Shown here: in pieces, positions 1-64,000 of the stretch | Position numbering within the stretch: the stretch's first letter is position 1 | Layout: every line of letters starts with the position of its first letter | Source of the DNA: Actinomyces bovis | GTDB lineage: Bacteria > Actinomycetota > Actinomycetes > Actinomycetales > Actinomycetaceae | DNA length: 64,000 nt | Direction: 5' to 3' | NCBI RefSeq assembly: GCF_900444995.1 | Contig: NZ_UAPQ01000001.1 | Location: forward strand, 372,001 to 436,000 | Program-made: the position numbers and the translations under genes | Notes under the pieces: model-generated | Databases searched by the model: none | Told to the model about the DNA's origin: nothing | The model's input: only the letters and a program-made list of their open reading frames with translations

Positions 1-3000
1 CAGGTCATTGGGGTCTGTGAGCACCAGGCGGCCCTCCCCACCTGGGAAGAGCCGATCAAAAACCCCGGCGAACTGGACGGCGGTATCCGCGAAGGCGGCG
101 CTAAACACCTCTAAGACGCGGGCATCAATCTCTTCCACGATACGCAGCAGATCCGCTCGCGAGCGCTTGAGGTCATCCAGTTGCGTGGCCAGGAACTGGT
201 GGCGCTGCTCCAAGGCCGCGTGCTCCTCCAGCGCCAAAGGATTTACCTTTCCTAGCTTGGCCAGGTCGCGTTGGGCGCGGGCGAGTCGCTTCTCCTGCTC
301 GGCGCGTACGAATGGCCGCCCGCCACGGGACGACGCCGGGGCCGCCGCGCCGCCGGTCTCATCCTGCGGCGCGGCGCCAGCGTCGCTGTCTGCGCCGCCA
401 GACTGGTTATTCTCACCGGTCTGCTCGCCCTCAGCTGCCTGGTCTGCTGCAGCCGCTTCTACCTCCTCCGCGAGCGCCTCGGGCACCGGCATATGCGGCC
501 CGTACTCCTCGACTAGGTCTTCCAGGTTCATGCCGAGTTCAGCCAGGGCCCGCTCCCCCAAGGCTTCCAGGCGCATGCGCTGCTCAGCGCGGGCCACTTC
601 CTCACGGTGGGCAGCATCCGTCAGGGAAGCCAATTCACGCGAATGCTGGTCAATCTGCTCGCGGACCGCGTTAATTGCCACGGTGGTTTGACTGCGTTCT
701 TCATCCAGACGGCGTCGCTCAGCTAGGGCCGCGGTCACTGACTGCGCGGCGGCTTGGGCGGCCAAGGCAGCCTGGTCACGCACGTGGGTGGCGACGCGCA
801 GCCTTGCCAGACGCCGCGCCTCTGCCCGCTCCGCTTGCGCCCGGGCCTCACGTTCCCGGCGGGCGGCTGAACGCAGTGACTGCGCGCGACCCCGACTGGA
901 ACGTTCCCGCTCCTCGGCGGTGCGCAGGGTGAGTCGGGCTTCGGTTTCGGCGGCCCGAGCCTGGGTAGCGGCGGCTGCGGCTGCCTCCCGGGCTTGACGG
1001 GCCTTAGCCAATACAGCCTCTTCGTCCTCGGCCTGCCCGGCAGGCTCCTCCAACGCGCTCAAGGCAGCGGAAGCGGCGGACAGCTCCGCAGTGCGGGTGG
1101 TGAGTTCTTGTTCCGCGCGTTCCAGGACTCGCTTGGCCCGGCCCTCCTCCTCGCTGGCGGCGCGGGCAGCGGAAGCGAGGCGGGCTACTTCTTCGGCAGC
1201 GCGAGCGGCCTCGGCGTCGGCGCGACGCAGCTGTGCTAGAGCTTCAGACAGGCCTTGGCGGGCTTCGTCTTCCGCCGCGCGGGCAGCCTCGACGGCGGCA
1301 GCGGCCTCGGTCTCTGCTGCGGCAGCGGACTCTGCCTCCGCCACGGCCTCCTCGTGGGCGGCGGTCAGTTCCAAAATAGAGGAGGCACCGCGCCCAGCCC
1401 CGGTCACCCAACCGGGGGCCAGCACGTCGCCCGCCTGAGTGGCCACCACTGCTGCGGGCACGGCTTGGCGCAGGGCGTTGGCGGCGGCCAGATCGGTGAC
1501 GACGACGGCCCCGCCCAACAGCCGATCCAGCAAGGCTGCCAGCGCCGGAGCCTTGGCCACAGCAGACTTGGTAACAGTCACGAGTTCCCGAGCTGGCAGG
1601 GCCGTGGGCGCGGCGTCGGCGATATTCTGCGCCAACGCTTCTACGGCGGAGCTTTCAAGTCCAGGTACCTCGCCGGTGGCCAGCACGAGACGGACTTGCC
1701 CGGCGTCCTGCTCGCGGGCGAGTTCTAGGGCGTTGCCGGCGGCGTCGGCGTCGGAAATCAAGGCGGCCCCGGCGAGTTCACCTAGCAGAGCAGCTACGGC
1801 GTTCTCCCAACCGCGTTTGATGCGCAGCTGTTCCGCCAGGGGGCCGAGCATCCCGCTCGGGGCAGCTTCAATCAGGGCCCCAGTGCCGTCCTTGCTGCGC
1901 AGGGACAGGGCCAGGGTGTCGCGGCGGGCGGTCCAGGTGGCCACGTCGGCGGCGGCTTCGCGGCGGGCTTCATTGGCGGAGGCGACGGCGTCACGGGCAG
2001 ACGCGAGGGCAGCAGTGGCCTCATCGTGGACAGCTTGGGCTTGAGCGGCCTGAGCCTGTTCTGGCGTTAGCTCCACGGCGTCGGCGGCCTGTTCCGCCTC
2101 CGTCCCGCGTTCTCCCCCCGCTTCCAGCAGCGCTTGGGCTGCCGTTTGGGCGCGCCCACTGGCTGCCTCCAGCGACTTGCGGGCTTGTTCCAAAGCGGCT
2201 TGGGCGGCCTCGTGGCGGGAGCGGGCGGAGGCTACGCGGCCACCCGTCCGAGCTATGCGCTCCCGGTGCTCAGCCTGACGGCGTTGCAGGGAGGAGAGGG
2301 CAGCTTCGGCGGCAGAGTCGGCGGCCTCAGCATCCACGCGCTCCCGATTGGCGTCTGCAAGTGTGGAACGCGCGGCCTCTACGGCGTCGGCTAGCTCAGC
2401 TTCTTCCGTGGCGGCGTTCTGCGCCCGTCGGTCCAATTCCTCAGGGTCAGTGCCCTGGACCGCGTGGCGAGTTTGGGTGAGCAGCCGCACCCGCTCCCCC
2501 GCCACCTCAGACAGTGAGGTCAGGGCACGGGCTTCACCGGAAAGCTCCTCCCAGGTGGTGGTGGCACGAGCCAGACGGCGGCCACTGGTGGCGTCGGTGG
2601 CGGCCAGCTCGGCCAACTGTGCGCGGGCCTGCCGCTCAGCCTCTGCGGCGGCGGCGCGGCGGCGGGCCAGGTCTCCGGCGTCCGCTTGGCCGGCTTCCAA
2701 GAGGGATTGGGCTTGGGCGACGTCATCGGCTAGGAGGCGGGCGGTAGCGTCACGGACCTCAACCTGGATGCTGCGGGCGCGGCGGGCGACGGCGGCCTGC
2801 CGCGCCAGGGGTCCTAGCTGGCGGCGCAGCTCGGTCGCCAGATCGGTGACGCGGGTGAGGTCTGCGGCCATGGAATCGAGTTTGCGCAGCGCCCGCTCCT
2901 TGCGGCGGCGGTGTTTAAGGACGCCTGCGGCCTCCTCAATGAAGCCGCGGCGTTCCTCAGGCGTGGCAGACAAGACGGCGTCCAGTTGGCCTTGGCCCAC

Positions 3001-3420
3001 GATCACGTGCATCTGGCGGCCCAGGCCGGTGTCGGAGAGGAGTTCTTGCACGTCCAGGAGCCGGCAGGGGGTGCCGTTGATTTGGTACTCGGAGCCACCG
3101 CCCCGGAAGAGGGTGCGGGTGATGGTGACTTCGGTGTAGTCGATGGGCAGGGCGCCGTCAGTGTTGTCGATGGTCAGAGAGACTTCGGCGCGGCCCAGGG
3201 CCGGGCGGGAACCCGCACCCGCGAAGATCACATCCGCCATGGAACCGCCGCGCAGGTTCTTGGCGCCCTGCTCCCCCATGACCCAGGTCAGGGCATCCAC
3301 CACATTGGATTTGCCCGAGCCATTGGGGCCCACCACGGCGGTGATTCCGGGCTCCAGGCGCAGGGTGGTTGACGAGGCGAAGGACTTGAAGCCCTTTATC
3401 GTCAACGTCTTCAGGTGCAC
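1..3420 (-). CDS. smc: Chromosome segregation protein SMC (3' end cut off)
   Basis: SMC is the ATPase of the condensin-like SMC-ScpAB complex that compacts and segregates the chromosome. The frame is open for 1140 codons from a GTG at 3420 to the window edge. The N-terminus carries the head motif FKSFA and a Walker A loop GPNGSGKS at residues 31-38, followed by a Q-loop region (GQGQLDAVL). Then come a very Ala/Glu/Arg-rich coiled coil, a hinge at about residues 515-675, and a second coiled coil that returns to the C-terminal head (KVNPLALEE). The signature motif LSGG and Walker B are not reached, so roughly 80-150 residues are missing. An Ala/Gly/Ser-rich acidic insert lies near 310-480 in the returning arm. 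A GGGG stretch upstream of the GTG is a plausible ribosome site. The coordinates give the visible part only. Confidence 0.95.
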   Translation of the reverse strand, partial: MHLKTLTIKGFKSFASSTTLRLEPGITAVVGPNGSGKSNVVDALTWVMGEQGAKNLRGGSMADVIFAGAGSRPALGRAEVSLTIDNTDGALPIDYTEVTITRTLFRGGGSEYQINGTPCRLLDVQELLSDTGLGRQMHVIVGQGQLDAVLSATPEERRGFIEEAAGVLKHRRRKERALRKLDSMAADLTRVTDLATELRRQLGPLARQAAVARRARSIQVEVRDATARLLADDVAQAQSLLEAGQADAGDLARRRAAAAEAERQARAQLAELAATDATSGRRLARATTTWEELSGEARALTSLSEVAGERVRLLTQTRHAVQGTDPEELDRRAQNAATEEAELADAVEAARSTLADANRERVDAEAADSAAEAALSSLQRRQAEHRERIARTGGRVASARSRHEAAQAALEQARKSLEAASGRAQTAAQALLEAGGERGTEAEQAADAVELTPEQAQAAQAQAVHDEATAALASARDAVASANEARREAAADVATWTARRDTLALSLRSKDGTGALIEAAPSGMLGPLAEQLRIKRGWENAVAALLGELAGAALISDADAAGNALELAREQDAGQVRLVLATGEVPGLESSAVEALAQNIADAAPTALPARELVTVTKSAVAKAPALAALLDRLLGGAVVVTDLAAANALRQAVPAAVVATQAGDVLAPGWVTGAGRGASSILELTAAHEEAVAEAESAAAAETEAAAAVEAARAAEDEARQGLSEALAQLRRADAEAARAAEEVARLASAARAASEEEGRAKRVLERAEQELTTRTAELSAASAALSALEEPAGQAEDEEAVLAKARQAREAAAAAATQARAAETEARLTLRTAEERERSSRGRAQSLRSAARREREARAQAERAEARRLARLRVATHVRDQAALAAQAAAQSVTAALAERRRLDEERSQTTVAINAVREQIDQHSRELASLTDAAHREEVARAEQRMRLEALGERALAELGMNLEDLVEEYGPHMPVPEALAEEVEAAAADQAAEGEQTGENNQSGGADSDAGAAPQDETGGAAAPASSRGGRPFVRAEQEKRLARAQRDLAKLGKVNPLALEEHAALEQRHQFLATQLDDLKRSRADLLRIVEEIDARVLEVFSAAFADTAVQFAGVFDRLFPGGEGRLVLTDPNDL

Positions 3421-3479
3421 GGACCCCACGATAGTAGCCAGCGAGGTACTCCGTGCGGAGGCTGTGCCAAGTGACTCCC

Positions 3480-4757
3480 TTAGGTGCCCATCCCGGAACG
3501 GTTCAGCAATTCAATGGTGAGGTGGCGCCACAGTTGGGAGGGCACTGAGCCAGGGTTGAGGTCGAAGACGTGATCCGCGTAGGGAATCTCCACGAGCTGA
3601 CTGCGGGCCCCGGCGTCGATAAGTGCTTGGTGGAGCCGCTGCGTGCCGTCCACCGGGACCACGTGATCGCGCTCGCCGTGCACCATGAGCACCGGCGGCA
3701 ATTGGGCCCCCAGCCCCCGGCGCTGGAGCTCATGCACCTTGTTGATGGGGCTGATCTCAGCAAAGCGTTCCGGCTGCTGGGTGGGGCTGCCGCCCACATA
3801 GATGGCGGCCCGCCAGGAGACGTAGGGCGCCATAATGAGGTCCGAGTTGTCATGAAATCCCACCGGGTCTGCCACGGGGTAGGTCAGGGACAGAGCGCGG
3901 ATCTGCGGCACTGGCTCCGGGCAAATCTCCTCCATGGTGCCGAGCACCTGGCGTGCGGCCAGTTCCAAAGCCAAATGTCCACCTGAGGAGTCCCCCACCA
4001 AAGCTAAGCGCTTAACGTCCCCGCCCCAGTTGGCGGCTTCACGGCCTACCCAGGCCAGTCCCAGGGCGGAGCGAGATTCCGCCAATTGCCAGGTGGGCAG
4101 GTTAGTCAGGGACAGGGGATAGTCCAGGGCGATTGCCAGATAGCCTTGCTGAGCTAGCCAGGTCGCTTGTCCTTTGGTCATGGGATTGCGTCGGTTACCG
4201 GTGTGCCAGCCGCCGCCATGGAGCAGCACGACGACGGGCACGCCGTCGGGGTGAGCGACCTGCACTTGCTGGGCGCTGAGTTTCCGCCCGGTGGCGGGGT
4301 CGTGGGGCAGCCAGACGCCGGCTTGGAGTTTCTGCCCCGAGGCGGCGTCCTCCATGAAGGTGGGTTCCTCGTCGGGCAGGGAGCCCCACTGGCCTATCCC
4401 GCTGGCCTGCCACCAGTTGATGCTGGCGCCCAGTTGCTGGGCTTGGCGCAGTTGTGCGCTGGCCACGACGCCGGTGGCCACCAGGGAGGCTGCGGCCAGT
4501 GCTGCCGCTAGGCGTCGGGCGTGACTGGGGTGCTTGCGCAGGGCCAGGATGGACACCAGCAGCATGGCGGCTATCAGGATGGTGGCGGCCAGGCCCCAGG
4601 TGCCGAGCATGAGGGAGTAATCCAATGCCGGGATTGGTAGAAACATGGCCAGGGCCAGCAGTGCAATAAAACCTGTGGCGCCTAGTAGCGCAGCACTCAA
4701 CAGCGGCGAGCGCCGCAGAGGGTGGGTCTGCGGGTCAGGCTCATGGTCGTTGGGCAC
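3480..4757 (-). CDS. Membrane-anchored alpha/beta hydrolase (carboxylesterase-like)
   Basis: The C-terminal two thirds is an alpha/beta-hydrolase of the BD-FAE/esterase type. It has an oxyanion motif HGGGW, a nucleophile elbow GDSSGGH, an acid residue in GERDHVVP and a catalytic His in YADHVFD near the end. The N-terminal part holds three hydrophobic segments (LLSAALLGATGFIALLALAM, a Leu/Ile/Ala-rich second and an Ala/Val-rich third), so the catalytic domain is probably tethered to the membrane and faces outward. The substrate cannot be told from sequence. It lies 59 nt upstream of smc on the same strand. The frame is open up to a TTG at 4871, but the extra 38 residues look non-coding, so I chose the GTG at 4757. 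No clear ribosome site supports either start. Confidence 0.8.
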   Translation of the reverse strand: MPNDHEPDPQTHPLRRSPLLSAALLGATGFIALLALAMFLPIPALDYSLMLGTWGLAATILIAAMLLVSILALRKHPSHARRLAAALAAASLVATGVVASAQLRQAQQLGASINWWQASGIGQWGSLPDEEPTFMEDAASGQKLQAGVWLPHDPATGRKLSAQQVQVAHPDGVPVVVLLHGGGWHTGNRRNPMTKGQATWLAQQGYLAIALDYPLSLTNLPTWQLAESRSALGLAWVGREAANWGGDVKRLALVGDSSGGHLALELAARQVLGTMEEICPEPVPQIRALSLTYPVADPVGFHDNSDLIMAPYVSWRAAIYVGGSPTQQPERFAEISPINKVHELQRRGLGAQLPPVLMVHGERDHVVPVDGTQRLHQALIDAGARSQLVEIPYADHVFDLNPGSVPSQLWRHLTIELLNRSGMGT

Positions 4758-4930
4758 GCCGCCACGATAACCGTAGGTTCTAGGGCCTCGTTTCCTACCT
4801 GCGGATGATGCTGCAGAAAGCACTGAGCGAGACGCTGGAACCGGTAGATTAATGACAAGCTTGATTGACAAAAATGTCCAAGGTCAACCACCCTTTTCTT
4901 CGTTAACCCTTCCCCACAGAAGGAGCCACC

Positions 4931-5875
4931 GTGCTCGACATCCGTCACCTCTCCAAAAGATTTGGGGCCGTACAGGCCCTAGACGACCTCTCCCTACACC
5001 TCAACGACGGCGAGATCGTCGGCTTCGTGGGTGCCAACGGTGCAGGCAAATCCACGACCATGCGCATCGTCATGGGGGTGCTCGCCACCGACTCTGGTGA
5101 GGTGATCTGGGATGGCAACCCCGTAGATGCCGGCCTCCGCCGCCGCATCGGCTACATGCCAGAGGAACGCGGCCTCTACCCCAAGATGAAGGTCGGGGAG
5201 CAGCTGCGCTATCTGGCCCGCCTCCACGGCGCCAGCAAGAGCCAGGCTGAAGCTGCGGCCCAGGAGTGGATGGGGCGCTTGGACATCGCGCACCGCAAAG
5301 ATGACGAGGTGCAGAAGCTCTCCCTGGGTAACCAGCAGCGAGTACAGCTGGCTGCTGCCCTGGTCGGTTCTCCCGAGCTGCTGGTGCTGGATGAGCCTTT
5401 CTCTGGCCTAGACCCGGTGGCGGTGGACGTGATGAGCGAGGTACTGCAGGAGCGTGCGGCAGCTGGCGTGCCTACGCTTTTCTCCTCTCACCAGCTCGAC
5501 GTCGTCGAGCGCCTCTGCGACCGGGTGGTCATCATCCGCGCCGGCAGCCTGGTGGCAGACGGGACCATCGAGGAGCTGCAGGCCAGTGCGCAACAGCGCT
5601 GGCGCGTGGTGGTACAGCCGCAGGCAGACCAGGTACAGGTGGAGCAGCTGCTGACAGAGCTGTCCGGGTCCCTACCTGGCCTGGAGTCCCACACTGACCG
5701 GGCCGGACGCCTCACCCTCACCGCGGGCGGCACCGACGAGCAGGCGCTGCTGGCGGCCGCCCAGCGCCTGGGCACGATACGTGAGTTGGGTCCGGTACGC
5801 CGCCCGCTGACAGACATCTTCCGGGACGCGTTGGCGGCCCCGCAGGCAGACGAGCACGAGGAGAAGCGCGCATGA
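4931..5875 (+). CDS. ABC-2 type transporter ATP-binding protein (NatA-like)
   Basis: This is the nucleotide-binding subunit of an ABC-2 exporter. It shows Walker A GANGAGKST at residues 34-42, a Q-loop region MPEERGLYP, the signature SLGNQQRVQ at about 131, Walker B LLVLDEPF at about 150 and the switch His in SSHQLD. The last ~90 residues match the DUF4162-like tail common in NatA/EcsA-type ATPases. The start is a GTG preceded by AAGGAG. The stop overlaps the next gene in an ATGA, so the two are translationally coupled. NatA-type systems export sodium, drugs or other toxic compounds; the substrate here is unknown. Confidence 0.92.
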   Translation: MLDIRHLSKRFGAVQALDDLSLHLNDGEIVGFVGANGAGKSTTMRIVMGVLATDSGEVIWDGNPVDAGLRRRIGYMPEERGLYPKMKVGEQLRYLARLHGASKSQAEAAAQEWMGRLDIAHRKDDEVQKLSLGNQQRVQLAAALVGSPELLVLDEPFSGLDPVAVDVMSEVLQERAAAGVPTLFSSHQLDVVERLCDRVVIIRAGSLVADGTIEELQASAQQRWRVVVQPQADQVQVEQLLTELSGSLPGLESHTDRAGRLTLTAGGTDEQALLAAAQRLGTIRELGPVRRPLTDIFRDALAAPQADEHEEKRA

Positions 5876-7137
5876 CCACCCCCAACTCCAGCTCCACCAA
5901 TATCTCCCGAGCTAGCGAGATCATGCTCGTAGCTGGCCGCGAGTTCCGCGTCCAAATGCTGCGCAAGAGTTCCCTAATCGCCAATGGGCTAATGCTCCTG
6001 GCGGTCGTTGCCAGCATCGTTGGCTACGCCTGGCTCAGCGGTGACAAAGACGAGCCCTACCGCCTGGGCGTGATCGGCGCCGATCAGCAGACCGTGGCGG
6101 CTTTGAGCCCGGGCCTAAAGCAGCTGCACGCTGCGAACGGGCAGCCGGTTGAGTTGGTTGAGGCCACGCCCCCCAGCAAGGACAGCTTGTGCGCAGACGC
6201 GCCTGAGGGCACCCACCGGCCCGACATGGTGCTCTCACTGGACTCCGCCAAGGCCAAGGTGACGGTCTGTGAAAAGGCGGATACGGCAGTGGTCTCCGGT
6301 TTGACGGCCTTGCTGCAACAGCATGCCCTGGCGGAGAAGATCTCCTCCCTAGGTGGGGACGCCTCCACCGTTGCAAGTTCCCTGGCTGAAGCTGCCCCCG
6401 CGGTGGAGGCCCTGGACCCACCGAGCACTGATAGTGCGGACTTTGGCGTGCGCTACGGCATTTTGCTGGCGGTGGATGCCCTCCTGCTCTTAACCCTTAT
6501 GGGTGGGGGGCAGTACATCGCCATGGGTGTGGTGGAAGAGAAGTCCAGCCGCATCGTGGAGATCCTGTTGGCTTGCGTGCGCCCCACATCCCTGTTGGCT
6601 GGGAAGATTCTGGGCACCGGCGCTGGGGTGGTCTTGTCCTACGGGGTGACGGCTGCCGTTGGCCTGACTACCGCGAAGCTCCTGAATGTATTGCCTAAGG
6701 TCGAACTCAACTTTGACACGGCCCTGGTAATGCTCCTGGTGTGGTTGGTGCTTGGTTTCCTGACCTTCGCGGCCCTGTTCGGTGCGGCGGGCTCGCTGGT
6801 GAGCCGTCAGGAGGACGTCTCGGCCACCGTGATGCCTCTGATCGCACTGTGCATGGCCCCGTACATGGCGTCGATCTTCATGGTCATGAACAACCCGCAG
6901 GCCCTGCACTGGAAGGTTTTGTCATACCTCCCCTTCTTCTCGCCCTTCATGATGCCGACTCGGCTGGTCTTCGGAATCTCCAGCTGGGCCGAGCAGGCCC
7001 TGGCCCTGGTGATTGCGCTAGCCGCCCTGCCGGCACTGGTGTGGCTGGCTGCGCGGATCTACACCCGGGCAGTCACACGCACCGGCGCGCGGGTGCCGCT
7101 GCGTGAGGTGCTAGGCCGCAAGTCTTCCGCAGCCTAA
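5872..7137 (+). CDS. ABC-2 type transporter permease (NatB-like)
   Basis: This is the membrane partner of the upstream ATPase. It has one hydrophobic segment near residues 30-55 (LIANGLMLLAVVASIVGYAW), a large extracytoplasmic domain of about 140 residues, then five or more membrane segments in the C-terminal half. The conserved NatB stretch GVVEEKSSRIVEILL follows the second membrane segment. The layout matches ABC-2 permeases with a large external loop. The start overlaps the ATPase stop by four bases and the gene ends just before a strong hairpin shared with the convergent ndk. Confidence 0.9.
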   Translation: MTTPNSSSTNISRASEIMLVAGREFRVQMLRKSSLIANGLMLLAVVASIVGYAWLSGDKDEPYRLGVIGADQQTVAALSPGLKQLHAANGQPVELVEATPPSKDSLCADAPEGTHRPDMVLSLDSAKAKVTVCEKADTAVVSGLTALLQQHALAEKISSLGGDASTVASSLAEAAPAVEALDPPSTDSADFGVRYGILLAVDALLLLTLMGGGQYIAMGVVEEKSSRIVEILLACVRPTSLLAGKILGTGAGVVLSYGVTAAVGLTTAKLLNVLPKVELNFDTALVMLLVWLVLGFLTFAALFGAAGSLVSRQEDVSATVMPLIALCMAPYMASIFMVMNNPQALHWKVLSYLPFFSPFMMPTRLVFGISSWAEQALALVIALAALPALVWLAARIYTRAVTRTGARVPLREVLGRKSSAA

Positions 7138-7159
7138 GCTGCTTCAGAGAGCTTGGCTC

Positions 7160-7215
7160 CCAGATCGGTCGCTTCTGCCATTTACCGGTGGCGAGGCGGC
7201 CGATCTGGCGTTTTT
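7160..7215 (+). terminator. Rho-independent terminator after the NatAB-like operon
   Basis: CCAGATCGG at 7160-7168 pairs with CCGATCTGG at 7200-7208. The inner arms extend the helix to about 20 bp with one bulge, and the stem is followed by CGTTTTT. It lies between convergent genes, and its T-tail touches the ndk stop codon. Confidence 0.85.
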
Positions 7216-7649
7216 CAGCCGGCGAGCTCGGGGAACCAGATAGCGATTTCGCGCGCAGCCGACTCTTCGCAGTCAGAGCCGTGGACCAGATTCTCCATGG
7301 TCTCCCCGTCCCAGTCGCGCCCCAGGTCGCCGCGGATCGTGCCGGGGGCAGCGGTGGTTGGGTCGGTGGTGCCCATGAGGCTGCGCGAGCCTTCCACCAC
7401 CCGCAGGCCTTCAAGTACGAGAGCTACCAGCGGGCCGGAGGACATGTACTGCTCCACGCCAGGGTAAAAGGGCTTAGAGACGTGCTCAGCGTAGTGCTCA
7501 GCAAGCATCTCCTTGCTGGCCTGCACCAGGCGGAGAGCCACCAGTTTGTAGCCCTTAGCCTCGAAGCGGCGAAGCACTTCCCCCGTCAGGCTGCGGCGCA
7601 CGGCGTCGGGCTTGATGAGGATCAGTGTGCGGGAGGGAAGCGTCGTCAT
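7215..7649 (-). CDS. ndk: Nucleoside diphosphate kinase
   Basis: Ndk transfers the terminal phosphate of ATP to nucleoside diphosphates through a phospho-histidine. The 144-residue protein starts MTTLPSRTLILIKPDAV, carries the KPDAVRR ATP-site motif, and ends with the family hallmark NLVHGSDCEESAAREIA, in which the His is the phospho-acceptor. The length is typical. The ATG at 7649 has GAAAGGA upstream; in-frame codons further upstream are not Ndk-like and were left out. It follows folC on the same strand after 137 nt, a common actinobacterial arrangement. Confidence 0.96.
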   Translation of the reverse strand: MTTLPSRTLILIKPDAVRRSLTGEVLRRFEAKGYKLVALRLVQASKEMLAEHYAEHVSKPFYPGVEQYMSSGPLVALVLEGLRVVEGSRSLMGTTDPTTAAPGTIRGDLGRDWDGETMENLVHGSDCEESAAREIAIWFPELAG

Positions 7650-7786
7650 TGGTGGCGGTCCTTTCTCGCACCGTGCGGCTCCGGGGCTGCAGCGGTTGGC
7701 GTCATGGCGCTCCAAGGCGCCCGGGTGCATCGCAATGTAGCAACTTGGCGCTCCGGTCGGAAGATCGAAGTGCAGTGCCGCCCGGC

Positions 7787-9706
7787 TCAGGCCCGGCCGA
7801 ACAGAGCACGGGCCTGGGCGGCCAGCACCACTGAGCCGCAAATGAGCACGCCGGAGGTGGGCAGCGGGTCGTCATGTGCCTCGGCGCTCTCCTGGGCCCG
7901 CTCCACGCCCTGGGCCAGGGTCTGCGCCAACTGCACACGCTCGGTACCGAAGACCTCCCGTGCTACCACTGCCAGATCCTCCGGCGTGGCGGCGCGCGGC
8001 GAATCGATGGGCACGCAGACCACGGTCTCACAGATCGGCTCCAGGACGGCGAGCACACCCTCAATATCCTTGTCCGCCATGGCGCCATAGACCAGGGCCA
8101 GGTGCTTGAAGCCGAAGACCTCCTCCACGGCCTGGCGCAGCGCCGCGATCCCATGGGGGTTGTGCCCGGCGTCCACCAGGACCGTGGGCGAGGAGCGCAC
8201 CACCTCCAGGCGGCCGGGGCTAGTGACGGAGGCGAAGCCCTCCTCCACGATCCGTGCGGGCAGCAGCCGCCCTCCGAGCAGCGCCTCGGTGGCGGCCAGG
8301 GCCAGCAGGGCGTTGTGCGCCTGGTACTCGCCGTGCAGGGGAACGAATACATCCTCGTAGATGCCGGCGGCGGTGCGCAGGGTGACCAGCTGGCCGCCCA
8401 CGGCGAGTTCACGGTCCACCACCTCCAGCTCTCCGGCCTCGGGGGAACCCGGCTCCAAGTCGGGGTCCACTTCACGACGCCAGATGACGCCGTGCTCCCG
8501 GGCGGCCCGGGTGATGGGGCCGAGCGCCGCGGCTGGCTGCAGGGAGGTGACCAGGGTGGCGCCGTCCTTGATTATCCCGGCCTTCTCCGTGGCGATCGCC
8601 TCAAGGGTGTCACCCAGCCACTTGGTGTGGTCCAGGCCGATGGGGGTGATGACCTCCACTTGGGACTGGACCACATTGGTCGCGTCCCAGAGCCCACCCA
8701 TGCCGACCTCCACGATGGCCACATCCACCGGATAGTCAGCAAAGGCCGCCAGGGCCATCACGGTGAGCACCTCAAAGAAGCTCAGGCGGGGCCCACCCTT
8801 GGTCAGGGACTGCTCGTCAACCATGGCGATATAGGGGGCCACATCCTCCCAGGCAGCAATGAAGCCCGCTTCGCTGATGGGCTCACCATCCAGGCTGATG
8901 CGTTCACGGATGGTGGCCAGGTGGGGGCTGGTGAAGCGGCCGGTGCGCAGTCCGGTGGTGGCCACTAGGCGTTCCACCATGCGGGCAGTGGAGGTCTTGC
9001 CATTGGTGCCGGTGATGTGTACGACGCGGTAGCTGCGCTCAGGGTTCCCAATGATGTCTAGTACGGCCTCCACGCGTTCGAGGGAGGGCTGGACCTTGTG
9101 CTCGGGGGCGCGGGAGAGGATTTCGGCCTCTACTTCACGCATGCGTTGGGAGACGACGGCGGCGCGGCGGGCCTCCAGTAGGGCGGCAGTGTGAGCCTCT
9201 CCCCCGCGCTCTTCAGCAGCGACGACGTCGTCAGCGTTGGGGCTGGCTTCAGCCTCCTCGGCGCTGCTGGCTGAAGCGCTGCTGGCGGCGGATGTGGCGG
9301 AGTCGGGCAGGATGTTCTCCCACTGGTTCCAGTCGTCGGAGTCGTCGGCATCTACCTCAGCTAGCAGCTCGTCTAGCCGGGCCAGGTCCCCGCCAGGGAT
9401 CATATTGTGGGCTACGAGCGCGCGCAGGGCGGCCAAGCGTTCCGCCTCGGCCTCCTCCTCACGCTCGGCAGCGGTGCGCCCCGCCTCACGGACTTCAGCG
9501 ATGGACAGTCCCTCCTGGGAGTCGGCGGCTTCCAGGTAGGGCAGCAGTTCGGGGTCCACCCCGCCGTCGGCACCGCCTGGGGTGAAGATGGCGTCCACGA
9601 CCTCCTCACCGCTGGCGCCTGCCGGGATGCCGAAGGCAGCCCCAGGGTGGTTACCATCCATCTGCTGGCTGGGCTGCTTGGCCTGGTGCTTCTGCTCGCT
9701 GCTCAT
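7787..9706 (-). CDS. folC: Folylpolyglutamate/dihydrofolate synthase with long acidic N-terminal extension
   Basis: FolC adds glutamate to (dihydro)folate. The catalytic core starts near residue 190 and shows the P-loop GTNGKTST at 233-240, FTSPHLATIRERI, EVGMGGLWDATN and the C-terminal ligase motif DAGHNPHG. The normal enzyme is about 430-450 residues; this one is 639 because roughly 185 residues precede the core. The extension is acidic and Ala/Ser/Glu-rich and has a low-complexity stretch near 135-155. The ATG at 9706 has AGGGGAGCAG immediately upstream, which favours the long form, and no better internal start is obvious. The gene is divergent from the TfoX-N gene. Confidence 0.93.
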   Translation of the reverse strand: MSSEQKHQAKQPSQQMDGNHPGAAFGIPAGASGEEVVDAIFTPGGADGGVDPELLPYLEAADSQEGLSIAEVREAGRTAAEREEEAEAERLAALRALVAHNMIPGGDLARLDELLAEVDADDSDDWNQWENILPDSATSAASSASASSAEEAEASPNADDVVAAEERGGEAHTAALLEARRAAVVSQRMREVEAEILSRAPEHKVQPSLERVEAVLDIIGNPERSYRVVHITGTNGKTSTARMVERLVATTGLRTGRFTSPHLATIRERISLDGEPISEAGFIAAWEDVAPYIAMVDEQSLTKGGPRLSFFEVLTVMALAAFADYPVDVAIVEVGMGGLWDATNVVQSQVEVITPIGLDHTKWLGDTLEAIATEKAGIIKDGATLVTSLQPAAALGPITRAAREHGVIWRREVDPDLEPGSPEAGELEVVDRELAVGGQLVTLRTAAGIYEDVFVPLHGEYQAHNALLALAATEALLGGRLLPARIVEEGFASVTSPGRLEVVRSSPTVLVDAGHNPHGIAALRQAVEEVFGFKHLALVYGAMADKDIEGVLAVLEPICETVVCVPIDSPRAATPEDLAVVAREVFGTERVQLAQTLAQGVERAQESAEAHDDPLPTSGVLICGSVVLAAQARALFGRA

Positions 9707-9767
9707 CTGCTGCTCCCCTGTTGCTGGACCGCGCCCAGCCTAACGATGCCGCAGCTAACCTTGAGCC

Positions 9768-10070
9768 ATGGCGACCTCTAAGCAGACCATCGCATCGCTC
9801 ACAGAGCTGCTGGGGCCGGGGGCTCGCGCCCGCGCCATGATGGGTGAGTACGTGCTGTATTGGCGTGAGCGGGTGGTCGGCGGCGTCTACGACGAGCGCC
9901 TGCTGCTCAAGGACGTGCCCGCCGTGCGTGAGGCGGTGCCGGACGCCCCGCTGGAGGAGCCCTACCCGGGGGCCAAACCTGCCCGGCGCCTGCCTCTGCC
10001 TGCAAATGAGCAAGAGGCGGGGGCGCTCATTGAGGTGCTGGAGGCCTTGTGGGAGCAAGTGCCAACATAG
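9768..10070 (+). CDS. TfoX N-terminal-domain protein
   Basis: This 100-residue protein resembles the stand-alone N-terminal domain of TfoX/Sxy. The recognisable part is the hairpin core MMGEYVLYWRERVVGGVYD followed by LLLKDVPA. The TfoX C-terminal DNA-binding-like domain is absent. In gammaproteobacteria TfoX activates competence genes; the single-domain actinobacterial members have no established function. No ribosome site is visible. A TAACCT hexamer ends six nt before the ATG, suggesting a leaderless transcript. Confidence 0.75.
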   Translation: MATSKQTIASLTELLGPGARARAMMGEYVLYWRERVVGGVYDERLLLKDVPAVREAVPDAPLEEPYPGAKPARRLPLPANEQEAGALIEVLEALWEQVPT

Positions 10071-10579
10071 TGGCGCAGTTCACTCTGCGCGGACTTGCGG
10101 CCAATCATTTCTCAAACCGAAAAGATCAGACCATGCGCAGCGGGTCCCCAAGCGCCCACCCCTACAGAGCTGGACTGGTATCGGCGCGGTCGGCGCTAGG
10201 ACAATCGCCTCTGCACTCGTCATAACAGGCGGCATCTACGGTCTCTGTAATTCATGAGGAAGGGGTATCAAGGTGTACGTCACCCCTGCCGCTGTTCCCG
10301 TCTGCTGTGTGAAATAAGTCGGTGACCGATTATGAACCGCACCCCCAAGAAGAGCCACACCGCTCGGAGCAGTGTCCTCCATCCTGGTCGTGGCGACCGT
10401 CGTGTTCCTCCTCCTCGACCAGCGCAAGCGCTGAGACGGGCATGGGCGCCCCCCGGACTGTGCCCCCCCCATGACGTGCACGGCGAGGTTCCCTCCGGTC
10501 ATCACCGCTGGGAACCTCGCCGCTGTCGCCGCTGCGCCTACGGCGGGGTCAGCCACACGCAGGCGCGTGCAGGCACCGT
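10071..10579. other. Non-coding, apparently decayed stretch between TfoX-N gene and ileS
   Basis: I find no convincing gene in these 509 bases. Two fragments look like broken small reading frames. An ATG at 10332 gives MNRTPKKSHTARS; one base out of phase, a GTG at 10372 gives VSSILVVATVVFLLLDQRKR and a stop at 10432-10434. Together these would make a ~34-residue single-pass membrane peptide with one frameshift. A GTG at 10273 behind GAGGAAGGGG gives a 14-residue peptide of no known family. None is called as a gene. Confidence 0.4.
10481..10522 (-). terminator. Perfect 13-bp hairpin downstream of ileS
   Basis: CGGCGAGGTTCCC and GGGAACCTCGCCG form a perfect 13-bp stem with a 16-nt loop, about 60 nt beyond the ileS stop. 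There is no U-tract, as is often true of actinobacterial hairpins at gene ends, so the terminator role is inferred. Confidence 0.5.
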
Positions 10580-13500
10580 TCAGCCCTTGGTGACCTTGGC
10601 GCTGGGCGCCTCGGCCTCCGGGTCGGCCACCACGGTGGTGGACACGCAGCTGGTCTCTGACTTGAGCAGGTCCAGGTAGGCGCCGGTCCAGGCCCCCTTG
10701 TCCACTGGCACGGTCAGGGTCAGAGAGACCGGCTCACCAATCTGCATGCCCGCCGCCTTGCGCTCATCCATGACCAGGCGCACCAGATCGCGGGCCCAGC
10801 CCTCCGCCTCCAATTCCTCGTCCAAAGCCGTGTCCAGCACCACGAAAGCCCCGGAGTCGAGCATGGTGGCGGCCAGGGAGTCGTCCTCCAACTCGATGCG
10901 ACTGCTCAGGGTGAAGGCTGAATCCTCTGCCTCCAGGACCACGGGGGTGCCCTCCAGCAGCACGCCGTCGAAGCGCACGTCACCGTCCTCGGTGAGAACC
11001 CACTCTCCCGCCTTGACGGCGGCGAAGAGCTTGGAGGTGAGCTTGCGGACCTCCGGAGTGAAGGCACGCGGGTTGAGGGTGAGTTGCTGGCTGACCTGGT
11101 AGCCGGCGTCGGCGGCGTCCAGGACGCGCACCTCCTTGACATTGACCTCCTCGCCGATGAGGGCGCGGAAGGGGGCCAATCCTGCCGGGTCGGTGGTGGC
11201 CACCGTCAGGGTGCGCAAGGGCTGGCGCACCCGCAGTTTCTCGGCCTTGCGCAAGCCGAGCACGGCGGAGACGGCGTCGCGGGCCTCATCCATGGCGGTC
11301 ACCAAGGCGGCATCGGCCACGTGGGCGGGCAGCACCGGCCAGTCGGTCAGGTGCACGGAGCGCTCACCGGTCAGCCCCCGGTAGATCTCCTCGGAGACCA
11401 GTGGGGCCAGCGGCGCCATCACCTGGGTGAGCACCCGCAGCACCGTGGCCAGGGTGTCGAAGGCCGGGCGGCAGGTTTCCGAGTCGGCGTCGGTGAAGCG
11501 CGAGCGGGAGGTGCGCAGGTACCAGTTGGTGAGTACGTCGATGAAGTCACGGATGGTGGCGGTGGCGCCGGTGACGTCGTAGGCGTCCATCTGGGCGGCC
11601 ACGGTGGCCGCCAGGTCCTTGGCACGGGCCAGGATGTAGCGGTCCATGACGTGCAGGCTGCCGCGCGCCCCGAACAGGCTCGCGTCCTCCAGGTTCACGC
11701 CCTTAGTGACGTAGCCCCGGCCGTCTGCCGCCTGCCCGGCGTAGAGGGCGAAGAAGTACCAGGTATTCCACAGGGGCAGCAGGACCTGGCGCACCGTGTC
11801 GCGGACGGCGCGGCCGGTTACGGCCAGGTTCCCGCCGCGCACCACGGGGCTGGACAGCAGGAACCAGCGCATGGCGTCGGCGCCATCGCGATCGAAGACC
11901 ATGTTGACGTCGGGGTAGTTGCGCAGGGACTTGCTCATCTTGGCGCCGTCGTCGCCCAGGAGGATGCCGTGGGAGACGCAGGTGCGGAAGGCGGGCCGGT
12001 CGAACAGGGCGGTGGCCAGCACGTGCAGCGTGTAGAACCAGCCGCGGGTCTGGCCGATGTACTCCACGATGAAGTCGCCGGGGTTGTGGGACTCGAACCA
12101 TTCGACGTTCTCGAAGGGGTAGTGCACCTGGGCGTAGGGCATGGAGCCGGACTCGAACCAGCAGTCCAGGACGTCGGGGATGCGGCGCATCATGGACTTG
12201 CCGGTGGGGTCATCCGGGTTGGGGCGCACCAGGGTGTCGATGAAGGGCCGGTGCAGGTCCTTCACCTTCACCCCGAAGTCCCGCTCCAGCTCCTCGAAGG
12301 AGCCGTAGACGTCCTCACGCGGGTAGGCGGGATCGTCAGAGCGCCACACGGGGATGGGGGCACCCCAGAAGCGGTTGCGGGAGATGGACCAGTCGCGTGC
12401 CCCGGCCAGCCAATTGCCGAAGATGCCGTCCTTGATGTGGGCGGGGGTCCACTCGATCTGCCGGTTGAGTTCCACCATGCGGTCGCGGATGGCGGTCACC
12501 TTGACGAACCAGGAGGAGACGGCCTTGTAGATCAACGGCTCGCGGCAGCGCCAGCAGTGCGGGTAGCTGTGCACGTAGCTCTTCTGCTGCACCAGGACCG
12601 CGCGATGGGCGGCGTCCACGCGGGCGAGCGGGCCGCTGCCGTCACGCAGATCCGCAGTGATCGGCTTATTGGCCTCGAAGACCTGCAGGCCCTGGTAGTC
12701 GGGCACCTCAGTGGTGAAGCAGCCGCCCTCGTCCACGGGCAGGACGGGGTTAATCCCGGCTTCCATGCAGACGAACATGTCGTCCTCACCGAAGGCGGGG
12801 GCGATATGCACCAGGCCGGTACCGTCCTCAGTGGTGACGTAGTCACCGCCGATGATGCTCCAACCCTGGGGGCCTGGGGCGGCACCCTCCTCGCGGTGGG
12901 CGGCGTCGTTAAAGTAGTCGAAGATCGGGTGGTAGCGGCGGCCCACCAGCTCGGAGCCCTTGAGACGAGCCAGAACCTCCGGCTCCTCGCCGAGTTCCTT
13001 GGTGTAGGCCTCCAGGCGGGCCTCTCCCAGGACCACGTCCTGTCCGGCCAGTGGGGAGTCCAGGTCCGCGGCCACGCGCACCACCACGTAGTCGATGTCC
13101 GGCCCGGCGGCCACAGCCAGGTTGGAGGGCAGGGTCCAGGGGGTGGTGGTCCAGATGAGGATCAGTTCCGGACTGTGGGCGCCGGGCAGGAGCGGCTCGG
13201 TCAGGCGCATGCCGACGGTGACGGTGTTGTCCTGGCGATCCTGGTAGACGTCATCGTCCATTTTGAGCTCGTGGTTGCTCAGAGGGGTGCGATCATGCCA
13301 GCAGTAGGGCAGGACGCGGTAGCCCTGGTAGGCCAGGCCCTTGTCGTAGAGGGTTTTGAAGGCCCAGATGACGGACTCCATGTAGGTGGGGTCCAGGGTC
13401 TTGTAGTCGCCCTCGAAGTCCACCCAGCGGGCCTGGCGGGTGACGTAGTCCTCCCACTCCTTGGTGTAGCGCAGCACGGAGGTGCGGCACTCCTCATTGA

Positions 13501-13939
13501 ACTTCTCGATCCCTATGCCGCCGGGGCGGGTGATCTCGGAGACGTCATCGATGCCCAGGAGCCGCTGGGCCTCCAGCTCGGCGGGCAGTCCGTGGGTGTC
13601 CCAGCCGAAGCGGCGCTCGACGCGGCGGCCCTGTTGGGTCTGGTAGCGGCCGACGGCGTCCTTGACGTAGCCGGTCAGCAGGTGGCCGTAGTGGGGCAGG
13701 CCGTTGGCGAAGGGAGGGCCGTCGTAGAATACGAACTCGTTGGTGCGGCCATCGGCGTCGTAGGCGGGGCGGGAGTCGATGGAGGCCTGGAAGGTGCGGT
13801 CGTCCTGCCAGTAGGCCAGTATGTCCTCCTCGATCGCCGGGAAGGAGGGCGCGGGGTCGACCTGCTGGCCGGGACGGTGCAGGGGGTAGAAGGAGGCACC
13901 GGTGTGGGTGCCGGGAGTGTGGTCGGTGGTGTCGGCCAT
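10580..13939 (-). CDS. ileS: Isoleucyl-tRNA synthetase, eukaryote-like type
   Basis: IleS charges tRNA-Ile and edits mischarged valine. The 1119-residue protein has the HIGH-equivalent motif in [11 protein letters not shown] at about residue 80, the KMSKS loop ([13 protein letters not shown]) at about 668, a Cys pair in [12 protein letters not shown] and a full anticodon-binding and C-terminal region. The motif text around the active site ([26 protein letters not shown]) follows the eukaryote-like, type 2 form rather than the E. coli form; this type is known for low sensitivity to mupirocin. The frame is open upstream to 14062, but that stretch is the T-box leader. I start at the ATG at 13939 ([10 protein letters not shown]), which has GAGGCGG upstream. 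Confidence 0.95.
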
Positions 13940-13949
13940 CGGGTCCGCC

Positions 13950-14232
13950 TCGCGTGTTGCTCGTGACTGTTCGGGGGTCACGAGGACGACAGCGGGCCCG
14001 ATCCCCCTGGCGGGGTCCCTGGCGCCGCGCCGCGGTACCACCTCGCTTGCTCCGCGTGTCAACGCCTGGTGGCGAGGACGGCGCGGGGCCGCTCATTAGG
14101 GGCTGTGCGGGCCCCGCCCGCCCGGTTCTAATGGGGCGCCACAGCGCCGGTTCTTCCGGGAGGCTCGCCGGTGATGCCCGGGCGCCACAACGTGTGCTGG
14201 GTGCGCCGGCCGGGTCAGTGCCTGTTGGCGGG
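13950..14232 (-). promoter_or_regulatory. T-box riboswitch in the ileS leader
   Basis: The minus-strand leader of ileS carries the T-box core GGTGGTACCGCG (14042-14031), the sequence that base-pairs with the uncharged tRNA acceptor end. Upstream of it lies a GC-rich stem I region in which an ATC isoleucine codon (GGGCATCACCGG) could be the specifier. Between the T-box core and the start codon, CTCGTGAC and GTCACGAG form a hairpin near the ribosome site, and there is no U-rich terminator. Actinobacterial ileS T-boxes are known to act on translation, and this layout fits. The boundaries are approximate. Confidence 0.85.
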
Positions 14233-14238
14233 AGTGTA
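14233..14238 (-). promoter_or_regulatory. Probable -10 element of the ileS leader promoter
   Basis: The minus strand reads TACACT just before the start of the predicted T-box leader. No good -35 hexamer is seen at 16-18 nt, so the call rests on the hexamer and its position. Confidence 0.4.
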
Positions 14239-14323
14239 ACAGGCCGTGATCGTGGCCCTGCGGGCGGCGCCTCCGGCTTGGGCTCCGGCCGACTGGCAGC
14301 GGGATGATCCGGCCGCCGCTGGC

Positions 14324-15145
14324 TCAGCTGCGCGCGATGAGCGTGTTGCTGGCCTGCGCCCGGGGGCGCACGGTCATCGAGTCGATGTTGACGTGGGGCG
14401 GCCGTTCGAGAGCCCAAACGATGCATTCCGCGACGTCCTCGGCCACAAGCGGATGCTCGACCCCGGCGTAGACGGCGGCCGCTTTCTTGGCGTCACCACC
14501 TAAGCGGTTGAGGGAGAATTCTTCAGTGGCGACCATGCCGGGGGCGATCTCAATGATTCGGACGGGCTCGCCCACCAGCTCGAGCCGCAGGGTCTCGGCG
14601 ATGACTCGTTCGGCATACTTGGCTGCCACATAACCGGCGCCCCCAGGGTAGGTGCCGTGCGCCGCCGTCGAGGTGAGAAATAAGACATCACCGCCGCGCT
14701 GACGCAGGCCCGGTAGGAAGGCGCGCGTGATGCGCAGGGCCGCCAGGGCGTTGCGCTCGTACATGGTCAGCCAGTCCTCGGGCCTGCCCTCGGCCACGGG
14801 GTCGACGCCGATGGCACCACCAGCGTTGTTGACGACGGCGTCGATGGGCCCGTCGGCCAGGACCTGGGCGGCCAGACGGTCGACGTCGTTCTGGTCCTGG
14901 AGGTCGGCGGCGACCCACTGGCAGCCGGTCTCGGCGGCGAGGGCCTGGAGCCGCTCGGTGCGGCGAGCGGTGGCGACGACCTGCCAGCCGTGGGAGCGCA
15001 GGAGCCGCACGGTAGCTGCCCCAATGCCGGTGGAGGCCCCCGTGACCAGGGCACGGCGTCCTGAGTTCGGAGTCGTACCGCCGGGGCCGGACGAGTCGAG
15101 GACTGGCGTACTGGTGGTTTGAGTGGGCGCCGTGTCGATGGTCAT
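14324..15145 (-). CDS. Short-chain dehydrogenase/reductase
   Basis: This is a classical SDR oxidoreductase. It has the cofactor loop TGASTGIG at about residues 34-41, NNAG at about 107, a catalytic Ser in FLTSTAAHG and the YVAAK active-site motif (YxxxK). The Arg residues after the cofactor loop (ARRTER) point to NADP(H). It has 273 residues, including a ~30-residue Thr/Pro/Gly-rich N-terminal tail before the Rossmann fold. The substrate is unknown. It is divergent from proC. A CATGAT hexamer six nt before the ATG suggests a leaderless message. Confidence 0.88.
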   Translation of the reverse strand: MTIDTAPTQTTSTPVLDSSGPGGTTPNSGRRALVTGASTGIGAATVRLLRSHGWQVVATARRTERLQALAAETGCQWVAADLQDQNDVDRLAAQVLADGPIDAVVNNAGGAIGVDPVAEGRPEDWLTMYERNALAALRITRAFLPGLRQRGGDVLFLTSTAAHGTYPGGAGYVAAKYAERVIAETLRLELVGEPVRIIEIAPGMVATEEFSLNRLGGDAKKAAAVYAGVEHPLVAEDVAECIVWALERPPHVNIDSMTVRPRAQASNTLIARS

Positions 15146-15332
15146 ACCCGTATCATGCAGTCATGCTCAGCGGGGATGCACCACTGGTGGCAGCCCACCG
15201 GGAACCGGCTTGGGCGCGATAGACGATCGCTTGGCATGTCTTTCCCCTCAGCCTCACTGCTGCCCCTCGCACGCGCGCACGGGAGCCGCTCCCCAACGCA
15301 CCACCTGCATCAACCCCGGCTACGCTGACCAC

Positions 15333-16181
15333 ATGACGGTTTACGGCTTCATCGGCGCGGGCAACATGGTGGGCGCGATTGTGCGCGGAGCGGTCGCGGC
15401 AGGCCTGACCCGTGGCGAGGACGCCGCCACGATCCTGCTCACGAGCCCCCACGACTCAGCAGCCGAACTGGCCGCACAGCTTGCGGACCCCCGTGTCGAG
15501 GTGCTCACCGACGTTTCCGCGCTGGTGCGCCGCAGTGAGGTCCTGGTTCTGGGGGTCAAACCGCAAGTCGTGCCGGGCGTGTTAAAACAGGTCCACCAGG
15601 AGCTGGGCGAACACACTCCCCTGCTGGTATCCCTGGCTGCGGGGCTCGCGCTGGCGCGATTGGAGTCCCTGACTCCCAACGGCACGCGCATGGTGCGCGT
15701 CATGCCGAACTTGGCTGCCGCCGTCGGCGAGTCGATGACAGCAGTAACCGCGAACCTACTCGCCACCCAGGCGGACGTAGATGCAGTTCTCGCCCTCATG
15801 AATGCGGTGGGGCGCACCGTGATCCTGGAGGAGGGGCATTTTTCCGCGTTCATCGGATTGGCCGGCTCCTCCCCCGCCTTCGTGTTCCATTTCATTGACG
15901 ATCTTGCTCGCGCGGGAGTCATGGCGGGGATTCCCAAGGCGCAGGCAGTTGCTATCGTCTGCCAGGCGGTGCTGGGCGCGGCGCGGATGGTGCAGGCGCA
16001 GGCACCGGCTCAGACTGCCGCTGGGGTCGGCCGCACCCCTGCGGACCTGCTGGACGCCGTCTGCTCGCCGGGGGGCACCACGGTTGCCGGCATTCTGGCA
16101 TTGGAGCAGGCGGGTTTTGCGGCCGCTGTGGCGCAAGCCTTTCAGTCCGTCGTCGAACGCGATCGCGACCTGGGCGCCTGA
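15333..16181 (+). CDS. proC: Pyrroline-5-carboxylate reductase
   Basis: ProC reduces 1-pyrroline-5-carboxylate to proline with NAD(P)H. The 282-residue product starts MTVYGFIGAGNMVGAIVRG with the GxGxxG cofactor loop, continues with VLGVKPQVVPGVL and MVRVMPNLAAAVGESM, and has the C-terminal signature SPGGTTVAGILALEQAGF. The frame is open further upstream, but the Rossmann start fixes the ATG at 15333. TACGCT ends six nt before this ATG and no ribosome site exists, so the mRNA is probably leaderless. The gene converges on the ABC pair. Confidence 0.95.
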   Translation: MTVYGFIGAGNMVGAIVRGAVAAGLTRGEDAATILLTSPHDSAAELAAQLADPRVEVLTDVSALVRRSEVLVLGVKPQVVPGVLKQVHQELGEHTPLLVSLAAGLALARLESLTPNGTRMVRVMPNLAAAVGESMTAVTANLLATQADVDAVLALMNAVGRTVILEEGHFSAFIGLAGSSPAFVFHFIDDLARAGVMAGIPKAQAVAIVCQAVLGAARMVQAQAPAQTAAGVGRTPADLLDAVCSPGGTTVAGILALEQAGFAAAVAQAFQSVVERDRDLGA

Positions 16182-16202
16182 TCCCGCAGGTCGTTGCGCC
16201 CT

Positions 16203-17942
16203 TCAGGCTCGCGCCAGATGCCAGCGCGAGGACGCCGTCGCCGCCTCGATGAAGTCCCGGTAGGGGCCTGGCACGGCCGCAAGTTCCGCCGGTGTACCGC
16301 GCTGCACCACCCGCGCCCCGCCCTGCGCAGGCTGTAGGAACACCACTTCATCGGCCCGCCGGATCGTGGAGAGCCGATGCGCCACCACCAGCACCGTGCG
16401 CCCCTGGGACAGTTCGCGCACCACCTCGGTGATCGCGGACTCGTTCTCCCCGTCCAGGGCGGAGGTGATCTCGTCGAGCAACAGGATGGGGGCGTCCTTG
16501 ATGAAGGCGCGGGCGATCGCCACCCGCTGGCGTTCACCGCCGGACAGGCTCAATCCGCCCGGCCCCACTCTGGTGTCCCAACCGTGCGGTAGGGCCGCGA
16601 TCACCTGGTCCAGGCGGGCCCGCTTCGCGGCGGCCTCCAGCTCGGCGTCAGTGGCCTCGGGCCGGGCCACCCGCAAGTTCTCACGGATGGTGGTGTCGAA
16701 GAGGTACACGTCCTGGAAGACCATGGAGGTCAGATCCATGACTTGGTTGGAGGGCAGATCGCGCACGTCGGCTCCGCCGATCAGCACCCGCCCGCGGTCC
16801 ACGTCCAAAAAGCGCATCACCAGGCGCAGGATCGTGGACTTGCCAGCTCCTGAGGGCCCCACCAGTGCGGTGACCCTGCCCTGCTCGGCGGTCAGGCTCA
16901 CACCTCCCAGCACCGGCCGGTCGGCGTCGTAGGCGAAGTCCACGTCCACCAACTCGATGCGCGTGCCCTGCACTTGGGCCCGCTGGGACGCTTCCGGCTC
17001 GGGCAGGGGTTGGGCGTCGAGGATCTGGCTCATGGCGGTCAGGGCCACACGGGCGTTGTCCGCCTCAGCGGAGTACATGGCGGCCTTGGTCAGGGGCATG
17101 AGCATACGGGAGACCACCGTCATCACGGCCAGATAGCCGAAGACGTCCAGCCGCTGTCCGCCGATACTGCTCAGAGCCAGGGCCATGGCGCAGGCGAAGG
17201 CCAGGTTGACCACCAGGTTGAATACCTGTGCCGGCCGTCCCTTGATGCGCAGACCGGCCAGGGTGGCGGCGGCGTCGGCCTCCAGGGTGGTGCGCACCGG
17301 CTCCCAGCCCCGCTCCGTGGCCCCGCTGGCGCGCAGCACGGCCTGCAGCCGGGCGAACTCCACCAGGCGCCCGGCGGCGGCCGCGGCGGCCTGGTCCTCC
17401 AGCTCATTGGCGCGGTGCGTGGCCACTGCCATGCGCCGCCACAGCAGGTAGAGGATGATCGCGGTCACGGCCATTACCAGGGCCACGGCGGGGTCCACGA
17501 AGACGGTGGCCACCAGCATCACCAGCGGTACCAGGAAGGCGTTGCACAGGTTGGGGATGACCATTGAGGTCAGGTGGGAGAGGGTGTTGACCTCTTTGGA
17601 AGTGGCGTTGACGACGGCGGCCTCCCGCTGGGCGTTGAACCATCCCAGGGGCAGGGCCAGCACATGCTCGGCCACGCGGTCGATCATCGTGTCGCAGATC
17701 TCGAACACGCTCACCCGGTAGGAGCGGAACATGGCGGTGGTGTCGACCACCATAGTGACCAGCCCCAGTATCACGATGGCCGTGAGCCAGCCGCCCAGCC
17801 CCGGTCCATTGGTGTAGAAGGCCCGTAAGAAGGGAATCATCAGCGCCAGGGTCAGGCCCTGCAGCACGGCGGAGGCCATGAACCAGACCAGGATTCGGCG
17901 CATCTCCCGGGCGTTCACCAGACGCAGCAGTATCTTCCACAT
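16203..17942 (-). CDS. ABC transporter ATPase/permease, YbtQ/IrtB-like half
   Basis: This is the second half of a heterodimeric exporter-fold ABC transporter. About 320 residues with six membrane segments are followed by an ATPase domain with Walker A GPSGAGKST at about 364, the signature LSGGERQRVAIARAF, Walker B ILLLDEITSALD and the H-loop VVAHRLSTI. The membrane domain text (LPLGWFNAQREAAVVN, EVNTLSHL) resembles IrtB/YbtQ, which import ferric siderophores despite their exporter fold. It begins three nt after the partner gene stops, with GGGGAAGGTG as ribosome site. The iron role is inferred from similarity and the DtxR-like box upstream. Confidence 0.88.
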   Translation of the reverse strand: MWKILLRLVNAREMRRILVWFMASAVLQGLTLALMIPFLRAFYTNGPGLGGWLTAIVILGLVTMVVDTTAMFRSYRVSVFEICDTMIDRVAEHVLALPLGWFNAQREAAVVNATSKEVNTLSHLTSMVIPNLCNAFLVPLVMLVATVFVDPAVALVMAVTAIILYLLWRRMAVATHRANELEDQAAAAAAGRLVEFARLQAVLRASGATERGWEPVRTTLEADAAATLAGLRIKGRPAQVFNLVVNLAFACAMALALSSIGGQRLDVFGYLAVMTVVSRMLMPLTKAAMYSAEADNARVALTAMSQILDAQPLPEPEASQRAQVQGTRIELVDVDFAYDADRPVLGGVSLTAEQGRVTALVGPSGAGKSTILRLVMRFLDVDRGRVLIGGADVRDLPSNQVMDLTSMVFQDVYLFDTTIRENLRVARPEATDAELEAAAKRARLDQVIAALPHGWDTRVGPGGLSLSGGERQRVAIARAFIKDAPILLLDEITSALDGENESAITEVVRELSQGRTVLVVAHRLSTIRRADEVVFLQPAQGGARVVQRGTPAELAAVPGPYRDFIEAATASSRWHLARA

Positions 17943-17945
17943 ATC

Positions 17946-19718
17946 TCATTCACCTTCCCCGGTGTCCGCCAGGGCAGCCACTTCAGCACTGAGATCCTGG
18001 CTGCGCCACATGGCGGCGTAGCGCCCGTCCAGCTCCATGAGTTCAGGGTGGGTGCCGCGTTCAGCGATATGCCCGTCAGCGACGACGAGGATCTGGTCGG
18101 CGTCGCGGATGGTGGCCAGGCGGTGGGCTATGACGATTACGGTGCGGCCCCGGGCCAGCTCGGACAGGGCGGCGTGGATGTCGCGCTCGGAGGCGGGATC
18201 CGCCTGGGCGGTGGCCTCGTCGAGCACCAGAATGGGGGCGTCCTGGAGGTAGGCGCGGGCCAGGGCTACGCGTTGGCGCTCCCCACCTGACAGGAAGCCG
18301 CCCTGCTGCCCGAGCACGGTGTCGTAGCCCTGGGGCAGGCGGGTGATGCGCTCGTGGATGCAGGCGGCGCGAGCGGCCTTCTCGATCTGCTCCCGGGTGG
18401 CGCCTGGGCGCCCCAGGGCGATGTTCTCGGCCACTGTGTCGTGGGAAAGAGCCGCCTCTTGGAGCACTACGGCCACGCGGGACAACAGCCAGGCGAAGGT
18501 GGCCTCACGCACGTCCACCCCGCTGATGCGCACGGCCCCGGAGTCGACGTCGTAGAAGCGTGCGATCAGCCGGGCCAGGGTGGATTTGCCGCCCCCGGAG
18601 GGGCCTACCAGGGCGGTCACGGTACCGGGTTCAGCGGTAAAGGACAGGTTCTTGAGGACCGGTACTCCCTCCTCGTAGCCGAAGGTGACGTCGGCCACTT
18701 CCACGCGCCCGGGTGCGGGGCCCTCCCCTTCGGTCAGGCCGCCCTGGGGCATGGGGGCCTGGGAGAGCAGGTCCGCGGTGGACTTGGCGGCCATCTGCGA
18801 TTCGTAGATGTGCTGCATCAGGTAGATGAGGGTGAGCATCCCCTCGGGCAGCCCCGGAGCCAGCAGGAAGAAGGGGAGCGTGGCGGACAACTCGCTCCAG
18901 CCCTGGCTGGTGAACCAGAAGGCCAGCGGGGCCACGGTGGCGAATACGGTGGCGGGCCGCAGTAGCGCACCCATGAGGCTCATGGACTTGCCGGAAGCGG
19001 AGACCCACTCGTAGGAGATGTCCGAGAAGTGCCGCCGAGTGGTGCCGAAGCTGGTGCGGGTGGTGTCGGTGGCCTGGAAGCTCTTGATCTCCTTGATGCC
19101 CTCGAGCATCTCGACGGTGGCGGAGGCCAGTGCGGTTTGAGCTACCCCGAAACGCTCGGTGATTCCGCCCAGGCCCCGCATGCTCAACACGGAGATGCCT
19201 CCGATGCCCACCACCCACACGCCCGCGAGGGCCAGGGTCAGGCGCCAGTCGACCCACAGCAGATAGGACAGGCCGGCGATAGTGCTGACGACGGCGGTGG
19301 TCGCGTCTCCGGGCACGTGGGCCACCAGGGTGTGGATGGAGGCGGTGTCGTCGCAGACCATCTTGCGGATCGTGCCATGGGGGAGCTCGGCCACACGGCC
19401 CAGTGGGAGGTGGCTGAGGGCATCGACAACCCGCTTGCGCAGGTGGTGGCGGAGGTGGGCCTCTGCCAGATGGGTGGTTCCCAACCCCGCGAGGTAGAGC
19501 AGCTGTGCCACCAGTAGCGCGACTACGGCGATTACCGCCCAGGCCCAAGGCTTCGCGGCCCACCCGTGGGCTGTGGACTCCCCCAGCCAAATCTGCGCCA
19601 TATGGTGCAGGGCCGCGTAGGGCACGATGGAGGCGATGGCACTGGCCGCCGTGAGCAGGCCGGAGATGACCATCTCCTTGTGGGCGGGGCGGATCAGATC
19701 ACTTACGGTGACCGTCAT
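17946..19718 (-). CDS. ABC transporter ATPase/permease, YbtP/IrtA-like half
   Basis: This is the first gene of the ABC pair. It has an N-terminal six-helix membrane domain and a C-terminal ATPase with Walker A GPSGGGKST at about 373, the signature LSGGERQRVALARAY, Walker B ILVLDEATAQAD and IAHRLATIRDAD. The membrane part (LPLGRVAELPHGTIRKMVCD) resembles YbtP/IrtA; the flavin/SIP reductase domain that mycobacterial IrtA carries is absent. An ATG at 19733 is also in frame, but AAAGG lies seven nt before the ATG at 19718, so I start there (MTVTVSDLIRP). Iron limitation probably induces it through the DtxR-type box about 105 nt upstream. Confidence 0.88.
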   Translation of the reverse strand: MTVTVSDLIRPAHKEMVISGLLTAASAIASIVPYAALHHMAQIWLGESTAHGWAAKPWAWAVIAVVALLVAQLLYLAGLGTTHLAEAHLRHHLRKRVVDALSHLPLGRVAELPHGTIRKMVCDDTASIHTLVAHVPGDATTAVVSTIAGLSYLLWVDWRLTLALAGVWVVGIGGISVLSMRGLGGITERFGVAQTALASATVEMLEGIKEIKSFQATDTTRTSFGTTRRHFSDISYEWVSASGKSMSLMGALLRPATVFATVAPLAFWFTSQGWSELSATLPFFLLAPGLPEGMLTLIYLMQHIYESQMAAKSTADLLSQAPMPQGGLTEGEGPAPGRVEVADVTFGYEEGVPVLKNLSFTAEPGTVTALVGPSGGGKSTLARLIARFYDVDSGAVRISGVDVREATFAWLLSRVAVVLQEAALSHDTVAENIALGRPGATREQIEKAARAACIHERITRLPQGYDTVLGQQGGFLSGGERQRVALARAYLQDAPILVLDEATAQADPASERDIHAALSELARGRTVIVIAHRLATIRDADQILVVADGHIAERGTHPELMELDGRYAAMWRSQDLSAEVAALADTGEGE

Positions 19719-19822
19719 GGTTGGCCTTTGCATTGAGTAGGGTGTGCGCAGATGGTGCGGGGAAGGGGGCCATGGACCTCATGGATTACGTCGTCGTGGT
19801 CCGGGCCCACAACGCGATCCAC

Positions 19823-19841
19823 TTAGGCGAGGCTAACCTGT
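19823..19841 (-). promoter_or_regulatory. DtxR/IdeR-type iron box upstream of the ABC pair
   Basis: Plus-strand TTAGGCGAGGCTAACCTGT matches 15 of 19 positions of the DtxR/IdeR consensus, including the central AGGCTAACCT. It sits just downstream of the predicted -10 of the minus-strand ABC promoter, where bound repressor would block transcription when iron is plentiful. It could also affect the divergent valS promoter, but that is less likely. Confidence 0.75.
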
Positions 19842-19845
19842 AAAC

Positions 19846-19875
19846 ATTATCGTCGTCTATGCCGAATAGGCGCAA
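19846..19875 (-). promoter_or_regulatory. Promoter of the ABC transporter pair
   Basis: On the minus strand TTGCGC (19875-19870) and GATAAT (19851-19846) are 18 bp apart. The predicted start point falls inside the DtxR-type box. Confidence 0.6.
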
Positions 19876-19992
19876 AGGGGGCGACCACCGCCGCAATTCC
19901 CGTTGTGACGCCCCGGCTCCGTATTCCACCTCACAGGCCCTCCTCCCGGCCCGCTGGCGGAGGCGCGTCCGGCGCATGACAGAATCGGGCCC

Positions 19993-22779
19993 ATGTCTGG
20001 ATTCGCCTCCTCTCCTCGCCTCCTGCCCTCCGCTGTCCGCAGTCCCCGCGTGCCCGCGCGGGTCAGCACTGACGGACTGGAGGCCACCTGGGGCCAGCGC
20101 TGGGAGGAGCAGGGGCTCTACGCCTACGACCGCAGCGCTGAGCGTGCACAGACCTTCTCCATCGACACCCCGCCGCCCACCGCTTCCGGCTCCCTGCACG
20201 TGGGCCACGTCTTCTCCTACACCCACACGGACACGGTAGCCCGCTACCAGCGCATGCGCGGCAAGGCGGTCTTCTACCCGATGGGCTGGGATGACAACGG
20301 TCTGCCTACCGAACGCCGGGTCCAGAACTACTACGGCGTGCGCTGCGACCCCACCCTGCCCTACGACCCCGACTTCCAGCCCCCCTTCGAAGGCGGTGAA
20401 GGCAAGTCGATTAAGGCCAAGGACCAGGTGCCGGTCTCACGCCGCAACTTCGTGGAGCTGTGCGAACGCCTGACCGTGCAGGACGAGGCCCAGTTCGAGG
20501 AGCTGTGGCGCTACCTGGGCCTAAGCGTGGACTGGAAGCAGACCTACCAGACTATTGGTGCGCGTGCCCGCAAGGTGGCTCAGGCAGCTTTCCTGCGCAA
20601 CCTGGCGCGGGGCGAGGCCTACCAGGCCGCCGCCCCTGGCCTGTGGGACGTCACCTTCCAGACGGCGGTTGCCCAGGCCGAGTTGGAATCCCGCGAATAC
20701 CCAGGCTTCTACCACCGTTTGGCTTTCCACGTGGTCGACGCCGCTGCCGCCGCTGCCGCCAAGGCCGCTGGCGCTCCCATCGAGGGCGAGTTAGACATCT
20801 GCATTGAGACCACCCGCCCCGAGTTGCTGCCCGCCTGCGTCGCCCTGGTAGCTCACCCGGATGACGAGCGCTTCAAGCCACTTTTCGGCACTGCGATCGC
20901 TTCCCCGGTCTTCGGCGTCGAGGTGCCGGTCCTGCCGCACCCAGCCGCGGAGATGGACAAGGGTGCGGGCATCGCCATGTGCTGCACCTTTGGTGACACC
21001 ACGGATATTGACTGGTGGCGCGACCTCAAGCTGCCGCTGCGGGCGGTGCTGCGCAAGGATGGCCGCCTGGAAGCTGAAACCCCCGAGTGGATCACTGCAG
21101 CCAAGGGCCGTGAGGTCTACGCCCAGATGGCTGGCAAGACCACCTTCTCCGCCCGGGAGGTGCTGGTCAAGGAACTGGCCGCCTCCGGAGAGATGCGCGG
21201 CGAGCCGGTCAAGACGCTCCGCCAGACTAACTTCTTTGAAAAAGGCGACAAGCCCTTGGAGATCGTCACCTCCCGCCAGTGGTACATCCGCAACGGCGGC
21301 AAGCCCTGGACCAACCTCGCCTCCGGCACAGACCTAAATGAGGAGCTCATTGGCCGTGGCCAAGCCCTCCAGTTCCACCCTGACTTCATGCGCGTGCGCT
21401 ACGAGAACTGGGTCAAGGGACTTAACAACGACTGGTTGATCTCCCGCCAGCGTTTCTTTGGCGTGCCCTTCCCCGTCTGGTACCAGGTCGGCGCCAATGG
21501 CGAAGTCAACTACGACGCCGTAATCACCCCGGATGAGGCGGCCCTGCCAGTGGACCCCTCCAGCGACACCCCAGCCGGTTACACCGAGGAGCAGCGGGGC
21601 GTGCCCGGCGGTTTCGTCGGCGAACTGGACATCATGGACACCTGGGCAACCTCCTCCCTGTCCCCCCAGCTGGCCTGCGGTTGGCTGGACGACGAGGACC
21701 TATTCGCCCGCACCTACCCGATGGACCTGCGCCCCCAGGGCCAGGACATCATCCGTACTTGGCTGTTCTCCACGGTGGTGCGCGCCAACCTGGAGTTCGG
21801 TGCGCTGCCATGGGCGCACGCGGGTATTTCCGGCTGGATTCTGGACCCGGACCACAAGAAGATGAGCAAATCCAAGGGCAATGTGGTTACTCCCATGGCT
21901 CTGCTGGAGAAATACGGCTCTGACGCAGTGCGCTACTGGGCCGCCTCTGCTCGCCTGGGCTTGGACGCCACCTTTGATGAGGCTCAAATCAAGGTGGGCC
22001 GCCGCCTGGCAATCAAGGTGCTGAATGCCTCCAAGTTTGCCCTGTCTATGGGGGTGCCGTGGGACGCGGACGAGGCCACGCTGGCAGCGGTTCCGGCCCC
22101 GAGCCTGGACGTTTCTGAGGTTAGCGAGCCGGTGGACCGGGCGGTGCTGGCTGCGCTGGCCGACGTCGTCGACGCTGCTACTAAGGCCTTTGAAGGCTTT
22201 GAGCACGCCCGCGCCCTGGAAGTGGCGGAGTCCTTCTTCTGGACCTTCTGCGATGACTACATCGAGCTAGTTAAAGACCGCGCGAATGACTTTGACGGCA
22301 ACCATGACGCTGCCGCCATCCATTCGGCCCGCACCACGCTGGCGCTGGCGGTGGACACTTTTGTGCGCTTATTCGCCCCCTTCCTGCCTTTCGTGACTGA
22401 GGAGGTGTGGAGTTGGTACCGCACCGGTTCCGTGCACCGCGCCCCCTGGCCCACGGCTGCCGGTCTGCGGGCTGCTGCTGGTGACGCCGATCCGGCGCTC
22501 ATTGGGCACGCGGGAGCTGCGCTGGCGGCCTTGCGCAAGCTCAAGTCGGAGGCCAAGGTGAGCCAGAAGACGCCGCTTGAGTCCGTGACCCTGGCTCTGG
22601 CTGAGGGCCTGGAAGCTGCCGTGGAGGCGGTGCGCGCCGACTTGATGGAGGCCGCGAAGGTCACGGGCCCGCTGAAGCTGGTGGCTGCTGTCCCAGCTGG
22701 CGACGACGAAGCGCAGGTGTCAGTCACGGTCATCGAGCACGTGTTGGGTGAGCCCCCGGCCAAGCCCGCTAAGGCCTGA
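19993..22779 (+). CDS. valS: Valyl-tRNA synthetase
   Basis: ValS charges tRNA-Val and edits threonine. The product has the HIGH-type motif SGSLHVGHVFSY (HVGH at 69-72), PMGWDDNGLPTERRV, and the KMSKS loop KKMSKSKGNVVTP at about 623, then an anticodon-binding domain and a short C-terminal coiled arm. The DDNGLPTERR text and overall form follow the archaeal-like ValS class found in several actinobacteria. I use the ATG at 19993; CAGAAT ends seven nt earlier and there is no ribosome site, which fits a leaderless mRNA. It is divergent from the ABC pair and ends at a strong terminator. Confidence 0.95.
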   Translation: MSGFASSPRLLPSAVRSPRVPARVSTDGLEATWGQRWEEQGLYAYDRSAERAQTFSIDTPPPTASGSLHVGHVFSYTHTDTVARYQRMRGKAVFYPMGWDDNGLPTERRVQNYYGVRCDPTLPYDPDFQPPFEGGEGKSIKAKDQVPVSRRNFVELCERLTVQDEAQFEELWRYLGLSVDWKQTYQTIGARARKVAQAAFLRNLARGEAYQAAAPGLWDVTFQTAVAQAELESREYPGFYHRLAFHVVDAAAAAAAKAAGAPIEGELDICIETTRPELLPACVALVAHPDDERFKPLFGTAIASPVFGVEVPVLPHPAAEMDKGAGIAMCCTFGDTTDIDWWRDLKLPLRAVLRKDGRLEAETPEWITAAKGREVYAQMAGKTTFSAREVLVKELAASGEMRGEPVKTLRQTNFFEKGDKPLEIVTSRQWYIRNGGKPWTNLASGTDLNEELIGRGQALQFHPDFMRVRYENWVKGLNNDWLISRQRFFGVPFPVWYQVGANGEVNYDAVITPDEAALPVDPSSDTPAGYTEEQRGVPGGFVGELDIMDTWATSSLSPQLACGWLDDEDLFARTYPMDLRPQGQDIIRTWLFSTVVRANLEFGALPWAHAGISGWILDPDHKKMSKSKGNVVTPMALLEKYGSDAVRYWAASARLGLDATFDEAQIKVGRRLAIKVLNASKFALSMGVPWDADEATLAAVPAPSLDVSEVSEPVDRAVLAALADVVDAATKAFEGFEHARALEVAESFFWTFCDDYIELVKDRANDFDGNHDAAAIHSARTTLALAVDTFVRLFAPFLPFVTEEVWSWYRTGSVHRAPWPTAAGLRAAAGDADPALIGHAGAALAALRKLKSEAKVSQKTPLESVTLALAEGLEAAVEAVRADLMEAAKVTGPLKLVAAVPAGDDEAQVSVTVIEHVLGEPPAKPAKA

Positions 22780-22797
22780 GTCAGCGCTCTTTGCCAG

Positions 22798-22840
22798 GCG
22801 TGGTGTGCTTCCTACCCGGGAAGCGCACCACGCTTTATTA
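22798..22840 (+). terminator. Terminator after valS
   Basis: GCGTGGTG-T-GCTTCC pairs with GGAAGC-G-CACCACGC (15-bp stem with one internal mismatch, 6-nt loop), followed by TTTATTA. Confidence 0.88.
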
Positions 22841-22977
22841 GGCAGCTGACACTCCTTTGATCTAGCGAAAGCCCACCGCCAAGCCCTTGCTAGCTTGTGG
22901 CTTCCTACAAGGGGTGCGGAGCTATCTCTCGAAACCAGCCCAGCACATTATTTAAGCAACACTGAAAGAATATCCGC

Positions 22978-24882
22978 GTGAGTCCACTCCTATCGCGCAA
23001 AACTCAGGGAACCACCGAGCCCCCCAGCCTGGTGACCATGACCGGCGGGATCGCCTCCAGTCCCTTAACGCAGGAACCACCACAGCACTGCACTGTGCCT
23101 TGGGTGCTGGCAGACCGCGTCAAGCGCGACCCCGACTCGATCATCATCGAACGCAAGACTCATCTGGGTCGCGGCTGGCAGAAGGTGACCGCCCGTTACT
23201 TCGCGGAGGAAGTGGCGCGCACAGCCTCTGGGCTGATGGGGATGGGCCTAGAGAAGGGCCAGTCCGTGGCTCTTATGGCACGCACCTCCTACGAGTGGAC
23301 GCTGCTGGACCTGGCTATCGCTCGCGCCGGCTTGGTGAGTGTGCCGATCTATGAGACTGACTCTGCCGAGCAGGTGGAATGGATCATCAAGGACTCCGAT
23401 GTTCGGCTAGTTATCACCGACTCTGCCGCCCTAGGTGAACTGGTGCGCGGCGCCGTCAATGCCGTTTGCAAGGCCGACCCGCAGTTCCAGGAGGTCCCGG
23501 TGCTGATCCTGGCGCGTGACGCCTTGCACCGGCTAGCGGAGGCAGGCCAGCAGGTCACCCGCGCGCAGTTGGATGCCCGCACTGACTCCGTAACCACTGA
23601 TGACCTTTACTCCGTCATCTATACCTCCGGCACCACCGGTAAGCCCAAGGGCGTTGAGCTCACCCACCGCAACGCCGCCGGCCTCGCCTGGAATGGCGTC
23701 CGGTGGATCCCGGAGCTGCTGTGGACCAAGGATGCCCGCCTGCTGCTCTTCTTGCCGCTGGCACACTCTTACGCCCGCTTTTTGCAACTGCTGGCCCTGG
23801 CGGGCAACGGCGTCTTGGGTCATTCCGATCCTAAGACGCTGCTGCCGGACCTCAAGGCCTTCGCCCCGACCTACGTGCTGGCGGTGCCGCGCGTGCTGGA
23901 GAAGATCTACAACGCGGCGGACGCCAAGGCGGGCAATGGCCTGCGCCTGCGCACTTTCCGCTGGGCTGCGAAAGTTGCGATTCAGTATTCCCGTGCCCTG
24001 GACACGCCGGAGGGACCATCCAAGTCCCTGGCCGCCGGCCACCAACTGGCTGATCGCCTGGTGTACCGAAAGTTGCGCGCGCTACTCGGCCCCAATGCCA
24101 AGTACGCCATCTCTGGCGGCGGCCCCCTGGGTGAGCGTTTGGGGCATTTCTACCGGGGCGTGGGCCTGATCATCTTGGAGGGCTACGGCCTGACCGAAAC
24201 CATCGGCCCCACCTCCGTGAACCTGCCCCGGATGAACAAAATCGGCACGGTGGGTCCGCCGGTGTGCGGCAACCAGGTCCGCGTGAGCCAGGACGGGGAG
24301 ATCGAGGTGCGCGGGATCGGCGTCTTCCCCCGCTACCGAAACAATCCTCAGGCCAATGCAGAGGCCTTCACTGAGGACGGTTGGTTCCGCACCGGTGACA
24401 TCGGCACTATCGACGACGACGGCTGGATTGCCATCACCGGCCGCAAGAAGGAGCTGATTGTTACGGCTGGGGGCAAGAACGTGGCTCCGGCTGTGCTGGA
24501 GGACCGCTTGCGTGGCCACCCGTTGGTCTCCCAGGTGCTCGTCGTGGGTGACCAGAAGCCCTTCATTTCGGCGCTGATTACCTTGGACGCGGAGATGCTG
24601 CCGCAGTGGTTGAGTAATCACGGCTTGCCGGAGATGGACGTGGCCACGGCTTCCACCCACCCGCAGGTGCTGGCCAAGCTGGATCAGGCGGTGGCTCGTA
24701 CTAACCGGGCGGTTTCTCGGGCCGAGTCGATCCGCTCATACCGCGTGCTCAGCAGCGACTTTACGGAGGCAAATGGCCTGCTGACGCCGTCTCTGAAAGT
24801 GAAACGCAAGGCCGTACTAGAGCGCTTTTCCGACGTCGTTGATGACATCTACAAGTCAGTCAAGGCTGGCCCACAGGACTGA
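22978..24882 (+). CDS. Long-chain acyl-CoA synthetase (first of two tandem paralogs)
   Basis: This is an AMP-forming ligase that adenylates fatty acids and transfers them to CoA. It has the P-loop-like motif YTSGTTGKPKG at about residue 214, LEGYGLTET in the middle, GWFRTGDIG, and the C-terminal hinge ITGRKKELIVTAGGKNVAP of the FadD15-like group. It has 634 residues from a GTG behind GAAAGAAT. It has its own terminator and is followed by a close paralog on the same strand. Substrate chain length cannot be read from sequence. Confidence 0.92.
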   Translation: MSPLLSRKTQGTTEPPSLVTMTGGIASSPLTQEPPQHCTVPWVLADRVKRDPDSIIIERKTHLGRGWQKVTARYFAEEVARTASGLMGMGLEKGQSVALMARTSYEWTLLDLAIARAGLVSVPIYETDSAEQVEWIIKDSDVRLVITDSAALGELVRGAVNAVCKADPQFQEVPVLILARDALHRLAEAGQQVTRAQLDARTDSVTTDDLYSVIYTSGTTGKPKGVELTHRNAAGLAWNGVRWIPELLWTKDARLLLFLPLAHSYARFLQLLALAGNGVLGHSDPKTLLPDLKAFAPTYVLAVPRVLEKIYNAADAKAGNGLRLRTFRWAAKVAIQYSRALDTPEGPSKSLAAGHQLADRLVYRKLRALLGPNAKYAISGGGPLGERLGHFYRGVGLIILEGYGLTETIGPTSVNLPRMNKIGTVGPPVCGNQVRVSQDGEIEVRGIGVFPRYRNNPQANAEAFTEDGWFRTGDIGTIDDDGWIAITGRKKELIVTAGGKNVAPAVLEDRLRGHPLVSQVLVVGDQKPFISALITLDAEMLPQWLSNHGLPEMDVATASTHPQVLAKLDQAVARTNRAVSRAESIRSYRVLSSDFTEANGLLTPSLKVKRKAVLERFSDVVDDIYKSVKAGPQD

Positions 24883-24904
24883 CGGCCTGTTAATCGTCTA
24901 ACGC

Positions 24905-24942
24905 AATGCCGCTTAGTGGAGAATCGCTAAGCGGCATTCGTT
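24905..24942 (+). terminator. Terminator between the two acyl-CoA synthetases
   Basis: AATGCCGCTTAG (24905-24916) and CTAAGCGGCATT (24927-24938) make a perfect 12-bp stem followed by CGTTAT. The two paralogs are therefore probably transcribed separately. Confidence 0.8.
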
Positions 24943-24996
24943 ATCCCTGGCCGTGTCTGGGAGGTTTCCAGGCCCGCCACAGGCCATGCTTGGACC

Positions 24997-26925
24997 ATGA
25001 GTGACTCGCCTGCCCTGGACACCCCTAACGCCGTCCCCCACCCCACCCAGGAGGAGCAGGCGGCCACCCCACAGCCCTACGAGCCGCCGACCACCAGCGC
25101 CCGCGAGTTCTCAACCGCTTTGGCTGAGCCCATGCACGCCGGAATGACTGCGCCCTGGGCCCTCGCTCAGCGCGTGCAGCGCAACCCACAGGGAGCCCTA
25201 ATCTCCCAAAAGTCTTCCCTGGGACGCTCCTGGCGAGAGATGAGCGCCGCCGCTTTCCGGGACCGCGTCCGCGAGGTTGCAGCCGGACTCGTCGCCAAAG
25301 GCCTGCAACCGGGCGACGCGGTGGCCATCATGGCGCACACCTGTTACGAGTGGACCCTGCTGGACTTCGCCGCCTGGGAGGCCGGGCTGGTGGTGGTGCC
25401 CATCTACGAGACCTCCTCCGCCGAGCAGGCCGAATGGATCCTCACTGACGCCGACGTGCATCTAGTGGTGGTTGAGCATGAGGCCATGGAGCTCATGGTG
25501 GGTGCCCTCAAGGCCCAGAACCCTGACCTGGCAGGGTTGCAGGTTCTCTGCCTGGCACGTGAGGCGATCACCGAACTGGTGCTAGCTGGCAAGGACGTGT
25601 CCCCCAACGAGCTGGACCAGCGCACCGCGGCACTCACCAAGGACGCGCTGGCCACCATTGTCTACACCTCCGGCACCACCGGTCGTCCCAAGGGCGCTGA
25701 GCTGAGCCACGGCAACCTGATCGGCCTGGCCATGAACGGCTGCCAGTTGGTTCCTGAGGTACTGGAGGCCAAGGACGCCCGAGCGCTTCTTTTCCTGCCA
25801 TTGGCCCATGTGCTGGGCCGCTTCGTGGAGTTAGCGGTCATCTGCTCCCCCTACGGCGTCCTGGGCCACGCCCCAGACGTGAAGAATCTGGTGACGGATC
25901 TGGCCACCTTCCAGCCGACTTTCGTACCCGCAGTGCCCCGCGTCTTTGAGAAGATTTACAACGCCGCTGATGCCCAGGCTCAAGGCACCAAGCAGAAGCT
26001 CTTCCGCCTGTCAGCCAAGACCGCTATCGCCTACTCGCGCGCCCTGGACACCCCGCAGGGGCCATCGCGGGGGCTGCGTGCCCAGCACGCGGCTTTTGAC
26101 CGCCTGGTGTACCGCACGCTGCGCAATATCCTGGGCGGTAGGGTGCGGCACGTGGTCTCCGGGGGCGGACCGCTGGGTGAGCGCCTGGGGCACTTCTTCC
26201 GCGGCGCCGGGGTGACCGTACTGGAGGGCTACGGCCTGACGGAGACCTCTGCCCCCTGCTCGGTGACGCTCCCGCAGGCCACCGCGATCGGTACCGTGGG
26301 CAGTCCGCTGCCGGGCACCACCATCCGCATTGACGACGATGGCGAGATCCTCATCAAGGGCATTGGGGTCTTCCGGGGCTATCACAACAATCCGGAGGCG
26401 ACGGCGGAGGTGTTGACTGAGGACGGCTGGCTGCGCTCCGGGGACGTCGGCTCCTTCGATGAGCAGGGCTTCCTGCGAATCACGGGCCGCAAGAAGGAGT
26501 TGATTGTGACTGCGGGCGGCAAGAATGTTGCTCCGGCGGTGTTGGAGGACCGGCTGCGCGGTCACCCGCTGGTATCCCAGGTACTGGTGGTCGGTGACAA
26601 CCGACCCTGCATTGGAGCGCTGGTGACCCTGGACGCGGAGATGCTGCCGCTGTGGCTGTCCAGCCATGGCCTAGAGCAAATGGACGCGGTAGATGCTGCG
26701 GAGGATCCTCGCGTGCGCGCGGCCTTAGAGCGGGCGGTGGCGCGCGCCAATGAGGCGGTGTCCCGGGCGGAGTCCATCCGCACTTTCAAGGTGCTGCCCA
26801 CTGACTTCACGGTGGCCAACGGGCTGCTGACGCCGTCGCTGAAGGTGCGTCGGGCGGAGGCTGCCAAGCACTACGCCACAGAAATAGAGGCGCTCTACGA
26901 GCAGCCCGTCACAGCTCCTCAGTGA
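24997..26925 (+). CDS. Long-chain acyl-CoA synthetase (second of two tandem paralogs)
   Basis: This protein is colinear with its upstream neighbour over almost its full length. It has SYEWTLL-equivalent CYEWTLL, YTSGTTGRPKG at about 222, LEGYGLTETSAP, GWLRSGDVG and the near-identical hinge ITGRKKELIVTAGGKNVAP. The first ~45 residues are a Pro/Thr/Ala-rich tail unique to this copy. The pair clearly arose by tandem duplication. CATGCT ends six nt before the ATG with no ribosome site, so it may be leaderless. It converges on the chorismate mutase gene, with 2 nt between the stops. Confidence 0.92.
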   Translation: MSDSPALDTPNAVPHPTQEEQAATPQPYEPPTTSAREFSTALAEPMHAGMTAPWALAQRVQRNPQGALISQKSSLGRSWREMSAAAFRDRVREVAAGLVAKGLQPGDAVAIMAHTCYEWTLLDFAAWEAGLVVVPIYETSSAEQAEWILTDADVHLVVVEHEAMELMVGALKAQNPDLAGLQVLCLAREAITELVLAGKDVSPNELDQRTAALTKDALATIVYTSGTTGRPKGAELSHGNLIGLAMNGCQLVPEVLEAKDARALLFLPLAHVLGRFVELAVICSPYGVLGHAPDVKNLVTDLATFQPTFVPAVPRVFEKIYNAADAQAQGTKQKLFRLSAKTAIAYSRALDTPQGPSRGLRAQHAAFDRLVYRTLRNILGGRVRHVVSGGGPLGERLGHFFRGAGVTVLEGYGLTETSAPCSVTLPQATAIGTVGSPLPGTTIRIDDDGEILIKGIGVFRGYHNNPEATAEVLTEDGWLRSGDVGSFDEQGFLRITGRKKELIVTAGGKNVAPAVLEDRLRGHPLVSQVLVVGDNRPCIGALVTLDAEMLPLWLSSHGLEQMDAVDAAEDPRVRAALERAVARANEAVSRAESIRTFKVLPTDFTVANGLLTPSLKVRRAEAAKHYATEIEALYEQPVTAPQ

Positions 26926-26927
26926 GT

Positions 26928-27305
26928 TCAGGCCTGCCCGACGGCGTCAGATTGGCCGTCGCGGATGGCCTCGTGGTGGCGGATGACCTCGGCGACGATG
27001 AAGGCGAAGAACTTCTCGGCGAAGACCGGGTCCAGACCGGAGTCCGTTGCCAGGGCACGCAGCCTAGCGATCTGACGCTCCTCCCGGGCCGGGTCGGCCG
27101 CAGGCAGGTCCAAGCGCGCCTTGAGCCTGCCCACCTGCTGGGTGCAGCGGAAGCGCTCAGCGAGCAGGTGCACCAGGGCGGCATCCAGGTTGTCGATGGT
27201 GGCGCGGTAGTGAGCAAGCTCTGGTGGCACCCCGGGCATGCCCCGCTCCACCTGCTCACTGCGGGCCTGCGGAACTGAGCCCACTGCGGACGCAGGGTCG
27301 CTCAT
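26928..27305 (-). CDS. Chorismate mutase, AroQ class
   Basis: The enzyme converts chorismate to prephenate on the way to phenylalanine and tyrosine. The 125-residue product is an all-helical AroQ domain: [19 protein letters not shown], then [20 protein letters not shown] with its conserved Arg/Lys, then [13 protein letters not shown]. About 25 residues precede the domain. The ATG overlaps the clpX stop as ATGA, so it is probably co-translated from the clp transcript, an odd partner for a protease chaperone. Confidence 0.88.
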
Positions 27306-28591
27306 GCGGTGCGGCTCCGGCCGATCTTGGGCTTAGCGGCACCCGAGCCCGTCTCATAACGAGGAGTGCGCTTGCCAGCCACGGCGTCGGCGTCAACCAC
27401 AACACGGCCAACCTCTGGCATTGAAGGCACCTCAAACATAGCCTGTCCCAAAACTTCCTCCACGATGGAGGTCAGGCCACGGGCGCCGGTCTTGCGGGCC
27501 AGAGCCAGCTCGGCAATTGCACGCACCGCCTCTGGAGTGAAGACCAGCTCCACGCCATCGAGGCTAAACAGGTACTCATACTGGGAGACCAGAGCATTCT
27601 TAGGCTCGGTCATCACGCGCACGAGTTCGGGGATACCCAGGTCCTGCACGGTGGCGATTACCGGCAAACGCCCGATGAACTCGGGGATCAGACCAAACTT
27701 GTGCAGGTCCTCGGGGCGCACCGGGGAGTTGAAGACGTCCTTAGCGCTGTCCTTGGCCAGGGTGGCGCCGAAGCCCACTAGCTGGGTGCCGGCCTCCTTG
27801 CGTTCACGCTGGCGAACAATCTCCTCAATGCCTGCAAAAGCACCGGCGGCGATGAACAGAATATTGGTGGTATCGATTTCCAGGAAGTCCTGGTGGGGGT
27901 GCTTGCGTCCGCCCCCCGGAGGCACTGAAGCGGTAGTGCCCTCGATGATCTTCAGCAAAGCCTGCTGGACGCCCTCACCAGAGACGTCCCGGGTGATCGA
28001 CGGGTTCTCAGCCTTGCGGCCAATCTTGTCGATCTCGTCAATGTAGATGATGCCCTTCTCAGCCCGCTTGATATCTCCGTCAGCGGCCTGGATGAGCTTG
28101 AGGAGAATATTCTCCACGTCCTCACCCACGTAACCGGCCTCAGTTAAAGCGGTGGCGTCCACAATGGCGAAGGGCACGTCTAGGAGCTTGGCCAGGGTAC
28201 GAGCCAGGTGGGTTTTGCCGGTGCCGGTGGGGCCGAGCAGCAGGATGTTGGACTTGCCGAGTTCGAGGCCCTCCCCCTCAGCCACGGAGCGCTCACGCAC
28301 CTGCACGCGCTTGTAATGGTTGTACACGGCCACGCTCATAGCGCGCTTGGCGCCTTCTTGGCCAATCACGTACTGGTTTAGGAAGTCGAAGATTTCCTGG
28401 GGCTTGGGCAGTTCCAAGGGCACGCCGGCGCCGCCCTCAGCGCCCTCCTCCTCGACGATCTCATTGCACAGCTCGATGCATTCGTCGCAGATGTAGACGC
28501 CGGGGCCAGCGATGAGCTTCTTAACCTGCTTCTGGCTCTTGCCGCAGAAAGAGCATTTGAGTAGGTCGACACTCTCGGCGTTGCGTGCCAC
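27302..28591 (-). CDS. clpX: ATP-dependent Clp protease ATP-binding subunit ClpX
   Basis: ClpX unfolds tagged proteins and feeds them to ClpP. It has a zinc-binding N domain with Cys at 13, 16, 35 and 38 ([13 protein letters not shown]), Walker A GPTGTGKT at 120-127, Walker [12 protein letters not shown], the pore/sensor text [15 protein letters not shown], and the IGF-type ClpP-contact region. It has 429 residues. The GTG start has AGGGGAA upstream. It lies downstream of clpP1-clpP2 on the same strand and its stop overlaps the chorismate mutase start. Confidence 0.97.
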
Positions 28592-28710
28592 GTAGTTCCC
28601 CTAGCTTGTTTTGGGCAGGTTACACCCCGAGGGAGCCGGGGAGCCCGGTCAGCCTATGCGTTGGGCGGCCAACGGGCCCCCGGACGCGCCGGGAACCTGG
28701 ATATCAGCCC

Positions 28711-29406
28711 TTAGGCAGAATGCGGGGAGGCGGGGGCCTTGCGTGAAGCAAGCACCTGGTCCACGATCCCGTACTCCTTGGCGGCCTGCGCCGTCAAAAT
28801 CTTGTCCCGCTCCAGGTCCTGGTGAACCTTGGCGGCGTCCTGCCCGGTGTGGGCGGCCAGGGTTTGCTCCAGCCAGCCGCGCATACGGTCGATCTCATCG
28901 GCCACGATCTCAATATCGGAGGCCTGCCCCTGGATGCCTTCCATGGCAGGCTGGTGAATCAGCACGCGAGCGTTGGGCAGGGCCAGACGGCGGCCCGGCG
29001 AGCCCGCAGCCAGAATGACGGCAGCCGCGGAGGCAGCCTGCCCCAGGCAGACGGTCTGAATCTGCGGCTTGATGTACTGCATGGTGTCGTAGATCGCCGT
29101 CAGCGCCGTGAAGGAACCGCCAGGGCTGTTGATGTACATGGTGATCAGCCCGTCAGGGTCCTGGGACTCCAGGACGAGCAGCTGCGCCATAACGTCGTCG
29201 GCGCTGGTGTCATCCACCTGCACCCCCATGAAGACAATGCGGTCCTCAAAGAGTTTGGAGTAGGCGTCCTGCCGCTTGAAACCGTAGGCGGTGCGCTCCT
29301 CAAACTGGGGCATCACATAGCGAGCCGAGGGCAAGGCTGCGGGGTTGATGCCTGCGCCAATCATCTGGCGGGCGACGGCGTCGAAGTAGGGGCGGGAGCT
29401 GGTCAT
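28711..29406 (-). CDS. clpP2: ATP-dependent Clp protease proteolytic subunit, ClpP2
   Basis: This is the second of two different ClpP subunits. Actinobacteria need both for a mixed ClpP1P2 barrel. The catalytic Ser is in GQAASAAAV (about 126), the His in LIHQPA (about 151) and the Asp in the QDLERD segment. The product has 231 residues from the ATG at 29406, one nt after the clpP1 stop codon. Upstream in-frame codons were ignored because they lie inside clpP1. Confidence 0.95.
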   Translation of the reverse strand: MTSSRPYFDAVARQMIGAGINPAALPSARYVMPQFEERTAYGFKRQDAYSKLFEDRIVFMGVQVDDTSADDVMAQLLVLESQDPDGLITMYINSPGGSFTALTAIYDTMQYIKPQIQTVCLGQAASAAAVILAAGSPGRRLALPNARVLIHQPAMEGIQGQASDIEIVADEIDRMRGWLEQTLAAHTGQDAAKVHQDLERDKILTAQAAKEYGIVDQVLASRKAPASPHSA

Positions 29407-29407
29407 A

Positions 29408-30031
29408 TCAGTTCTCTCCGTTCTGCTGGATCTCACGGGCGGAGGACACGATGTGGTCCACGAAGCCGTACTCGAGAGCTTCGCTGGCGCTGAACCAGTG
29501 GTCGCGGTCCGAGTCGTGAATGATCTCCTCGACGCTGTGTCCGGTCTTGTCCGCGGTGATCTCCGCCAGCTCCTGCTTCATTTTGATGATCAGGTCGGCG
29601 TTAATGCGGATGTCGGTAGCTGAACCGCCAGCGCCGCCGGAGGGCTGGTGCATGAGCACGCGGGCGTGGGGGGTGATGTAGCGCTTGCCTTTAGCGCCGG
29701 CGCTCAGCAGGAACTGGCCCATGGAGGCGGCCATACCAGTGGCCACGGTGACGACGTCGGGCTGGACGTACTCCATGGTGTCGTAGATGGCCATGCCTGC
29801 GGTCACCGAGCCGCCGGGGCTGTTGATGTACAGGTAAATATCCCGCTCAGGGTCCTCGGCGGCGAGCAACAGCATCTGGGCGCAGATGGCGTTGGCGTTG
29901 TCGTCCCGCACCTCAGAGCCGAGCCAGATGATCCGCTCCTTGAGGAGGCGGTTGTAAATGGAGTCGGTCAGGCCCAGGCCAGCACCGGGGGTCTCGGCCA
30001 CAGGCGTGGTCCGCGCAGTCAACTCGCTCAC
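29408..30031 (-). CDS. clpP1: ATP-dependent Clp protease proteolytic subunit, ClpP1
   Basis: This is the first ClpP subunit. The catalytic Ser is in GMAASMGQF (about 103), the His in LMHQPSGG (about 128) and the Asp in the HDSDRDHWF segment. [19 protein letters not shown] is the conserved substrate-binding strand. I use the GTG at 30031, which has AGAGAGGA nine nt upstream; an in-frame ATG at 30061 would overlap that ribosome site. It is the first gene of clpP1-clpP2-clpX-chorismate mutase and sits behind a predicted ClgR-type promoter. Confidence 0.95.
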
Positions 30032-30081
30032 GTCAGTCCTCTCTTCTTTGTTGCATGCCAACGCTAACCCGGCCAGGAGGG

Positions 30082-30121
30082 CCTATATGCCCGTCAGGGC
30101 GGCTTTTCGCTTACGGCCCAG
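30082..30121 (-). promoter_or_regulatory. Predicted ClgR-type site and promoter of clpP1
   Basis: TTTTCGCTTACGGCCCAG at 30104-30121 fits the published corynebacterial ClgR pattern (WCGCYNANRGCGWW core) with two mismatches. On the minus strand it overlaps a weak -35 (GCGAAA) that sits 17 bp before TATAGG (30087-30082). ClgR is a known activator of clpP genes in several actinobacteria. No regulator gene is in this window. Confidence 0.45.
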
Positions 30122-30165
30122 GGAGTGGTGGCTTTGGCGGGCCCCTAGCGGCCCGGAGTAGGTGA

Positions 30166-30202
30166 CGCGGCGGGCTGCCCCGTGTTGGGATAGCCCGCCG
30201 CG
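30166..30202 (-). terminator. Hairpin downstream of tig
   Basis: CGCGGCGGGCT and AGCCCGCCGCG form a perfect 11-bp stem with a 15-nt loop, 42 nt past the tig stop. There is no U-tract. Confidence 0.5.
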
Positions 30203-30244
30203 TAGGGCTCAAGCGTCTAAGGCCTGAGGTGCAAAACTTTCAGT

Positions 30245-31624
30245 TCACTCGGCGCTGGAAGCGGAGGCGGAACTGGCGCTGGAGGCGGAGCTAGCGGAGC
30301 CCGCAGCCTTCTCAACCTGGGAGACCAGGGCGGCGGCGTCAGCCTCGTCGGAGCCGATGAACTCGGTCAGGTCAATAGCCTCGCCCTTGGAGTCCTTGAC
30401 GGTCACGTGGCGCAGCGCCATGGCCAGGGACTTGTTGCGGGCAATCTCGGAGACGAAGGCCGGGATCTGCCCTGCCTGCTGGGCACCCTGCATGAACTGG
30501 CTGGGCTCCATGCCGTACTGCTGGGCGGTCTGAATCAGGAACTCAATGAGCTCTTCCTGGCCCACACCGACCTCCAGGGACTCGGCCAGGACGTCGAGGA
30601 TGACCTGGTCGCGCAGGTTCTTGGCGACCTCCTCGCGGATCTCCTTGCCGTGCTCCTCGTCGTCGGCCTTACCCTCGGCGGCCAGGTGCTGCTTGACCTC
30701 GTGGTCGACGGCGGCCTCGGGCACCTCGCATTTGACGTCCTTGCGGAGCTGGTCCAGGAGGGCGTCGCGGGCGGCGACGGCCTGCTCACCGGTCTTGCGC
30801 TCGGTAACCTGCCGTTTGAGGTCCTCGCGCAGCTCGTCGATGGTGTCGAACTCGGAGGCCATCTGCGCGAACTCGTCGTCGGCGGCGGGCAGCTCGCGCT
30901 CCTTGACGGCGGTGGCAGTGACGGTGACCTCTGCCTCTTCACCCTCATGCTCGCCCCCGGCCAGGGTGGTGGTGAAGGTGGCGGACTCTTCGGACTTCAG
31001 GCCACGCAGAGCGGTGTCTAGGCCCTTGAGCATATTGCCCTTGCCGATCTCGTAGGAGATGCCGGAGACGGAGTCAACCTCTTCGCCGTCGATTACGGCC
31101 TTGAGGTCAATGGTGACGAAGTCGCCGGTCTTGGCCTTGCGGGAGATGGTCTTGAGGGAGCCGAAGCGGGCGCGCAGATTGTCCAGCTCGGTGTCCACGT
31201 CGGCGTCGGTGACCTCGACGGCGTCAACCGTGAGCTCAAGTCCGTCGAAGGAGGGCAGTTCGATCTCGGGGCGGACGACGACCTCTACGGTGAAGCCCAG
31301 CTGGCCACCGTTGGGGCCAGTGACGGCGGGAAGCTCGGTGACCTCGATCTCCGGCTGGAGCATGGGGATGCGACCGGTCTCCACCATGGCGTCACGGTAG
31401 AAGTCGGGCATCTTGTGGTTAATGGCTTCCTGAATGACGGCGGCGCGGCCAACGCGCTGGTCCACGACGCGGGCGGGCACCTTGCCGCGACGGAAGCCAG
31501 GAACCTGGATCTGGGAGCCGATCTCCTTGTAGGCGGCGTCGAGGCTGGGCTTGAGCTCCTCGTAGGGGACCTCCACGGTCAGCTTGAGGCGCGTGGGGTC
31601 AAGGTTCTCGACAGTGCTCTTCAC
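30245..31624 (-). CDS. tig: Trigger factor
   Basis: Trigger factor is the ribosome-bound chaperone and prolyl isomerase. The N-terminal domain shows the ribosome-docking signature VPGFRRGKVPARVV, followed by an FKBP-like isomerase domain at about residues 160-250 (GDFVTIDL) and a helical C-terminal domain. The last 15 residues are an Ala/Ser run. It has 459 residues. The start is a GTG with CGGAGTAG upstream. It lies immediately upstream of the clpP operon, as in many bacteria, but a hairpin separates them. Confidence 0.96.
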   Translation of the reverse strand: MKSTVENLDPTRLKLTVEVPYEELKPSLDAAYKEIGSQIQVPGFRRGKVPARVVDQRVGRAAVIQEAINHKMPDFYRDAMVETGRIPMLQPEIEVTELPAVTGPNGGQLGFTVEVVVRPEIELPSFDGLELTVDAVEVTDADVDTELDNLRARFGSLKTISRKAKTGDFVTIDLKAVIDGEEVDSVSGISYEIGKGNMLKGLDTALRGLKSEESATFTTTLAGGEHEGEEAEVTVTATAVKERELPAADDEFAQMASEFDTIDELREDLKRQVTERKTGEQAVAARDALLDQLRKDVKCEVPEAAVDHEVKQHLAAEGKADDEEHGKEIREEVAKNLRDQVILDVLAESLEVGVGQEELIEFLIQTAQQYGMEPSQFMQGAQQAGQIPAFVSEIARNKSLAMALRHVTVKDSKGEAIDLTEFIGSDEADAAALVSQVEKAAGSASSASSASSASASSAE

Positions 31625-31710
31625 GGGGGTCTACTCCGAATGCTTTGATGCTTGTGTTGTGCACGAGAAGGGCTGGTCTTCTCGCGGACGCCCCTGGGCG
31701 GCGTCAATCC

Positions 31711-31729
31711 GTGCCATCTTAGGGCACCA
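31711..31729 (-). promoter_or_regulatory. Probable tig promoter with flanking inverted repeat
   Basis: The minus strand has TAAGAT at 31721-31716, a good -10. It is flanked by GTGCC and GGCAC arms, so a repressor could sit on it. The -35 (TTCCGA, 18 bp away) is poor. Confidence 0.35.
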
Positions 31730-31868
31730 GTGGGGTGAGTCGGAAAATGAGCCCGGGCACAACAGCGGGGTGGGCCTGTGAGCTTGGTTTTGCTTGGCGG
31801 GCGGCAAGCGGCGGTGGCGTGACAACTGTTGGCGTGGGTCGGCTCTGCTGGCACCGGGCGGTATGCGC

Positions 31869-32159
31869 TCAGTAAACCGGGACGCTGCGGCCGCCTACCA
31901 CCTTGGCCAGCACCGCTCGCGGCACAGCAGCCTGCTCACGGACCTGGGTGACGATGCGCTCGTGGACGGGGTGGGCGTCGGCGTCGTCGCTAGCAGTGAA
32001 ACGTACGGTGACGCGAGGTTCACCGCGCATGACGTCAACCTGGAAGGCTTCCAAAGTGGTGCTTTGGGCGACGGCGGCGCGGGCGGCTGCCTCAATCGCT
32101 TCAGGCCGAGCGCCCGGCCGCATAGAACCAATCACCAGGATGCTGCGATAAGAAGGCAT
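31869..32159 (-). CDS. Conserved hypothetical protein, 96 residues
   Basis: I do not recognise a named family. The protein begins MPSYRSILVIGSMRPGARPE and is a small mixed alpha/beta protein: helix with EAIEAAARAAVAQ, strand TTLEAFQVDVMRG, strand PRVTVRFTAS, helix HPVHERIVTQVREQ, then AVLAKVVGGRSVPVY. There is no signal peptide or membrane segment. The frame is open far upstream, but that part would run through the tRNA-Pro gene, so I start at the ATG at 32159. It sits between tig and tRNA-Pro. Confidence 0.65.
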   Translation of the reverse strand: MPSYRSILVIGSMRPGARPEAIEAAARAAVAQSTTLEAFQVDVMRGEPRVTVRFTASDDADAHPVHERIVTQVREQAAVPRAVLAKVVGGRSVPVY

Positions 32160-32307
32160 AACCCCAGCGTATGACCGGACCAGCAATCTTGCGGCCAGAA
32201 GCATTATTCCTACGAAGGGACGTGGTTCACGGTTTCTGCAGCCGACTCCGCAGCAGTTGCGCTGAACATCGAGTTCGCCTAGGCGGGCGACCGGTGCTGC
32301 TGCCCTA

Positions 32308-32384
32308 TGGTCGGGGTAGCGGGATTTGAACCCACGATCTCCTGCTCCCAAAGCAGGCGCGCTACCAAGCTGCGCTATACCCCG
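32308..32384 (-). tRNA. tRNA-Pro (anticodon TGG)
   Basis: This is a 77-nt cloverleaf on the minus strand. The acceptor stem is CGGGGTA/TACCCCG, the anticodon stem-loop is CTGCTTTGGGAGCAG with anticodon TGG, the T-arm loop is GGTTCAAATCC, and a CCA end is encoded. Confidence 0.96.
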
Positions 32385-32769
32385 TTGCGGCTTGCGCCGC
32401 ATCTGCCACCAGTTCCGGATCAACCGGCGCCGGTAGCACCGCAAAGGTAGCACGCCAGAGGTCCGTGCCAAGGCCGCACCGGTGATCCCTAGATCACGCT
32501 GCCGCCCACAGGCCCCGACGGTCGTCCTCACCGACGCGCCAGCGTATGCGAGCCCGCCCTCTGCCCACGCGCGGCGCATCCCGCACGAGCGGATTCACCG
32601 TCCCGCACCAGGGCGGAGGAGCAACGTCCTCGTGCGCCGGATGTGGATACGGAAGCAGCGCCCCGCCACTGCGGGCACCTTGAGGGACGGCGGTGCAGCT
32701 TCCGCAGTACCACGGTATCCTGCCGCTGGTCATGGTGCAGTGACCACCCCCTGAGGAAGGAAGACAGCC
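32385..32769. other. Intergenic stretch between tRNA-Pro and the CW_7 gene
   Basis: I see no gene here. A palindrome GTGATC-CCTA-GATCAC occupies 32482-32497. TATCCT near 32716 could be a -10 for the CW_7 gene, but no -35 supports it. Confidence 0.3.
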
Positions 32770-33105
32770 ATGGTCTCCGAAGACCCTATTGCCGACACCG
32801 TCGCCGCCGCGGCCAGCAATGTGCCTGCCGCTGCGGAGGCCACCGCCCCTCAGGCTCCCGCGGTCATCCCGATGGAAGCCCTGATCCCTCAGCCCGCCGC
32901 CGCAGTTGAGGAGACCGTCCCGTCCGCTCCCGCCACCGATGGCGCTCCGGTCGTTGAGGAGGCCGCGCCCGCCGAAACACCTGATATCGAGGCTCTGGCG
33001 CACGCCGTCATCCGTGGCGATTACGGCAATGGCGAGGACCGCAGGGCGGCTCTGGGCGACCTGTACGACCAGGTCCAGGCCCGCGTGGACGAGATCCTCA
33101 GCTGA
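32770..33105 (+). CDS. Small protein with a lone C-terminal CW_7 (CPL-7) domain
   Basis: The first ~70 residues are an acidic Ala/Pro/Val/Glu-rich linker with no signal peptide. The last ~40 residues (ALAHAVIRGDYGNGEDR followed by VQARVDEIL) match the CW_7 repeat, a domain that binds cell-wall muropeptides in phage lysins such as Cpl-7. A catalytic domain is absent. The ATG has AAGGAAGAC upstream, a strong ribosome site. It ends 34 nt before a large hairpin. A cytoplasmic or non-classically located protein with a wall-binding fold is unusual; its role is unknown. Confidence 0.75.
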   Translation: MVSEDPIADTVAAAASNVPAAAEATAPQAPAVIPMEALIPQPAAAVEETVPSAPATDGAPVVEEAAPAETPDIEALAHAVIRGDYGNGEDRRAALGDLYDQVQARVDEILS

Positions 33106-33139
33106 TCGGTGCTTTCTCGGCCTGCCGGGCCGAGCGCGA

Positions 33140-33180
33140 CAGTGCCCTGGGATACCAGCCAATGGCTGCCCAGGGCACTG
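33140..33180. terminator. Hairpin terminator between CW_7 gene and tRNA-Gly
   Basis: CAGTGCCCTGGG and CCCAGGGCACTG form a perfect 12-bp stem, and CAGCC-aat-GGCTG folds inside the loop. It can serve both the plus-strand CW_7 gene and the minus-strand tRNA-Gly. Confidence 0.65.
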
Positions 33181-33305
33181 CACTGTTGGGCCAACTCGAC
33201 TGCCACCAGTCGCGGTTAGAGACCACGCTGGGCCGCACGAACACGCCTCTCACGCCAGAGAGCCGCTGCCGACCCCGGAAACGACGCCACTCCAACGAAA
33301 AATCT

Positions 33306-33379
33306 TGGAGCGGGTGACGGGAATCGAACCCGCGCAATCTGCTTGGAAGGCAGAGGCTCTACCATTGAGCTACACCCGC
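33306..33379 (-). tRNA. tRNA-Gly (anticodon TCC)
   Basis: This is a 74-nt cloverleaf. The acceptor stem is GCGGGTG/CACCCGC, the anticodon stem-loop is CTGCCTTCCAAGCAG with anticodon TCC, the T-arm is GGGTTCGATTCCC, and a CCA end is encoded. It follows rpmF on the same strand by 40 nt. Confidence 0.96.
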
Positions 33380-33419
33380 ATTGGCGCTGAGACTAAGCCC
33401 GCGCCGCTTGTGTTCGCAA

Positions 33420-33584
33420 TCAGTCAGCGAGCAAGCCCATCTTGTAGGCCTTGGCCAGACGACGAGGGATGGTGACCTCGCGACCGGCAACGCGGATGGT
33501 GTTGAGCTCGGTGAGCTCAGCCTTCCACTGCGAACGACGCTTACGGGTGTTGCTGCGGGACATCTTCCGCTTCGGCACTGCCAT
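33420..33584 (-). CDS. rpmF: 50S ribosomal protein bL32
   Basis: This 54-residue large-subunit protein reads [18 protein letters not shown] at its start and ends [11 protein letters not shown]. It has no cysteine, so it is the zinc-independent C-minus form rather than the four-Cys ribbon form; mycobacterial bL32 is of the same kind. The ATG has GAGAGGAGCG upstream. The isolated position next to a tRNA, away from other ribosomal genes, is normal for rpmF in actinobacteria. Confidence 0.95.
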
Positions 33585-33814
33585 GAGCCCGCTCCTCTCA
33601 AAAGTCTATGGATCGCGCGATCCGTGAAACTGGACCGAGGGACACCCTAACGAGTCTTCACCCTCCGGTTCCAGCCAGAGGACGGTGTAGACATGTGAGA
33701 TCAGTCCCGTCGGCAGGCACCAGAGTCTACCTGCACCGCCGCACCGAACCAGCCGACCACACCAACGGCAGCCGCTTTGACCTACGACCGTCCCGCAGAT
33801 GAGAACATGCCCCC

Positions 33815-34486
33815 ATGCCAGAAGCCCTCCTCACGCTAGCCCGCGGCGAGCAGCCCGAGATTGACTTGGAGATAAAACGCTCGCATTTCCTGGGCCGCGC
33901 CGCGCGCACCAGCGCTGAGGCCGAGGCCCGCGCTTTCATCGCCTCCGTGCGCGCCAAGTACCCCGATGCCCGCCACCACTGCTCCGCCTTCGTGGTCAAC
34001 GGCGCGGACGGCGCCCGGCCAATCGAGCGCTCAAGTGACGACGGTGAGCCCTCCGGCACGGCAGGCACCCCCATGCTGGAGGTACTGCGTGGGTCCGGAC
34101 TGAGTGAAGTGACCGTGGTGGTCACCCGCTATTTCGGCGGCACGCTGCTAGGCACTGGCGGTCTAGCGCGGGCATACTCCCAGGCCACTGCCCAGGCGCT
34201 GTCTGCCGCCAGCCGCGTGCAGTTGGAGACCCGGCATTTGTGGGAGGTGGTTGTTCCCGTGGCGCAAGCAGGAAGGCTTGAGGCTGATCTCCGCGCCCAT
34301 TCAGCAATGCCGCAACTGGCGGGTTTGACTGTGGAGGAAACCTTATGGGGACCCACCGAAGCCCTTGTCACTGTGACCACGGCAGAACCCGAGCCAGCCG
34401 AGCTGCATGCACTCCTGGCAGAACTAAGCCAAGGGCAGCTCAGTGCCCGAGCGACTGGCAGCCGGGTGGTGGAAGCGCCCGTCTGA
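33815..34486 (+). CDS. YigZ/IMPACT (UPF0029) family protein
   Basis: The N-terminal domain carries the UPF0029 signature: IERSSDDGEPSGTAGTPML, then VVVTRYFGGTLLGTGGL and RAYSQA. A smaller C-terminal domain of unknown function follows (223 residues in all). IMPACT relatives in eukaryotes regulate Gcn2; the bacterial function is not established. The start is the ATG at 33815; no clear ribosome site is seen. It is divergent from rpmF. Confidence 0.9.
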   Translation: MPEALLTLARGEQPEIDLEIKRSHFLGRAARTSAEAEARAFIASVRAKYPDARHHCSAFVVNGADGARPIERSSDDGEPSGTAGTPMLEVLRGSGLSEVTVVVTRYFGGTLLGTGGLARAYSQATAQALSAASRVQLETRHLWEVVVPVAQAGRLEADLRAHSAMPQLAGLTVEETLWGPTEALVTVTTAEPEPAELHALLAELSQGQLSARATGSRVVEAPV

Positions 34487-34526
34487 GCCCGCCCAGACTC
34501 AGTCACCACACAAAAGTGTCCCAAAC

Positions 34527-34628
34527 TGCAGCACTTTGCATCCCTGCGCTCAGCAAACTCGCAGGCCATTGACGCAGTTCCAAGGATTTCTCGCAGGGCT
34601 CTGCAGGAGCAGCATCCAAAGTGCTGCA
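34527..34628. repeat. Perfect 12-bp inverted repeat in the region between yigZ-type gene and the cys promoter
   Basis: TGCAGCACTTTG at 34527-34538 and CAAAGTGCTGCA at 34617-34628 are exact reverse complements separated by 78 nt. They flank a gene-free stretch and lie just upstream of the cysK promoter. This may be a distant terminator arm or an operator pair. Confidence 0.5.
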
Positions 34629-34672
34629 TTTCGTGCCACTCCACTCCCACAGCGAACGCAACTAAGCCTGGC

Positions 34673-34701
34673 TTGACTGCACCACCGCCCGCTGGTTTAA
34701 C
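34673..34701 (+). promoter_or_regulatory. Promoter of the cys leader-cysK-cysE operon
   Basis: TTGACT (34673-34678) and TTTAAC (34696-34701) are exactly 17 bp apart, placing the transcription start near 34708, about 57 nt before the leader ORF. Confidence 0.6.
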
Positions 34702-34764
34702 GTTCAGCCAAGCGGGGCGACACAAGACGCGAAGCCCCCCCGCAAAGCACGAGAGGAGGACCCC

Positions 34765-34815
34765 ATGACCACCAAGGCCATGCGTGAGATGTCCTGCTCG
34801 TGCTGTACGTGTTGA
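34765..34815 (+). CDS. Cysteine-rich leader peptide upstream of cysK
   Basis: The ORF encodes MTTKAMREMSCSCCTC followed by TGA. Four of its last six codons are Cys (three TGC/TGT clusters in a row), and it has a strong ribosome site (GAGAGGAGGACCCC) and a consensus-like promoter 64 nt upstream. It stands 178 nt before cysK, followed by GC-rich hairpins. This is the design of an attenuation leader: ribosomes stalled at Cys codons when Cys-tRNA is scarce would change downstream RNA folding. Cys-rich upstream ORFs acting as cysteine-responsive attenuators have been described in mycobacteria. The function here is inferred; the ORF and its context are seen directly. Confidence 0.75.
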   Translation: MTTKAMREMSCSCCTC

Positions 34816-34948
34816 CGGGGCGCCAGGCCTCGAATCCGTGCGCTCTCACGCGCATGCCCGGCGCTCGGGCTAGCACGCAGCCCTAACCCACGTGCGCACC
34901 CCTCACCGCCGCCAGTTCTCGGCACCCATTTGTCGGTGTCTCAGAACT
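34816..34948 (+). promoter_or_regulatory. Putative attenuator hairpins between leader peptide and cysK
   Basis: After the leader stop come GCCCG-gcgct-CGGGC (34856-34870) and a longer stem-loop in which AGTTCTCGGCACC (34914-34926) pairs with GGTGTCTCAGAACT (34935-34948). GCGCTC occurs twice nearby and GGGCGCC lies right after the leader stop, giving room for alternative pairings. There is no U-tract, so control could be on translation or Rho rather than intrinsic termination. Confidence 0.45.
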
Positions 34949-34993
34949 CAGGCGCTCCAGACCAGCCACTCCAACGAAAACCCAGGAGACACC

Positions 34994-35923
34994 ATGACCG
35001 TTGCCAACAACATCACCGAACTCGTCGGCTCCACCCCAATTGTCCGCATCAACCGCGTTACCGACGGCGCCCCCGCCACCGTCCTAGCCAAAGTAGAGGC
35101 CTTCGAACCTGCGGGAAGCGTCAAGGACCGCATCGCCCTGTCCATCATCCGCGCCGCCGAGACTTCCGGCACCCTCCAGCCCGGCGGCACCATCATTGAG
35201 GCCACCAGCGGCAACACCGGCGTTGGCCTGGCCATGATTGGTGCGGCCCTGGGCTACCGCGTCATCATCACCATGCCGGAGACCATGTCCAAGGAGCGCC
35301 GCGCCATCATGCGGGCCTTCGGCGCCGAGCTAGTGCTCACCACCGAGGGGGGTGTGGCCGGGGCCGTAAAGAAGGCGGAGGAAATCCACGCGGTCACCCC
35401 CAACTCGGTGCTTGCCTCTCAGTTCGCCAACCCCGCCAACCCCGCCGCCCACCGCGCCACCACCGCTTTGGAGATCCTGGAGGCCACCGGGGGCAAGCTG
35501 GACGTCTTCGTGTCCGGCATTGGCACCGGCGGCACACTTACCGGCGTGGGCCAGGTGCTGCGGGAGAAGGTGCCTGGCATCAAGATCTTTGGCATTGAAC
35601 CCGCTGAGTCCCCGCTGCTGTCCACGGGCCAGGCCGCTCCGCACAAGATCCAGGGCTTGGGCCCCAATGTGGTCCCGGAGGTGCTGGACCAGCAGATCTG
35701 GGATGAACTGCTGCATATCGAGGGTGACCTCGCCATCGAATACGCCCGCCGCGCCGCGAAGGAGGAAGGCCTGTTGGTTGGCATCTCCTCTGGCGCGGCC
35801 CTGGCTGGAGCTTCCCAGCTGGCTAAGCGCCCCGAGTTCGCGGGCAAGACCATTGTGACGCTGCTGCCTGACACGGGCGAGCGGTACTTGTCCACGGCGC
35901 TCTTCGCCGAGTACCTGAACTGA
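34994..35923 (+). CDS. cysK: Cysteine synthase (O-acetylserine sulfhydrylase)
   Basis: CysK makes cysteine from O-acetylserine and sulfide with pyridoxal phosphate. The 309-residue protein has the PLP lysine in GSVKDRIALS (Lys44), TSGNTGVGLAM, and the phosphate-cup loop GIGTGGTLTG; PDTGERYLST is near the C-terminus. The ATG at 34994 has CCAGGAGAC upstream. The frame is open for another 34 codons upstream, but they fall in the leader region. It precedes cysE, the supplier of its substrate, and is probably under cysteine attenuation. Confidence 0.96.
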   Translation: MTVANNITELVGSTPIVRINRVTDGAPATVLAKVEAFEPAGSVKDRIALSIIRAAETSGTLQPGGTIIEATSGNTGVGLAMIGAALGYRVIITMPETMSKERRAIMRAFGAELVLTTEGGVAGAVKKAEEIHAVTPNSVLASQFANPANPAAHRATTALEILEATGGKLDVFVSGIGTGGTLTGVGQVLREKVPGIKIFGIEPAESPLLSTGQAAPHKIQGLGPNVVPEVLDQQIWDELLHIEGDLAIEYARRAAKEEGLLVGISSGAALAGASQLAKRPEFAGKTIVTLLPDTGERYLSTALFAEYLN

Positions 35924-35937
35924 GCTATAGCTCGCAA

Positions 35938-35979
35938 ACCGGCGGTGGCGTTCCCGGGAACAGGATCGTCACCGCCGGT
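35938..35979 (+). terminator. Hairpin between cysK and cysE
   Basis: ACCGGCGGTG and CACCGCCGGT form a 10-bp stem, with GTTCCCGGGAAC nested in the loop. It has no U-tract. It may cause partial termination or stabilise the cysK message. Confidence 0.5.
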
Positions 35980-36057
35980 GTTGCCTCAGCTGGTTGCGCG
36001 GCAGGCACGCCGCACACTGAAACAGCCAGAATACGGCGCCGCCCCGCAGGAGAAGCC

Positions 36058-36633
36058 ATGCACAATTCTGACCACTCCGTCCTCGATCTGATTCGTGAGG
36101 ACCTGGCCACTGCCCGACGCCGTGACCCTGCCGCCCGCTCTAACGCTGAGGTGGCGCTGCTTTATCCCGGCGTGCACGCCCTGTGGGCGCACCGGGCAGC
36201 GCACAAGTTGTGGCACAAGGGGCACCGGTTTGCGGCCCGGGCTCTGTCCCAGGCGGCGCGTAACTTCACCGGTGTGGAGATTCATCCGGCTGCGGTGATT
36301 GGGCGCCGCTGCTTCATTGACCATGGCATGGGCGTGGTGATTGGGGAGACCGCGGAAGTTGGCGACGACGTGCTGCTATTCCACGGCGTAACCCTGGGCG
36401 GCGTATCCATGAGTCCCGGCAAGCGCCACCCCACTATCGGCAACCGCGTGCAGATTGGGGCGGGTGCCAAGGTACTGGGCCCAGTCACTGTTGCCGACGG
36501 CGCCACGGTGGGAGCCAACGCAGTCCTGGTTAAGAACCTGCCGGCGGACCACGTGGGGGTGGGTGTGCCTGCGCGGGCCCGCAACCGCAACACGGACCCT
36601 GAACTCCTGCTAGACCCCACCGCCTACATCTAA
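36058..36633 (+). CDS. cysE: Serine O-acetyltransferase
   Basis: CysE acetylates serine with acetyl-CoA, the first and feedback-regulated step of cysteine synthesis. The 191-residue short form has left-handed beta-helix hexapeptide repeats with IDHGMGVVIGETAEVGDD (catalytic His/Asp region), the loop GKRHPTIGNRVQIGAGA and PVTVADGATVGANAV. It lacks the extra N-terminal domain of the E. coli enzyme. The ATG has AGGAGAAGCC directly upstream. It lies 134 nt after cysK and probably shares its promoter. Confidence 0.96.
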   Translation: MHNSDHSVLDLIREDLATARRRDPAARSNAEVALLYPGVHALWAHRAAHKLWHKGHRFAARALSQAARNFTGVEIHPAAVIGRRCFIDHGMGVVIGETAEVGDDVLLFHGVTLGGVSMSPGKRHPTIGNRVQIGAGAKVLGPVTVADGATVGANAVLVKNLPADHVGVGVPARARNRNTDPELLLDPTAYI

Positions 36634-36644
36634 GCAGACAGGAC

Positions 36645-38012
36645 TCATCGAGCCACCGTCCCTCCTGCAAGCTCACGCAAGCGCTTAAAAACCGCGCCAC
36701 CACTAGCTCGTGAGCCGTCGTGCTCGTACTCGCTAGTGACCCAGGTGCGCAGACCGGGGATCAGCGCGGCAGTGGACATGGAAGTAGTGAAGGGCACGTA
36801 GACATCGTTGATATAGACAGCCGCAGCGCCAGGGGTGGTAGTGCCGGTTAAAGCAGACTCGTCGTAGAGCCGGGGCCATTCGACCTCCGCCAAGAGCTCG
36901 GCTACCGGCAGCCAGGGACGCAGAGCTGAGTCTTCTTCCAGGCAGGCGCGGCTGAGGTGTTCACCGGAGAGGAGCGTTGGGTCGTCGTCGAAGACGGTTG
37001 GCCGTGTGCGTTCTGCGGCCCAGTGGGTGCTGCCGCCGTCGGCCCAACAGGACTCGTGAATGACGGCGTAGAGCGGGTTGCGTGGGTTGAAGGCGAGGCA
37101 GGCGGCTAGGTCGGTGCGGAAGGCCCAGGTGTGGGGGTCGCGCTCTAGCAGGTGGCGGAGGGTATCCATGCCGCCGGAGGCCCCCAGGAGGGAGCCGAGG
37201 CTGCGCAGGCGCTGCGGGCCGACGGCGTCGCCGTTGGTGGTGTGCAGTTCGCCCCGCTTGGCGCGTTCCATAAGGGCGGCTAGGCGGTCGCGGTCCTGTG
37301 GGTAGCGGCGGTAGTGCTCGGCGGAGCGGGCGGCCATGCGCGCCCAGGTGAGTTCGTAGACCTGATCGATGCTGGCGCCGACTGCCGGCAGGCCGCCGGT
37401 GAGATAAGCAGTTTCGACGGCGTCGGCGTGGGTGGAGAGGTAACGGGTGACGCAGAAGCCACCGAATGACTGTCCCAGCAAACTCCAACGCTCAATGCCA
37501 AGGGCTTTGCGCAGGTCCTCACAGTCCTCAACGATCTCGTCTGCCCGGAAGTGGGTGAGCAGGCGCGCTGTTCCGGCGGCGTTGCCACCGGCGTCAGGAC
37601 GGTCTACAGGAGTGGAGCGTCCGGTGCCGCGCTGGTCCAAGAGGATGACGCGGTGATGTTCCAGGATGGCACCCAGCCAGCCCAGGCCCGCGTCCGCGCT
37701 GGGGCGAGGGGACTCGCAGCCCGGGCCGCCTTGGAGGAAAAGGAGTGGAGGCTTGGCCAGGGGGTCGTTCTGGCCGCCCGCTTCGGCCAGGGTGATTTCG
37801 CGGGCATAGACGGTGATGGTGGGGCTGCCGTCCGGAAGGGTGTCCCGATTGCCGGAGCGGTCCAGGGGAACGGTCAGGTGCAGGTCGCGACTGAGCAGCC
37901 CAGCAGTGGCCTTAGACCATGGGCTGGCATGGAGGGAAGGCTTAGCGCGGGTTGCTGACACGCTGAGCGTTACTGCCTCAGTGGCTGCGGCGACGGTTGC
38001 ACTGTCAATCAC
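36645..38012 (-). CDS. Alpha/beta hydrolase, S33 (proline iminopeptidase-like) family
   Basis: The protein has the S33 hallmarks FLQGGPGCESPRP (oxyanion loop), LLDQRGTGRSTPV and the nucleophile elbow GQSFGGF. It has a long cap region and a C-terminal catalytic His in EYEHDGSRASG. This fits the proline iminopeptidase/tripeptidyl peptidase group that trims peptides. Two starts are possible: an ATG at 38030 or the GTG at 38012. I chose the GTG because TAAGCT ends seven nt before it, giving a leaderless start, while the ATG has no ribosome site. A perfect 16-bp palindrome covers that -10. Confidence 0.85.
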   Translation of the reverse strand: MIDSATVAAATEAVTLSVSATRAKPSLHASPWSKATAGLLSRDLHLTVPLDRSGNRDTLPDGSPTITVYAREITLAEAGGQNDPLAKPPLLFLQGGPGCESPRPSADAGLGWLGAILEHHRVILLDQRGTGRSTPVDRPDAGGNAAGTARLLTHFRADEIVEDCEDLRKALGIERWSLLGQSFGGFCVTRYLSTHADAVETAYLTGGLPAVGASIDQVYELTWARMAARSAEHYRRYPQDRDRLAALMERAKRGELHTTNGDAVGPQRLRSLGSLLGASGGMDTLRHLLERDPHTWAFRTDLAACLAFNPRNPLYAVIHESCWADGGSTHWAAERTRPTVFDDDPTLLSGEHLSRACLEEDSALRPWLPVAELLAEVEWPRLYDESALTGTTTPGAAAVYINDVYVPFTTSMSTAALIPGLRTWVTSEYEHDGSRASGGAVFKRLRELAGGTVAR

Positions 38013-38013
38013 G

Positions 38014-38029
38014 TGTCTAAGCTTAGACA
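38014..38029 (-). promoter_or_regulatory. Perfect 16-bp palindrome over the S33 hydrolase promoter
   Basis: TGTCTAAGCTTAGACA is its own reverse complement and includes the TAAGCT that would be the -10 of the hydrolase. Its size and position suit a dimeric repressor. Confidence 0.45.
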
Positions 38030-38144
38030 TATCCGCGCCCACTGGCCGCCGCACCGCCCAAAGTGGCGTTCTTTCAACGCTGCTGCGGCGCCACCACCGC
38101 CCTATGGGGGCGAATACGCCAGCTTTAGATGTGGGCAGCCGGAC

Positions 38145-39095
38145 TCAATGCGCTTGGCAACGCGGGCACCAGAACAGGGTCCGCCCAGCCAACTCAGCAC
38201 GCTGCACTCGCGCCCCACATTTGAGGCAGGGCCGCCCGTCGCGGTGGTACACGTACCAGCGCCCGGCTTCCTGATCTTCTGCAGGCAAGGGGTCAGGCAT
38301 ATCTGCCGCGTCCACGGTGGTGATTAGCCCGGTCTCCACCCCGTGCTCCATTAGCGGCACCAGGTCATCCCAAATCTGGCGCAGTCGCCGTTCACTGACC
38401 GCATTGCCGTGCCGGAAGGGATTTACACCACAGCGCAGCAGCGTCTCAGCCCGATAGATATTGCCTGCCCCGGCTAGCACAGACTGGTCCATGAGCAACT
38501 CGCCAATGCTGCGACGCCGTCGCCGCACATTGGCCACGAACACTTCTCGGTCACCGTCGCGGCGCAGCGGGTCCGGTCCCAGGCGACGGCGCACAGCGTC
38601 CACACCGGCAGCGTCAAGCAGCTCACAGGCGGCAGGACCGGTCAGGTCGGCGCAGCCATGCTCACCCACTAGTCGCAATCGCACAGTGCCGCGCGGCGCA
38701 GGAGCCTGCCACTCGCCGACCTCTGGCGCCCCTGAGCTGGCCTCGGCGCCGCCAGGCAAGGCTTGCTCGCCGCGTTCTCCTACCCGACGCCGGGGCGCCC
38801 CGATGGCATGCGGGGCAATGAAAGCGGCGTCGCCGTCAAAAGTCCAGGAGCCATATAGCCCCAGGTGGATGCGCAGCCAAAGCACCGCTGGGTCCGCAAC
38901 CGGCATATCCGCCGCCGGACCGAAGGGCACAAACAGGTGCTTTCCATGCGCGCGGGCATCGAGCAGCACCTGCCCATTAAGCCGCGCGGCGCCCTCAGCA
39001 AAACGCCCCTGCGGCGAGCTAGCGCGCAGCCTTTGCCCGCCCCATAGCTCCCGGAGGGCCCCCGCGAGCCGGTGGATGGTGTGACCTTCTGGCAA
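38145..39095 (-). CDS. Fpg/Nei family DNA glycosylase (actinobacterial Nei2-like)
   Basis: This enzyme removes oxidised bases. It begins MPEGHTIHR with the catalytic Pro2-Glu3, has the Lys-containing strand HGKHLFVPF, the H2TH region MDQSVLAGAGNIYRAE, and a C-terminal zinc finger with four Cys (CLKCG ... CPRC). The MPEGHT rather than MPELPE start marks the Nei/Nei2 branch. An unusual Glu/Gly/Ala-rich insert sits around residues 105-135. The start is a TTG at 39095, three nt after the rpiB stop. Confidence 0.92.
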   Translation of the reverse strand: MPEGHTIHRLAGALRELWGGQRLRASSPQGRFAEGAARLNGQVLLDARAHGKHLFVPFGPAADMPVADPAVLWLRIHLGLYGSWTFDGDAAFIAPHAIGAPRRRVGERGEQALPGGAEASSGAPEVGEWQAPAPRGTVRLRLVGEHGCADLTGPAACELLDAAGVDAVRRRLGPDPLRRDGDREVFVANVRRRRRSIGELLMDQSVLAGAGNIYRAETLLRCGVNPFRHGNAVSERRLRQIWDDLVPLMEHGVETGLITTVDAADMPDPLPAEDQEAGRWYVYHRDGRPCLKCGARVQRAELAGRTLFWCPRCQAH

Positions 39096-39098
39096 GGC

Positions 39099-39551
39099 TC
39101 AGTCGCGCTCCGCCTCGAAGGCGCTGATCTGCCCAATGCGGCGCAGGTGCCGCTCGTCGCCACTAAAGGGCTCGGCAATGAATACGTCCACCAGCTGGAA
39201 GCAGTAGCTGAGTTCATGCTGGCGGAAGCCGATGGAGATGATATTGGCGTTGTTGTGCTCGCGGGCTAGGCGCGCGGTCTCCTCGTTCCAGACCAGGGCT
39301 GCGCGCACGCCGTCGACCTTATTGGCGGCGATCTGCTCACCGTTGCCGGAGCCACCAATCACCACGCCCAGGCTGCCCGGGTCAGCCACCACTGCCTGAC
39401 CGCAGTCGATACAGAAAGCAGGGTAGTCGTCGAGGGCGTCGTACTCGTGGGCGCCGTGGTCAATAACCTCATGCCCGGCGGCCCGCAGGTGCTCGGCAAG
39501 GCGGTTCTTTAGTTCGAATCCAGCGTGGTCTGTGGCGATATGGATGCGCAT
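39099..39551 (-). CDS. rpiB: Ribose-5-phosphate isomerase B
   Basis: RpiB interconverts ribose-5-phosphate and ribulose-5-phosphate. The product starts MRIHIATDHAGFELKN, with an active-site Cys in the DYPAFCIDCG segment, the phosphate loop GGSGNGEQIAANK, and WNEETARLAREHNNANI. It has 150 residues. The frame opens further upstream, but MRIHIATDHAG is the family start. CACAAT ends six nt before the ATG, suggesting a leaderless mRNA. It is followed by the Nei2-like gene. Confidence 0.95.
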   Translation of the reverse strand: MRIHIATDHAGFELKNRLAEHLRAAGHEVIDHGAHEYDALDDYPAFCIDCGQAVVADPGSLGVVIGGSGNGEQIAANKVDGVRAALVWNEETARLAREHNNANIISIGFRQHELSYCFQLVDVFIAEPFSGDERHLRRIGQISAFEAERD

Positions 39552-39604
39552 GGCCTGATTGTGCCGTACCGCCGCAGTGGCACCCAAGTGGCTTCGGTTA
39601 GCGT

Positions 39605-41728
39605 ATGCCCATGACTGTTCCTAGCCCTTCCGCTGCTTCCCCCAAACCATCTGCCCCGGTCCTGGCCGGAGTCCTGGAGACCGCCGCACAGGACCCCTCC
39701 GTGCGCCCACAAGATGATCTATTCCGGCATGTCAACGGCGCCTGGTTGGCGACGGCAAAGATCCCCGCTGACCGGCCCGCCACTGGTTCCTTCACGGACC
39801 TGCGTGACGCGGCAGAACTGGCCTGCCGCAGCATCGTAGAGGAATGCGCGCAGCAGGTAAGCGACGGCGTCGCAGCGCTGGACAGTGATGCCGGAAAGAT
39901 TGGGGCACTGTATGCCGCCTTCATGGATGAGGAGCGGGCCGAGGCCCTGGGCGCCGCCCCGCTGCAGCCTGAACTGGCTCCGGTGCTGGAGGCTGCTTCC
40001 AAGGAAGAGCTGGCGCAGCTATTAGGTGCCCGGGTGGGCATTGGTTTCACGGGCCCGATCGGTGTGGGCGTGGAGGTGGATCTGAACGATCCGGACCGCT
40101 ACACCACTTGGATGGGCCAGGCGGGCTTGGCACTGCCGGATGAGTCCTATTACCGGGAGGAATCGCAGGCGGAACTGCGTGAGGCCTACGTGGCGCATAT
40201 CGCCGCGATGCTGCGCCTTGCGAAAGTGGTTGACGCCTTGGCTTCTGGTGAGGCCGACGACGTCGACGCGGCCACCGCGGTGGCGCAGCGCATCATGGCG
40301 GTGGAGACGGCGTTGGCGGCGGGGCACTGGGACCGAGTGCGGCTGCGTGACATTGAGCAGATGAACAACCCCATGACCTGGGCCGAGGCCACTGCCTCCG
40401 GCTTCCCCTGGGCGCAGTGGCGCTCCGGCGTGGAGGAGGCCGCGCGGGCAGCAGGCACCGGCAGGGGCGTCTTCCTTGACGAGTTGATCGTGGGTCAGCC
40501 TGACTACCTGGAGCACATGTCCCAGGTGTGGGAGGAGACCAGGCTGGAGGATCTGCGGGCTTGGGCGGTCTGGCATGTGGTGCACGGTCGGGCAACTTTG
40601 CTCTCCCGGGCTTTCGTGGAGGAGAACTTCGCCTTCTACGGCAAGCGGCTGCAGGGCACCGACGAGCTGCGGCCGCGTTGGAAGCGGGGCGTTGGGCTGG
40701 TGGAGTCCTGCCTGGGCGAGGCCGTGGGACGGATCTACGTGGAGCGGCATTTCCCGGCTTCGCACAAGCAGGCGATGGAGGCCCTGGTGGCAGACCTGCT
40801 TGAGGCTTATCGCCAGTCGATCAGTGAGTTGGAGTGGATGAGCGCGGCCACGCGGGCGCGGGCGCTGGAGAAGCTGTCCATGTTCACGCCCAAAATAGGT
40901 TACCCGCAGCGCTTCCGGGACTATTCAGCGGTGAAGGTGACGCCGGGTGACCTCTTGGCGAGCGTCCACAGTGTGGAGGCGGCGGAGCTGGCGCGTGAGC
41001 TGGGGCGTCTGGGAGGTCCGGTGGATCGCGATGAGTGGCATATGACGCCGCAAACGGTGAATGCCTACTACAACCCGACCATGAATGAGATCGTCTTTCC
41101 GGCGGCCATTTTGCAGCCGCCTTTCTTCTCTCCGGAGGCTGACGACGCCGTCAACTACGCGGGTATCGGGGCGGTGATCGGGCACGAGATTGGGCACGGT
41201 TTTGATGACCAAGGTTCCACTTTTGACGGCACCGGCAAGGTGACTGACTGGTGGACCGAGGCCGACCGTGAGGCTTTTAAGTCTCGGACTCAGGCGCTGA
41301 TCGCGCAGTACGACGCCTATGTACCTGCTGCGTTGGCAGCCCGGGCGGCTGCGGCTGGTGAGGAGGCGCCGCATGTCAATGGCTCTTTGACTATTGGGGA
41401 GAACATCGGGGACTTGGGCGGTTTGGGGATCGCCTTGAAGGCTTACCGGCTGGCGCTGGCCCGGGCGGGTATCGACGATGTGGCGGCGGTGCCAGCGGTG
41501 GATGGACTGAGCGCGCTGCAGCGCTTCTTCTTCTCCTGGGCAAGGATCTGGCGTGGAAAGAACCGGGACGACTACGCAGAGTTGCTGTTGACGGTCGATC
41601 CGCACTCCCCCGCTGAGTTCCGCTGCAATGGGATCGTGCGGAACGTGGATGCCTTTTATGAGGCCTTCGAGCTGGTTCCCGGGGATGCGCTTTGGTTAGC
41701 TCCGCAGGAGCGCGTCACGATCTGGTGA
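39605..41728 (+). CDS. M13 family zinc metallopeptidase (PepO-like)
   Basis: This neprilysin-family endopeptidase has the zinc motif HEIGH in GAVIGHEIGHGFDDQG at about residue 526, the third ligand Glu in GENIGDLGGLGIA, and the substrate-binding motif VNAYYNPTMNEIVFPA. The C-terminal Trp is conserved. It has 707 residues with no signal peptide, so it is probably intracellular. Starts are possible at 39605 and 39611; TAGCGT ends six nt before the second, which would fit a leaderless start there. It is divergent from rpiB. Confidence 0.94.
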   Translation: MPMTVPSPSAASPKPSAPVLAGVLETAAQDPSVRPQDDLFRHVNGAWLATAKIPADRPATGSFTDLRDAAELACRSIVEECAQQVSDGVAALDSDAGKIGALYAAFMDEERAEALGAAPLQPELAPVLEAASKEELAQLLGARVGIGFTGPIGVGVEVDLNDPDRYTTWMGQAGLALPDESYYREESQAELREAYVAHIAAMLRLAKVVDALASGEADDVDAATAVAQRIMAVETALAAGHWDRVRLRDIEQMNNPMTWAEATASGFPWAQWRSGVEEAARAAGTGRGVFLDELIVGQPDYLEHMSQVWEETRLEDLRAWAVWHVVHGRATLLSRAFVEENFAFYGKRLQGTDELRPRWKRGVGLVESCLGEAVGRIYVERHFPASHKQAMEALVADLLEAYRQSISELEWMSAATRARALEKLSMFTPKIGYPQRFRDYSAVKVTPGDLLASVHSVEAAELARELGRLGGPVDRDEWHMTPQTVNAYYNPTMNEIVFPAAILQPPFFSPEADDAVNYAGIGAVIGHEIGHGFDDQGSTFDGTGKVTDWWTEADREAFKSRTQALIAQYDAYVPAALAARAAAAGEEAPHVNGSLTIGENIGDLGGLGIALKAYRLALARAGIDDVAAVPAVDGLSALQRFFFSWARIWRGKNRDDYAELLLTVDPHSPAEFRCNGIVRNVDAFYEAFELVPGDALWLAPQERVTIW

Positions 41729-41740
41729 GGCACTGCCGAG

Positions 41741-41784
41741 CTGGTGGGGGGTGGGGATAAGTCCCCACCCCCCACCAGTTTTTC
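41741..41784 (+). terminator. Strong terminator after the M13 peptidase gene
   Basis: CTGGTGGGGGGTGGGGA pairs with TCCCCACCCCCCACCAG (17-bp perfect stem, 4-nt loop) and is followed by TTTTTC. Confidence 0.93.
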
Positions 41785-41993
41785 TATAGAAATATGCACC
41801 TCAGTTGTGAGTTTCCCACAAATCGAGGCGACACCTGTTACGTCTGTGACTGATGTGACCTGAGCGATTCTTAACAACCTACTTAGCAGCGATCCAGAGT
41901 CAAAAGCAACACTTGTATCCGAATTGTGACTAGGAAAGAATTGCGGGGTCAAAGGCATCCCAAGCCTTCCCTGATGAAAACCTGGAGGACAAT
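41785..41993 (+). promoter_or_regulatory. Untranslated leader and promoter region of the surface protein gene
   Basis: This region is AT-richer than its surroundings. TTGTAT at about 41912 and AAGAAT at about 41935 are 17 bp apart and may be the promoter. CTGGAGGACAAT before the ATG is a strong ribosome site. Confidence 0.4.
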
Positions 41994-42941
41994 ATGCGTC
42001 TTGGACGCCCCCTCGCTCTGACCGCCGCTGCCGTACTCGCTCTCGGCATCGCCGCCCCTGCTGCTGCTGAGGGCAGCAACACCGCCGCTGAGAACAGCAA
42101 AGTCACCGTCACCATCGACGCCGTTGGCAATGTCTCGCCTACCGGCACCCACACCTTCACCGGCGCGGGCTGCATTAAGGACGGCAAGCCTGGCACCATT
42201 TTGCTCGCCATTGGCCCCAACGAGGATCACCTTGCTCCCGGCGGTCAGGCCATGGCCGACGCTGAGGGCAAGTGGAGTGTAGCCGCGGACATGACCAAGG
42301 CTGTCAATGAGTCCAAGGGTGACGCTAAGACTGACCCGTGGTACGTATTCGCGCAGTGCATGTTCTACGGCGGTCAGAAGTCTGACGTTGAGGCCGCTGC
42401 TTTCGTCCTGACCCCGATTGGCGGCACGGTGCAGGCCACCGGCGAGGGTGCTTACACGAACTTCGAGGTCAACGCGACCGGCTTCAACCCCAACACTCAG
42501 GTCACCTTGGCCTTCTTCCCCTCTGACAAGGACGGCAAGGTCGCCAAGGACGCGACCGGCATCGAGGTTGGCAAGGCTACCTCTGACGCAAATGGTGCCG
42601 TTGCCACCAACGTTGGCGCCCCGACTGCTATGGCGGATGGCTACTACGTGCTGAAGATCAGTGGATCCAACGGCGAGGGCGCATTCTTCGACAGCGTTTT
42701 CAAGGCTGAGGGCAACCAGTTCGTCAGTGCTACGAAGGCTGGCAGCACCACCACCCCCGCCCCGGCTCCGTCCGAGGCTCCCAAGCCCCTGCCCCAGGAG
42801 CAGGCTCCGGCCAAGAACGCCGCCCAGATCACTCCCAAGAAGGAGCTGGCCAAGACCGGTATCGAGGCTCCCGCCCTGGCAATCTTCGCCCTGGGCCTGA
42901 CCGGAGTTGGCGCCGTCGCCCTCAAGCGTCGCCACGCCTGA
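41994..42941 (+). CDS. LAXTG-anchored surface protein (sortase E-type substrate)
   Basis: The protein has an N-terminal signal peptide (MRLGRPLALTAAAVLALGI, cut near AAAEG), a ~230-residue extracellular part, a Thr/Pro/Ala/Glu-rich linker near 245-280 and a C-terminal sorting signal: LAKTG at 285-289, a hydrophobic stretch and KRRHA. LAXTG is the motif of class E sortases, common in high-GC actinobacteria. Two Cys (GAGCIKDG and FAQCMFYGG) could form a disulfide. I recognise no named adhesin. No sortase gene is in the window. The LCP ligase gene follows directly. Confidence 0.85.
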   Translation: MRLGRPLALTAAAVLALGIAAPAAAEGSNTAAENSKVTVTIDAVGNVSPTGTHTFTGAGCIKDGKPGTILLAIGPNEDHLAPGGQAMADAEGKWSVAADMTKAVNESKGDAKTDPWYVFAQCMFYGGQKSDVEAAAFVLTPIGGTVQATGEGAYTNFEVNATGFNPNTQVTLAFFPSDKDGKVAKDATGIEVGKATSDANGAVATNVGAPTAMADGYYVLKISGSNGEGAFFDSVFKAEGNQFVSATKAGSTTTPAPAPSEAPKPLPQEQAPAKNAAQITPKKELAKTGIEAPALAIFALGLTGVGAVALKRRHA

Positions 42942-42959
42942 TCCCTACACTAATGGCCT

Positions 42960-44006
42960 GTGAAGGAAGAAGAATCCGCCACTGAGGCCACCGACGCCCC
43001 CACCCGGGTGCAAGCCGCCAAGCCTGGCGTTCGCACCCGGGTGGGGGCGTTCTACCGCAAACACCGCATCCTGAGCACGCTCTGCACCATCCTGGTCCTG
43101 GCTCTGCTCGCAGCAGGCGTGGACTTCGGGGTGCTAATGGCCCGCCCCGAGCGCTTTAATCTTCAGCCCCCCACGGTCACCGGCAGTGCCCCGGAGACCT
43201 GGCTCGTGGTCGGCACAGACTCGCGCGAGCACATTCCTGGTGACCAAGGCCCCTTCGGCACTGTGGAACAGGCGGGGGAAGGCAGCCGCGCCGACGTCAT
43301 CGCCCTGCTGCGATTCCAAGACGGCAAACTCTCAGTTGCCCTGTTACCCAGAGACCTCACCATTGGCGCCAACTTCCTTGAACAAGAACGCCTAACCACG
43401 AGTTACCTCCAAGGCCCACAGCACACCGCCGACCTGCTCTGCGCCAACCTGGGCGTGCCCATCAGTCACCTAATCAGCGTGAATATGGCCCAGTTTGCCA
43501 AGATCATCGACTCCCTAGGCGGAGTGGACCTTGATATCCCCGAACCCGTGCGCGACGCCTACACCGGACTCAACCTCGAACAAGCAGGCCCAGCCCACCT
43601 TGACGGCGTCACCGCCCTAGCCCTGGTCCGCTCCCGGCACCCAGAAGTGCTACGCGATGGCACCTGGGTAGCTTTGTCTGAGGAGGAAGGCGCCAAACGG
43701 CGTACCCAATCCGGCGGTACGGTTATGCGTCAGGCGATGACGGCGGCCCGCAACAAAGCTAAGTCCCCCCTTGCCGCCCACTCCTTAGCCCACCAAATCG
43801 CAGGAAACACAGGTTTAGACGAAGACCTGGGCCTGCTGGAGCTGCTGCGGCTCGCACGCGCGGCCTCCGCCAGCGAGCAGGTCGATGTCGTCGATGTGCC
43901 TGGCCCCATCGTCAACAACACCTTCATCGCCCTGCCCACCGAAGACACCTACCGCGTCCTCAGCGAGCTCGGTTACACCAAAGGTACTTGCACTCCAGCA
44001 AGCTGA
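42960..44006 (+). CDS. LytR-CpsA-Psr (LCP) family cell wall ligase
   Basis: LCP enzymes attach teichoic acids, capsule or arabinogalactan-type glycans to peptidoglycan. The protein has a cytoplasmic tail, one membrane segment at about residues 38-62, and an extracellular LCP domain with VGTDSRE, RADVIALLRF, LLPRDLTIG and LVRSRH (the Asp and Arg residues that hold the pyrophosphate-lipid). The C-terminal LytR_C domain is absent. The GTG start has no ribosome site; TACACT ends eight nt before it, so the mRNA may be leaderless. Confidence 0.9.
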   Translation: MKEEESATEATDAPTRVQAAKPGVRTRVGAFYRKHRILSTLCTILVLALLAAGVDFGVLMARPERFNLQPPTVTGSAPETWLVVGTDSREHIPGDQGPFGTVEQAGEGSRADVIALLRFQDGKLSVALLPRDLTIGANFLEQERLTTSYLQGPQHTADLLCANLGVPISHLISVNMAQFAKIIDSLGGVDLDIPEPVRDAYTGLNLEQAGPAHLDGVTALALVRSRHPEVLRDGTWVALSEEEGAKRRTQSGGTVMRQAMTAARNKAKSPLAAHSLAHQIAGNTGLDEDLGLLELLRLARAASASEQVDVVDVPGPIVNNTFIALPTEDTYRVLSELGYTKGTCTPAS

Positions 44007-44165
44007 GCGACGCCGCCTTCCCCTGCACCTAAGCGCCCACGTTTTGGCACTGCCAGCCCTGGTGAGAAGATGGCGCCAGTTCTCCGACCTCGGCGCTGCG
44101 ACGCCCCGGAACGGACCGCGGTGGACTTCCGCCCCCGCCAACCTCGAAAACTAAAAGGAGCTCAG

Positions 44166-46742
44166 ATGCCTGGTCAGAACCTGACCCGCACCGAGGCGGC
44201 CGACCGCGCCGCCGTCGTCACCACGCAGGCCTACGACGTCGTTCTAGACCTCACTCGGGGCGAGGAGGTGTTCGGCTCCACCACCACCCTGCGCTTCAAA
44301 GCAACACCAGGTTCCAGCACTTTTGTGGACCTAATTGCCCCCAGCATTCACACCATCTCCCTGAATGGCCAGGCACTAGATCCCGCCGAGGTCTACGCCG
44401 ACTCCCGCATCTGCCTGACCGGCCTAGCCGCTGACAATGAACTCAAGGTGGAGGCCGACTGCGCCTATATGCACACCGGCGAGGGCCTACACCGCTTCAC
44501 CGACCCAGCCGACGGCCAGACCTACCTCTACACACAGTTTGAGGTGCCTGACGCCCGCCGCGTCTACCCCTGCTTCGAGCAGCCGGATCTCAAGGCGGCC
44601 TTCACCTTCACCGTGACCGCCCCGGCGGGCTGGACTGTCTTCTCCAACTCCCCCACCCCCGCAGCCCAGGCCGTCACCGGCACCGACGGCGCCCCTGCCA
44701 GCCGCTTTGCCTTCGCCCCCACCAAGCCGATCAGCACCTACATCACGGCGATCGTCGCGGGGCCTTACGTGGGCCAGACGGACAGCTACACCGCCTCTGA
44801 CGGTCGCGTAGTTCCCCTGGGCACCTACTGCCGCGCTTCCCTGGCCGAGCACATGGACTCCGAGGAGATTTTAGACCTGACCAAGCGGGGATTTGCCTTC
44901 TACGAGGAGCTCTTCGCCACGCCCTATGCCTTTGAGAAGTACGACCAGATCTTCGTGCCCGAGTTCAACGCTGGCGCCATGGAGAATGCGGGCTGCGTCA
45001 CTCACCGCGACGACTATATTTTCCGCTCTCGGCCCGTAGCAGCCCGGGTGGAGCGGCGTGCAGTGACGATTCTGCATGAGCTGGCCCATATGTGGTTCGG
45101 GGACCTGGTCACCATGAAGTGGTGGAACGACCTGTGGCTCAACGAGTCCTTTGCCGAGTACACCTCCACCCTGGCCACGGCTGAAGCCACCCGCTTCACT
45201 GAGGCCTGGACCACCTTCCAAGCCGCGGAGAAAGCCTGGGCCTACAACCAGGACCAGCTTTCCTCCACGCACCCCATCGCTGCGCAGATCAACGACCTGC
45301 ACGACGTAGAAGTGAACTTCGACGGCATCACCTACGCCAAGGGCGCCTCTGTGCTCTCCGCCCTGGTGGCTTATGTAGGCCGGGACAACTTCTTCAAGGG
45401 CATCGCCCGCTACCTGGACAAGCACGCCTACGCCAACGCCACCCTGGCGGATCTGCTCACTGAGCTTGAGGTCACCAGTGGCCGGGACCTGAGTGCCTGG
45501 ACCAAAGTCTGGCTGCAGGAAGCCGGGGTGACCGTGCTGCGCCCCAAACTGGAGGTGGACGAGGCTGGCATTATCACCAGCCTGACGGTGCAGCAGGAGA
45601 TTCCGGAGGGTTCTCCCGCGACCCCCCGCCCCCACCGCCTAGCCATCGGCTGCTACGACCTGGTGGACGGCGCCCTGGCTCGCACCGCTCGGGTGGAGAT
45701 CGACGTCGATGGCGCGTCCACGCCGGTGCCCGAGCTGGTGGGCAAGCAGCGCCCAGCCGTGCTGCTGCTAAACGACGAGGATCTTACTTATGCGAAGGTC
45801 CGATTGGACGAGGTATCCCTCAGCCAGGGGCTGGAACACATTGCGGCATTCGCAGGTTCTTTGCCCCGCTCCCTAATGTTGGCTTCAGCCTGGGACATGG
45901 TTCGGGATGGCGAGCTGGCAGCCACTGACTACCTGCCGGCTGCGCTGGAGGCCCTGAGCGTGGAGGAGCACTCGGGAGTAATCCAGACGCTACTAGCACA
46001 GGTATCCACCTGCTTGGGTGCTTATCTGCCGCACCCGGAGCGTGCGGGTGCCTTTGTGGCTACGGCTGACTCGCTGCAGATGCTGCTGGCGGCTGCGCAG
46101 CCGGGCTCTGACAAGCAGCTGCAGTTGGCCCGGGCCCTGGCACATACGGCAGTGACCAGCTCGCAGCTCGACGCCGTCGCCGGGATGCTTGCGGGGGCTG
46201 TTGTGCCCACGGGCCTAGTGGTGGACCAGGACCTGCGTTGGGAGCTGCTGATTGGCCTGGTGGCTGCCGGGCAGGCTGGCGAGGAGCAGATTGCTGCTGA
46301 GGCGGAGCGTGACGTCACCACCACTGGCCTTGAGCGCGCTGCCCAGGCCCGCGCTGCGATTCCCACTGGTCAGGCAAAGGTCGCTGCTTGGAAGGCGCTC
46401 GTGGAGGATGCAAGCATTCCCAATGAGACCCAGGTGAAGATGCTGCGGGGCTTTGGAGCTTGCTCGCGCAACCCTGCGCTGTTGGTGCCTTTCGTAGGGG
46501 CTTATGCGGAGGTTGTGGACGGCATCTGGGAGTCCCGGACCTTCCACATGGCGGAGAACTTGCTAGCTTCCCTGTGGAGTTGCTTGCCGGTGGGGCTGCC
46601 GGGGGTCGACGCCGAAGGCGTGCTGCGTGGCTGGCTGGACTCGCATGCTGCTGCGCCAGCAGCCTTGCGTCGCATCGTCTCTGAGAACCTCGACGACGTG
46701 CTGCGCGTAGCCCGAGCCCAGGAAACCGCGCCCCAGGGCTAA
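44166..46742 (+). CDS. pepN: Aminopeptidase N (M1 family)
   Basis: This zinc aminopeptidase removes N-terminal residues from peptides. The 858-residue protein carries GAMEN in FNAGAMENAG at about 271, the zinc motif HELAH (ILHELAHMWFGDLV) at about 303 and the third ligand in NESFAEY. The C-terminal ERAP1-like helical domain is complete. The ATG at 44166 has AAAAGGAGCTCAG upstream; upstream in-frame codons were excluded. It ends 24 nt before the inverted-repeat array. Confidence 0.96.
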   Translation: MPGQNLTRTEAADRAAVVTTQAYDVVLDLTRGEEVFGSTTTLRFKATPGSSTFVDLIAPSIHTISLNGQALDPAEVYADSRICLTGLAADNELKVEADCAYMHTGEGLHRFTDPADGQTYLYTQFEVPDARRVYPCFEQPDLKAAFTFTVTAPAGWTVFSNSPTPAAQAVTGTDGAPASRFAFAPTKPISTYITAIVAGPYVGQTDSYTASDGRVVPLGTYCRASLAEHMDSEEILDLTKRGFAFYEELFATPYAFEKYDQIFVPEFNAGAMENAGCVTHRDDYIFRSRPVAARVERRAVTILHELAHMWFGDLVTMKWWNDLWLNESFAEYTSTLATAEATRFTEAWTTFQAAEKAWAYNQDQLSSTHPIAAQINDLHDVEVNFDGITYAKGASVLSALVAYVGRDNFFKGIARYLDKHAYANATLADLLTELEVTSGRDLSAWTKVWLQEAGVTVLRPKLEVDEAGIITSLTVQQEIPEGSPATPRPHRLAIGCYDLVDGALARTARVEIDVDGASTPVPELVGKQRPAVLLLNDEDLTYAKVRLDEVSLSQGLEHIAAFAGSLPRSLMLASAWDMVRDGELAATDYLPAALEALSVEEHSGVIQTLLAQVSTCLGAYLPHPERAGAFVATADSLQMLLAAAQPGSDKQLQLARALAHTAVTSSQLDAVAGMLAGAVVPTGLVVDQDLRWELLIGLVAAGQAGEEQIAAEAERDVTTTGLERAAQARAAIPTGQAKVAAWKALVEDASIPNETQVKMLRGFGACSRNPALLVPFVGAYAEVVDGIWESRTFHMAENLLASLWSCLPVGLPGVDAEGVLRGWLDSHAAAPAALRRIVSENLDDVLRVARAQETAPQG

Positions 46743-46765
46743 CCACCCCCTCCCCGCCGCCTTCT

Positions 46766-46882
46766 CATTCGGACAACCAAATCCCATTCGGACAACGTAA
46801 AGCCGTTCGGACAACCTACGACCGCTGCAATGGTTGTCCGAACGGGCGAGCGTTGTCCGAACAGAGGAAGGTTGTCCGAATG
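46766..46882. repeat. Nested inverted-repeat array: three forward and three reverse copies, 19-bp period
   Basis: The 11-base unit RTTCGGACAAC starts at 46767, 46786 and 46805. Its reverse complement GTTGTCCGAAY starts at 46833, 46852 and 46871. Every step within each half is exactly 19 bp. The edge bases match in nested order: copy 1 with copy 6 over 13 bp, copy 2 with copy 5 over 11 bp and copy 3 with copy 4 over 14 bp. The whole could fold as one long hairpin with symmetric 8-nt internal loops and a 15-nt apical loop. It lies between the convergent pepN and PTS EIIC genes. Confidence 0.9.
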
Positions 46883-46950
46883 TGGGGGTGGTGCCCTGCA
46901 TTGACGCGCGGGCACTGGATCGGCACACGGCGCTAGTACAGACACACAAG

Positions 46951-46983
46951 GGGTCCCGGCCACCATCTAGGTGACCGGGACCC
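46951..46983. terminator. Hairpin between convergent pepN and the PTS EIIC gene
   Basis: GGGTCCCGG-C-CACC pairs with GGTG-A-CCGGGACCC around a 5-nt loop. It is 43 nt past the EIIC stop on the minus strand and can serve both genes. Confidence 0.7.
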
Positions 46984-47026
46984 ACTGTGTCAGCACCTCG
47001 AGCTTAGGCGCCTCTGACTGAGCGAC

Positions 47027-48505
<1,479 letters not shown>

Positions 48506-48592
48506 GTTTTTCTCCAGATTGGGTTCACGCAGCGACTTTGCTGCGCTCAAGGGAAGCCGCCCTGCTGGGCGACGACGCCGGGCCAGAGTGGT

Positions 48593-48608
48593 AGAGGTCT
48601 GGACCAGT
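48593..48608 (-). promoter_or_regulatory. dre-like operator 1, upstream of PTS EIIC
   Basis: AGAGGTCTGGACCAGT matches 13 of 16 bases of the DasR site ACTGGTCTAGACCAGT. On the minus strand it sits right after TTGACG-16-TAGCAC, i.e. over the likely EIIC start point. Confidence 0.7.
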
Positions 48609-48698
48609 GGTGCTAGAAAAACGCACAATTGCGTCAATTGTCAAGTGAGACGGAGGTGTTTCGTGCACGTTCTGTCAGATCGTGCTGCACAATAGGAC

Positions 48699-48714
48699 CA
48701 CGGTCCTGACCAGT
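48699..48714 (+). promoter_or_regulatory. dre-like operator 2, upstream of the GntR regulator
   Basis: CACGGTCCTGACCAGT matches 11 of 16 bases of the DasR consensus, with both half-site cores GGTC and GACC kept. It is 60 nt before the regulator start and may give autoregulation. Confidence 0.5.
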
Positions 48715-48773
48715 TGCGACAATGAGGTCAAGCCCCAGGCCACCAGACAATCACTCCTTAGATTCTCATAGCC

Positions 48774-49526
48774 ATGCCACCTTCAAGAGCCAAGTACGTC
48801 CAGGTGCGAGACCACCTTCTCAGCGAGGTGCGTTCAAACCTGAGCCCAGGCAGCCCCATCCCCTCGGAGCGCGAGCTCTGCAAGCTCTTCCGCGTCTCCC
48901 GAATGACCGTCCGCCAAGCCATTGACACCCTGGTGGTCGACGGCGTGCTGGAGCGGCATCAAGGCAAAGGAACCTTTGTGGCCCAGCCAAAGGTTGACCT
49001 ACAGGTGCGGCTGACCTCCTTCACCCAAGAGATGCGACGTCGCGGCATGGAGCCCGGCTCGGTCTTCCTGCTGGCCGAGACCATCCCTGCTTCCAACGCC
49101 GTCGCTGAGCAACTTGAGCGCGTGCCCGGCACCGCTGTCCACCACCTCCGACGTCTGCTCACCGCCGATTCAACCCCTATGGCCATCGAGGAGAACTGGA
49201 TCCCCGCCGACGCTCTGCCCGATCTGCTGGACGGCGCCCTGAACTTCTCCGTCTATGAGCGCCTTACTGGCGCCGGGCTGCCACCAGCCTGGGGTGAAGA
49301 CCTAATCGAAGCCCACGCCGCTACGATCGAGGAGGCTACGCTGCTGAGCGTACGCGAGGGAGCACCAACGCTTGCCATCACCCGCCGCACCTTCCACGAG
49401 CACACCGTCATCGACTACTCGCATTCCATCTACCGCGCAGACCGCTACGCCCTGTGGGTCCCGGTCGCTGTCCCTGCCCCCGCCGTCTCCCGTCCCACCC
49501 CCAGATCCAAAGGAGCCGCATCGTGA
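48774..49526 (+). CDS. GntR/HutC family regulator, DasR-like
   Basis: The N-terminal winged helix-turn-helix reads IPSERELCKLFRVSRMTVRQAI, followed by the wing GKGTFVA. The C-terminal UTRA ligand domain includes IEENWIPADALPDLL and HTVIDYSHSIYRADRYALW. DasR-type regulators bind glucosamine-6-phosphate or GlcNAc-6-phosphate and control GlcNAc uptake. Three dre-like sites around it support that role. The stop overlaps the first EIIB start (GTGA). It is divergent from the EIIC gene. Confidence 0.88.
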   Translation: MPPSRAKYVQVRDHLLSEVRSNLSPGSPIPSERELCKLFRVSRMTVRQAIDTLVVDGVLERHQGKGTFVAQPKVDLQVRLTSFTQEMRRRGMEPGSVFLLAETIPASNAVAEQLERVPGTAVHHLRRLLTADSTPMAIEENWIPADALPDLLDGALNFSVYERLTGAGLPPAWGEDLIEAHAATIEEATLLSVREGAPTLAITRRTFHEHTVIDYSHSIYRADRYALWVPVAVPAPAVSRPTPRSKGAAS

Positions 49527-49780
49527 AGCCTGACGTTCGGGCCATTGTTGCCGCCCTCGGCGGCGCGGAGAATATCGACTCGCTGGAACCCTGCACCACC
49601 CGCCTGCGTGTGGAAGTACTAGAGCCGTCCCGCGTGGACCGCACCGCCTTGCGCCGCGCGGGGACGCACGGCGTCTCAGTAATTGGCCGCGTGGCGCAGG
49701 TGATTGTGGGCCCCAATGCCGACCTGCTCTCCACAGATATAGCGGAACTCTTGGCCCCGCCGCAGCACAGCAAGCAATAA
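49523..49780 (+). CDS. PTS EIIB component 1 (glucose/GlcNAc type)
   Basis: This is a free-standing EIIB of 85 residues. The phospho-Cys is Cys24 in LEPCTTRLRV, and the C-terminal part shows HGVSVIGRVAQVIVGPNAD. The GTG start overlaps the regulator stop and has AAAGGAGCC upstream. It is a paralog of the EIIB 125 nt downstream; a dre-like site lies between the two. Frame-compatible codons upstream belong to the regulator gene and are excluded. Confidence 0.9.
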   Translation: MKPDVRAIVAALGGAENIDSLEPCTTRLRVEVLEPSRVDRTALRRAGTHGVSVIGRVAQVIVGPNADLLSTDIAELLAPPQHSKQ

Positions 49781-49816
49781 TCGCTGGACAGCCAGGCGCC
49801 GGCGAGTACTATTTCG

Positions 49817-49832
49817 ACTGGTATGGACCACT
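49817..49832 (+). promoter_or_regulatory. dre-like operator 3, between the two EIIB genes
   Basis: ACTGGTATGGACCACT matches 14 of 16 bases of the DasR site ACTGGTCTAGACCACT. It lies 74 nt before the second EIIB and suggests an internal regulated promoter for EIIB2-EIIA. Confidence 0.72.
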
Positions 49833-49905
49833 GACGCTCTGCCGGGCAACGTGGCCCACCGCAGCCAAAATCCCCCGGCACCGCCGGCCACAACAGGAGG
49901 CATCT

Positions 49906-50136
49906 ATGTCCCAGGCTCAGCAGATCGTCGACGCCCTCGGCGGATTCGACAATATCAATGAGATCGAGCCCTGCATCACCCGACTGCGCTGCGAGCTAGA
50001 GGACATCAGCCTCCTAGACGAGGCGGGCCTCAAGGCTGCTGGTGCGCACGGCGTGCTCAAGGTGGGCGACACCGTCCAGGTCATCGTCGGCCCCAACGCC
50101 GACACCATTGCGGAGGACATCGAGGACCTGCGTTGA
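49906..50136 (+). CDS. PTS EIIB component 2 (glucose/GlcNAc type)
   Basis: This is a 76-residue EIIB with the phospho-Cys at Cys23 (IEPCITRLRC) and the ending HGVLKVGDTVQVIVGPNAD. A second Cys follows at 29. The ATG has AGGAGGCATCT upstream. The stop overlaps the EIIA start as TTGA. Two EIIBs for one visible EIIC suggests that one partners an EIIC elsewhere. Confidence 0.92.
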   Translation: MSQAQQIVDALGGFDNINEIEPCITRLRCELEDISLLDEAGLKAAGAHGVLKVGDTVQVIVGPNADTIAEDIEDLR

Positions 50137-50588
50137 CCCTCACCGTAACCGCTCCCCTAGCGGGCAAGCTGGTCGCGATTGAGGAGGTCCCCGATCCGGT
50201 CTTTTCCGGCAAGTTTGTGGGCCCTGGCATCGCCGTCGACCCGGAACGCGACGGCGAGCTCACCGCAGTAGCCCCTATCAGCGGGCGGGTCGTAAAGGTC
50301 CACCCCCACGCCTTCGTGATCGTCTCCGACGACTCCAAGGGCGTGCTAGTACACCTAGGCCTAGACACGGTCCAACTCGCTGGCGAGGGCTTCAAAGTCC
50401 TGGCCAAGGAAGGCGATCAGGTCAAGGCTGGCGACCCTATGGTCACCTGGAACCCCGCACAGATTGAGGCAGGTGGGCGCAATCCCATTGTCCCGATCAT
50501 CGCCTTGGAAACCGAAGAAGCCGACCTAACTCTCCCAGAGCTTGGCTCCGCCGTCACCCCTGGAGACAGGGTGCTGACCATCAAGTGA
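50133..50588 (+). CDS. PTS EIIA component (glucose type, Crr-like)
   Basis: EIIA passes phosphate from HPr to EIIB. The 151-residue protein shows VAPISGRVVKVHPHAFVI and the phosphorylated His in VLVHLGLDTVQL (His74, with His59 as partner). It starts at a TTG that overlaps the EIIB2 stop, so the two are translationally coupled. It is followed by a strong terminator. Confidence 0.93.
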   Translation: MTLTVTAPLAGKLVAIEEVPDPVFSGKFVGPGIAVDPERDGELTAVAPISGRVVKVHPHAFVIVSDDSKGVLVHLGLDTVQLAGEGFKVLAKEGDQVKAGDPMVTWNPAQIEAGGRNPIVPIIALETEEADLTLPELGSAVTPGDRVLTIK

Positions 50589-50645
50589 CTCAGGGCTGCC
50601 CGGCAGCAATGTGCCGTGCAGCCCCGCGCTAAGCACCACCATCCG

Positions 50646-50692
50646 GCAGCAGAGCGGCCCGCTCCCCCTAAGGGAACGGGCCGCTCTGCTGC
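50646..50692 (+). terminator. Terminator after the PTS EIIB-EIIA genes
   Basis: GCAGCAGAGCGGCCCG pairs perfectly with CGGGCCGCTCTGCTGC (16 bp), extended by TCCC/GGGA near the loop. There is no U-tract. Confidence 0.75.
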
Positions 50693-50824
50693 GCTTGCTG
50701 CGCTGAACTAGTTGTGCCGGATTTGCCGCGCCTTGCTTAGCCGCGCCTTGCGTGGCCATGCCTCGTTCAGCTGCGCCTTGGGCCGCCGCGTCTTATTCCA
50801 CCGCGTTCAGCCCTGCCGCGGCCC
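50693..50824. other. Gene-free stretch with imperfect GC-rich repeats
   Basis: The motif GCCGCGCCTTG recurs in variant forms at about 50725-50800 (three to four imperfect copies). No gene is seen. It separates the PTS operon from the convergent malQ. Confidence 0.35.
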
Positions 50825-52990
50825 TCAGAGCTGCCGCTGCGCCAACTCGTCCCGCACCGCTGCCAGCAGGCTGCCAAGGCGCACAGAGTTGGGGAGGTCC
50901 TCCACCAAGACTGCCTCACCCGAGCCATCCGCCAGCGGAATCCGCCAGTTCGGGTACTCCTTGTCTGTGCCAGGCTGGTTCTGGGTGCGCCGCTCGCCTA
51001 CGCCGTCGACCAGAGAGACGCCAATCAACGCTGACGGCGTGCGCACCACATAGCGATGCAGGGCCTCCACAATCTCCCGCTCAGTTGGCTCCTCGCCTAG
51101 CAGGCCGTGCTCTCGCAGGCGCGCAATCATGCGGTCGCGCTCGACACGAGCCTCCGCCCGCACCTGCTCCACAGGGTCCGTAAGCAAGCCCAGGCGCTGA
51201 CGCAACTCCACATGCTCGTCCGCCAGGTAGCCGGCAGTAGGCGGCAAGTCGTGCGTGTTCACCGTAGACAGAGCTAGACGCCGGTAGGCCTCAGGCTGCA
51301 GCGGCCAGCCGTCCCCCTGCTTCTCAAACCAGAGCACTGAAGTGCCCAAGACTCCCCGGGCAGTCAGGTACTCGCGAGCCCACGGCTCCACGGTGCCCAG
51401 GTCTTCACCAATGACGACGGCGCCAGCCCGGTGCGCTTCCAGCAGCAGCACTCCCACCATCGCCTCGTGGTCGTAACGGACGTAGGCACCCTGGTCGGCG
51501 CCCATGCCTTCGGGAATCCACCACAGGCGGAACAGCCCAATCACATGGTCCACCCGCAAGGCTCCGGCATGACGCAGAACCGTGCGCACCATCTCCCGCA
51601 GGGGCCTAAAGGCGCTCTCCGCAAGGTACTTGGGGCTCCACGGCGGCTGGGACCAGTTCTGCCCCAGCTGGTTGTACATATCCGGCGGAGCACCAACGTG
51701 AATACCAGCAGCAAAGGCATCAGGCATGGACCAGACATCGGCGCCACGCGGGTGCACTCCCACTGCCAGGTCATCCATGATGCCCAGCGCCATGCCTGCG
51801 GCCAGTGCTTGCTGCTGCGCGCGTTCAAGCTGCTCGTCGATAACCCACTGCATCCAGGCGTAGAACTCAATTCGGTCAGCCAGACTGCGGGCCTCGTTGG
51901 CCACATGCGCCGAGCTAGCGTCTTTGAGGTTGGCGGGCCAGGTGGCCATATCCCCGTACTTTTCCGTCAGCGCGCACCAGAGTGCAAAACGCTCCAGCCC
52001 ATCCCCCTGCTCCGCCCGGAAGCGCTCAAAGTCCCGTTGGCGGGCGCGGGAGCGGCCAGCAGAGAAAATGACTTCCAGGGCTTCCCGCTTGGCCTTCCAC
52101 ACCTCGTCGCGGTCAATGGGGGTGGTCTCTAGGTTGCGGTCACGCACTTCTTGCTGAGCCCACTGCACCAAGGAGCGGCGCGGGCCAGATAAGCGAGCAA
52201 CTTCTAGAATATTTTCTGGGCGAATGTAGATCGGGTTCACGAAGCGGCGAGTGACCGGCAGATATGGCGACGCCGTCATTGGCCCGGCAGGCTCAGCTGC
52301 GTGCAGCGGGTTGATGAGCAGGAAGTCTGCGCCCTCGTCCCCCAGGAAGCCGGCCAGTTCCGTGAGGTCGTCGGCGTCGCCAATTCCCCAGGAGGCTCGC
52401 GAGCGCACCGAGTAGAGCTGCGCCATAACGCCCCAACCGCGCTCCCCCAGCGCCTGCGGCAGTTCCAGATGGTCCGGGGTGATGGCTAGTGGCGCAGTGA
52501 CCGTGCGGGCGGGCTCAGCCCCCTTGGCGCGGATCTCCGCTACCAGGGTGTGCCAGCCCAGGGGCAGATCGGTAGGGAGGTCAAAGGCGGCGCGACCGGT
52601 TAGCACGCCGTCGACTACACGGGCCCGCGTCCAGTCGTCGGTCTGCTTGAGCCAGCGCTCGCCGCCTTCTTCCAGCTCCACGTGGACGGAGACATCGGCG
52701 CCGTCGGGCACGTGCACGCGCACGGTCTCGGCCTTGCCGCGGCGGGTCACGATGCAGGCGGGTAGGGCCTGGCGCCAGGGGGCCAGGTCGGCGTCGGTGA
52801 GGGAGGCCGCGATTTCCTCCTCAGTGGTGGCGGCGATGCCTAGGGCCCCAAGCACGGCCTCCAGGGTCTGTCTTGAGGGTGAGGCTAGGTTGCCGTGGTA
52901 GTCCCAGTACTCGGTGGATACGCCGTGCAGGTCGGCTAGGCGGATCAGGCTTTCACTGGGGGCTTGGGCAGATACGTTGGGCTGGGACAT
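50825..52990 (-). CDS. malQ: 4-alpha-glucanotransferase (amylomaltase)
   Basis: MalQ (GH77) disproportionates maltodextrins. The 721-residue protein has an N-terminal beta-sandwich extension of ~170 residues, then RASWGIGDADDL, the nucleophile Asp in LRVDHVIGLFRLWWIP, the acid/base Glu in VVIGEDLGTVEP, and NTHDLPPTAGYL. Codons upstream of the ATG at 52990 are in frame but not conserved in character. It is divergent from ptsI. Confidence 0.94.
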   Translation of the reverse strand: MSQPNVSAQAPSESLIRLADLHGVSTEYWDYHGNLASPSRQTLEAVLGALGIAATTEEEIAASLTDADLAPWRQALPACIVTRRGKAETVRVHVPDGADVSVHVELEEGGERWLKQTDDWTRARVVDGVLTGRAAFDLPTDLPLGWHTLVAEIRAKGAEPARTVTAPLAITPDHLELPQALGERGWGVMAQLYSVRSRASWGIGDADDLTELAGFLGDEGADFLLINPLHAAEPAGPMTASPYLPVTRRFVNPIYIRPENILEVARLSGPRRSLVQWAQQEVRDRNLETTPIDRDEVWKAKREALEVIFSAGRSRARQRDFERFRAEQGDGLERFALWCALTEKYGDMATWPANLKDASSAHVANEARSLADRIEFYAWMQWVIDEQLERAQQQALAAGMALGIMDDLAVGVHPRGADVWSMPDAFAAGIHVGAPPDMYNQLGQNWSQPPWSPKYLAESAFRPLREMVRTVLRHAGALRVDHVIGLFRLWWIPEGMGADQGAYVRYDHEAMVGVLLLEAHRAGAVVIGEDLGTVEPWAREYLTARGVLGTSVLWFEKQGDGWPLQPEAYRRLALSTVNTHDLPPTAGYLADEHVELRQRLGLLTDPVEQVRAEARVERDRMIARLREHGLLGEEPTEREIVEALHRYVVRTPSALIGVSLVDGVGERRTQNQPGTDKEYPNWRIPLADGSGEAVLVEDLPNSVRLGSLLAAVRDELAQRQL

Positions 52991-53308
52991 CGCGTATGAG
53001 GCCTCATTGCTCTCGCGCGCGGTGCGCGCTCGGTGGACGGGAAGGGCGGGTGACGGACGGGGCCGCCGTACCAGACTCAAGCATGCCGCGCCCTGCAATG
53101 GATTGCACGCCGCACCCCAACATTCAGACAGACAATAATGCAAAGCTTTCAGGTCCTTGCTGCCCGCCGCTTGGGTCATTCCACGCAGTCGCGGGGGCCG
53201 GAATCGGTAGTTATCCTCAGCGCAGAACCGCCACCGTGTCCCACGTCTCAGGGCACAATGGGCCGAAGTTCGTTAATACGCGCTAGCCAGCCGACCCAAG
53301 GAGCACCG
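52991..53308. other. Divergent intergenic region between malQ and ptsI
   Basis: The region must hold both promoters, but I cannot assign them with confidence. An AT-rich patch (GACAATAATG) at about 53131 and TTAATACG near 53274 are the best -10 candidates. I found no dre-like site here. AAGGAG precedes ptsI. Confidence 0.35.
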
Positions 53309-55006
53309 ATGGCCACCTCCGACCAGACCCGCACCCAGCTTTCCGGCATCGGCGTGAGCCCAGGCCTGGTGGCCGGACCTGTTGCCCGCATGGCGCCAGG
53401 CGTCCCTGAGCCAGAGATTGAGGTGCTCGACGCCGCCCGAGACCTAGACCGCGAGTGCGAGCGGATCGCGGATGCGGCCCTGGCCGTCAAGAAGCGCCTG
53501 GAGCTTTCCGCCGCTGAAGCCAAGGGTGAAGGCCGAGCACTGCTGGAGATGACGGCGCAGATGGCCGCAGACCCTACGCTGACCTCCTCCGCCCAGGCCA
53601 TGGTGCGTGAGCGCCGCCTAGTGCCAGAACGGGCCGTGTGGGAGGCCGCAGGCACCCTATCCGCCATGTTGGAATCCCTGGGTGGCTATATGGCGGAGCG
53701 CACTCGGGATGTCGCTGACGTGCGCGACCGGATTGTTGCAGTCCTGACTGACTCCCCCATGCCCGGCATCCCCAGCATGCCTGAGCCTTTTGTACTGGTG
53801 GCTGAGGACCTAGCTCCGGCTGACACGGCTCTGCTAGACCCGGAGAAGGTCGTGGCTTTTGTGACCAGTGAGGGCGGCCCGACCTCCCACACGGCGATCC
53901 TGGCGCGGTCTTTGGGCATGCCCGCAATCGTGGGCGCTGGCACTGCCGTGACCGACCAGCTGTTGGAGGGCACGATTGTCTTGGTGGATGGCACCAAGGG
54001 CTTTATCACCCTTGAGCCCTCTGAGGAAGAGTTGCGCCATGCCAGAGAGTTGGCCAGCCGGGTGCGCGAGTTCAATGGCGACGGCGCCACGAAGGATGGG
54101 CATGAGGTCCAGCTGCTGGCGAATGTGGGCGATGGTGCTGCCGCCCGCTCAGCTGCGGAGGCCAATGCCATGGGGGTTGGCCTGTTCCGCACGGAGTTCT
54201 GCTTCCTGGACCAGCCCACTGAGCCCACGGTGGAGCAGCAGGTAGCTGCATACACGGAGGTTTTGGCGGCCTTCCCAGGCAAGAAAGTGGTGGTGCGCAC
54301 CCTGGATGCCGGCGCGGACAAGCCCCTGCCCTTCCTGACTGACGCGACTGAGGCCAACCCGGCGTTGGGTGTGCGCGCCTACCGCACGACCCGTCGTGAC
54401 CCGGAGGTGCTGGAGAACCAGTTGGAGGCTCTAGCGCAGGCTCAGGCTGCGACTGAGGCAAAGGTGTGGGTCATGGCTCCCATGATTTCCACGGTTGACG
54501 AGGCCAAGGCTTTCACTGAGGCCGCGCGGGCCCATGGTCTGTCCACTGCCGGCATGATGATTGAGGTGCCCTCGGCTGCGATCATGGCGGACCAGATGTT
54601 CGAGTACGCCGACTTTGCCTCGGTGGGCACGAATGACCTCACTCAGTACGTGATGGCGGCTGATCGACTGTTGTCCTCCCTGGCGGATCTATCCACTGCC
54701 TGGCAGCCGGCAGTGCTGCGCTTGATTAAGCAGGCCTGCGATGGTGCTGCCCCCAAGGGCCGTCCGGTGGGTGTGTGTGGTGAGGCTGCGGCGGACCCGG
54801 CCCTGGCGGCGGTCCTGGTGGGCTGCGGCGTGGCCAGCTTGTCTATGACGGCGCGGGCCCTGCCAGATGTGGACGCCGTGCTCAAATCCGTGACTCTGGC
54901 TGAGTGCCAGGACTTGGCCAGCTTGGCGCTGACTGCTGCCACCGCCGAGGCCGCGAGGGATGCAGTGCGCGCCCAGCTGCCCATTCTGGAGGAACTGGGC
55001 CTGTGA
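53309..55006 (+). CDS. ptsI: PTS enzyme I (phosphoenolpyruvate-protein phosphotransferase)
   Basis: EI takes phosphate from PEP and gives it to HPr. The 565-residue protein has the phospho-His in EGGPTSHTAILARSLGMP (His194), the PEP-binding text GLFRTEFCFLD and the C-terminal active-site Cys in PVGVCGEAAAD. The ATG has AAGGAGCACC upstream. Its stop overlaps the tesB start (GTGA). It serves the PTS genes 3 kb away; HPr is not seen in the window. Confidence 0.96.
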   Translation: MATSDQTRTQLSGIGVSPGLVAGPVARMAPGVPEPEIEVLDAARDLDRECERIADAALAVKKRLELSAAEAKGEGRALLEMTAQMAADPTLTSSAQAMVRERRLVPERAVWEAAGTLSAMLESLGGYMAERTRDVADVRDRIVAVLTDSPMPGIPSMPEPFVLVAEDLAPADTALLDPEKVVAFVTSEGGPTSHTAILARSLGMPAIVGAGTAVTDQLLEGTIVLVDGTKGFITLEPSEEELRHARELASRVREFNGDGATKDGHEVQLLANVGDGAAARSAAEANAMGVGLFRTEFCFLDQPTEPTVEQQVAAYTEVLAAFPGKKVVVRTLDAGADKPLPFLTDATEANPALGVRAYRTTRRDPEVLENQLEALAQAQAATEAKVWVMAPMISTVDEAKAFTEAARAHGLSTAGMMIEVPSAAIMADQMFEYADFASVGTNDLTQYVMAADRLLSSLADLSTAWQPAVLRLIKQACDGAAPKGRPVGVCGEAAADPALAAVLVGCGVASLSMTARALPDVDAVLKSVTLAECQDLASLALTAATAEAARDAVRAQLPILEELGL

Positions 55007-55959
55007 CGGCGCCTTATCCAGTTCCCCTAGCCACTGAGGAGCCGCTTGGCGCGGTCACCCGTGTGCTGGCGCTCAGCGCCGCTGAGGGGGAAGACGCTTT
55101 CACCGGCAATTGTTTGCCGCAGTTATCTGGCCGCATTTATGGTGGTCAGGTGGTGGCGCAAGGGCTGCTGGCTGCTGCTGCCACCATGGTTGACGACGGC
55201 GATGGTGAGCGCTTACCGCACTCCGTGCACGCTTATTTCATGCGTGGCGGCAAACCTGATCGACAGGTTGGTTTTGCGGTGGAACGGATGCATGACGGCC
55301 GTTCCTTCTCGCAGCGGCGCACTACGGCGATGCAGGGTGGCAGACCAATCCTGACTATGGTCACCTCCTTCCAGGAGTTGCAGTCAGGCTTGGTGGTGCA
55401 GTTGCCTGCGCCGTCGGTCCCTAGCCCAGATGAGGTGCCCAGCGCCCTCGAACTGTTCCGCACGATGGACCACCCGGTGGCCAAGTATCTGGGTCGCACG
55501 GCGGCTTTTGACTTGCGGCATGTGGAGGGCACGCTGTACTTGCAGCCTGCACCGGAGCGGGACGGGCGCCAGCACCTTTGGATGCGGGCGCGCGGAAAAG
55601 TGCCAGTAGAGACGAGTCAGACGGTGCACCGGGCGCTGCTGGCTTATGTATGCGACCAGGTGATGCTGGAACCAGCGCTGCGCAGCCAAGGCTTGTGTTG
55701 GCGCAGTGAGGGCATGAGCCTGGCGACTCTCGACCATGCCCAGTGGTTCCATCGGGATGTCAATGTGGCTGACTGGCTGCTGTTTGTGCAGGACTCGCCT
55801 ACCTCTCAGGGTGGGCGGGCTATGGCGCGGGCCCAGGTTTTTGACTCTGCGGGGCGTTTGGTCTCCACGATTGCGCAGGAAGGCATGATCCGTATGCCTG
55901 ACGCAGGGCATTCCGGCAGTGGGCGCTGGACGGTCCGCATGGATGGCGAGGGAGCCTAG
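55003..55959 (+). CDS. tesB: Acyl-CoA thioesterase II
   Basis: TesB hydrolyses acyl-CoA to free acid and CoA. It has a double hot-dog fold: SGRIYGGQVVAQGLLAA and HSVHAYFMRGGKPD in the first half, then LDHAQWFH with the conserved Asp and DWLLFVQDSPTSQGGRAMA in the second. It has 318 residues from a GTG that overlaps the ptsI stop, with GGAGGAA upstream. Coupling to ptsI is probably incidental. Confidence 0.92.
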   Translation: MTAPYPVPLATEEPLGAVTRVLALSAAEGEDAFTGNCLPQLSGRIYGGQVVAQGLLAAAATMVDDGDGERLPHSVHAYFMRGGKPDRQVGFAVERMHDGRSFSQRRTTAMQGGRPILTMVTSFQELQSGLVVQLPAPSVPSPDEVPSALELFRTMDHPVAKYLGRTAAFDLRHVEGTLYLQPAPERDGRQHLWMRARGKVPVETSQTVHRALLAYVCDQVMLEPALRSQGLCWRSEGMSLATLDHAQWFHRDVNVADWLLFVQDSPTSQGGRAMARAQVFDSAGRLVSTIAQEGMIRMPDAGHSGSGRWTVRMDGEGA

Positions 55960-56092
55960 GTCTTGGCGCAGCTTCGCGCGTGCCTGGGGACTCCCGTAGG
56001 CTGGGCGGCAGTGCGCAGTGACGCCGGAGCGGCAAGCCCCGCCATCGCTGCGCAACAGCATCCGCACCTCCTATGAAAGGCGCACAGCAGAA

Positions 56093-57775
56093 GTGGCTGA
56101 GTACATCTACTCCATGATCAAGGCCCGCAAGGCCCACGGTGACAAGGTAATCCTGGACGACGTCACCATGTCCTTCTTCCCCGGGGCGAAGATCGGCATG
56201 GTCGGTCCCAACGGCGCTGGTAAGTCCTCCATCCTCAAGATCATGGCGGGCTTGGACCAGCCCTCCAACGGGGAGGCTCGTCTGACCCCTGGTTACAGCG
56301 TCGGCATCCTGTTACAGGAGCCGCCACTCAACGAGGAGAAGACTGTGCTGGGCAACGTTGAGGAGGGCGTGGCTGAGATCAAAGGCAAATTGGACCGCTT
56401 CAACGAGATCTCTGCCGCCATGGCCGATCCCGACGCCGACTTTGATGCCCTCATGGAGGAGATGGGCAAGCTTCAGGACGAGCTGGATGCTGCCAATGCT
56501 TGGGACCTGGACTCTCAGCTGGAGCAGGCCATGGACGCGCTACGCTGCCCGCCGCCGGAGGCGGAGGTCAAGAACCTCTCTGGTGGTGAGCGCCGCCGCG
56601 TGGCCCTGTGCAAGCTGCTCCTAGAGGCCCCTGACCTGCTGCTCCTTGACGAGCCCACCAACCACCTAGATGCCGAGTCCGTGCTTTGGCTTGAGCAGCA
56701 CCTGAGCACCTACAAGGGTGCGGTTATTGCCGTCACCCACGACCGCTACTTCCTGGACCACGTGGCCCAGTGGATCGCGGAAGTGGACCGGGGCCACCTG
56801 TACCCCTACGAGGGCAACTACTCCACTTACCTGGAGACCAAGGAGAAGCGCCTGGAGGTCCAGGGGAAGAAGGACGCCAAGCTTGCCAAACGCCTCAAGG
56901 AGGAGCTGGAGTGGGTGCGTTCCTCCGCAAAGGGCCGCCAGACTAAGTCCAAGGCCCGTCTGGCCCGCTATGAGGAAATGGCGGCGGAGGCCGAGCGGAC
57001 CCGCAAGCTCGACTTTGAGGAGATTCAGATCCCGCCAGCCCCGCGCCTGGGCAATGTGGTGCTGGAGGCCAGTCACCTGAGCAAGGGTTTTGATGGCCGC
57101 ACCCTGATTGACGACCTGTCTTTCACGCTGCCGCGCAACGGCATTGTGGGAATTGTGGGGCCCAACGGCGTTGGTAAGACCACGCTGTTCAAGACGATTG
57201 TGGGCCTGGAGCCGCTGGACTCAGGGGAGCTAAAGATCGGCAAGACGGTCAAGCTTTCCTACGTGGACCAGACTCGCGCGGGGATTGACCCGGACAAGAC
57301 CTTGTGGGAGGTCGTCTCTGACGGCTTGGACTACATCAAGGTGGGCCAGGTGGAGATGCCTTCACGCGCCTATGTGGCGGCTTTCGGTTTTAAGGGCCCG
57401 GACCAGCAGAAGCCTGCGGGGGTGCTTTCCGGTGGTGAGCGCAACCGCTTGAACTTGGCGCTGACGCTTAAGCAGGGCGGTAACCTGATTCTGTTGGACG
57501 AGCCCACCAACGACCTAGACACTGAGACCCTCGGCTCCTTGGAGAACGCGCTGCTGAACTTTGCGGGCTGTTCCGTGGTCATCACTCACGACCGCTGGTT
57601 CCTGGACCGCGTGGCCACCCATATCCTCGCGTGGGAGGGCGACGACGAGAACCCGGCCAAGTGGTACTGGTTCGAGGGGAACTTCGCCTCTTACGAGGAG
57701 AACAAGATCAAGCGCCTAGGCGCGGAGGCCGCCCGCCCCCACCGCGTCACCTACCGCAAGCTCACACGCGATTGA
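56093..57775 (+). CDS. ettA: Energy-dependent translational throttle protein EttA
   Basis: EttA is an ABC-F ATPase that binds the ribosomal E site and gates elongation by ATP level. It has two ATPase domains: GPNGAGKSS with LSGGERRRVALC, and GPNGVGKTT with LSGGERNRLNLAL, joined by a charged linker rich in Lys/Arg/Glu. Walker B motifs are LLLLDEPTNHLD and LILLDEPTNDLD. The GTG at 56093 gives the family start (M)AEYIYSMIKARKAHGDKVI. The last four codons and the stop lie inside the first copy of an 80-bp tandem repeat. Confidence 0.95.
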   Translation: MAEYIYSMIKARKAHGDKVILDDVTMSFFPGAKIGMVGPNGAGKSSILKIMAGLDQPSNGEARLTPGYSVGILLQEPPLNEEKTVLGNVEEGVAEIKGKLDRFNEISAAMADPDADFDALMEEMGKLQDELDAANAWDLDSQLEQAMDALRCPPPEAEVKNLSGGERRRVALCKLLLEAPDLLLLDEPTNHLDAESVLWLEQHLSTYKGAVIAVTHDRYFLDHVAQWIAEVDRGHLYPYEGNYSTYLETKEKRLEVQGKKDAKLAKRLKEELEWVRSSAKGRQTKSKARLARYEEMAAEAERTRKLDFEEIQIPPAPRLGNVVLEASHLSKGFDGRTLIDDLSFTLPRNGIVGIVGPNGVGKTTLFKTIVGLEPLDSGELKIGKTVKLSYVDQTRAGIDPDKTLWEVVSDGLDYIKVGQVEMPSRAYVAAFGFKGPDQQKPAGVLSGGERNRLNLALTLKQGGNLILLDEPTNDLDTETLGSLENALLNFAGCSVVITHDRWFLDRVATHILAWEGDDENPAKWYWFEGNFASYEENKIKRLGAEAARPHRVTYRKLTRD

Positions 57776-57978
57776 GCCGAGGGCAGCCGAGCTTGCTCGA
57801 GTTGCCGAGGCGATTGAGTGGTGTTGTAGGCCGTAGGCCGAGCACACGCGATTGAGCCGAGGGCAGCCGAGCTTGCTCGAGTTGCCGAGGCGATTGAGTG
57901 GTGTTGTAGGCCGTAGGCCGAGCACACGCGATTGAGCCGAGGGCAGCCGAGCTTGCTCGAGTTGCCGAGGCGATTGAG
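57763..57978. repeat. 80-bp tandem repeat, 2.7 copies, starting inside ettA
   Basis: Copies start at 57763, 57843 and 57923. The first two are complete and the third stops after 56 bp at 57978. The match is exact by eye. Each unit holds CGATTGAG twice and a hairpin (GGCAGCCGAGC-ttg-CTCGAGTTGCC). The first copy covers the last codons and stop of ettA, and each later copy repeats that gene end (CACACGCGATTGA). Confidence 0.93.
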
Positions 57979-58009
57979 CCCTCTGCACCATGCCGGTGCT
58001 GAGGGCTCA
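57975..58009 (+). terminator. Terminator after ettA and the tandem repeats
   Basis: TGAGCCCTC-t-GCACC pairs with GGTGC-t-GAGGGCTCA around a 5-nt loop. There is no U-tract. Confidence 0.7.
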
Positions 58010-58107
58010 GTCGGTCCCGGGATTGATTAGCGTGGCGCCCGTGCGCTCAAGGTCCTTGATATTGCGGGTGACTAGGGCGTAGCCCTGGCACGGGCGATGG
58101 CGGGATC
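58007..58107 (-). pseudogene. Remnant of a VapC-type (PIN domain) toxin gene
   Basis: On the minus strand one frame reads GYALVTRNIKDLERTGAT then LINPGTD and a stop, which is the C-terminal PIN-domain text of VapC ribonucleases. The preceding codons AIARA are one frame off; adding a single C would join them as AIARAQGYALVTRN. Only ~30 codons remain; the catalytic acidic N-terminal part and any VapB antitoxin are gone. The stop lies within the ettA terminator. Confidence 0.6.
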
Positions 58108-58137
58108 CGGGGATCGTCGCAGTGGCTCGCAAAGGCC

Positions 58138-59259
58138 TCAGTCTTCGGCCTGCTCCTGCTGCTTGCGCCAGCGGATCCCGGCGTCGATGAAGCCGTCAAT
58201 ATCGCCGTCGAAGACTGAGTCCGGGTTGCCCACCTCATAGCTGGTGCGCAGGTCTTTGACCATCTGGTAGGGGTTGAGCACGTAGTTGCGCATCTGGTCG
58301 CCCCAGGATGCCTTTACATCTCCGGCCAGCTCCTTCTTCTTGGCGTCCTCCTCCTGCTGTTTGAGTAGCAGCAGGCGGGACTGGAGCACGCGCATGGCGG
58401 CGGCGCGGTTCTGGATCTGGGACTTCTCATCCTGCATGGAGACCACCAGGCCGGTGGGCAGGTGGGTGATGCGTACGGCGGAGTCAGTCGTGTTCACGGA
58501 CTGTCCGCCGGGCCCAGAAGAGCGGAAGACGTCGGTGCGGATGTCGGTCTCCGGGATGTCAATGTGGTCCGTGGACTCAATCAGCGGGATAACCTCAACG
58601 GCCGCGAAGGAGGTCTGGCGGCGGCCTTGGTTGTCGAAGGGGCTGATGCGCACCAGGCGGTGTGTGCCGCCCTCGACGCTGAGGGTGCCGTAGGCGTAGG
58701 GAGCGTGCACCTCGAAGGTCACAGATTTCAAGCCTGCCTCCTCCGCGTAGGAGGTGTCTAGCACTTTGACGGCGTAGTCGTGGCGCTCCGCCCAGCGCAG
58801 GTACATGCGCAGCAGCATCTCCGCGAAGTCTGCCGCATCTACGCCACCGGCACCGGAGCGGATGGAGACGACGGCGTCGCGCTGGTCGTATTCGCCGCTC
58901 AGCAGCGTGCGAATCTCCAGGTCCGACAGGTCTTTGGAGATGGCGTCAAGGTCCGCGTCAGCTTCTGCCAGGAGCTCGGCGGCGTCGTCGCCTTCCTCCT
59001 CAGCGGCCATCTCCACCATGGCCTCTAGGTCGTCAATGCGCCCGCCAAGGTCCTCCACCCGCTTGAGATCAGCCTGGGCGTGGGACAGGGCGGAGGTGAC
59101 CACCTGGGCGGCATCGGGGTCATCCCACAGGTCAGGGGCAGCGGCCTGCTCGGAGAGCTCGGCAATGCGCGCGCGCAGGGCCTCAGGGTCCGTCACCGCC
59201 GCGATGGAGGCATAGGTGTGTCGGAGTCGTTCGATCTCTGCGGGAAAGTCAGTGGCCAC
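58138..59259 (-). CDS. prfB: Peptide chain release factor 2
   Basis: RF2 ends translation at UGA and UAA. The 373-residue protein has the SPF codon-recognition motif in [11 protein letters not shown] and the catalytic GGQ in [15 protein letters not shown] at about 248. There is no in-frame TGA near the start, so the programmed +1 frameshift known from E. coli is absent. The GTG at 59259 gives [18 protein letters not shown] ends six nt before it and no ribosome site is present, so the mRNA is probably leaderless. Confidence 0.95.
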
Positions 59260-59352
59260 AGGCCGAGCATACCCGCCGGGCCAGGCGGACTGTGGCCTCA
59301 GGGCCTTGGCGCCGGACACACCGACGCCGTCGCCAGGCTCCAGCAGACAGAA

Positions 59353-59394
59353 CCGCCCGGGAGCCACCACCTGCTGGTGTGGGCTCCCGGGCGG
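59353..59394 (-). terminator. Hairpin after the phosphohexomutase gene
   Basis: CCGCCCGGGAGCC and GGCTCCCGGGCGG form a 13-bp stem with CACC/GGTG nested inside. It lies 17 nt past the phosphohexomutase stop and before prfB. Confidence 0.75.
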
Positions 59395-59411
59395 CCTGCC
59401 TGAAGCAAAAC

Positions 59412-61094
59412 TCAGATGCCGATGGCGGCAGCGAACTCCTGCTTGATCTGCTCTAGCCGCTCCCGGGCCTGCTCCCAGGGCACGGGGGCGCCCTCGGTGA
59501 CGGGCAGCACCACCTCCAGGTAGCACTTGAGCTTGGGCTCAGTGCCGGAAGGGCGCGCAATTACGCGGTCATTGGCCTCAGTGAGCACCATGATGGCGTT
59601 GGTCCCGGGCAGCCCATCCCAGCCCTGGGAGAGGTCGGTGACGGAGCTGACCGGTGAGCCAGCAAGCACCGCCGGTGGGCGCTGCCGCAGCTGCTCCATG
59701 CCTTGCGCGATGAGTTCTAGCTTCTCCACCCGGAAGGTCAGCGGCATGGTCTGGTATAGCCCGTATTCGCGGGCTAGGCGCTCCAGTTCGTCCGCGCCAG
59801 TGCGTCCCTGCTGCTTGAGCCCAGCAAACAGGGAGGCAGCCACCACGGCAGTGGCGATGCCGTCCTTGTCACGCGCTTGGGCGGGGTCCGGGCAGAAGCC
59901 AATGGCTTCCTCGTAGCCGAAAGCCAGCCTGGGCGTGCGGGCAATCCACTTAAAGCCAGTCAGTGTGTGCTGGTACTCCAGGCCGTGCCCAATGGCAATG
60001 CGCTCCAACAAGCGGCTTGAGACGATGGAGTTGGCCAGCACAGCGCCCTTGGGGGCGCGGGCCGCTAGGTACTCCCCCAGCAGTGAGCCGATCTCATCGC
60101 CGGAAAGCTGACGCCAACCCTGGGGGGCACTGGCTTCAGGGATGGCCAGGGCGCAGCGATCGGCGTCGGGGTCCACGGCGATAATCAGGTCTGAACCATT
60201 GGCGCTGGCCTGAGCCATGGCCAGGTCCAGTGCGCCGGGCTCTTCCGGGTTGGGGAAGGAGACGGTTGGGAAGTCCGGGTCCGGCTCGGCTTGCTCCGCC
60301 ACCATCTGCACCTGTGGGAAGCCCGCCTCGTGCAGCACCTGCTCGGTGAGCTTGGCGCCCACGCCGTGCATGGCGGTCAGGGTGATCTTGAGGTCAGCCT
60401 TCTGTGGGCCAGCGGAGGCGAGCTTGGTGGCGGCAGCAATATAGGCCTGGCGTGGGTCCACCTGCTCGATGCTGGACTCATCCTGGGGCACCTGGTCGGC
60501 TGGCGGAGTGGCGGCGATAGCTGCGGCGATCTGCCCGTCGTATGGCGGCACGATTTGGGCGCCCTGCCCGGCGTCGGTAACCACCGAACCACCCAGGTAG
60601 ACCTTGTAGCCGTTGTCCTGGGCGGGGTTGTGGGAGGCGGTGACCATAATGCCGGCGTCAGCATCCAGGTGGCGCACCGCGAAGGAAGTCAGCGGCGTCG
60701 GGTTCATGACGGGCAGGGCTAGGGCGTGGCAGCCCGCTGCCGAGATCACCCGGGCGGCGGCGCGCGCAAAGTCCACGGAGCCGTGGCGAGCGTCGCAGCC
60801 GATAACCACGCGCGGCACCCGGCTGGTGCTGGCCTTTAGGAAGGCGCATAGCCCCGCCGTCGCCTTGATGACCACCGCTAGGTTCATGCGGGACTCGCCC
60901 GGGCCGATCTGGCCGCGCAGCCCAGCGGTGCCGAACTCCAGTGGCCCGGCCATGGCGGCGCGGATTTCTTCCAGCGCCGCCGCCTCCCCTGACTGCGCTG
61001 CTTCCACGGCAGTCTGTAGGGCTTTGGCGGTACGCGGGTCGGGGTCGTGGGCCGCCCAGGTTTGGGCGCGCTCCAGTAGCTCCTGTTGGCTCAT
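59412..61094 (-). CDS. Phosphohexomutase / probable phosphopentomutase (PMM-PGM family)
   Basis: The enzyme moves phosphate between C1 and C6 (or C5) of sugars through a phosphoserine. It has the N-terminal text [13 protein letters not shown], the phosphoserine motif [13 protein letters not shown] at about 151, the Mg loop DPDADRCAL at about 309, and the C-terminal phosphate-binding loop [10 protein letters not shown]. It has 560 residues. It starts one nt after the deoC stop, in a deoxynucleoside operon where a phosphopentomutase (deoB step) is needed and deoB is absent, so a phosphopentomutase role is likely. Confidence 0.92.
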
Positions 61095-61095
61095 C

Positions 61096-61749
61096 TCAGT
61101 CCTCCAGCCCGGCCAGGATGGCCTTGGTAGCGGAGACGCCCAGGCGGTTGGCGCCAGCCTCAATCATGGCGACGGCGGTGGCGGCGTCGCGGATGCCTCC
61201 GGAGGCCTTAACGCCCATGCCCTCCCCCACGGTGGCGCGCATAAGAGCAACCGCGTGGGTAGAGGCGCCTCCGGCGGGGTGGAAGCCGGTGGAGGTTTTC
61301 ACGAAGTCTGCGCCTGCGGCCTGAGCGGCCTGGCAGGCCATGACGATCTCCTCGTCACTCAGCGCAGCCGACTCAATGATTACCTTCAGGATGCGCGGCG
61401 CGGGAACGGCGTCACGCACGGCCTTAATCTCAGCTTGCAGCTCGGCGGCACGGCCCTCCTTGGCGAGAGCCAAATTGATGACCATATCCACCTCGTCTAC
61501 GCCGTCTTTTACGGCCTGAGCGGCTTCAAAGGCCTTAACCTCGGGCTTGACCGCCCCGGAGGGGAAACCCACCACGCAGGCGGTCAGCAAGCCCTCTGGG
61601 GTCTCAAGCGGCAGCATTGAGGGTGAAACGCAGACCGAGCAGGTGCCTAGGGCAGCCCCCTCAGCCACCAAGGCGGTAACATCCGCCGCCGTGCCTTCCG
61701 GCTTCAAAAGGGTGTGGTCGATCAGACGGGCAACTTCTTGTTTCTTCAT
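61096..61749 (-). CDS. deoC: Deoxyribose-phosphate aldolase
   Basis: DeoC splits 2-deoxyribose-5-phosphate into glyceraldehyde-3-phosphate and acetaldehyde. The 217-residue class I aldolase has [30 protein letters not shown] and the Schiff-base Lys in DFVKTSTGF (Lys151). The ATG has AAGGAGTCAAAGCA upstream. It is the middle gene of deoD-deoC-mutase. Confidence 0.96.
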
Positions 61750-61766
61750 TGCTTTGACTCCTTGGT

Positions 61767-62474
61767 TCAGATTGCTGCCAGTGGAAGCGCGAGCTCCATC
61801 ATCTGGGTAAAGGCGCTCTGGCGCTCAGCGGCGGTGGTCTCCGCGCCGGTTACCAGGGAGTCAGAGACGGTGAAGATACCCAGAGCCTCAACTCCGGCGT
61901 GAGCGGCAGTGGCGTACAGGCCCGCGGATTCCATCTCTACGGCCAGGATTCCCATCTTCTGCCAGCGCTCACTGAAGGTGGGGTCGGCGTGGTAGAAGAC
62001 GTCAGAAGACAGGACATTGCCGACGTGTGTGGTCACGCCATTGGCCTTGGCCCGCTCGCGTACGGCCTCGATCAGGCGGTAGGAGGCTATCGGGGCGTAG
62101 GTGCCGGGGAGGTTGTACTGGTCTATGAAGGCGGAGTTGGTGCAGGCGGCCTGGCCAATGACGACGTCGTAAAGGTTGATGCCTTCCTGCATGGCGCCGC
62201 AGGTGCCCACGCGGATGAGCTTCTTGCAGCCGTAGACGTGGATGAGTTCCCAGGCGTACAGGGAGATGGAGGGGATGCCCATGCCGGAGCCCATTACGGA
62301 TACCTGGGTGCCCTGGTAGGTGCCGGTGAAGCCGAGCATATTGCGCACGGAGTTGAACTGCTTGGCGTCTTCCAGGTAGGTCTCGGCGATGAATTTGGCG
62401 CGCAGGGGGTCGCCTGGCAGGAGGATCGTCTCAGCGATGGGGGCCTGGGGGTTGATGTGCGGTGTGGACTTCAT
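61767..62474 (-). CDS. deoD: Purine nucleoside phosphorylase DeoD-type
   Basis: DeoD splits purine (deoxy)nucleosides with phosphate. The 235-residue protein has the phosphate-binding [36 protein letters not shown], and [12 protein letters not shown] with the base-contacting Glu, plus TVSDSL with the catalytic Asp. AGAAGGA lies just before an ATG at 62480, but that leaves no spacing; the ATG at 62474 ([10 protein letters not shown]) is seven nt from it and is preferred. It is the first gene of the operon, behind an AT-rich operator region. Confidence 0.95.
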
Positions 62475-62554
62475 CGTCATTCCTTCTGTGCTGGGTGGTT
62501 CATCTGCTTGGCTGAGCGGTGGCGCTGCCGGGAGCTCTACTCCCATGGTAGCGC

Positions 62555-62582
62555 TTTGTTATTTTCTATTTTTACATTTGTT
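62555..62582 (-). promoter_or_regulatory. AT-rich operator/promoter of the deoD operon
   Basis: TTTGTT occurs at 62555-62560 and again at 62577-62582 (AACAAA on the minus strand), 22 bp apart, in an AT-rich patch that stands out from the GC-rich surroundings. Two direct boxes two helical turns apart resemble the operator layout of SorC-type DeoR in Bacillus. The deoR gene starts the other side of it. Confidence 0.5.
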
Positions 62583-62620
62583 CCTATTGGTGGTGGGTTG
62601 CGCTCTGACGCGCCCTCCTC

Positions 62621-63571
62621 TCAGGTGGCCGGGGCCTCCTCGTTGAGCAGCGTCAGAGTGAGCTTCTGGTCCACTACTAGATGCGTGGCCAGGCCCATCT
62701 GCAGGGCGGTGCTAAGCGCCCGAGCCTTGCCCTGCCCACCAGCTATCAGCGCCCGCACCGGCCTGGAAGCAAGGTCTGCCAGGGTGGTGCCGACGGTGCG
62801 CTCGTCAACCTCCGGGGCGGCTACGGCGCCGTCGGCGGTGAAAAAACGGGAGCAGGCATCCCCGACGGCGTGCCCCAGCAAGGCCTTGCGATCGGCTTGG
62901 CTCAGCTGGTTGTGACTGTGCAGCAGGCTCTCCTGGTTGACGGCCCCCACCGTGAAGACCACGGCGTCGGTGTTGCGCCCCGCCTGGAGAATCGCAGCAA
63001 TATGAGGGTCACGCTCCACAATGCGCAAAGTGGTGACGTCCTGAAAGACCACCGGCAGAGGCAGGTAGAGCGCGGCGGCGTTGAAGGCGTCGCAAAAAGC
63101 CCGCATGACCTCATAGTCGTCATTGGCCTGCTCGGAGTAGGAGCATCCGCCTTTGAGTTGGACAATGCGCACATCCCGGCGGGTGGTGTGCCGCAGCTGC
63201 GCAGCAATTGCGCTCATCGTGCGCCCCCAGGAAACCCCTACGCTCATGCCGTCCTTGACTATGTCATTTACTAGCTCCGCCCCCACGCGCCCCAAGCCCT
63301 CCAGCAACTCGGCGTCATTGGAGATGGGGGCGTGCACCACGCGAACCTCCTCCAGGCCAAAGCGCTCCTGGAGCTTGCGGGCCAATTCAGAGGAGGTCTC
63401 GCGAGGGTCGTTGATAACGACCGTGACGTATCCGGCGTCCTTGCCGTGCTGAATGAGCTTGGCGACGGTAGGGCGGGATAAGCCCATGGCAGTAGCTACC
63501 TCTGCCTGACTGAGGCCACGCTCGAAATACAGTCGGACTGCTGTCAGAGCCTGCTCGTCGCGCTTGTCCAT
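62621..63571 (-). CDS. deoR: SorC-family transcriptional regulator, DeoR-like
   Basis: The protein has an N-terminal helix-turn-helix (LSQAEVATAMGLSRPTVAKL at about 20-39) and a SorC-type sugar-binding domain with VGVSWGRTMSAIAAQL and IVERDPHIAAIL. It is 316 residues. It is the SorC-type DeoR of Bacillus kind, not the E. coli DeoR family, and probably senses deoxyribose-5-phosphate. It lies between the deoA and deoD genes on the same strand. The ATG has AGGGAAAACAG upstream. Confidence 0.88.
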   Translation of the reverse strand: MDKRDEQALTAVRLYFERGLSQAEVATAMGLSRPTVAKLIQHGKDAGYVTVVINDPRETSSELARKLQERFGLEEVRVVHAPISNDAELLEGLGRVGAELVNDIVKDGMSVGVSWGRTMSAIAAQLRHTTRRDVRIVQLKGGCSYSEQANDDYEVMRAFCDAFNAAALYLPLPVVFQDVTTLRIVERDPHIAAILQAGRNTDAVVFTVGAVNQESLLHSHNQLSQADRKALLGHAVGDACSRFFTADGAVAAPEVDERTVGTTLADLASRPVRALIAGGQGKARALSTALQMGLATHLVVDQKLTLTLLNEEAPAT

Positions 63572-63642
63572 CTGTTTTCCCTACGTCGTTCTCCCTGGCC
63601 TCATTGGTGGTGCTTGCCTATGAGCACCCGCTACCGAGCCAG

Positions 63643-64000
63643 CTACTCCACCTGATCCAGCAGGACGGAGCCGCTCGCCGGCGCAGCACTGCCGATGGTC
63701 ACGCCACCTTCCAGTGACTCCAGGGCGCGGGCAATGCGCCATTCATCGTCAGTGTGCAGGGTCAGCAGGGGCTGCCCCTGGCGAACCGTTTGGCCGGGCT
63801 TGGCGTGGATTTCAATGCCCGCACCAGCCTGCACCGGGTCCTCCTTGACGGCGCGCCCCGCCCCCAGACGCCAGGAAGCTACGCCTACCGCGAGCGCGTC
63901 TAGGCGCTCTAGCACGCCGTCCTGAGCAGCGGTTACCTGGTGCGTGAGCTTGGAGGTGGGCAAGGTGGCCTCCGGATCGCCACCTTGCTCACGGATCATG
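63643..64000 (-). CDS. deoA: Thymidine/pyrimidine-nucleoside phosphorylase, C-terminal part
   Basis: Only the last ~119 residues are in the window; the N-terminus lies beyond 64000. The visible part is the PYNP C-terminal domain: VTAAQDGVLERLDALAVGVA, LGAGRAVKEDPV, GIEIHAKPGQTVRQGQPLLT and ALESLEGGVTIG. The enzyme cleaves thymidine to thymine and deoxyribose-1-phosphate, feeding the deo pathway. It precedes deoR by 71 nt on the same strand. Confidence 0.9.
   Translation of the reverse strand, partial: MIREQGGDPEATLPTSKLTHQVTAAQDGVLERLDALAVGVASWRLGAGRAVKEDPVQAGAGIEIHAKPGQTVRQGQPLLTLHTDDEWRIARALESLEGGVTIGSAAPASGSVLLDQVE

Follow-up and report, generated by a model that had tools for sequence, protein, structure and literature searches.

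A cysteine-rich upstream ORF with a hairpin at its stop codon as a candidate attenuator of cysK in Actinomyces

Introduction

A short open reading frame that closes on a cluster of Cys codons stands ahead of the cysteine synthase gene cysK in Actinomyces bovis, and it raises the question of whether translation of this frame governs the expression of the genes that follow. A first-pass annotation of this DNA had read the frame as a leader peptide with a putative attenuator, and that reading is examined here in a window of 64,000 nt, i.e., the whole stretch of DNA that was analysed, and in sets of related genomes.

The uORF and its genomic context

The upstream ORF (uORF) spans 34765..34815 on the + strand, with its ATG at 34765-34767 and a TGA stop at 34813-34815. 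It codes for MTTKAMREMSCSCCTC in 16 codons, of which codons 11, 13, 14 and 16 (34795-34797, 34801-34803, 34804-34806 and 34810-34812) specify Cys, so that the 16-codon Cys-rich ORF first proposed ahead of cysK is real. The strong ribosome site ascribed to it can also be read from the sequence as a Shine-Dalgarno (SD) site, AGGAGG, at 34754..34759 (+), 5 nt before the ATG, and many leaders of the genus carry AGGAGGAC at the uORF SD. In the predicted ribosome-free fold the region next to this site (34747-34753, GCACGAG and on) pairs with Cys codons at 34797-34803 (CTCGTGC), by which the uORF may limit its own initiation.

The gene for cysteine synthase A, cysK (34994..35923 (+); TIGR01139, 413.2 bits, cut-off 350.95), starts 178 nt past the uORF stop and has its own SD, AGGAG, at 34984-34988 (+). 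The next gene is cysE, encoding serine O-acetyltransferase (36058..36633 (+); TIGR01172, 227.6 bits, cut-off 210.65), which is found on the same strand 3' of cysK in 36 of 48 loci of the genus, the other 12 stretches ending 111-263 nt past cysK; the proposed attenuator of cysK would probably act on cysE as well. The gene upstream of the leader appears to encode a YigZ/UPF0029 protein (PF01205 exceeds its cut-off; TIGR00257, at 144 bits, does not), and the nearest named records by CysK are those of Actinomyces, at 71-85% identity. An inverted repeat with arms CCGGCGGTG and CACCGCCGG was observed between cysK and cysE, at 35939-35978.

Conservation of the uORF among relatives

Comparisons drew on overlapping sets in which cysK was located in 28 of 29 relatives, 48 of 49 genomes of the genus and 195 of 200 genomes of the family, plus 80 named loci; from the matches in the 195 genomes, 40 family loci were hand-picked, about one or two per genus. 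A uORF was counted where an SD-preceded ORF of at most 45 codons, with at least three Cys codons among its last eight, lay within 500 nt upstream of cysK. Conservation of the Cys codons in related Actinomycetaceae had been set as a check on the original annotation, and this check was passed: such an ORF precedes cysK at 40 of the 48 genus loci and at 14 of the 40 other family loci. For named loci outside Actinomyces the count is 12 of 68, and for further loci of the order it is 1 of 11; as the loci are related, these counts are not independent trials. Controls for the genus gave 0, 0, 0, 1 and 0 in five shuffles, 1/48 on the antisense strand and 0/153 among control 500-mers. For the other three sets, shuffles and antisense strands gave 0, and control 500-mers gave 0/7 (family), 0/471 (named) and 0/33 (order).

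Seven of the eight genus loci that were not counted still keep a uORF and hairpin. Six of them (L014, L017, L128, L130, L133 and L137) have only two Cys codons among the last eight, and at L046 the frame continues past a lost stop. The eighth, L002 (genome G013, CysK 88% identical), retains cysK and cysE but lacks both uORF and hairpin, which it has apparently lost. By eye, no uORF-hairpin unit was seen in 12 of the 40 sampled family loci (L147, L148, L151, L154-L156, L170, L173, L175, L178, L180 and L183); these loci, like G013, count against the attenuator reading. It was also observed that at L046, L159 and L171 the in-register uORF stop is gone and the frame extends several codons into the hairpin, and that at L181, again by eye, hairpin-like arms remain upstream of cysK behind a frame that has lost most of its Cys codons and its in-register stop.

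Among 41 non-redundant leaders of the genus, with codons numbered from the stop position of the relatives, Cys is found at codon -2 in all 41, at codon -5 in 39 and at codon -4 in 34. Both TGC and TGT are used at codons -4 and -5, so it is the amino acid that is kept there. At codon -2 only TGT is used and TGC is absent, and next comes C in 38 of the 41 leaders, TGA in two and AGG in one, which suggests a constraint at the RNA level beyond the amino acid. Stop usage is similarly skewed, with TAG closing 69 of 74 uORFs but just 1 of the window's 41 long ORFs, the latter being mechanical ORFs and not curated genes; this preference fits the last base of the stop codon being tied up in the hairpin described below.

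A covarying hairpin at the uORF stop codon

The GC-rich hairpin that the first-pass annotation placed between uORF and cysK is indeed present at 34818..34866 (+), as indicated by folding, covariation and covariance model R1 (E 4.4e-11). Its outer helix joins 34818-34824 with 34860-34866 and 34826-34828 with 34856-34858, and its inner helix joins 34838-34843 with 34850-34855 (all +). The segment 34816-34869 folds at -28.4 kcal/mol, with a z of -1.66, or of -2.7 with slightly different limits. Leaders aligned on the uORF stop share the arrangement TGT-CNN-TAG-RGCGCC-N-GGC ... GCC-N-GGCGCYC, in which the helix starts from the third stop base, and in 44 of the 48 genus loci the hairpin begins at that base. 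This tie between hairpin and stop, which the first-pass annotation had overlooked, is the strongest element of the case. The loci off this register are L002, which has no element, L046, whose stop is lost, and L001 and L003 of the window lineage, in which the stop is one codon further upstream (TGTTGACGGGGCGCC versus TGTCGATAGGGCGCC), leaving two bases between TGA and helix. The third stop base itself follows the pairing, as an in-register TGA or TAA is matched by a partner T (L161, L172 and L182).

For the covariation analysis, 74 non-redundant elements were selected on uORF score and on how well arms sought from the third stop base complemented each other, with L071, L116, L124 and L166 dropped and L001 and L003 placed by hand; alignment A1 is a subset of 37, picked for likeness of the inner helix. 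In A1, seven of the ten outer-helix pairs are changed on both sides and 97.8% of cells are paired, the inner helix being less regular at 78.1%, and both percentages are biased upward by the selection on arm complementarity and the dropping by hand. The structure as a whole has 34 double-change cells, where shuffles average 7.1 and slid partners give 4-9. Of five measures taken on the whole structure, four exceeded all 500 shuffles and the fifth was reached once, while all five exceeded the slid versions. In many Actinomyces leaders the invariant TGTC was seen by eye to pair with a GACA in the internal loop, a pairing that lies beyond the covariation test because TGTC hardly varies.

Rfam 15 at curated thresholds returned only two tRNAs in the window and none at the hairpin, and at permissive E-values just a chance-level miRNA match in the leader stretch; none of nine Rfam matches in eight relatives overlaps the element. 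Taken as sequence, an SD-led Cys uORF and a hairpin at, or within a few bases of, its stop are demonstrably conserved as one unit before cysK. The original attenuator reading is supported by the conserved Cys codons and by the covarying hairpin tied to the uORF stop, which provides it with a structural basis.

Distribution of the element

Model R1 finds the element in 47 of 49 Actinomyces genomes, with one strong copy each, and all 47 best matches are directly upstream of cysK on the same strand (coordinates compared by eye). Two further matches (E 0.004 and 0.008) are located elsewhere, and the two genomes lacking the element are G052, which is 89% complete and has no cysK above threshold, and G013, in which cysK is present. 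Outside the genus, the elements passing selection include 19 of the 40 family loci and 13 of 68 named records, the latter from Cellulomonas, Actinotalea, Georgenia, Demequina, Sanguibacter and Pengzhenrongella. Furthermore, a DNA pattern of stop plus arms that is blind to cysK matched 35 of 396 genomes of the order, i.e., 5 in the same family and 11 and 19 in two others, and the reversed pattern matched 0/396. All 30 pattern loci that were examined (5 from Actinomyces and 25 from the two other families) have a codirectional cysK 93-271 nt past the stop, and in 29 of them, the exception being L221, the Cys-containing frame has a start with an SD-like tetramer. Across 394 genomes of the class, R1, with 13 candidates scored per genome, returned only the window's own genome and one weak match (E 0.0048), and the strict pattern, which misses the own genome too, matched 0/394 (reversed control 2/394), so these class-wide nulls are not strong negatives.

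The inner half of the hairpin varies in sequence and length in the two other families, where the outer helix and Cys uORF remain. This bears on a riboswitch-like reading, according to which a protein or small molecule would recognise the hairpin and the Cys uORF would do no more than modulate how the hairpin folds. The TGT at codon -2 in 41 of 41 leaders would agree with such a role, as would TGTCNNTAG, which stands before the helix and is, in alignment A1, more constant than peptide coding needs; however, so variable an inner half does not look like a ligand pocket, and the reading is very unlikely. An absence of any regulation, with a chance Cys-rich ORF lying beside a GC-rich hairpin, could appeal to the high GC content of the genome, in which hairpins are common, and to a z of only -1.66 for the hairpin of the window. 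It is contradicted by the enrichment of the uORF, the conservation of its Cys codons, the covariation and the distribution of both R1 and the pattern, and can be considered extremely improbable.

Promoter and 5' leader

Upstream of the uORF are a -35 element, TTGACT, at 34673..34678 (+), in a register conserved in the relatives, and a -10 element, TAACGT, at 34698..34703 (+), with the N19 spacer of that register. Of the 41 non-redundant genus leaders, 26 have TTGAC in the 130 nt ahead of the uORF (shuffles: mean 2.0, maximum 8), and in all 26 a TANNNT is located 19 nt past the hexamer, which defines the register TTGACN-N19-TANNNT. The 17-bp spacer originally assigned to this promoter was therefore not borne out, N19 being the spacing common to the relatives. 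The -10 element of the window ends 61 nt before the uORF ATG; the transcript would start near 34710, leaving a 5' UTR of about 55 nt, and given the conserved promoter register upstream the uORF is probably not leaderless. A generic promoter scan of the window did not call the TTGACT/TAACGT pair, and a generic sigma-70 scan of the regions upstream of the uORFs reached at least nine matches in only 3 of 74 (shuffles about 1%). This low yield is attributable to the scan's spacer limit of 18 and strict hexamer rule, and the register count was used in its place.

Ribosome position and the proposed mechanism

The 74 leaders were folded with a blocked ribosome footprint that began 16 nt before the A-site codon and extended 12 nt from its first base. 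When the ribosome was placed at the Cys codons versus at the stop, as the first-pass annotation had asked, the mean probability of the outer helix was 0.83 at the first Cys codon, 0.28 at the last and 0.005 at the stop, where the 5' arm is blocked by construction, compared to 0.72 with no ribosome. With its A site on Cys codon -4 or -5, a modelled ribosome stops short of the 5' arm and the hairpin can form, whereas one at the stop, with a footprint reaching 9 nt past it, masks the 7-bp 5' arm of the window in full. In the model, this geometry of ribosome and arm is that of a trp-type 2:3 antiterminator. When the ribosome is at the stop, the freed 3' arm pairs with downstream sequence at a mean of 0.385 (individual leaders range from 0 to 0.93), and no single or common competing structure for it stood out in the 74 folded leaders. 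Since the hairpin also forms with no ribosome, equilibrium folding cannot separate a stalled from a departed ribosome, and the model consequently needs kinetic coupling.

Cysteine-responsive attenuation through the uORF and hairpin is highly probable, and the best explanation overall, a cysteine-responsive, ribosome-mediated attenuator of cysK (and probably also of cysE), is likely. The uORF would be translated by ribosomes which, under a shortage of Cys-tRNA, would stall on its Cys codons; the hairpin could then form and transcription of cysK would continue. With sufficient cysteine, the ribosome would move on to the stop and exclude the hairpin as its 3' arm emerges, which would leave the C-rich leader open to premature, most likely Rho-dependent, termination.

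Candidates for the repressing step

The remainder of the leader, 34867..34979 (+), is rich in C and poor in G (C 0.42, G 0.21, skew 0.34) and is a candidate Rho loading stretch. In 71 of 72 leaders the stretch from hairpin to cysK contains more C than G, with a mean skew of 0.27 against 0.04 upstream of the uORF, and 20 intergenic controls from the window, which rest on mechanical ORFs and not on curated genes, have a mean skew of 0.07 (sd 0.09, maximum 0.18), as against 0.34 for the leader. A gene for Rho is present in the genome (TIGR00767 at 604.1 bits, which exceeds the cut-off). Compared with its shuffles, the C-rich stretch shows no reduction in structure (mean z of -0.73 for 68 leaders, -1.7 in the window), which speaks against an ideal rut site. 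Rho-dependent termination is tentatively held to be the likeliest repressing step, because the leader is C-rich, Rho is present, predicted access to the cysK SD does not change with ribosome position and no terminator-like site was found on the + strand of the window leader.

Classical transcription attenuation would instead assign the stop-codon hairpin the part of a 2:3 antiterminator opposed by a 3:4 terminator with no canonical U-run. The trp-type geometry, in which only a ribosome at the stop covers the 5' arm, accords with this alternative, and so do some Actinomyces leaders (e.g., L006 and L012) in which a pyrimidine tract comes after a second hairpin. Yet a scan found no terminator-like site on the + strand of 34300-35300, runs of at least four T occur between hairpin and cysK in just 13 of 74 leaders, and a common partner for the 3' arm was not seen, all of which makes this alternative unlikely. 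For the leader of the window, an intrinsic terminator was rejected, there being none on the + strand. The window leader also has a second predicted hairpin, GTTCT...AGAAC, at 34915..34947 (+), with no T-run after it.

Translation attenuation, in which a ribosome stalled on the Cys codons frees an otherwise sequestered cysK ribosome-binding site, as is reported of the mycobacterial polycysteine sORFs, would suit a window in which the scan shows no terminator, and is cited for cysteine genes of M. smegmatis in the accessible part of that literature. It predicts that ribosome position alters access to the cysK SD and start, but the predicted mean access is 0.535 for the naked leader, 0.546 with the ribosome at the first Cys codon and 0.535 at the stop; going from stop to first Cys codon, gains of more than 0.1 are seen in 4 of 74 leaders and losses of more than 0.1 in another 4. 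Sequestration of the cysK SD was rejected on this predicted lack of effect in the 74 leaders, and translation attenuation as a whole is quite unlikely. Reinitiation from uORF to cysK was likewise rejected, as the hairpin ends 44-304 nt from the cysK start in the 74 leaders.

The hairpin might represent a new class of ribosome-gated RNA element, whose closing pair uses the last stop base, which antiterminates against Rho and not against an intrinsic terminator, and which is kept before cysK across several families of the order; this broader proposal is rather doubtful.

Relation to known systems

Like the trp, his and leu attenuators, the leader has a leader-peptide ORF in which codons for the regulated amino acid are clustered, ahead of a biosynthesis gene, and an RNA structure that depends on ribosome position, here in folding only; it differs in that the competing intrinsic terminator of stem and U-run was not found on the + strand of 34300-35300. 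The tnaC leader of E. coli combines a leader peptide with Rho-dependent termination and detects free Trp through arrest of the nascent peptide at the stop. A leader peptide and, as proposed, Rho are common to both systems, whereas for cysK the proposed signal is codon starvation upstream of the stop. In mycobacteria, Canestrari et al. are said to have described in 2020 polycysteine leaderless sORFs that attenuate cysteine metabolism genes through ribosome-dependent control. In these, the downstream ribosome-binding site is reportedly sequestered unless ribosomes stall. Cys codons in a short upstream ORF and a cysteine metabolism gene are shared with them, going by the accessible part of that work, and ribosome-dependent control is proposed here as well. 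By the same partial account, the mycobacterial sORFs are leaderless and cited as translation attenuation, whereas the present uORF has an SD and an inferred 5' UTR of about 55 nt. Moreover, sequestration of the cysK SD is not predicted here.

Seliverstov et al. (2005, PMC1262725) had already predicted Cys leader peptides upstream of cys operons in Mycobacterium and P. acnes, and upstream of cbs in B. longum. The available text of that study describes the Mycobacterium regions as lacking a conserved hairpin able to act as terminator and proposes pyrimidine motifs and Rho; Actinomyces naeslundii was among its genomes, and the same text reports no Cys leader for it (PMC1262725). As far as they are described there, those candidates resemble the present leader in having a short ORF with Cys codons near its stop, upstream of cysteine biosynthesis genes and with no intrinsic terminator, and differ from it in the covarying stop-codon hairpin that is conserved here (PMC1262725). 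The uORFC-8-2 motif before cysS in Rhodobacterales, in the part of its description that was available, has its Cys codons inside a stem and closes with a U-run that would fit an intrinsic terminator (PMC8632094). It shares with the Actinomyces leader a uORF with Cys codons (tandem ones in uORFC-8-2) and a conserved RNA structure, and differs in gene and in phylum (PMC8632094).

The first-pass annotation had claimed novelty both for the SD-led start and for the position before the cysteine synthesis operon itself. The former stands, but the latter does not, since Cys leaders before cys operons were already predicted in 2005, as the available text of that study states (PMC1262725). What is new is the SD-led start and above all the stop-codon hairpin, the kind of control being already known. 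A search of titles and abstract starts, which covered few subscription journals, found no description of the hairpin or of an Actinomyces cysK attenuator, and is weak evidence of absence. The hairpin gives actinobacterial cysteine leaders a defined, testable structure, where the 2005 study, in its available text, had a leader peptide with no partner structure. As hairpin and Cys codons can be mutated separately, the question of how terminator-less leaders work, by Rho, a hidden terminator or translation, becomes directly testable, and the uORF-hairpin unit marks cysK as the gene under such control across Actinomyces and relatives.

A second element in Actinomyces cysK leaders

A further element, GACGGNCGCGRACCGTC, with a 5-bp stem and a 7-base loop, was observed exactly once in each of 15 of the 49 Actinomyces genomes (loci L246-L255 and five further Actinomyces cysK leaders) and is absent from the window; the reversed pattern has 3 matches, in 3 of the 49 genomes. 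In all 15 it is on the sense strand between the stop-codon hairpin and cysK, about 100-240 nt before the latter. A looser expression matches 27 of the 74 leaders, some of these matches being other inverted repeats, and in some leaders (L006 and L012) the element is followed by a pyrimidine-rich tract.
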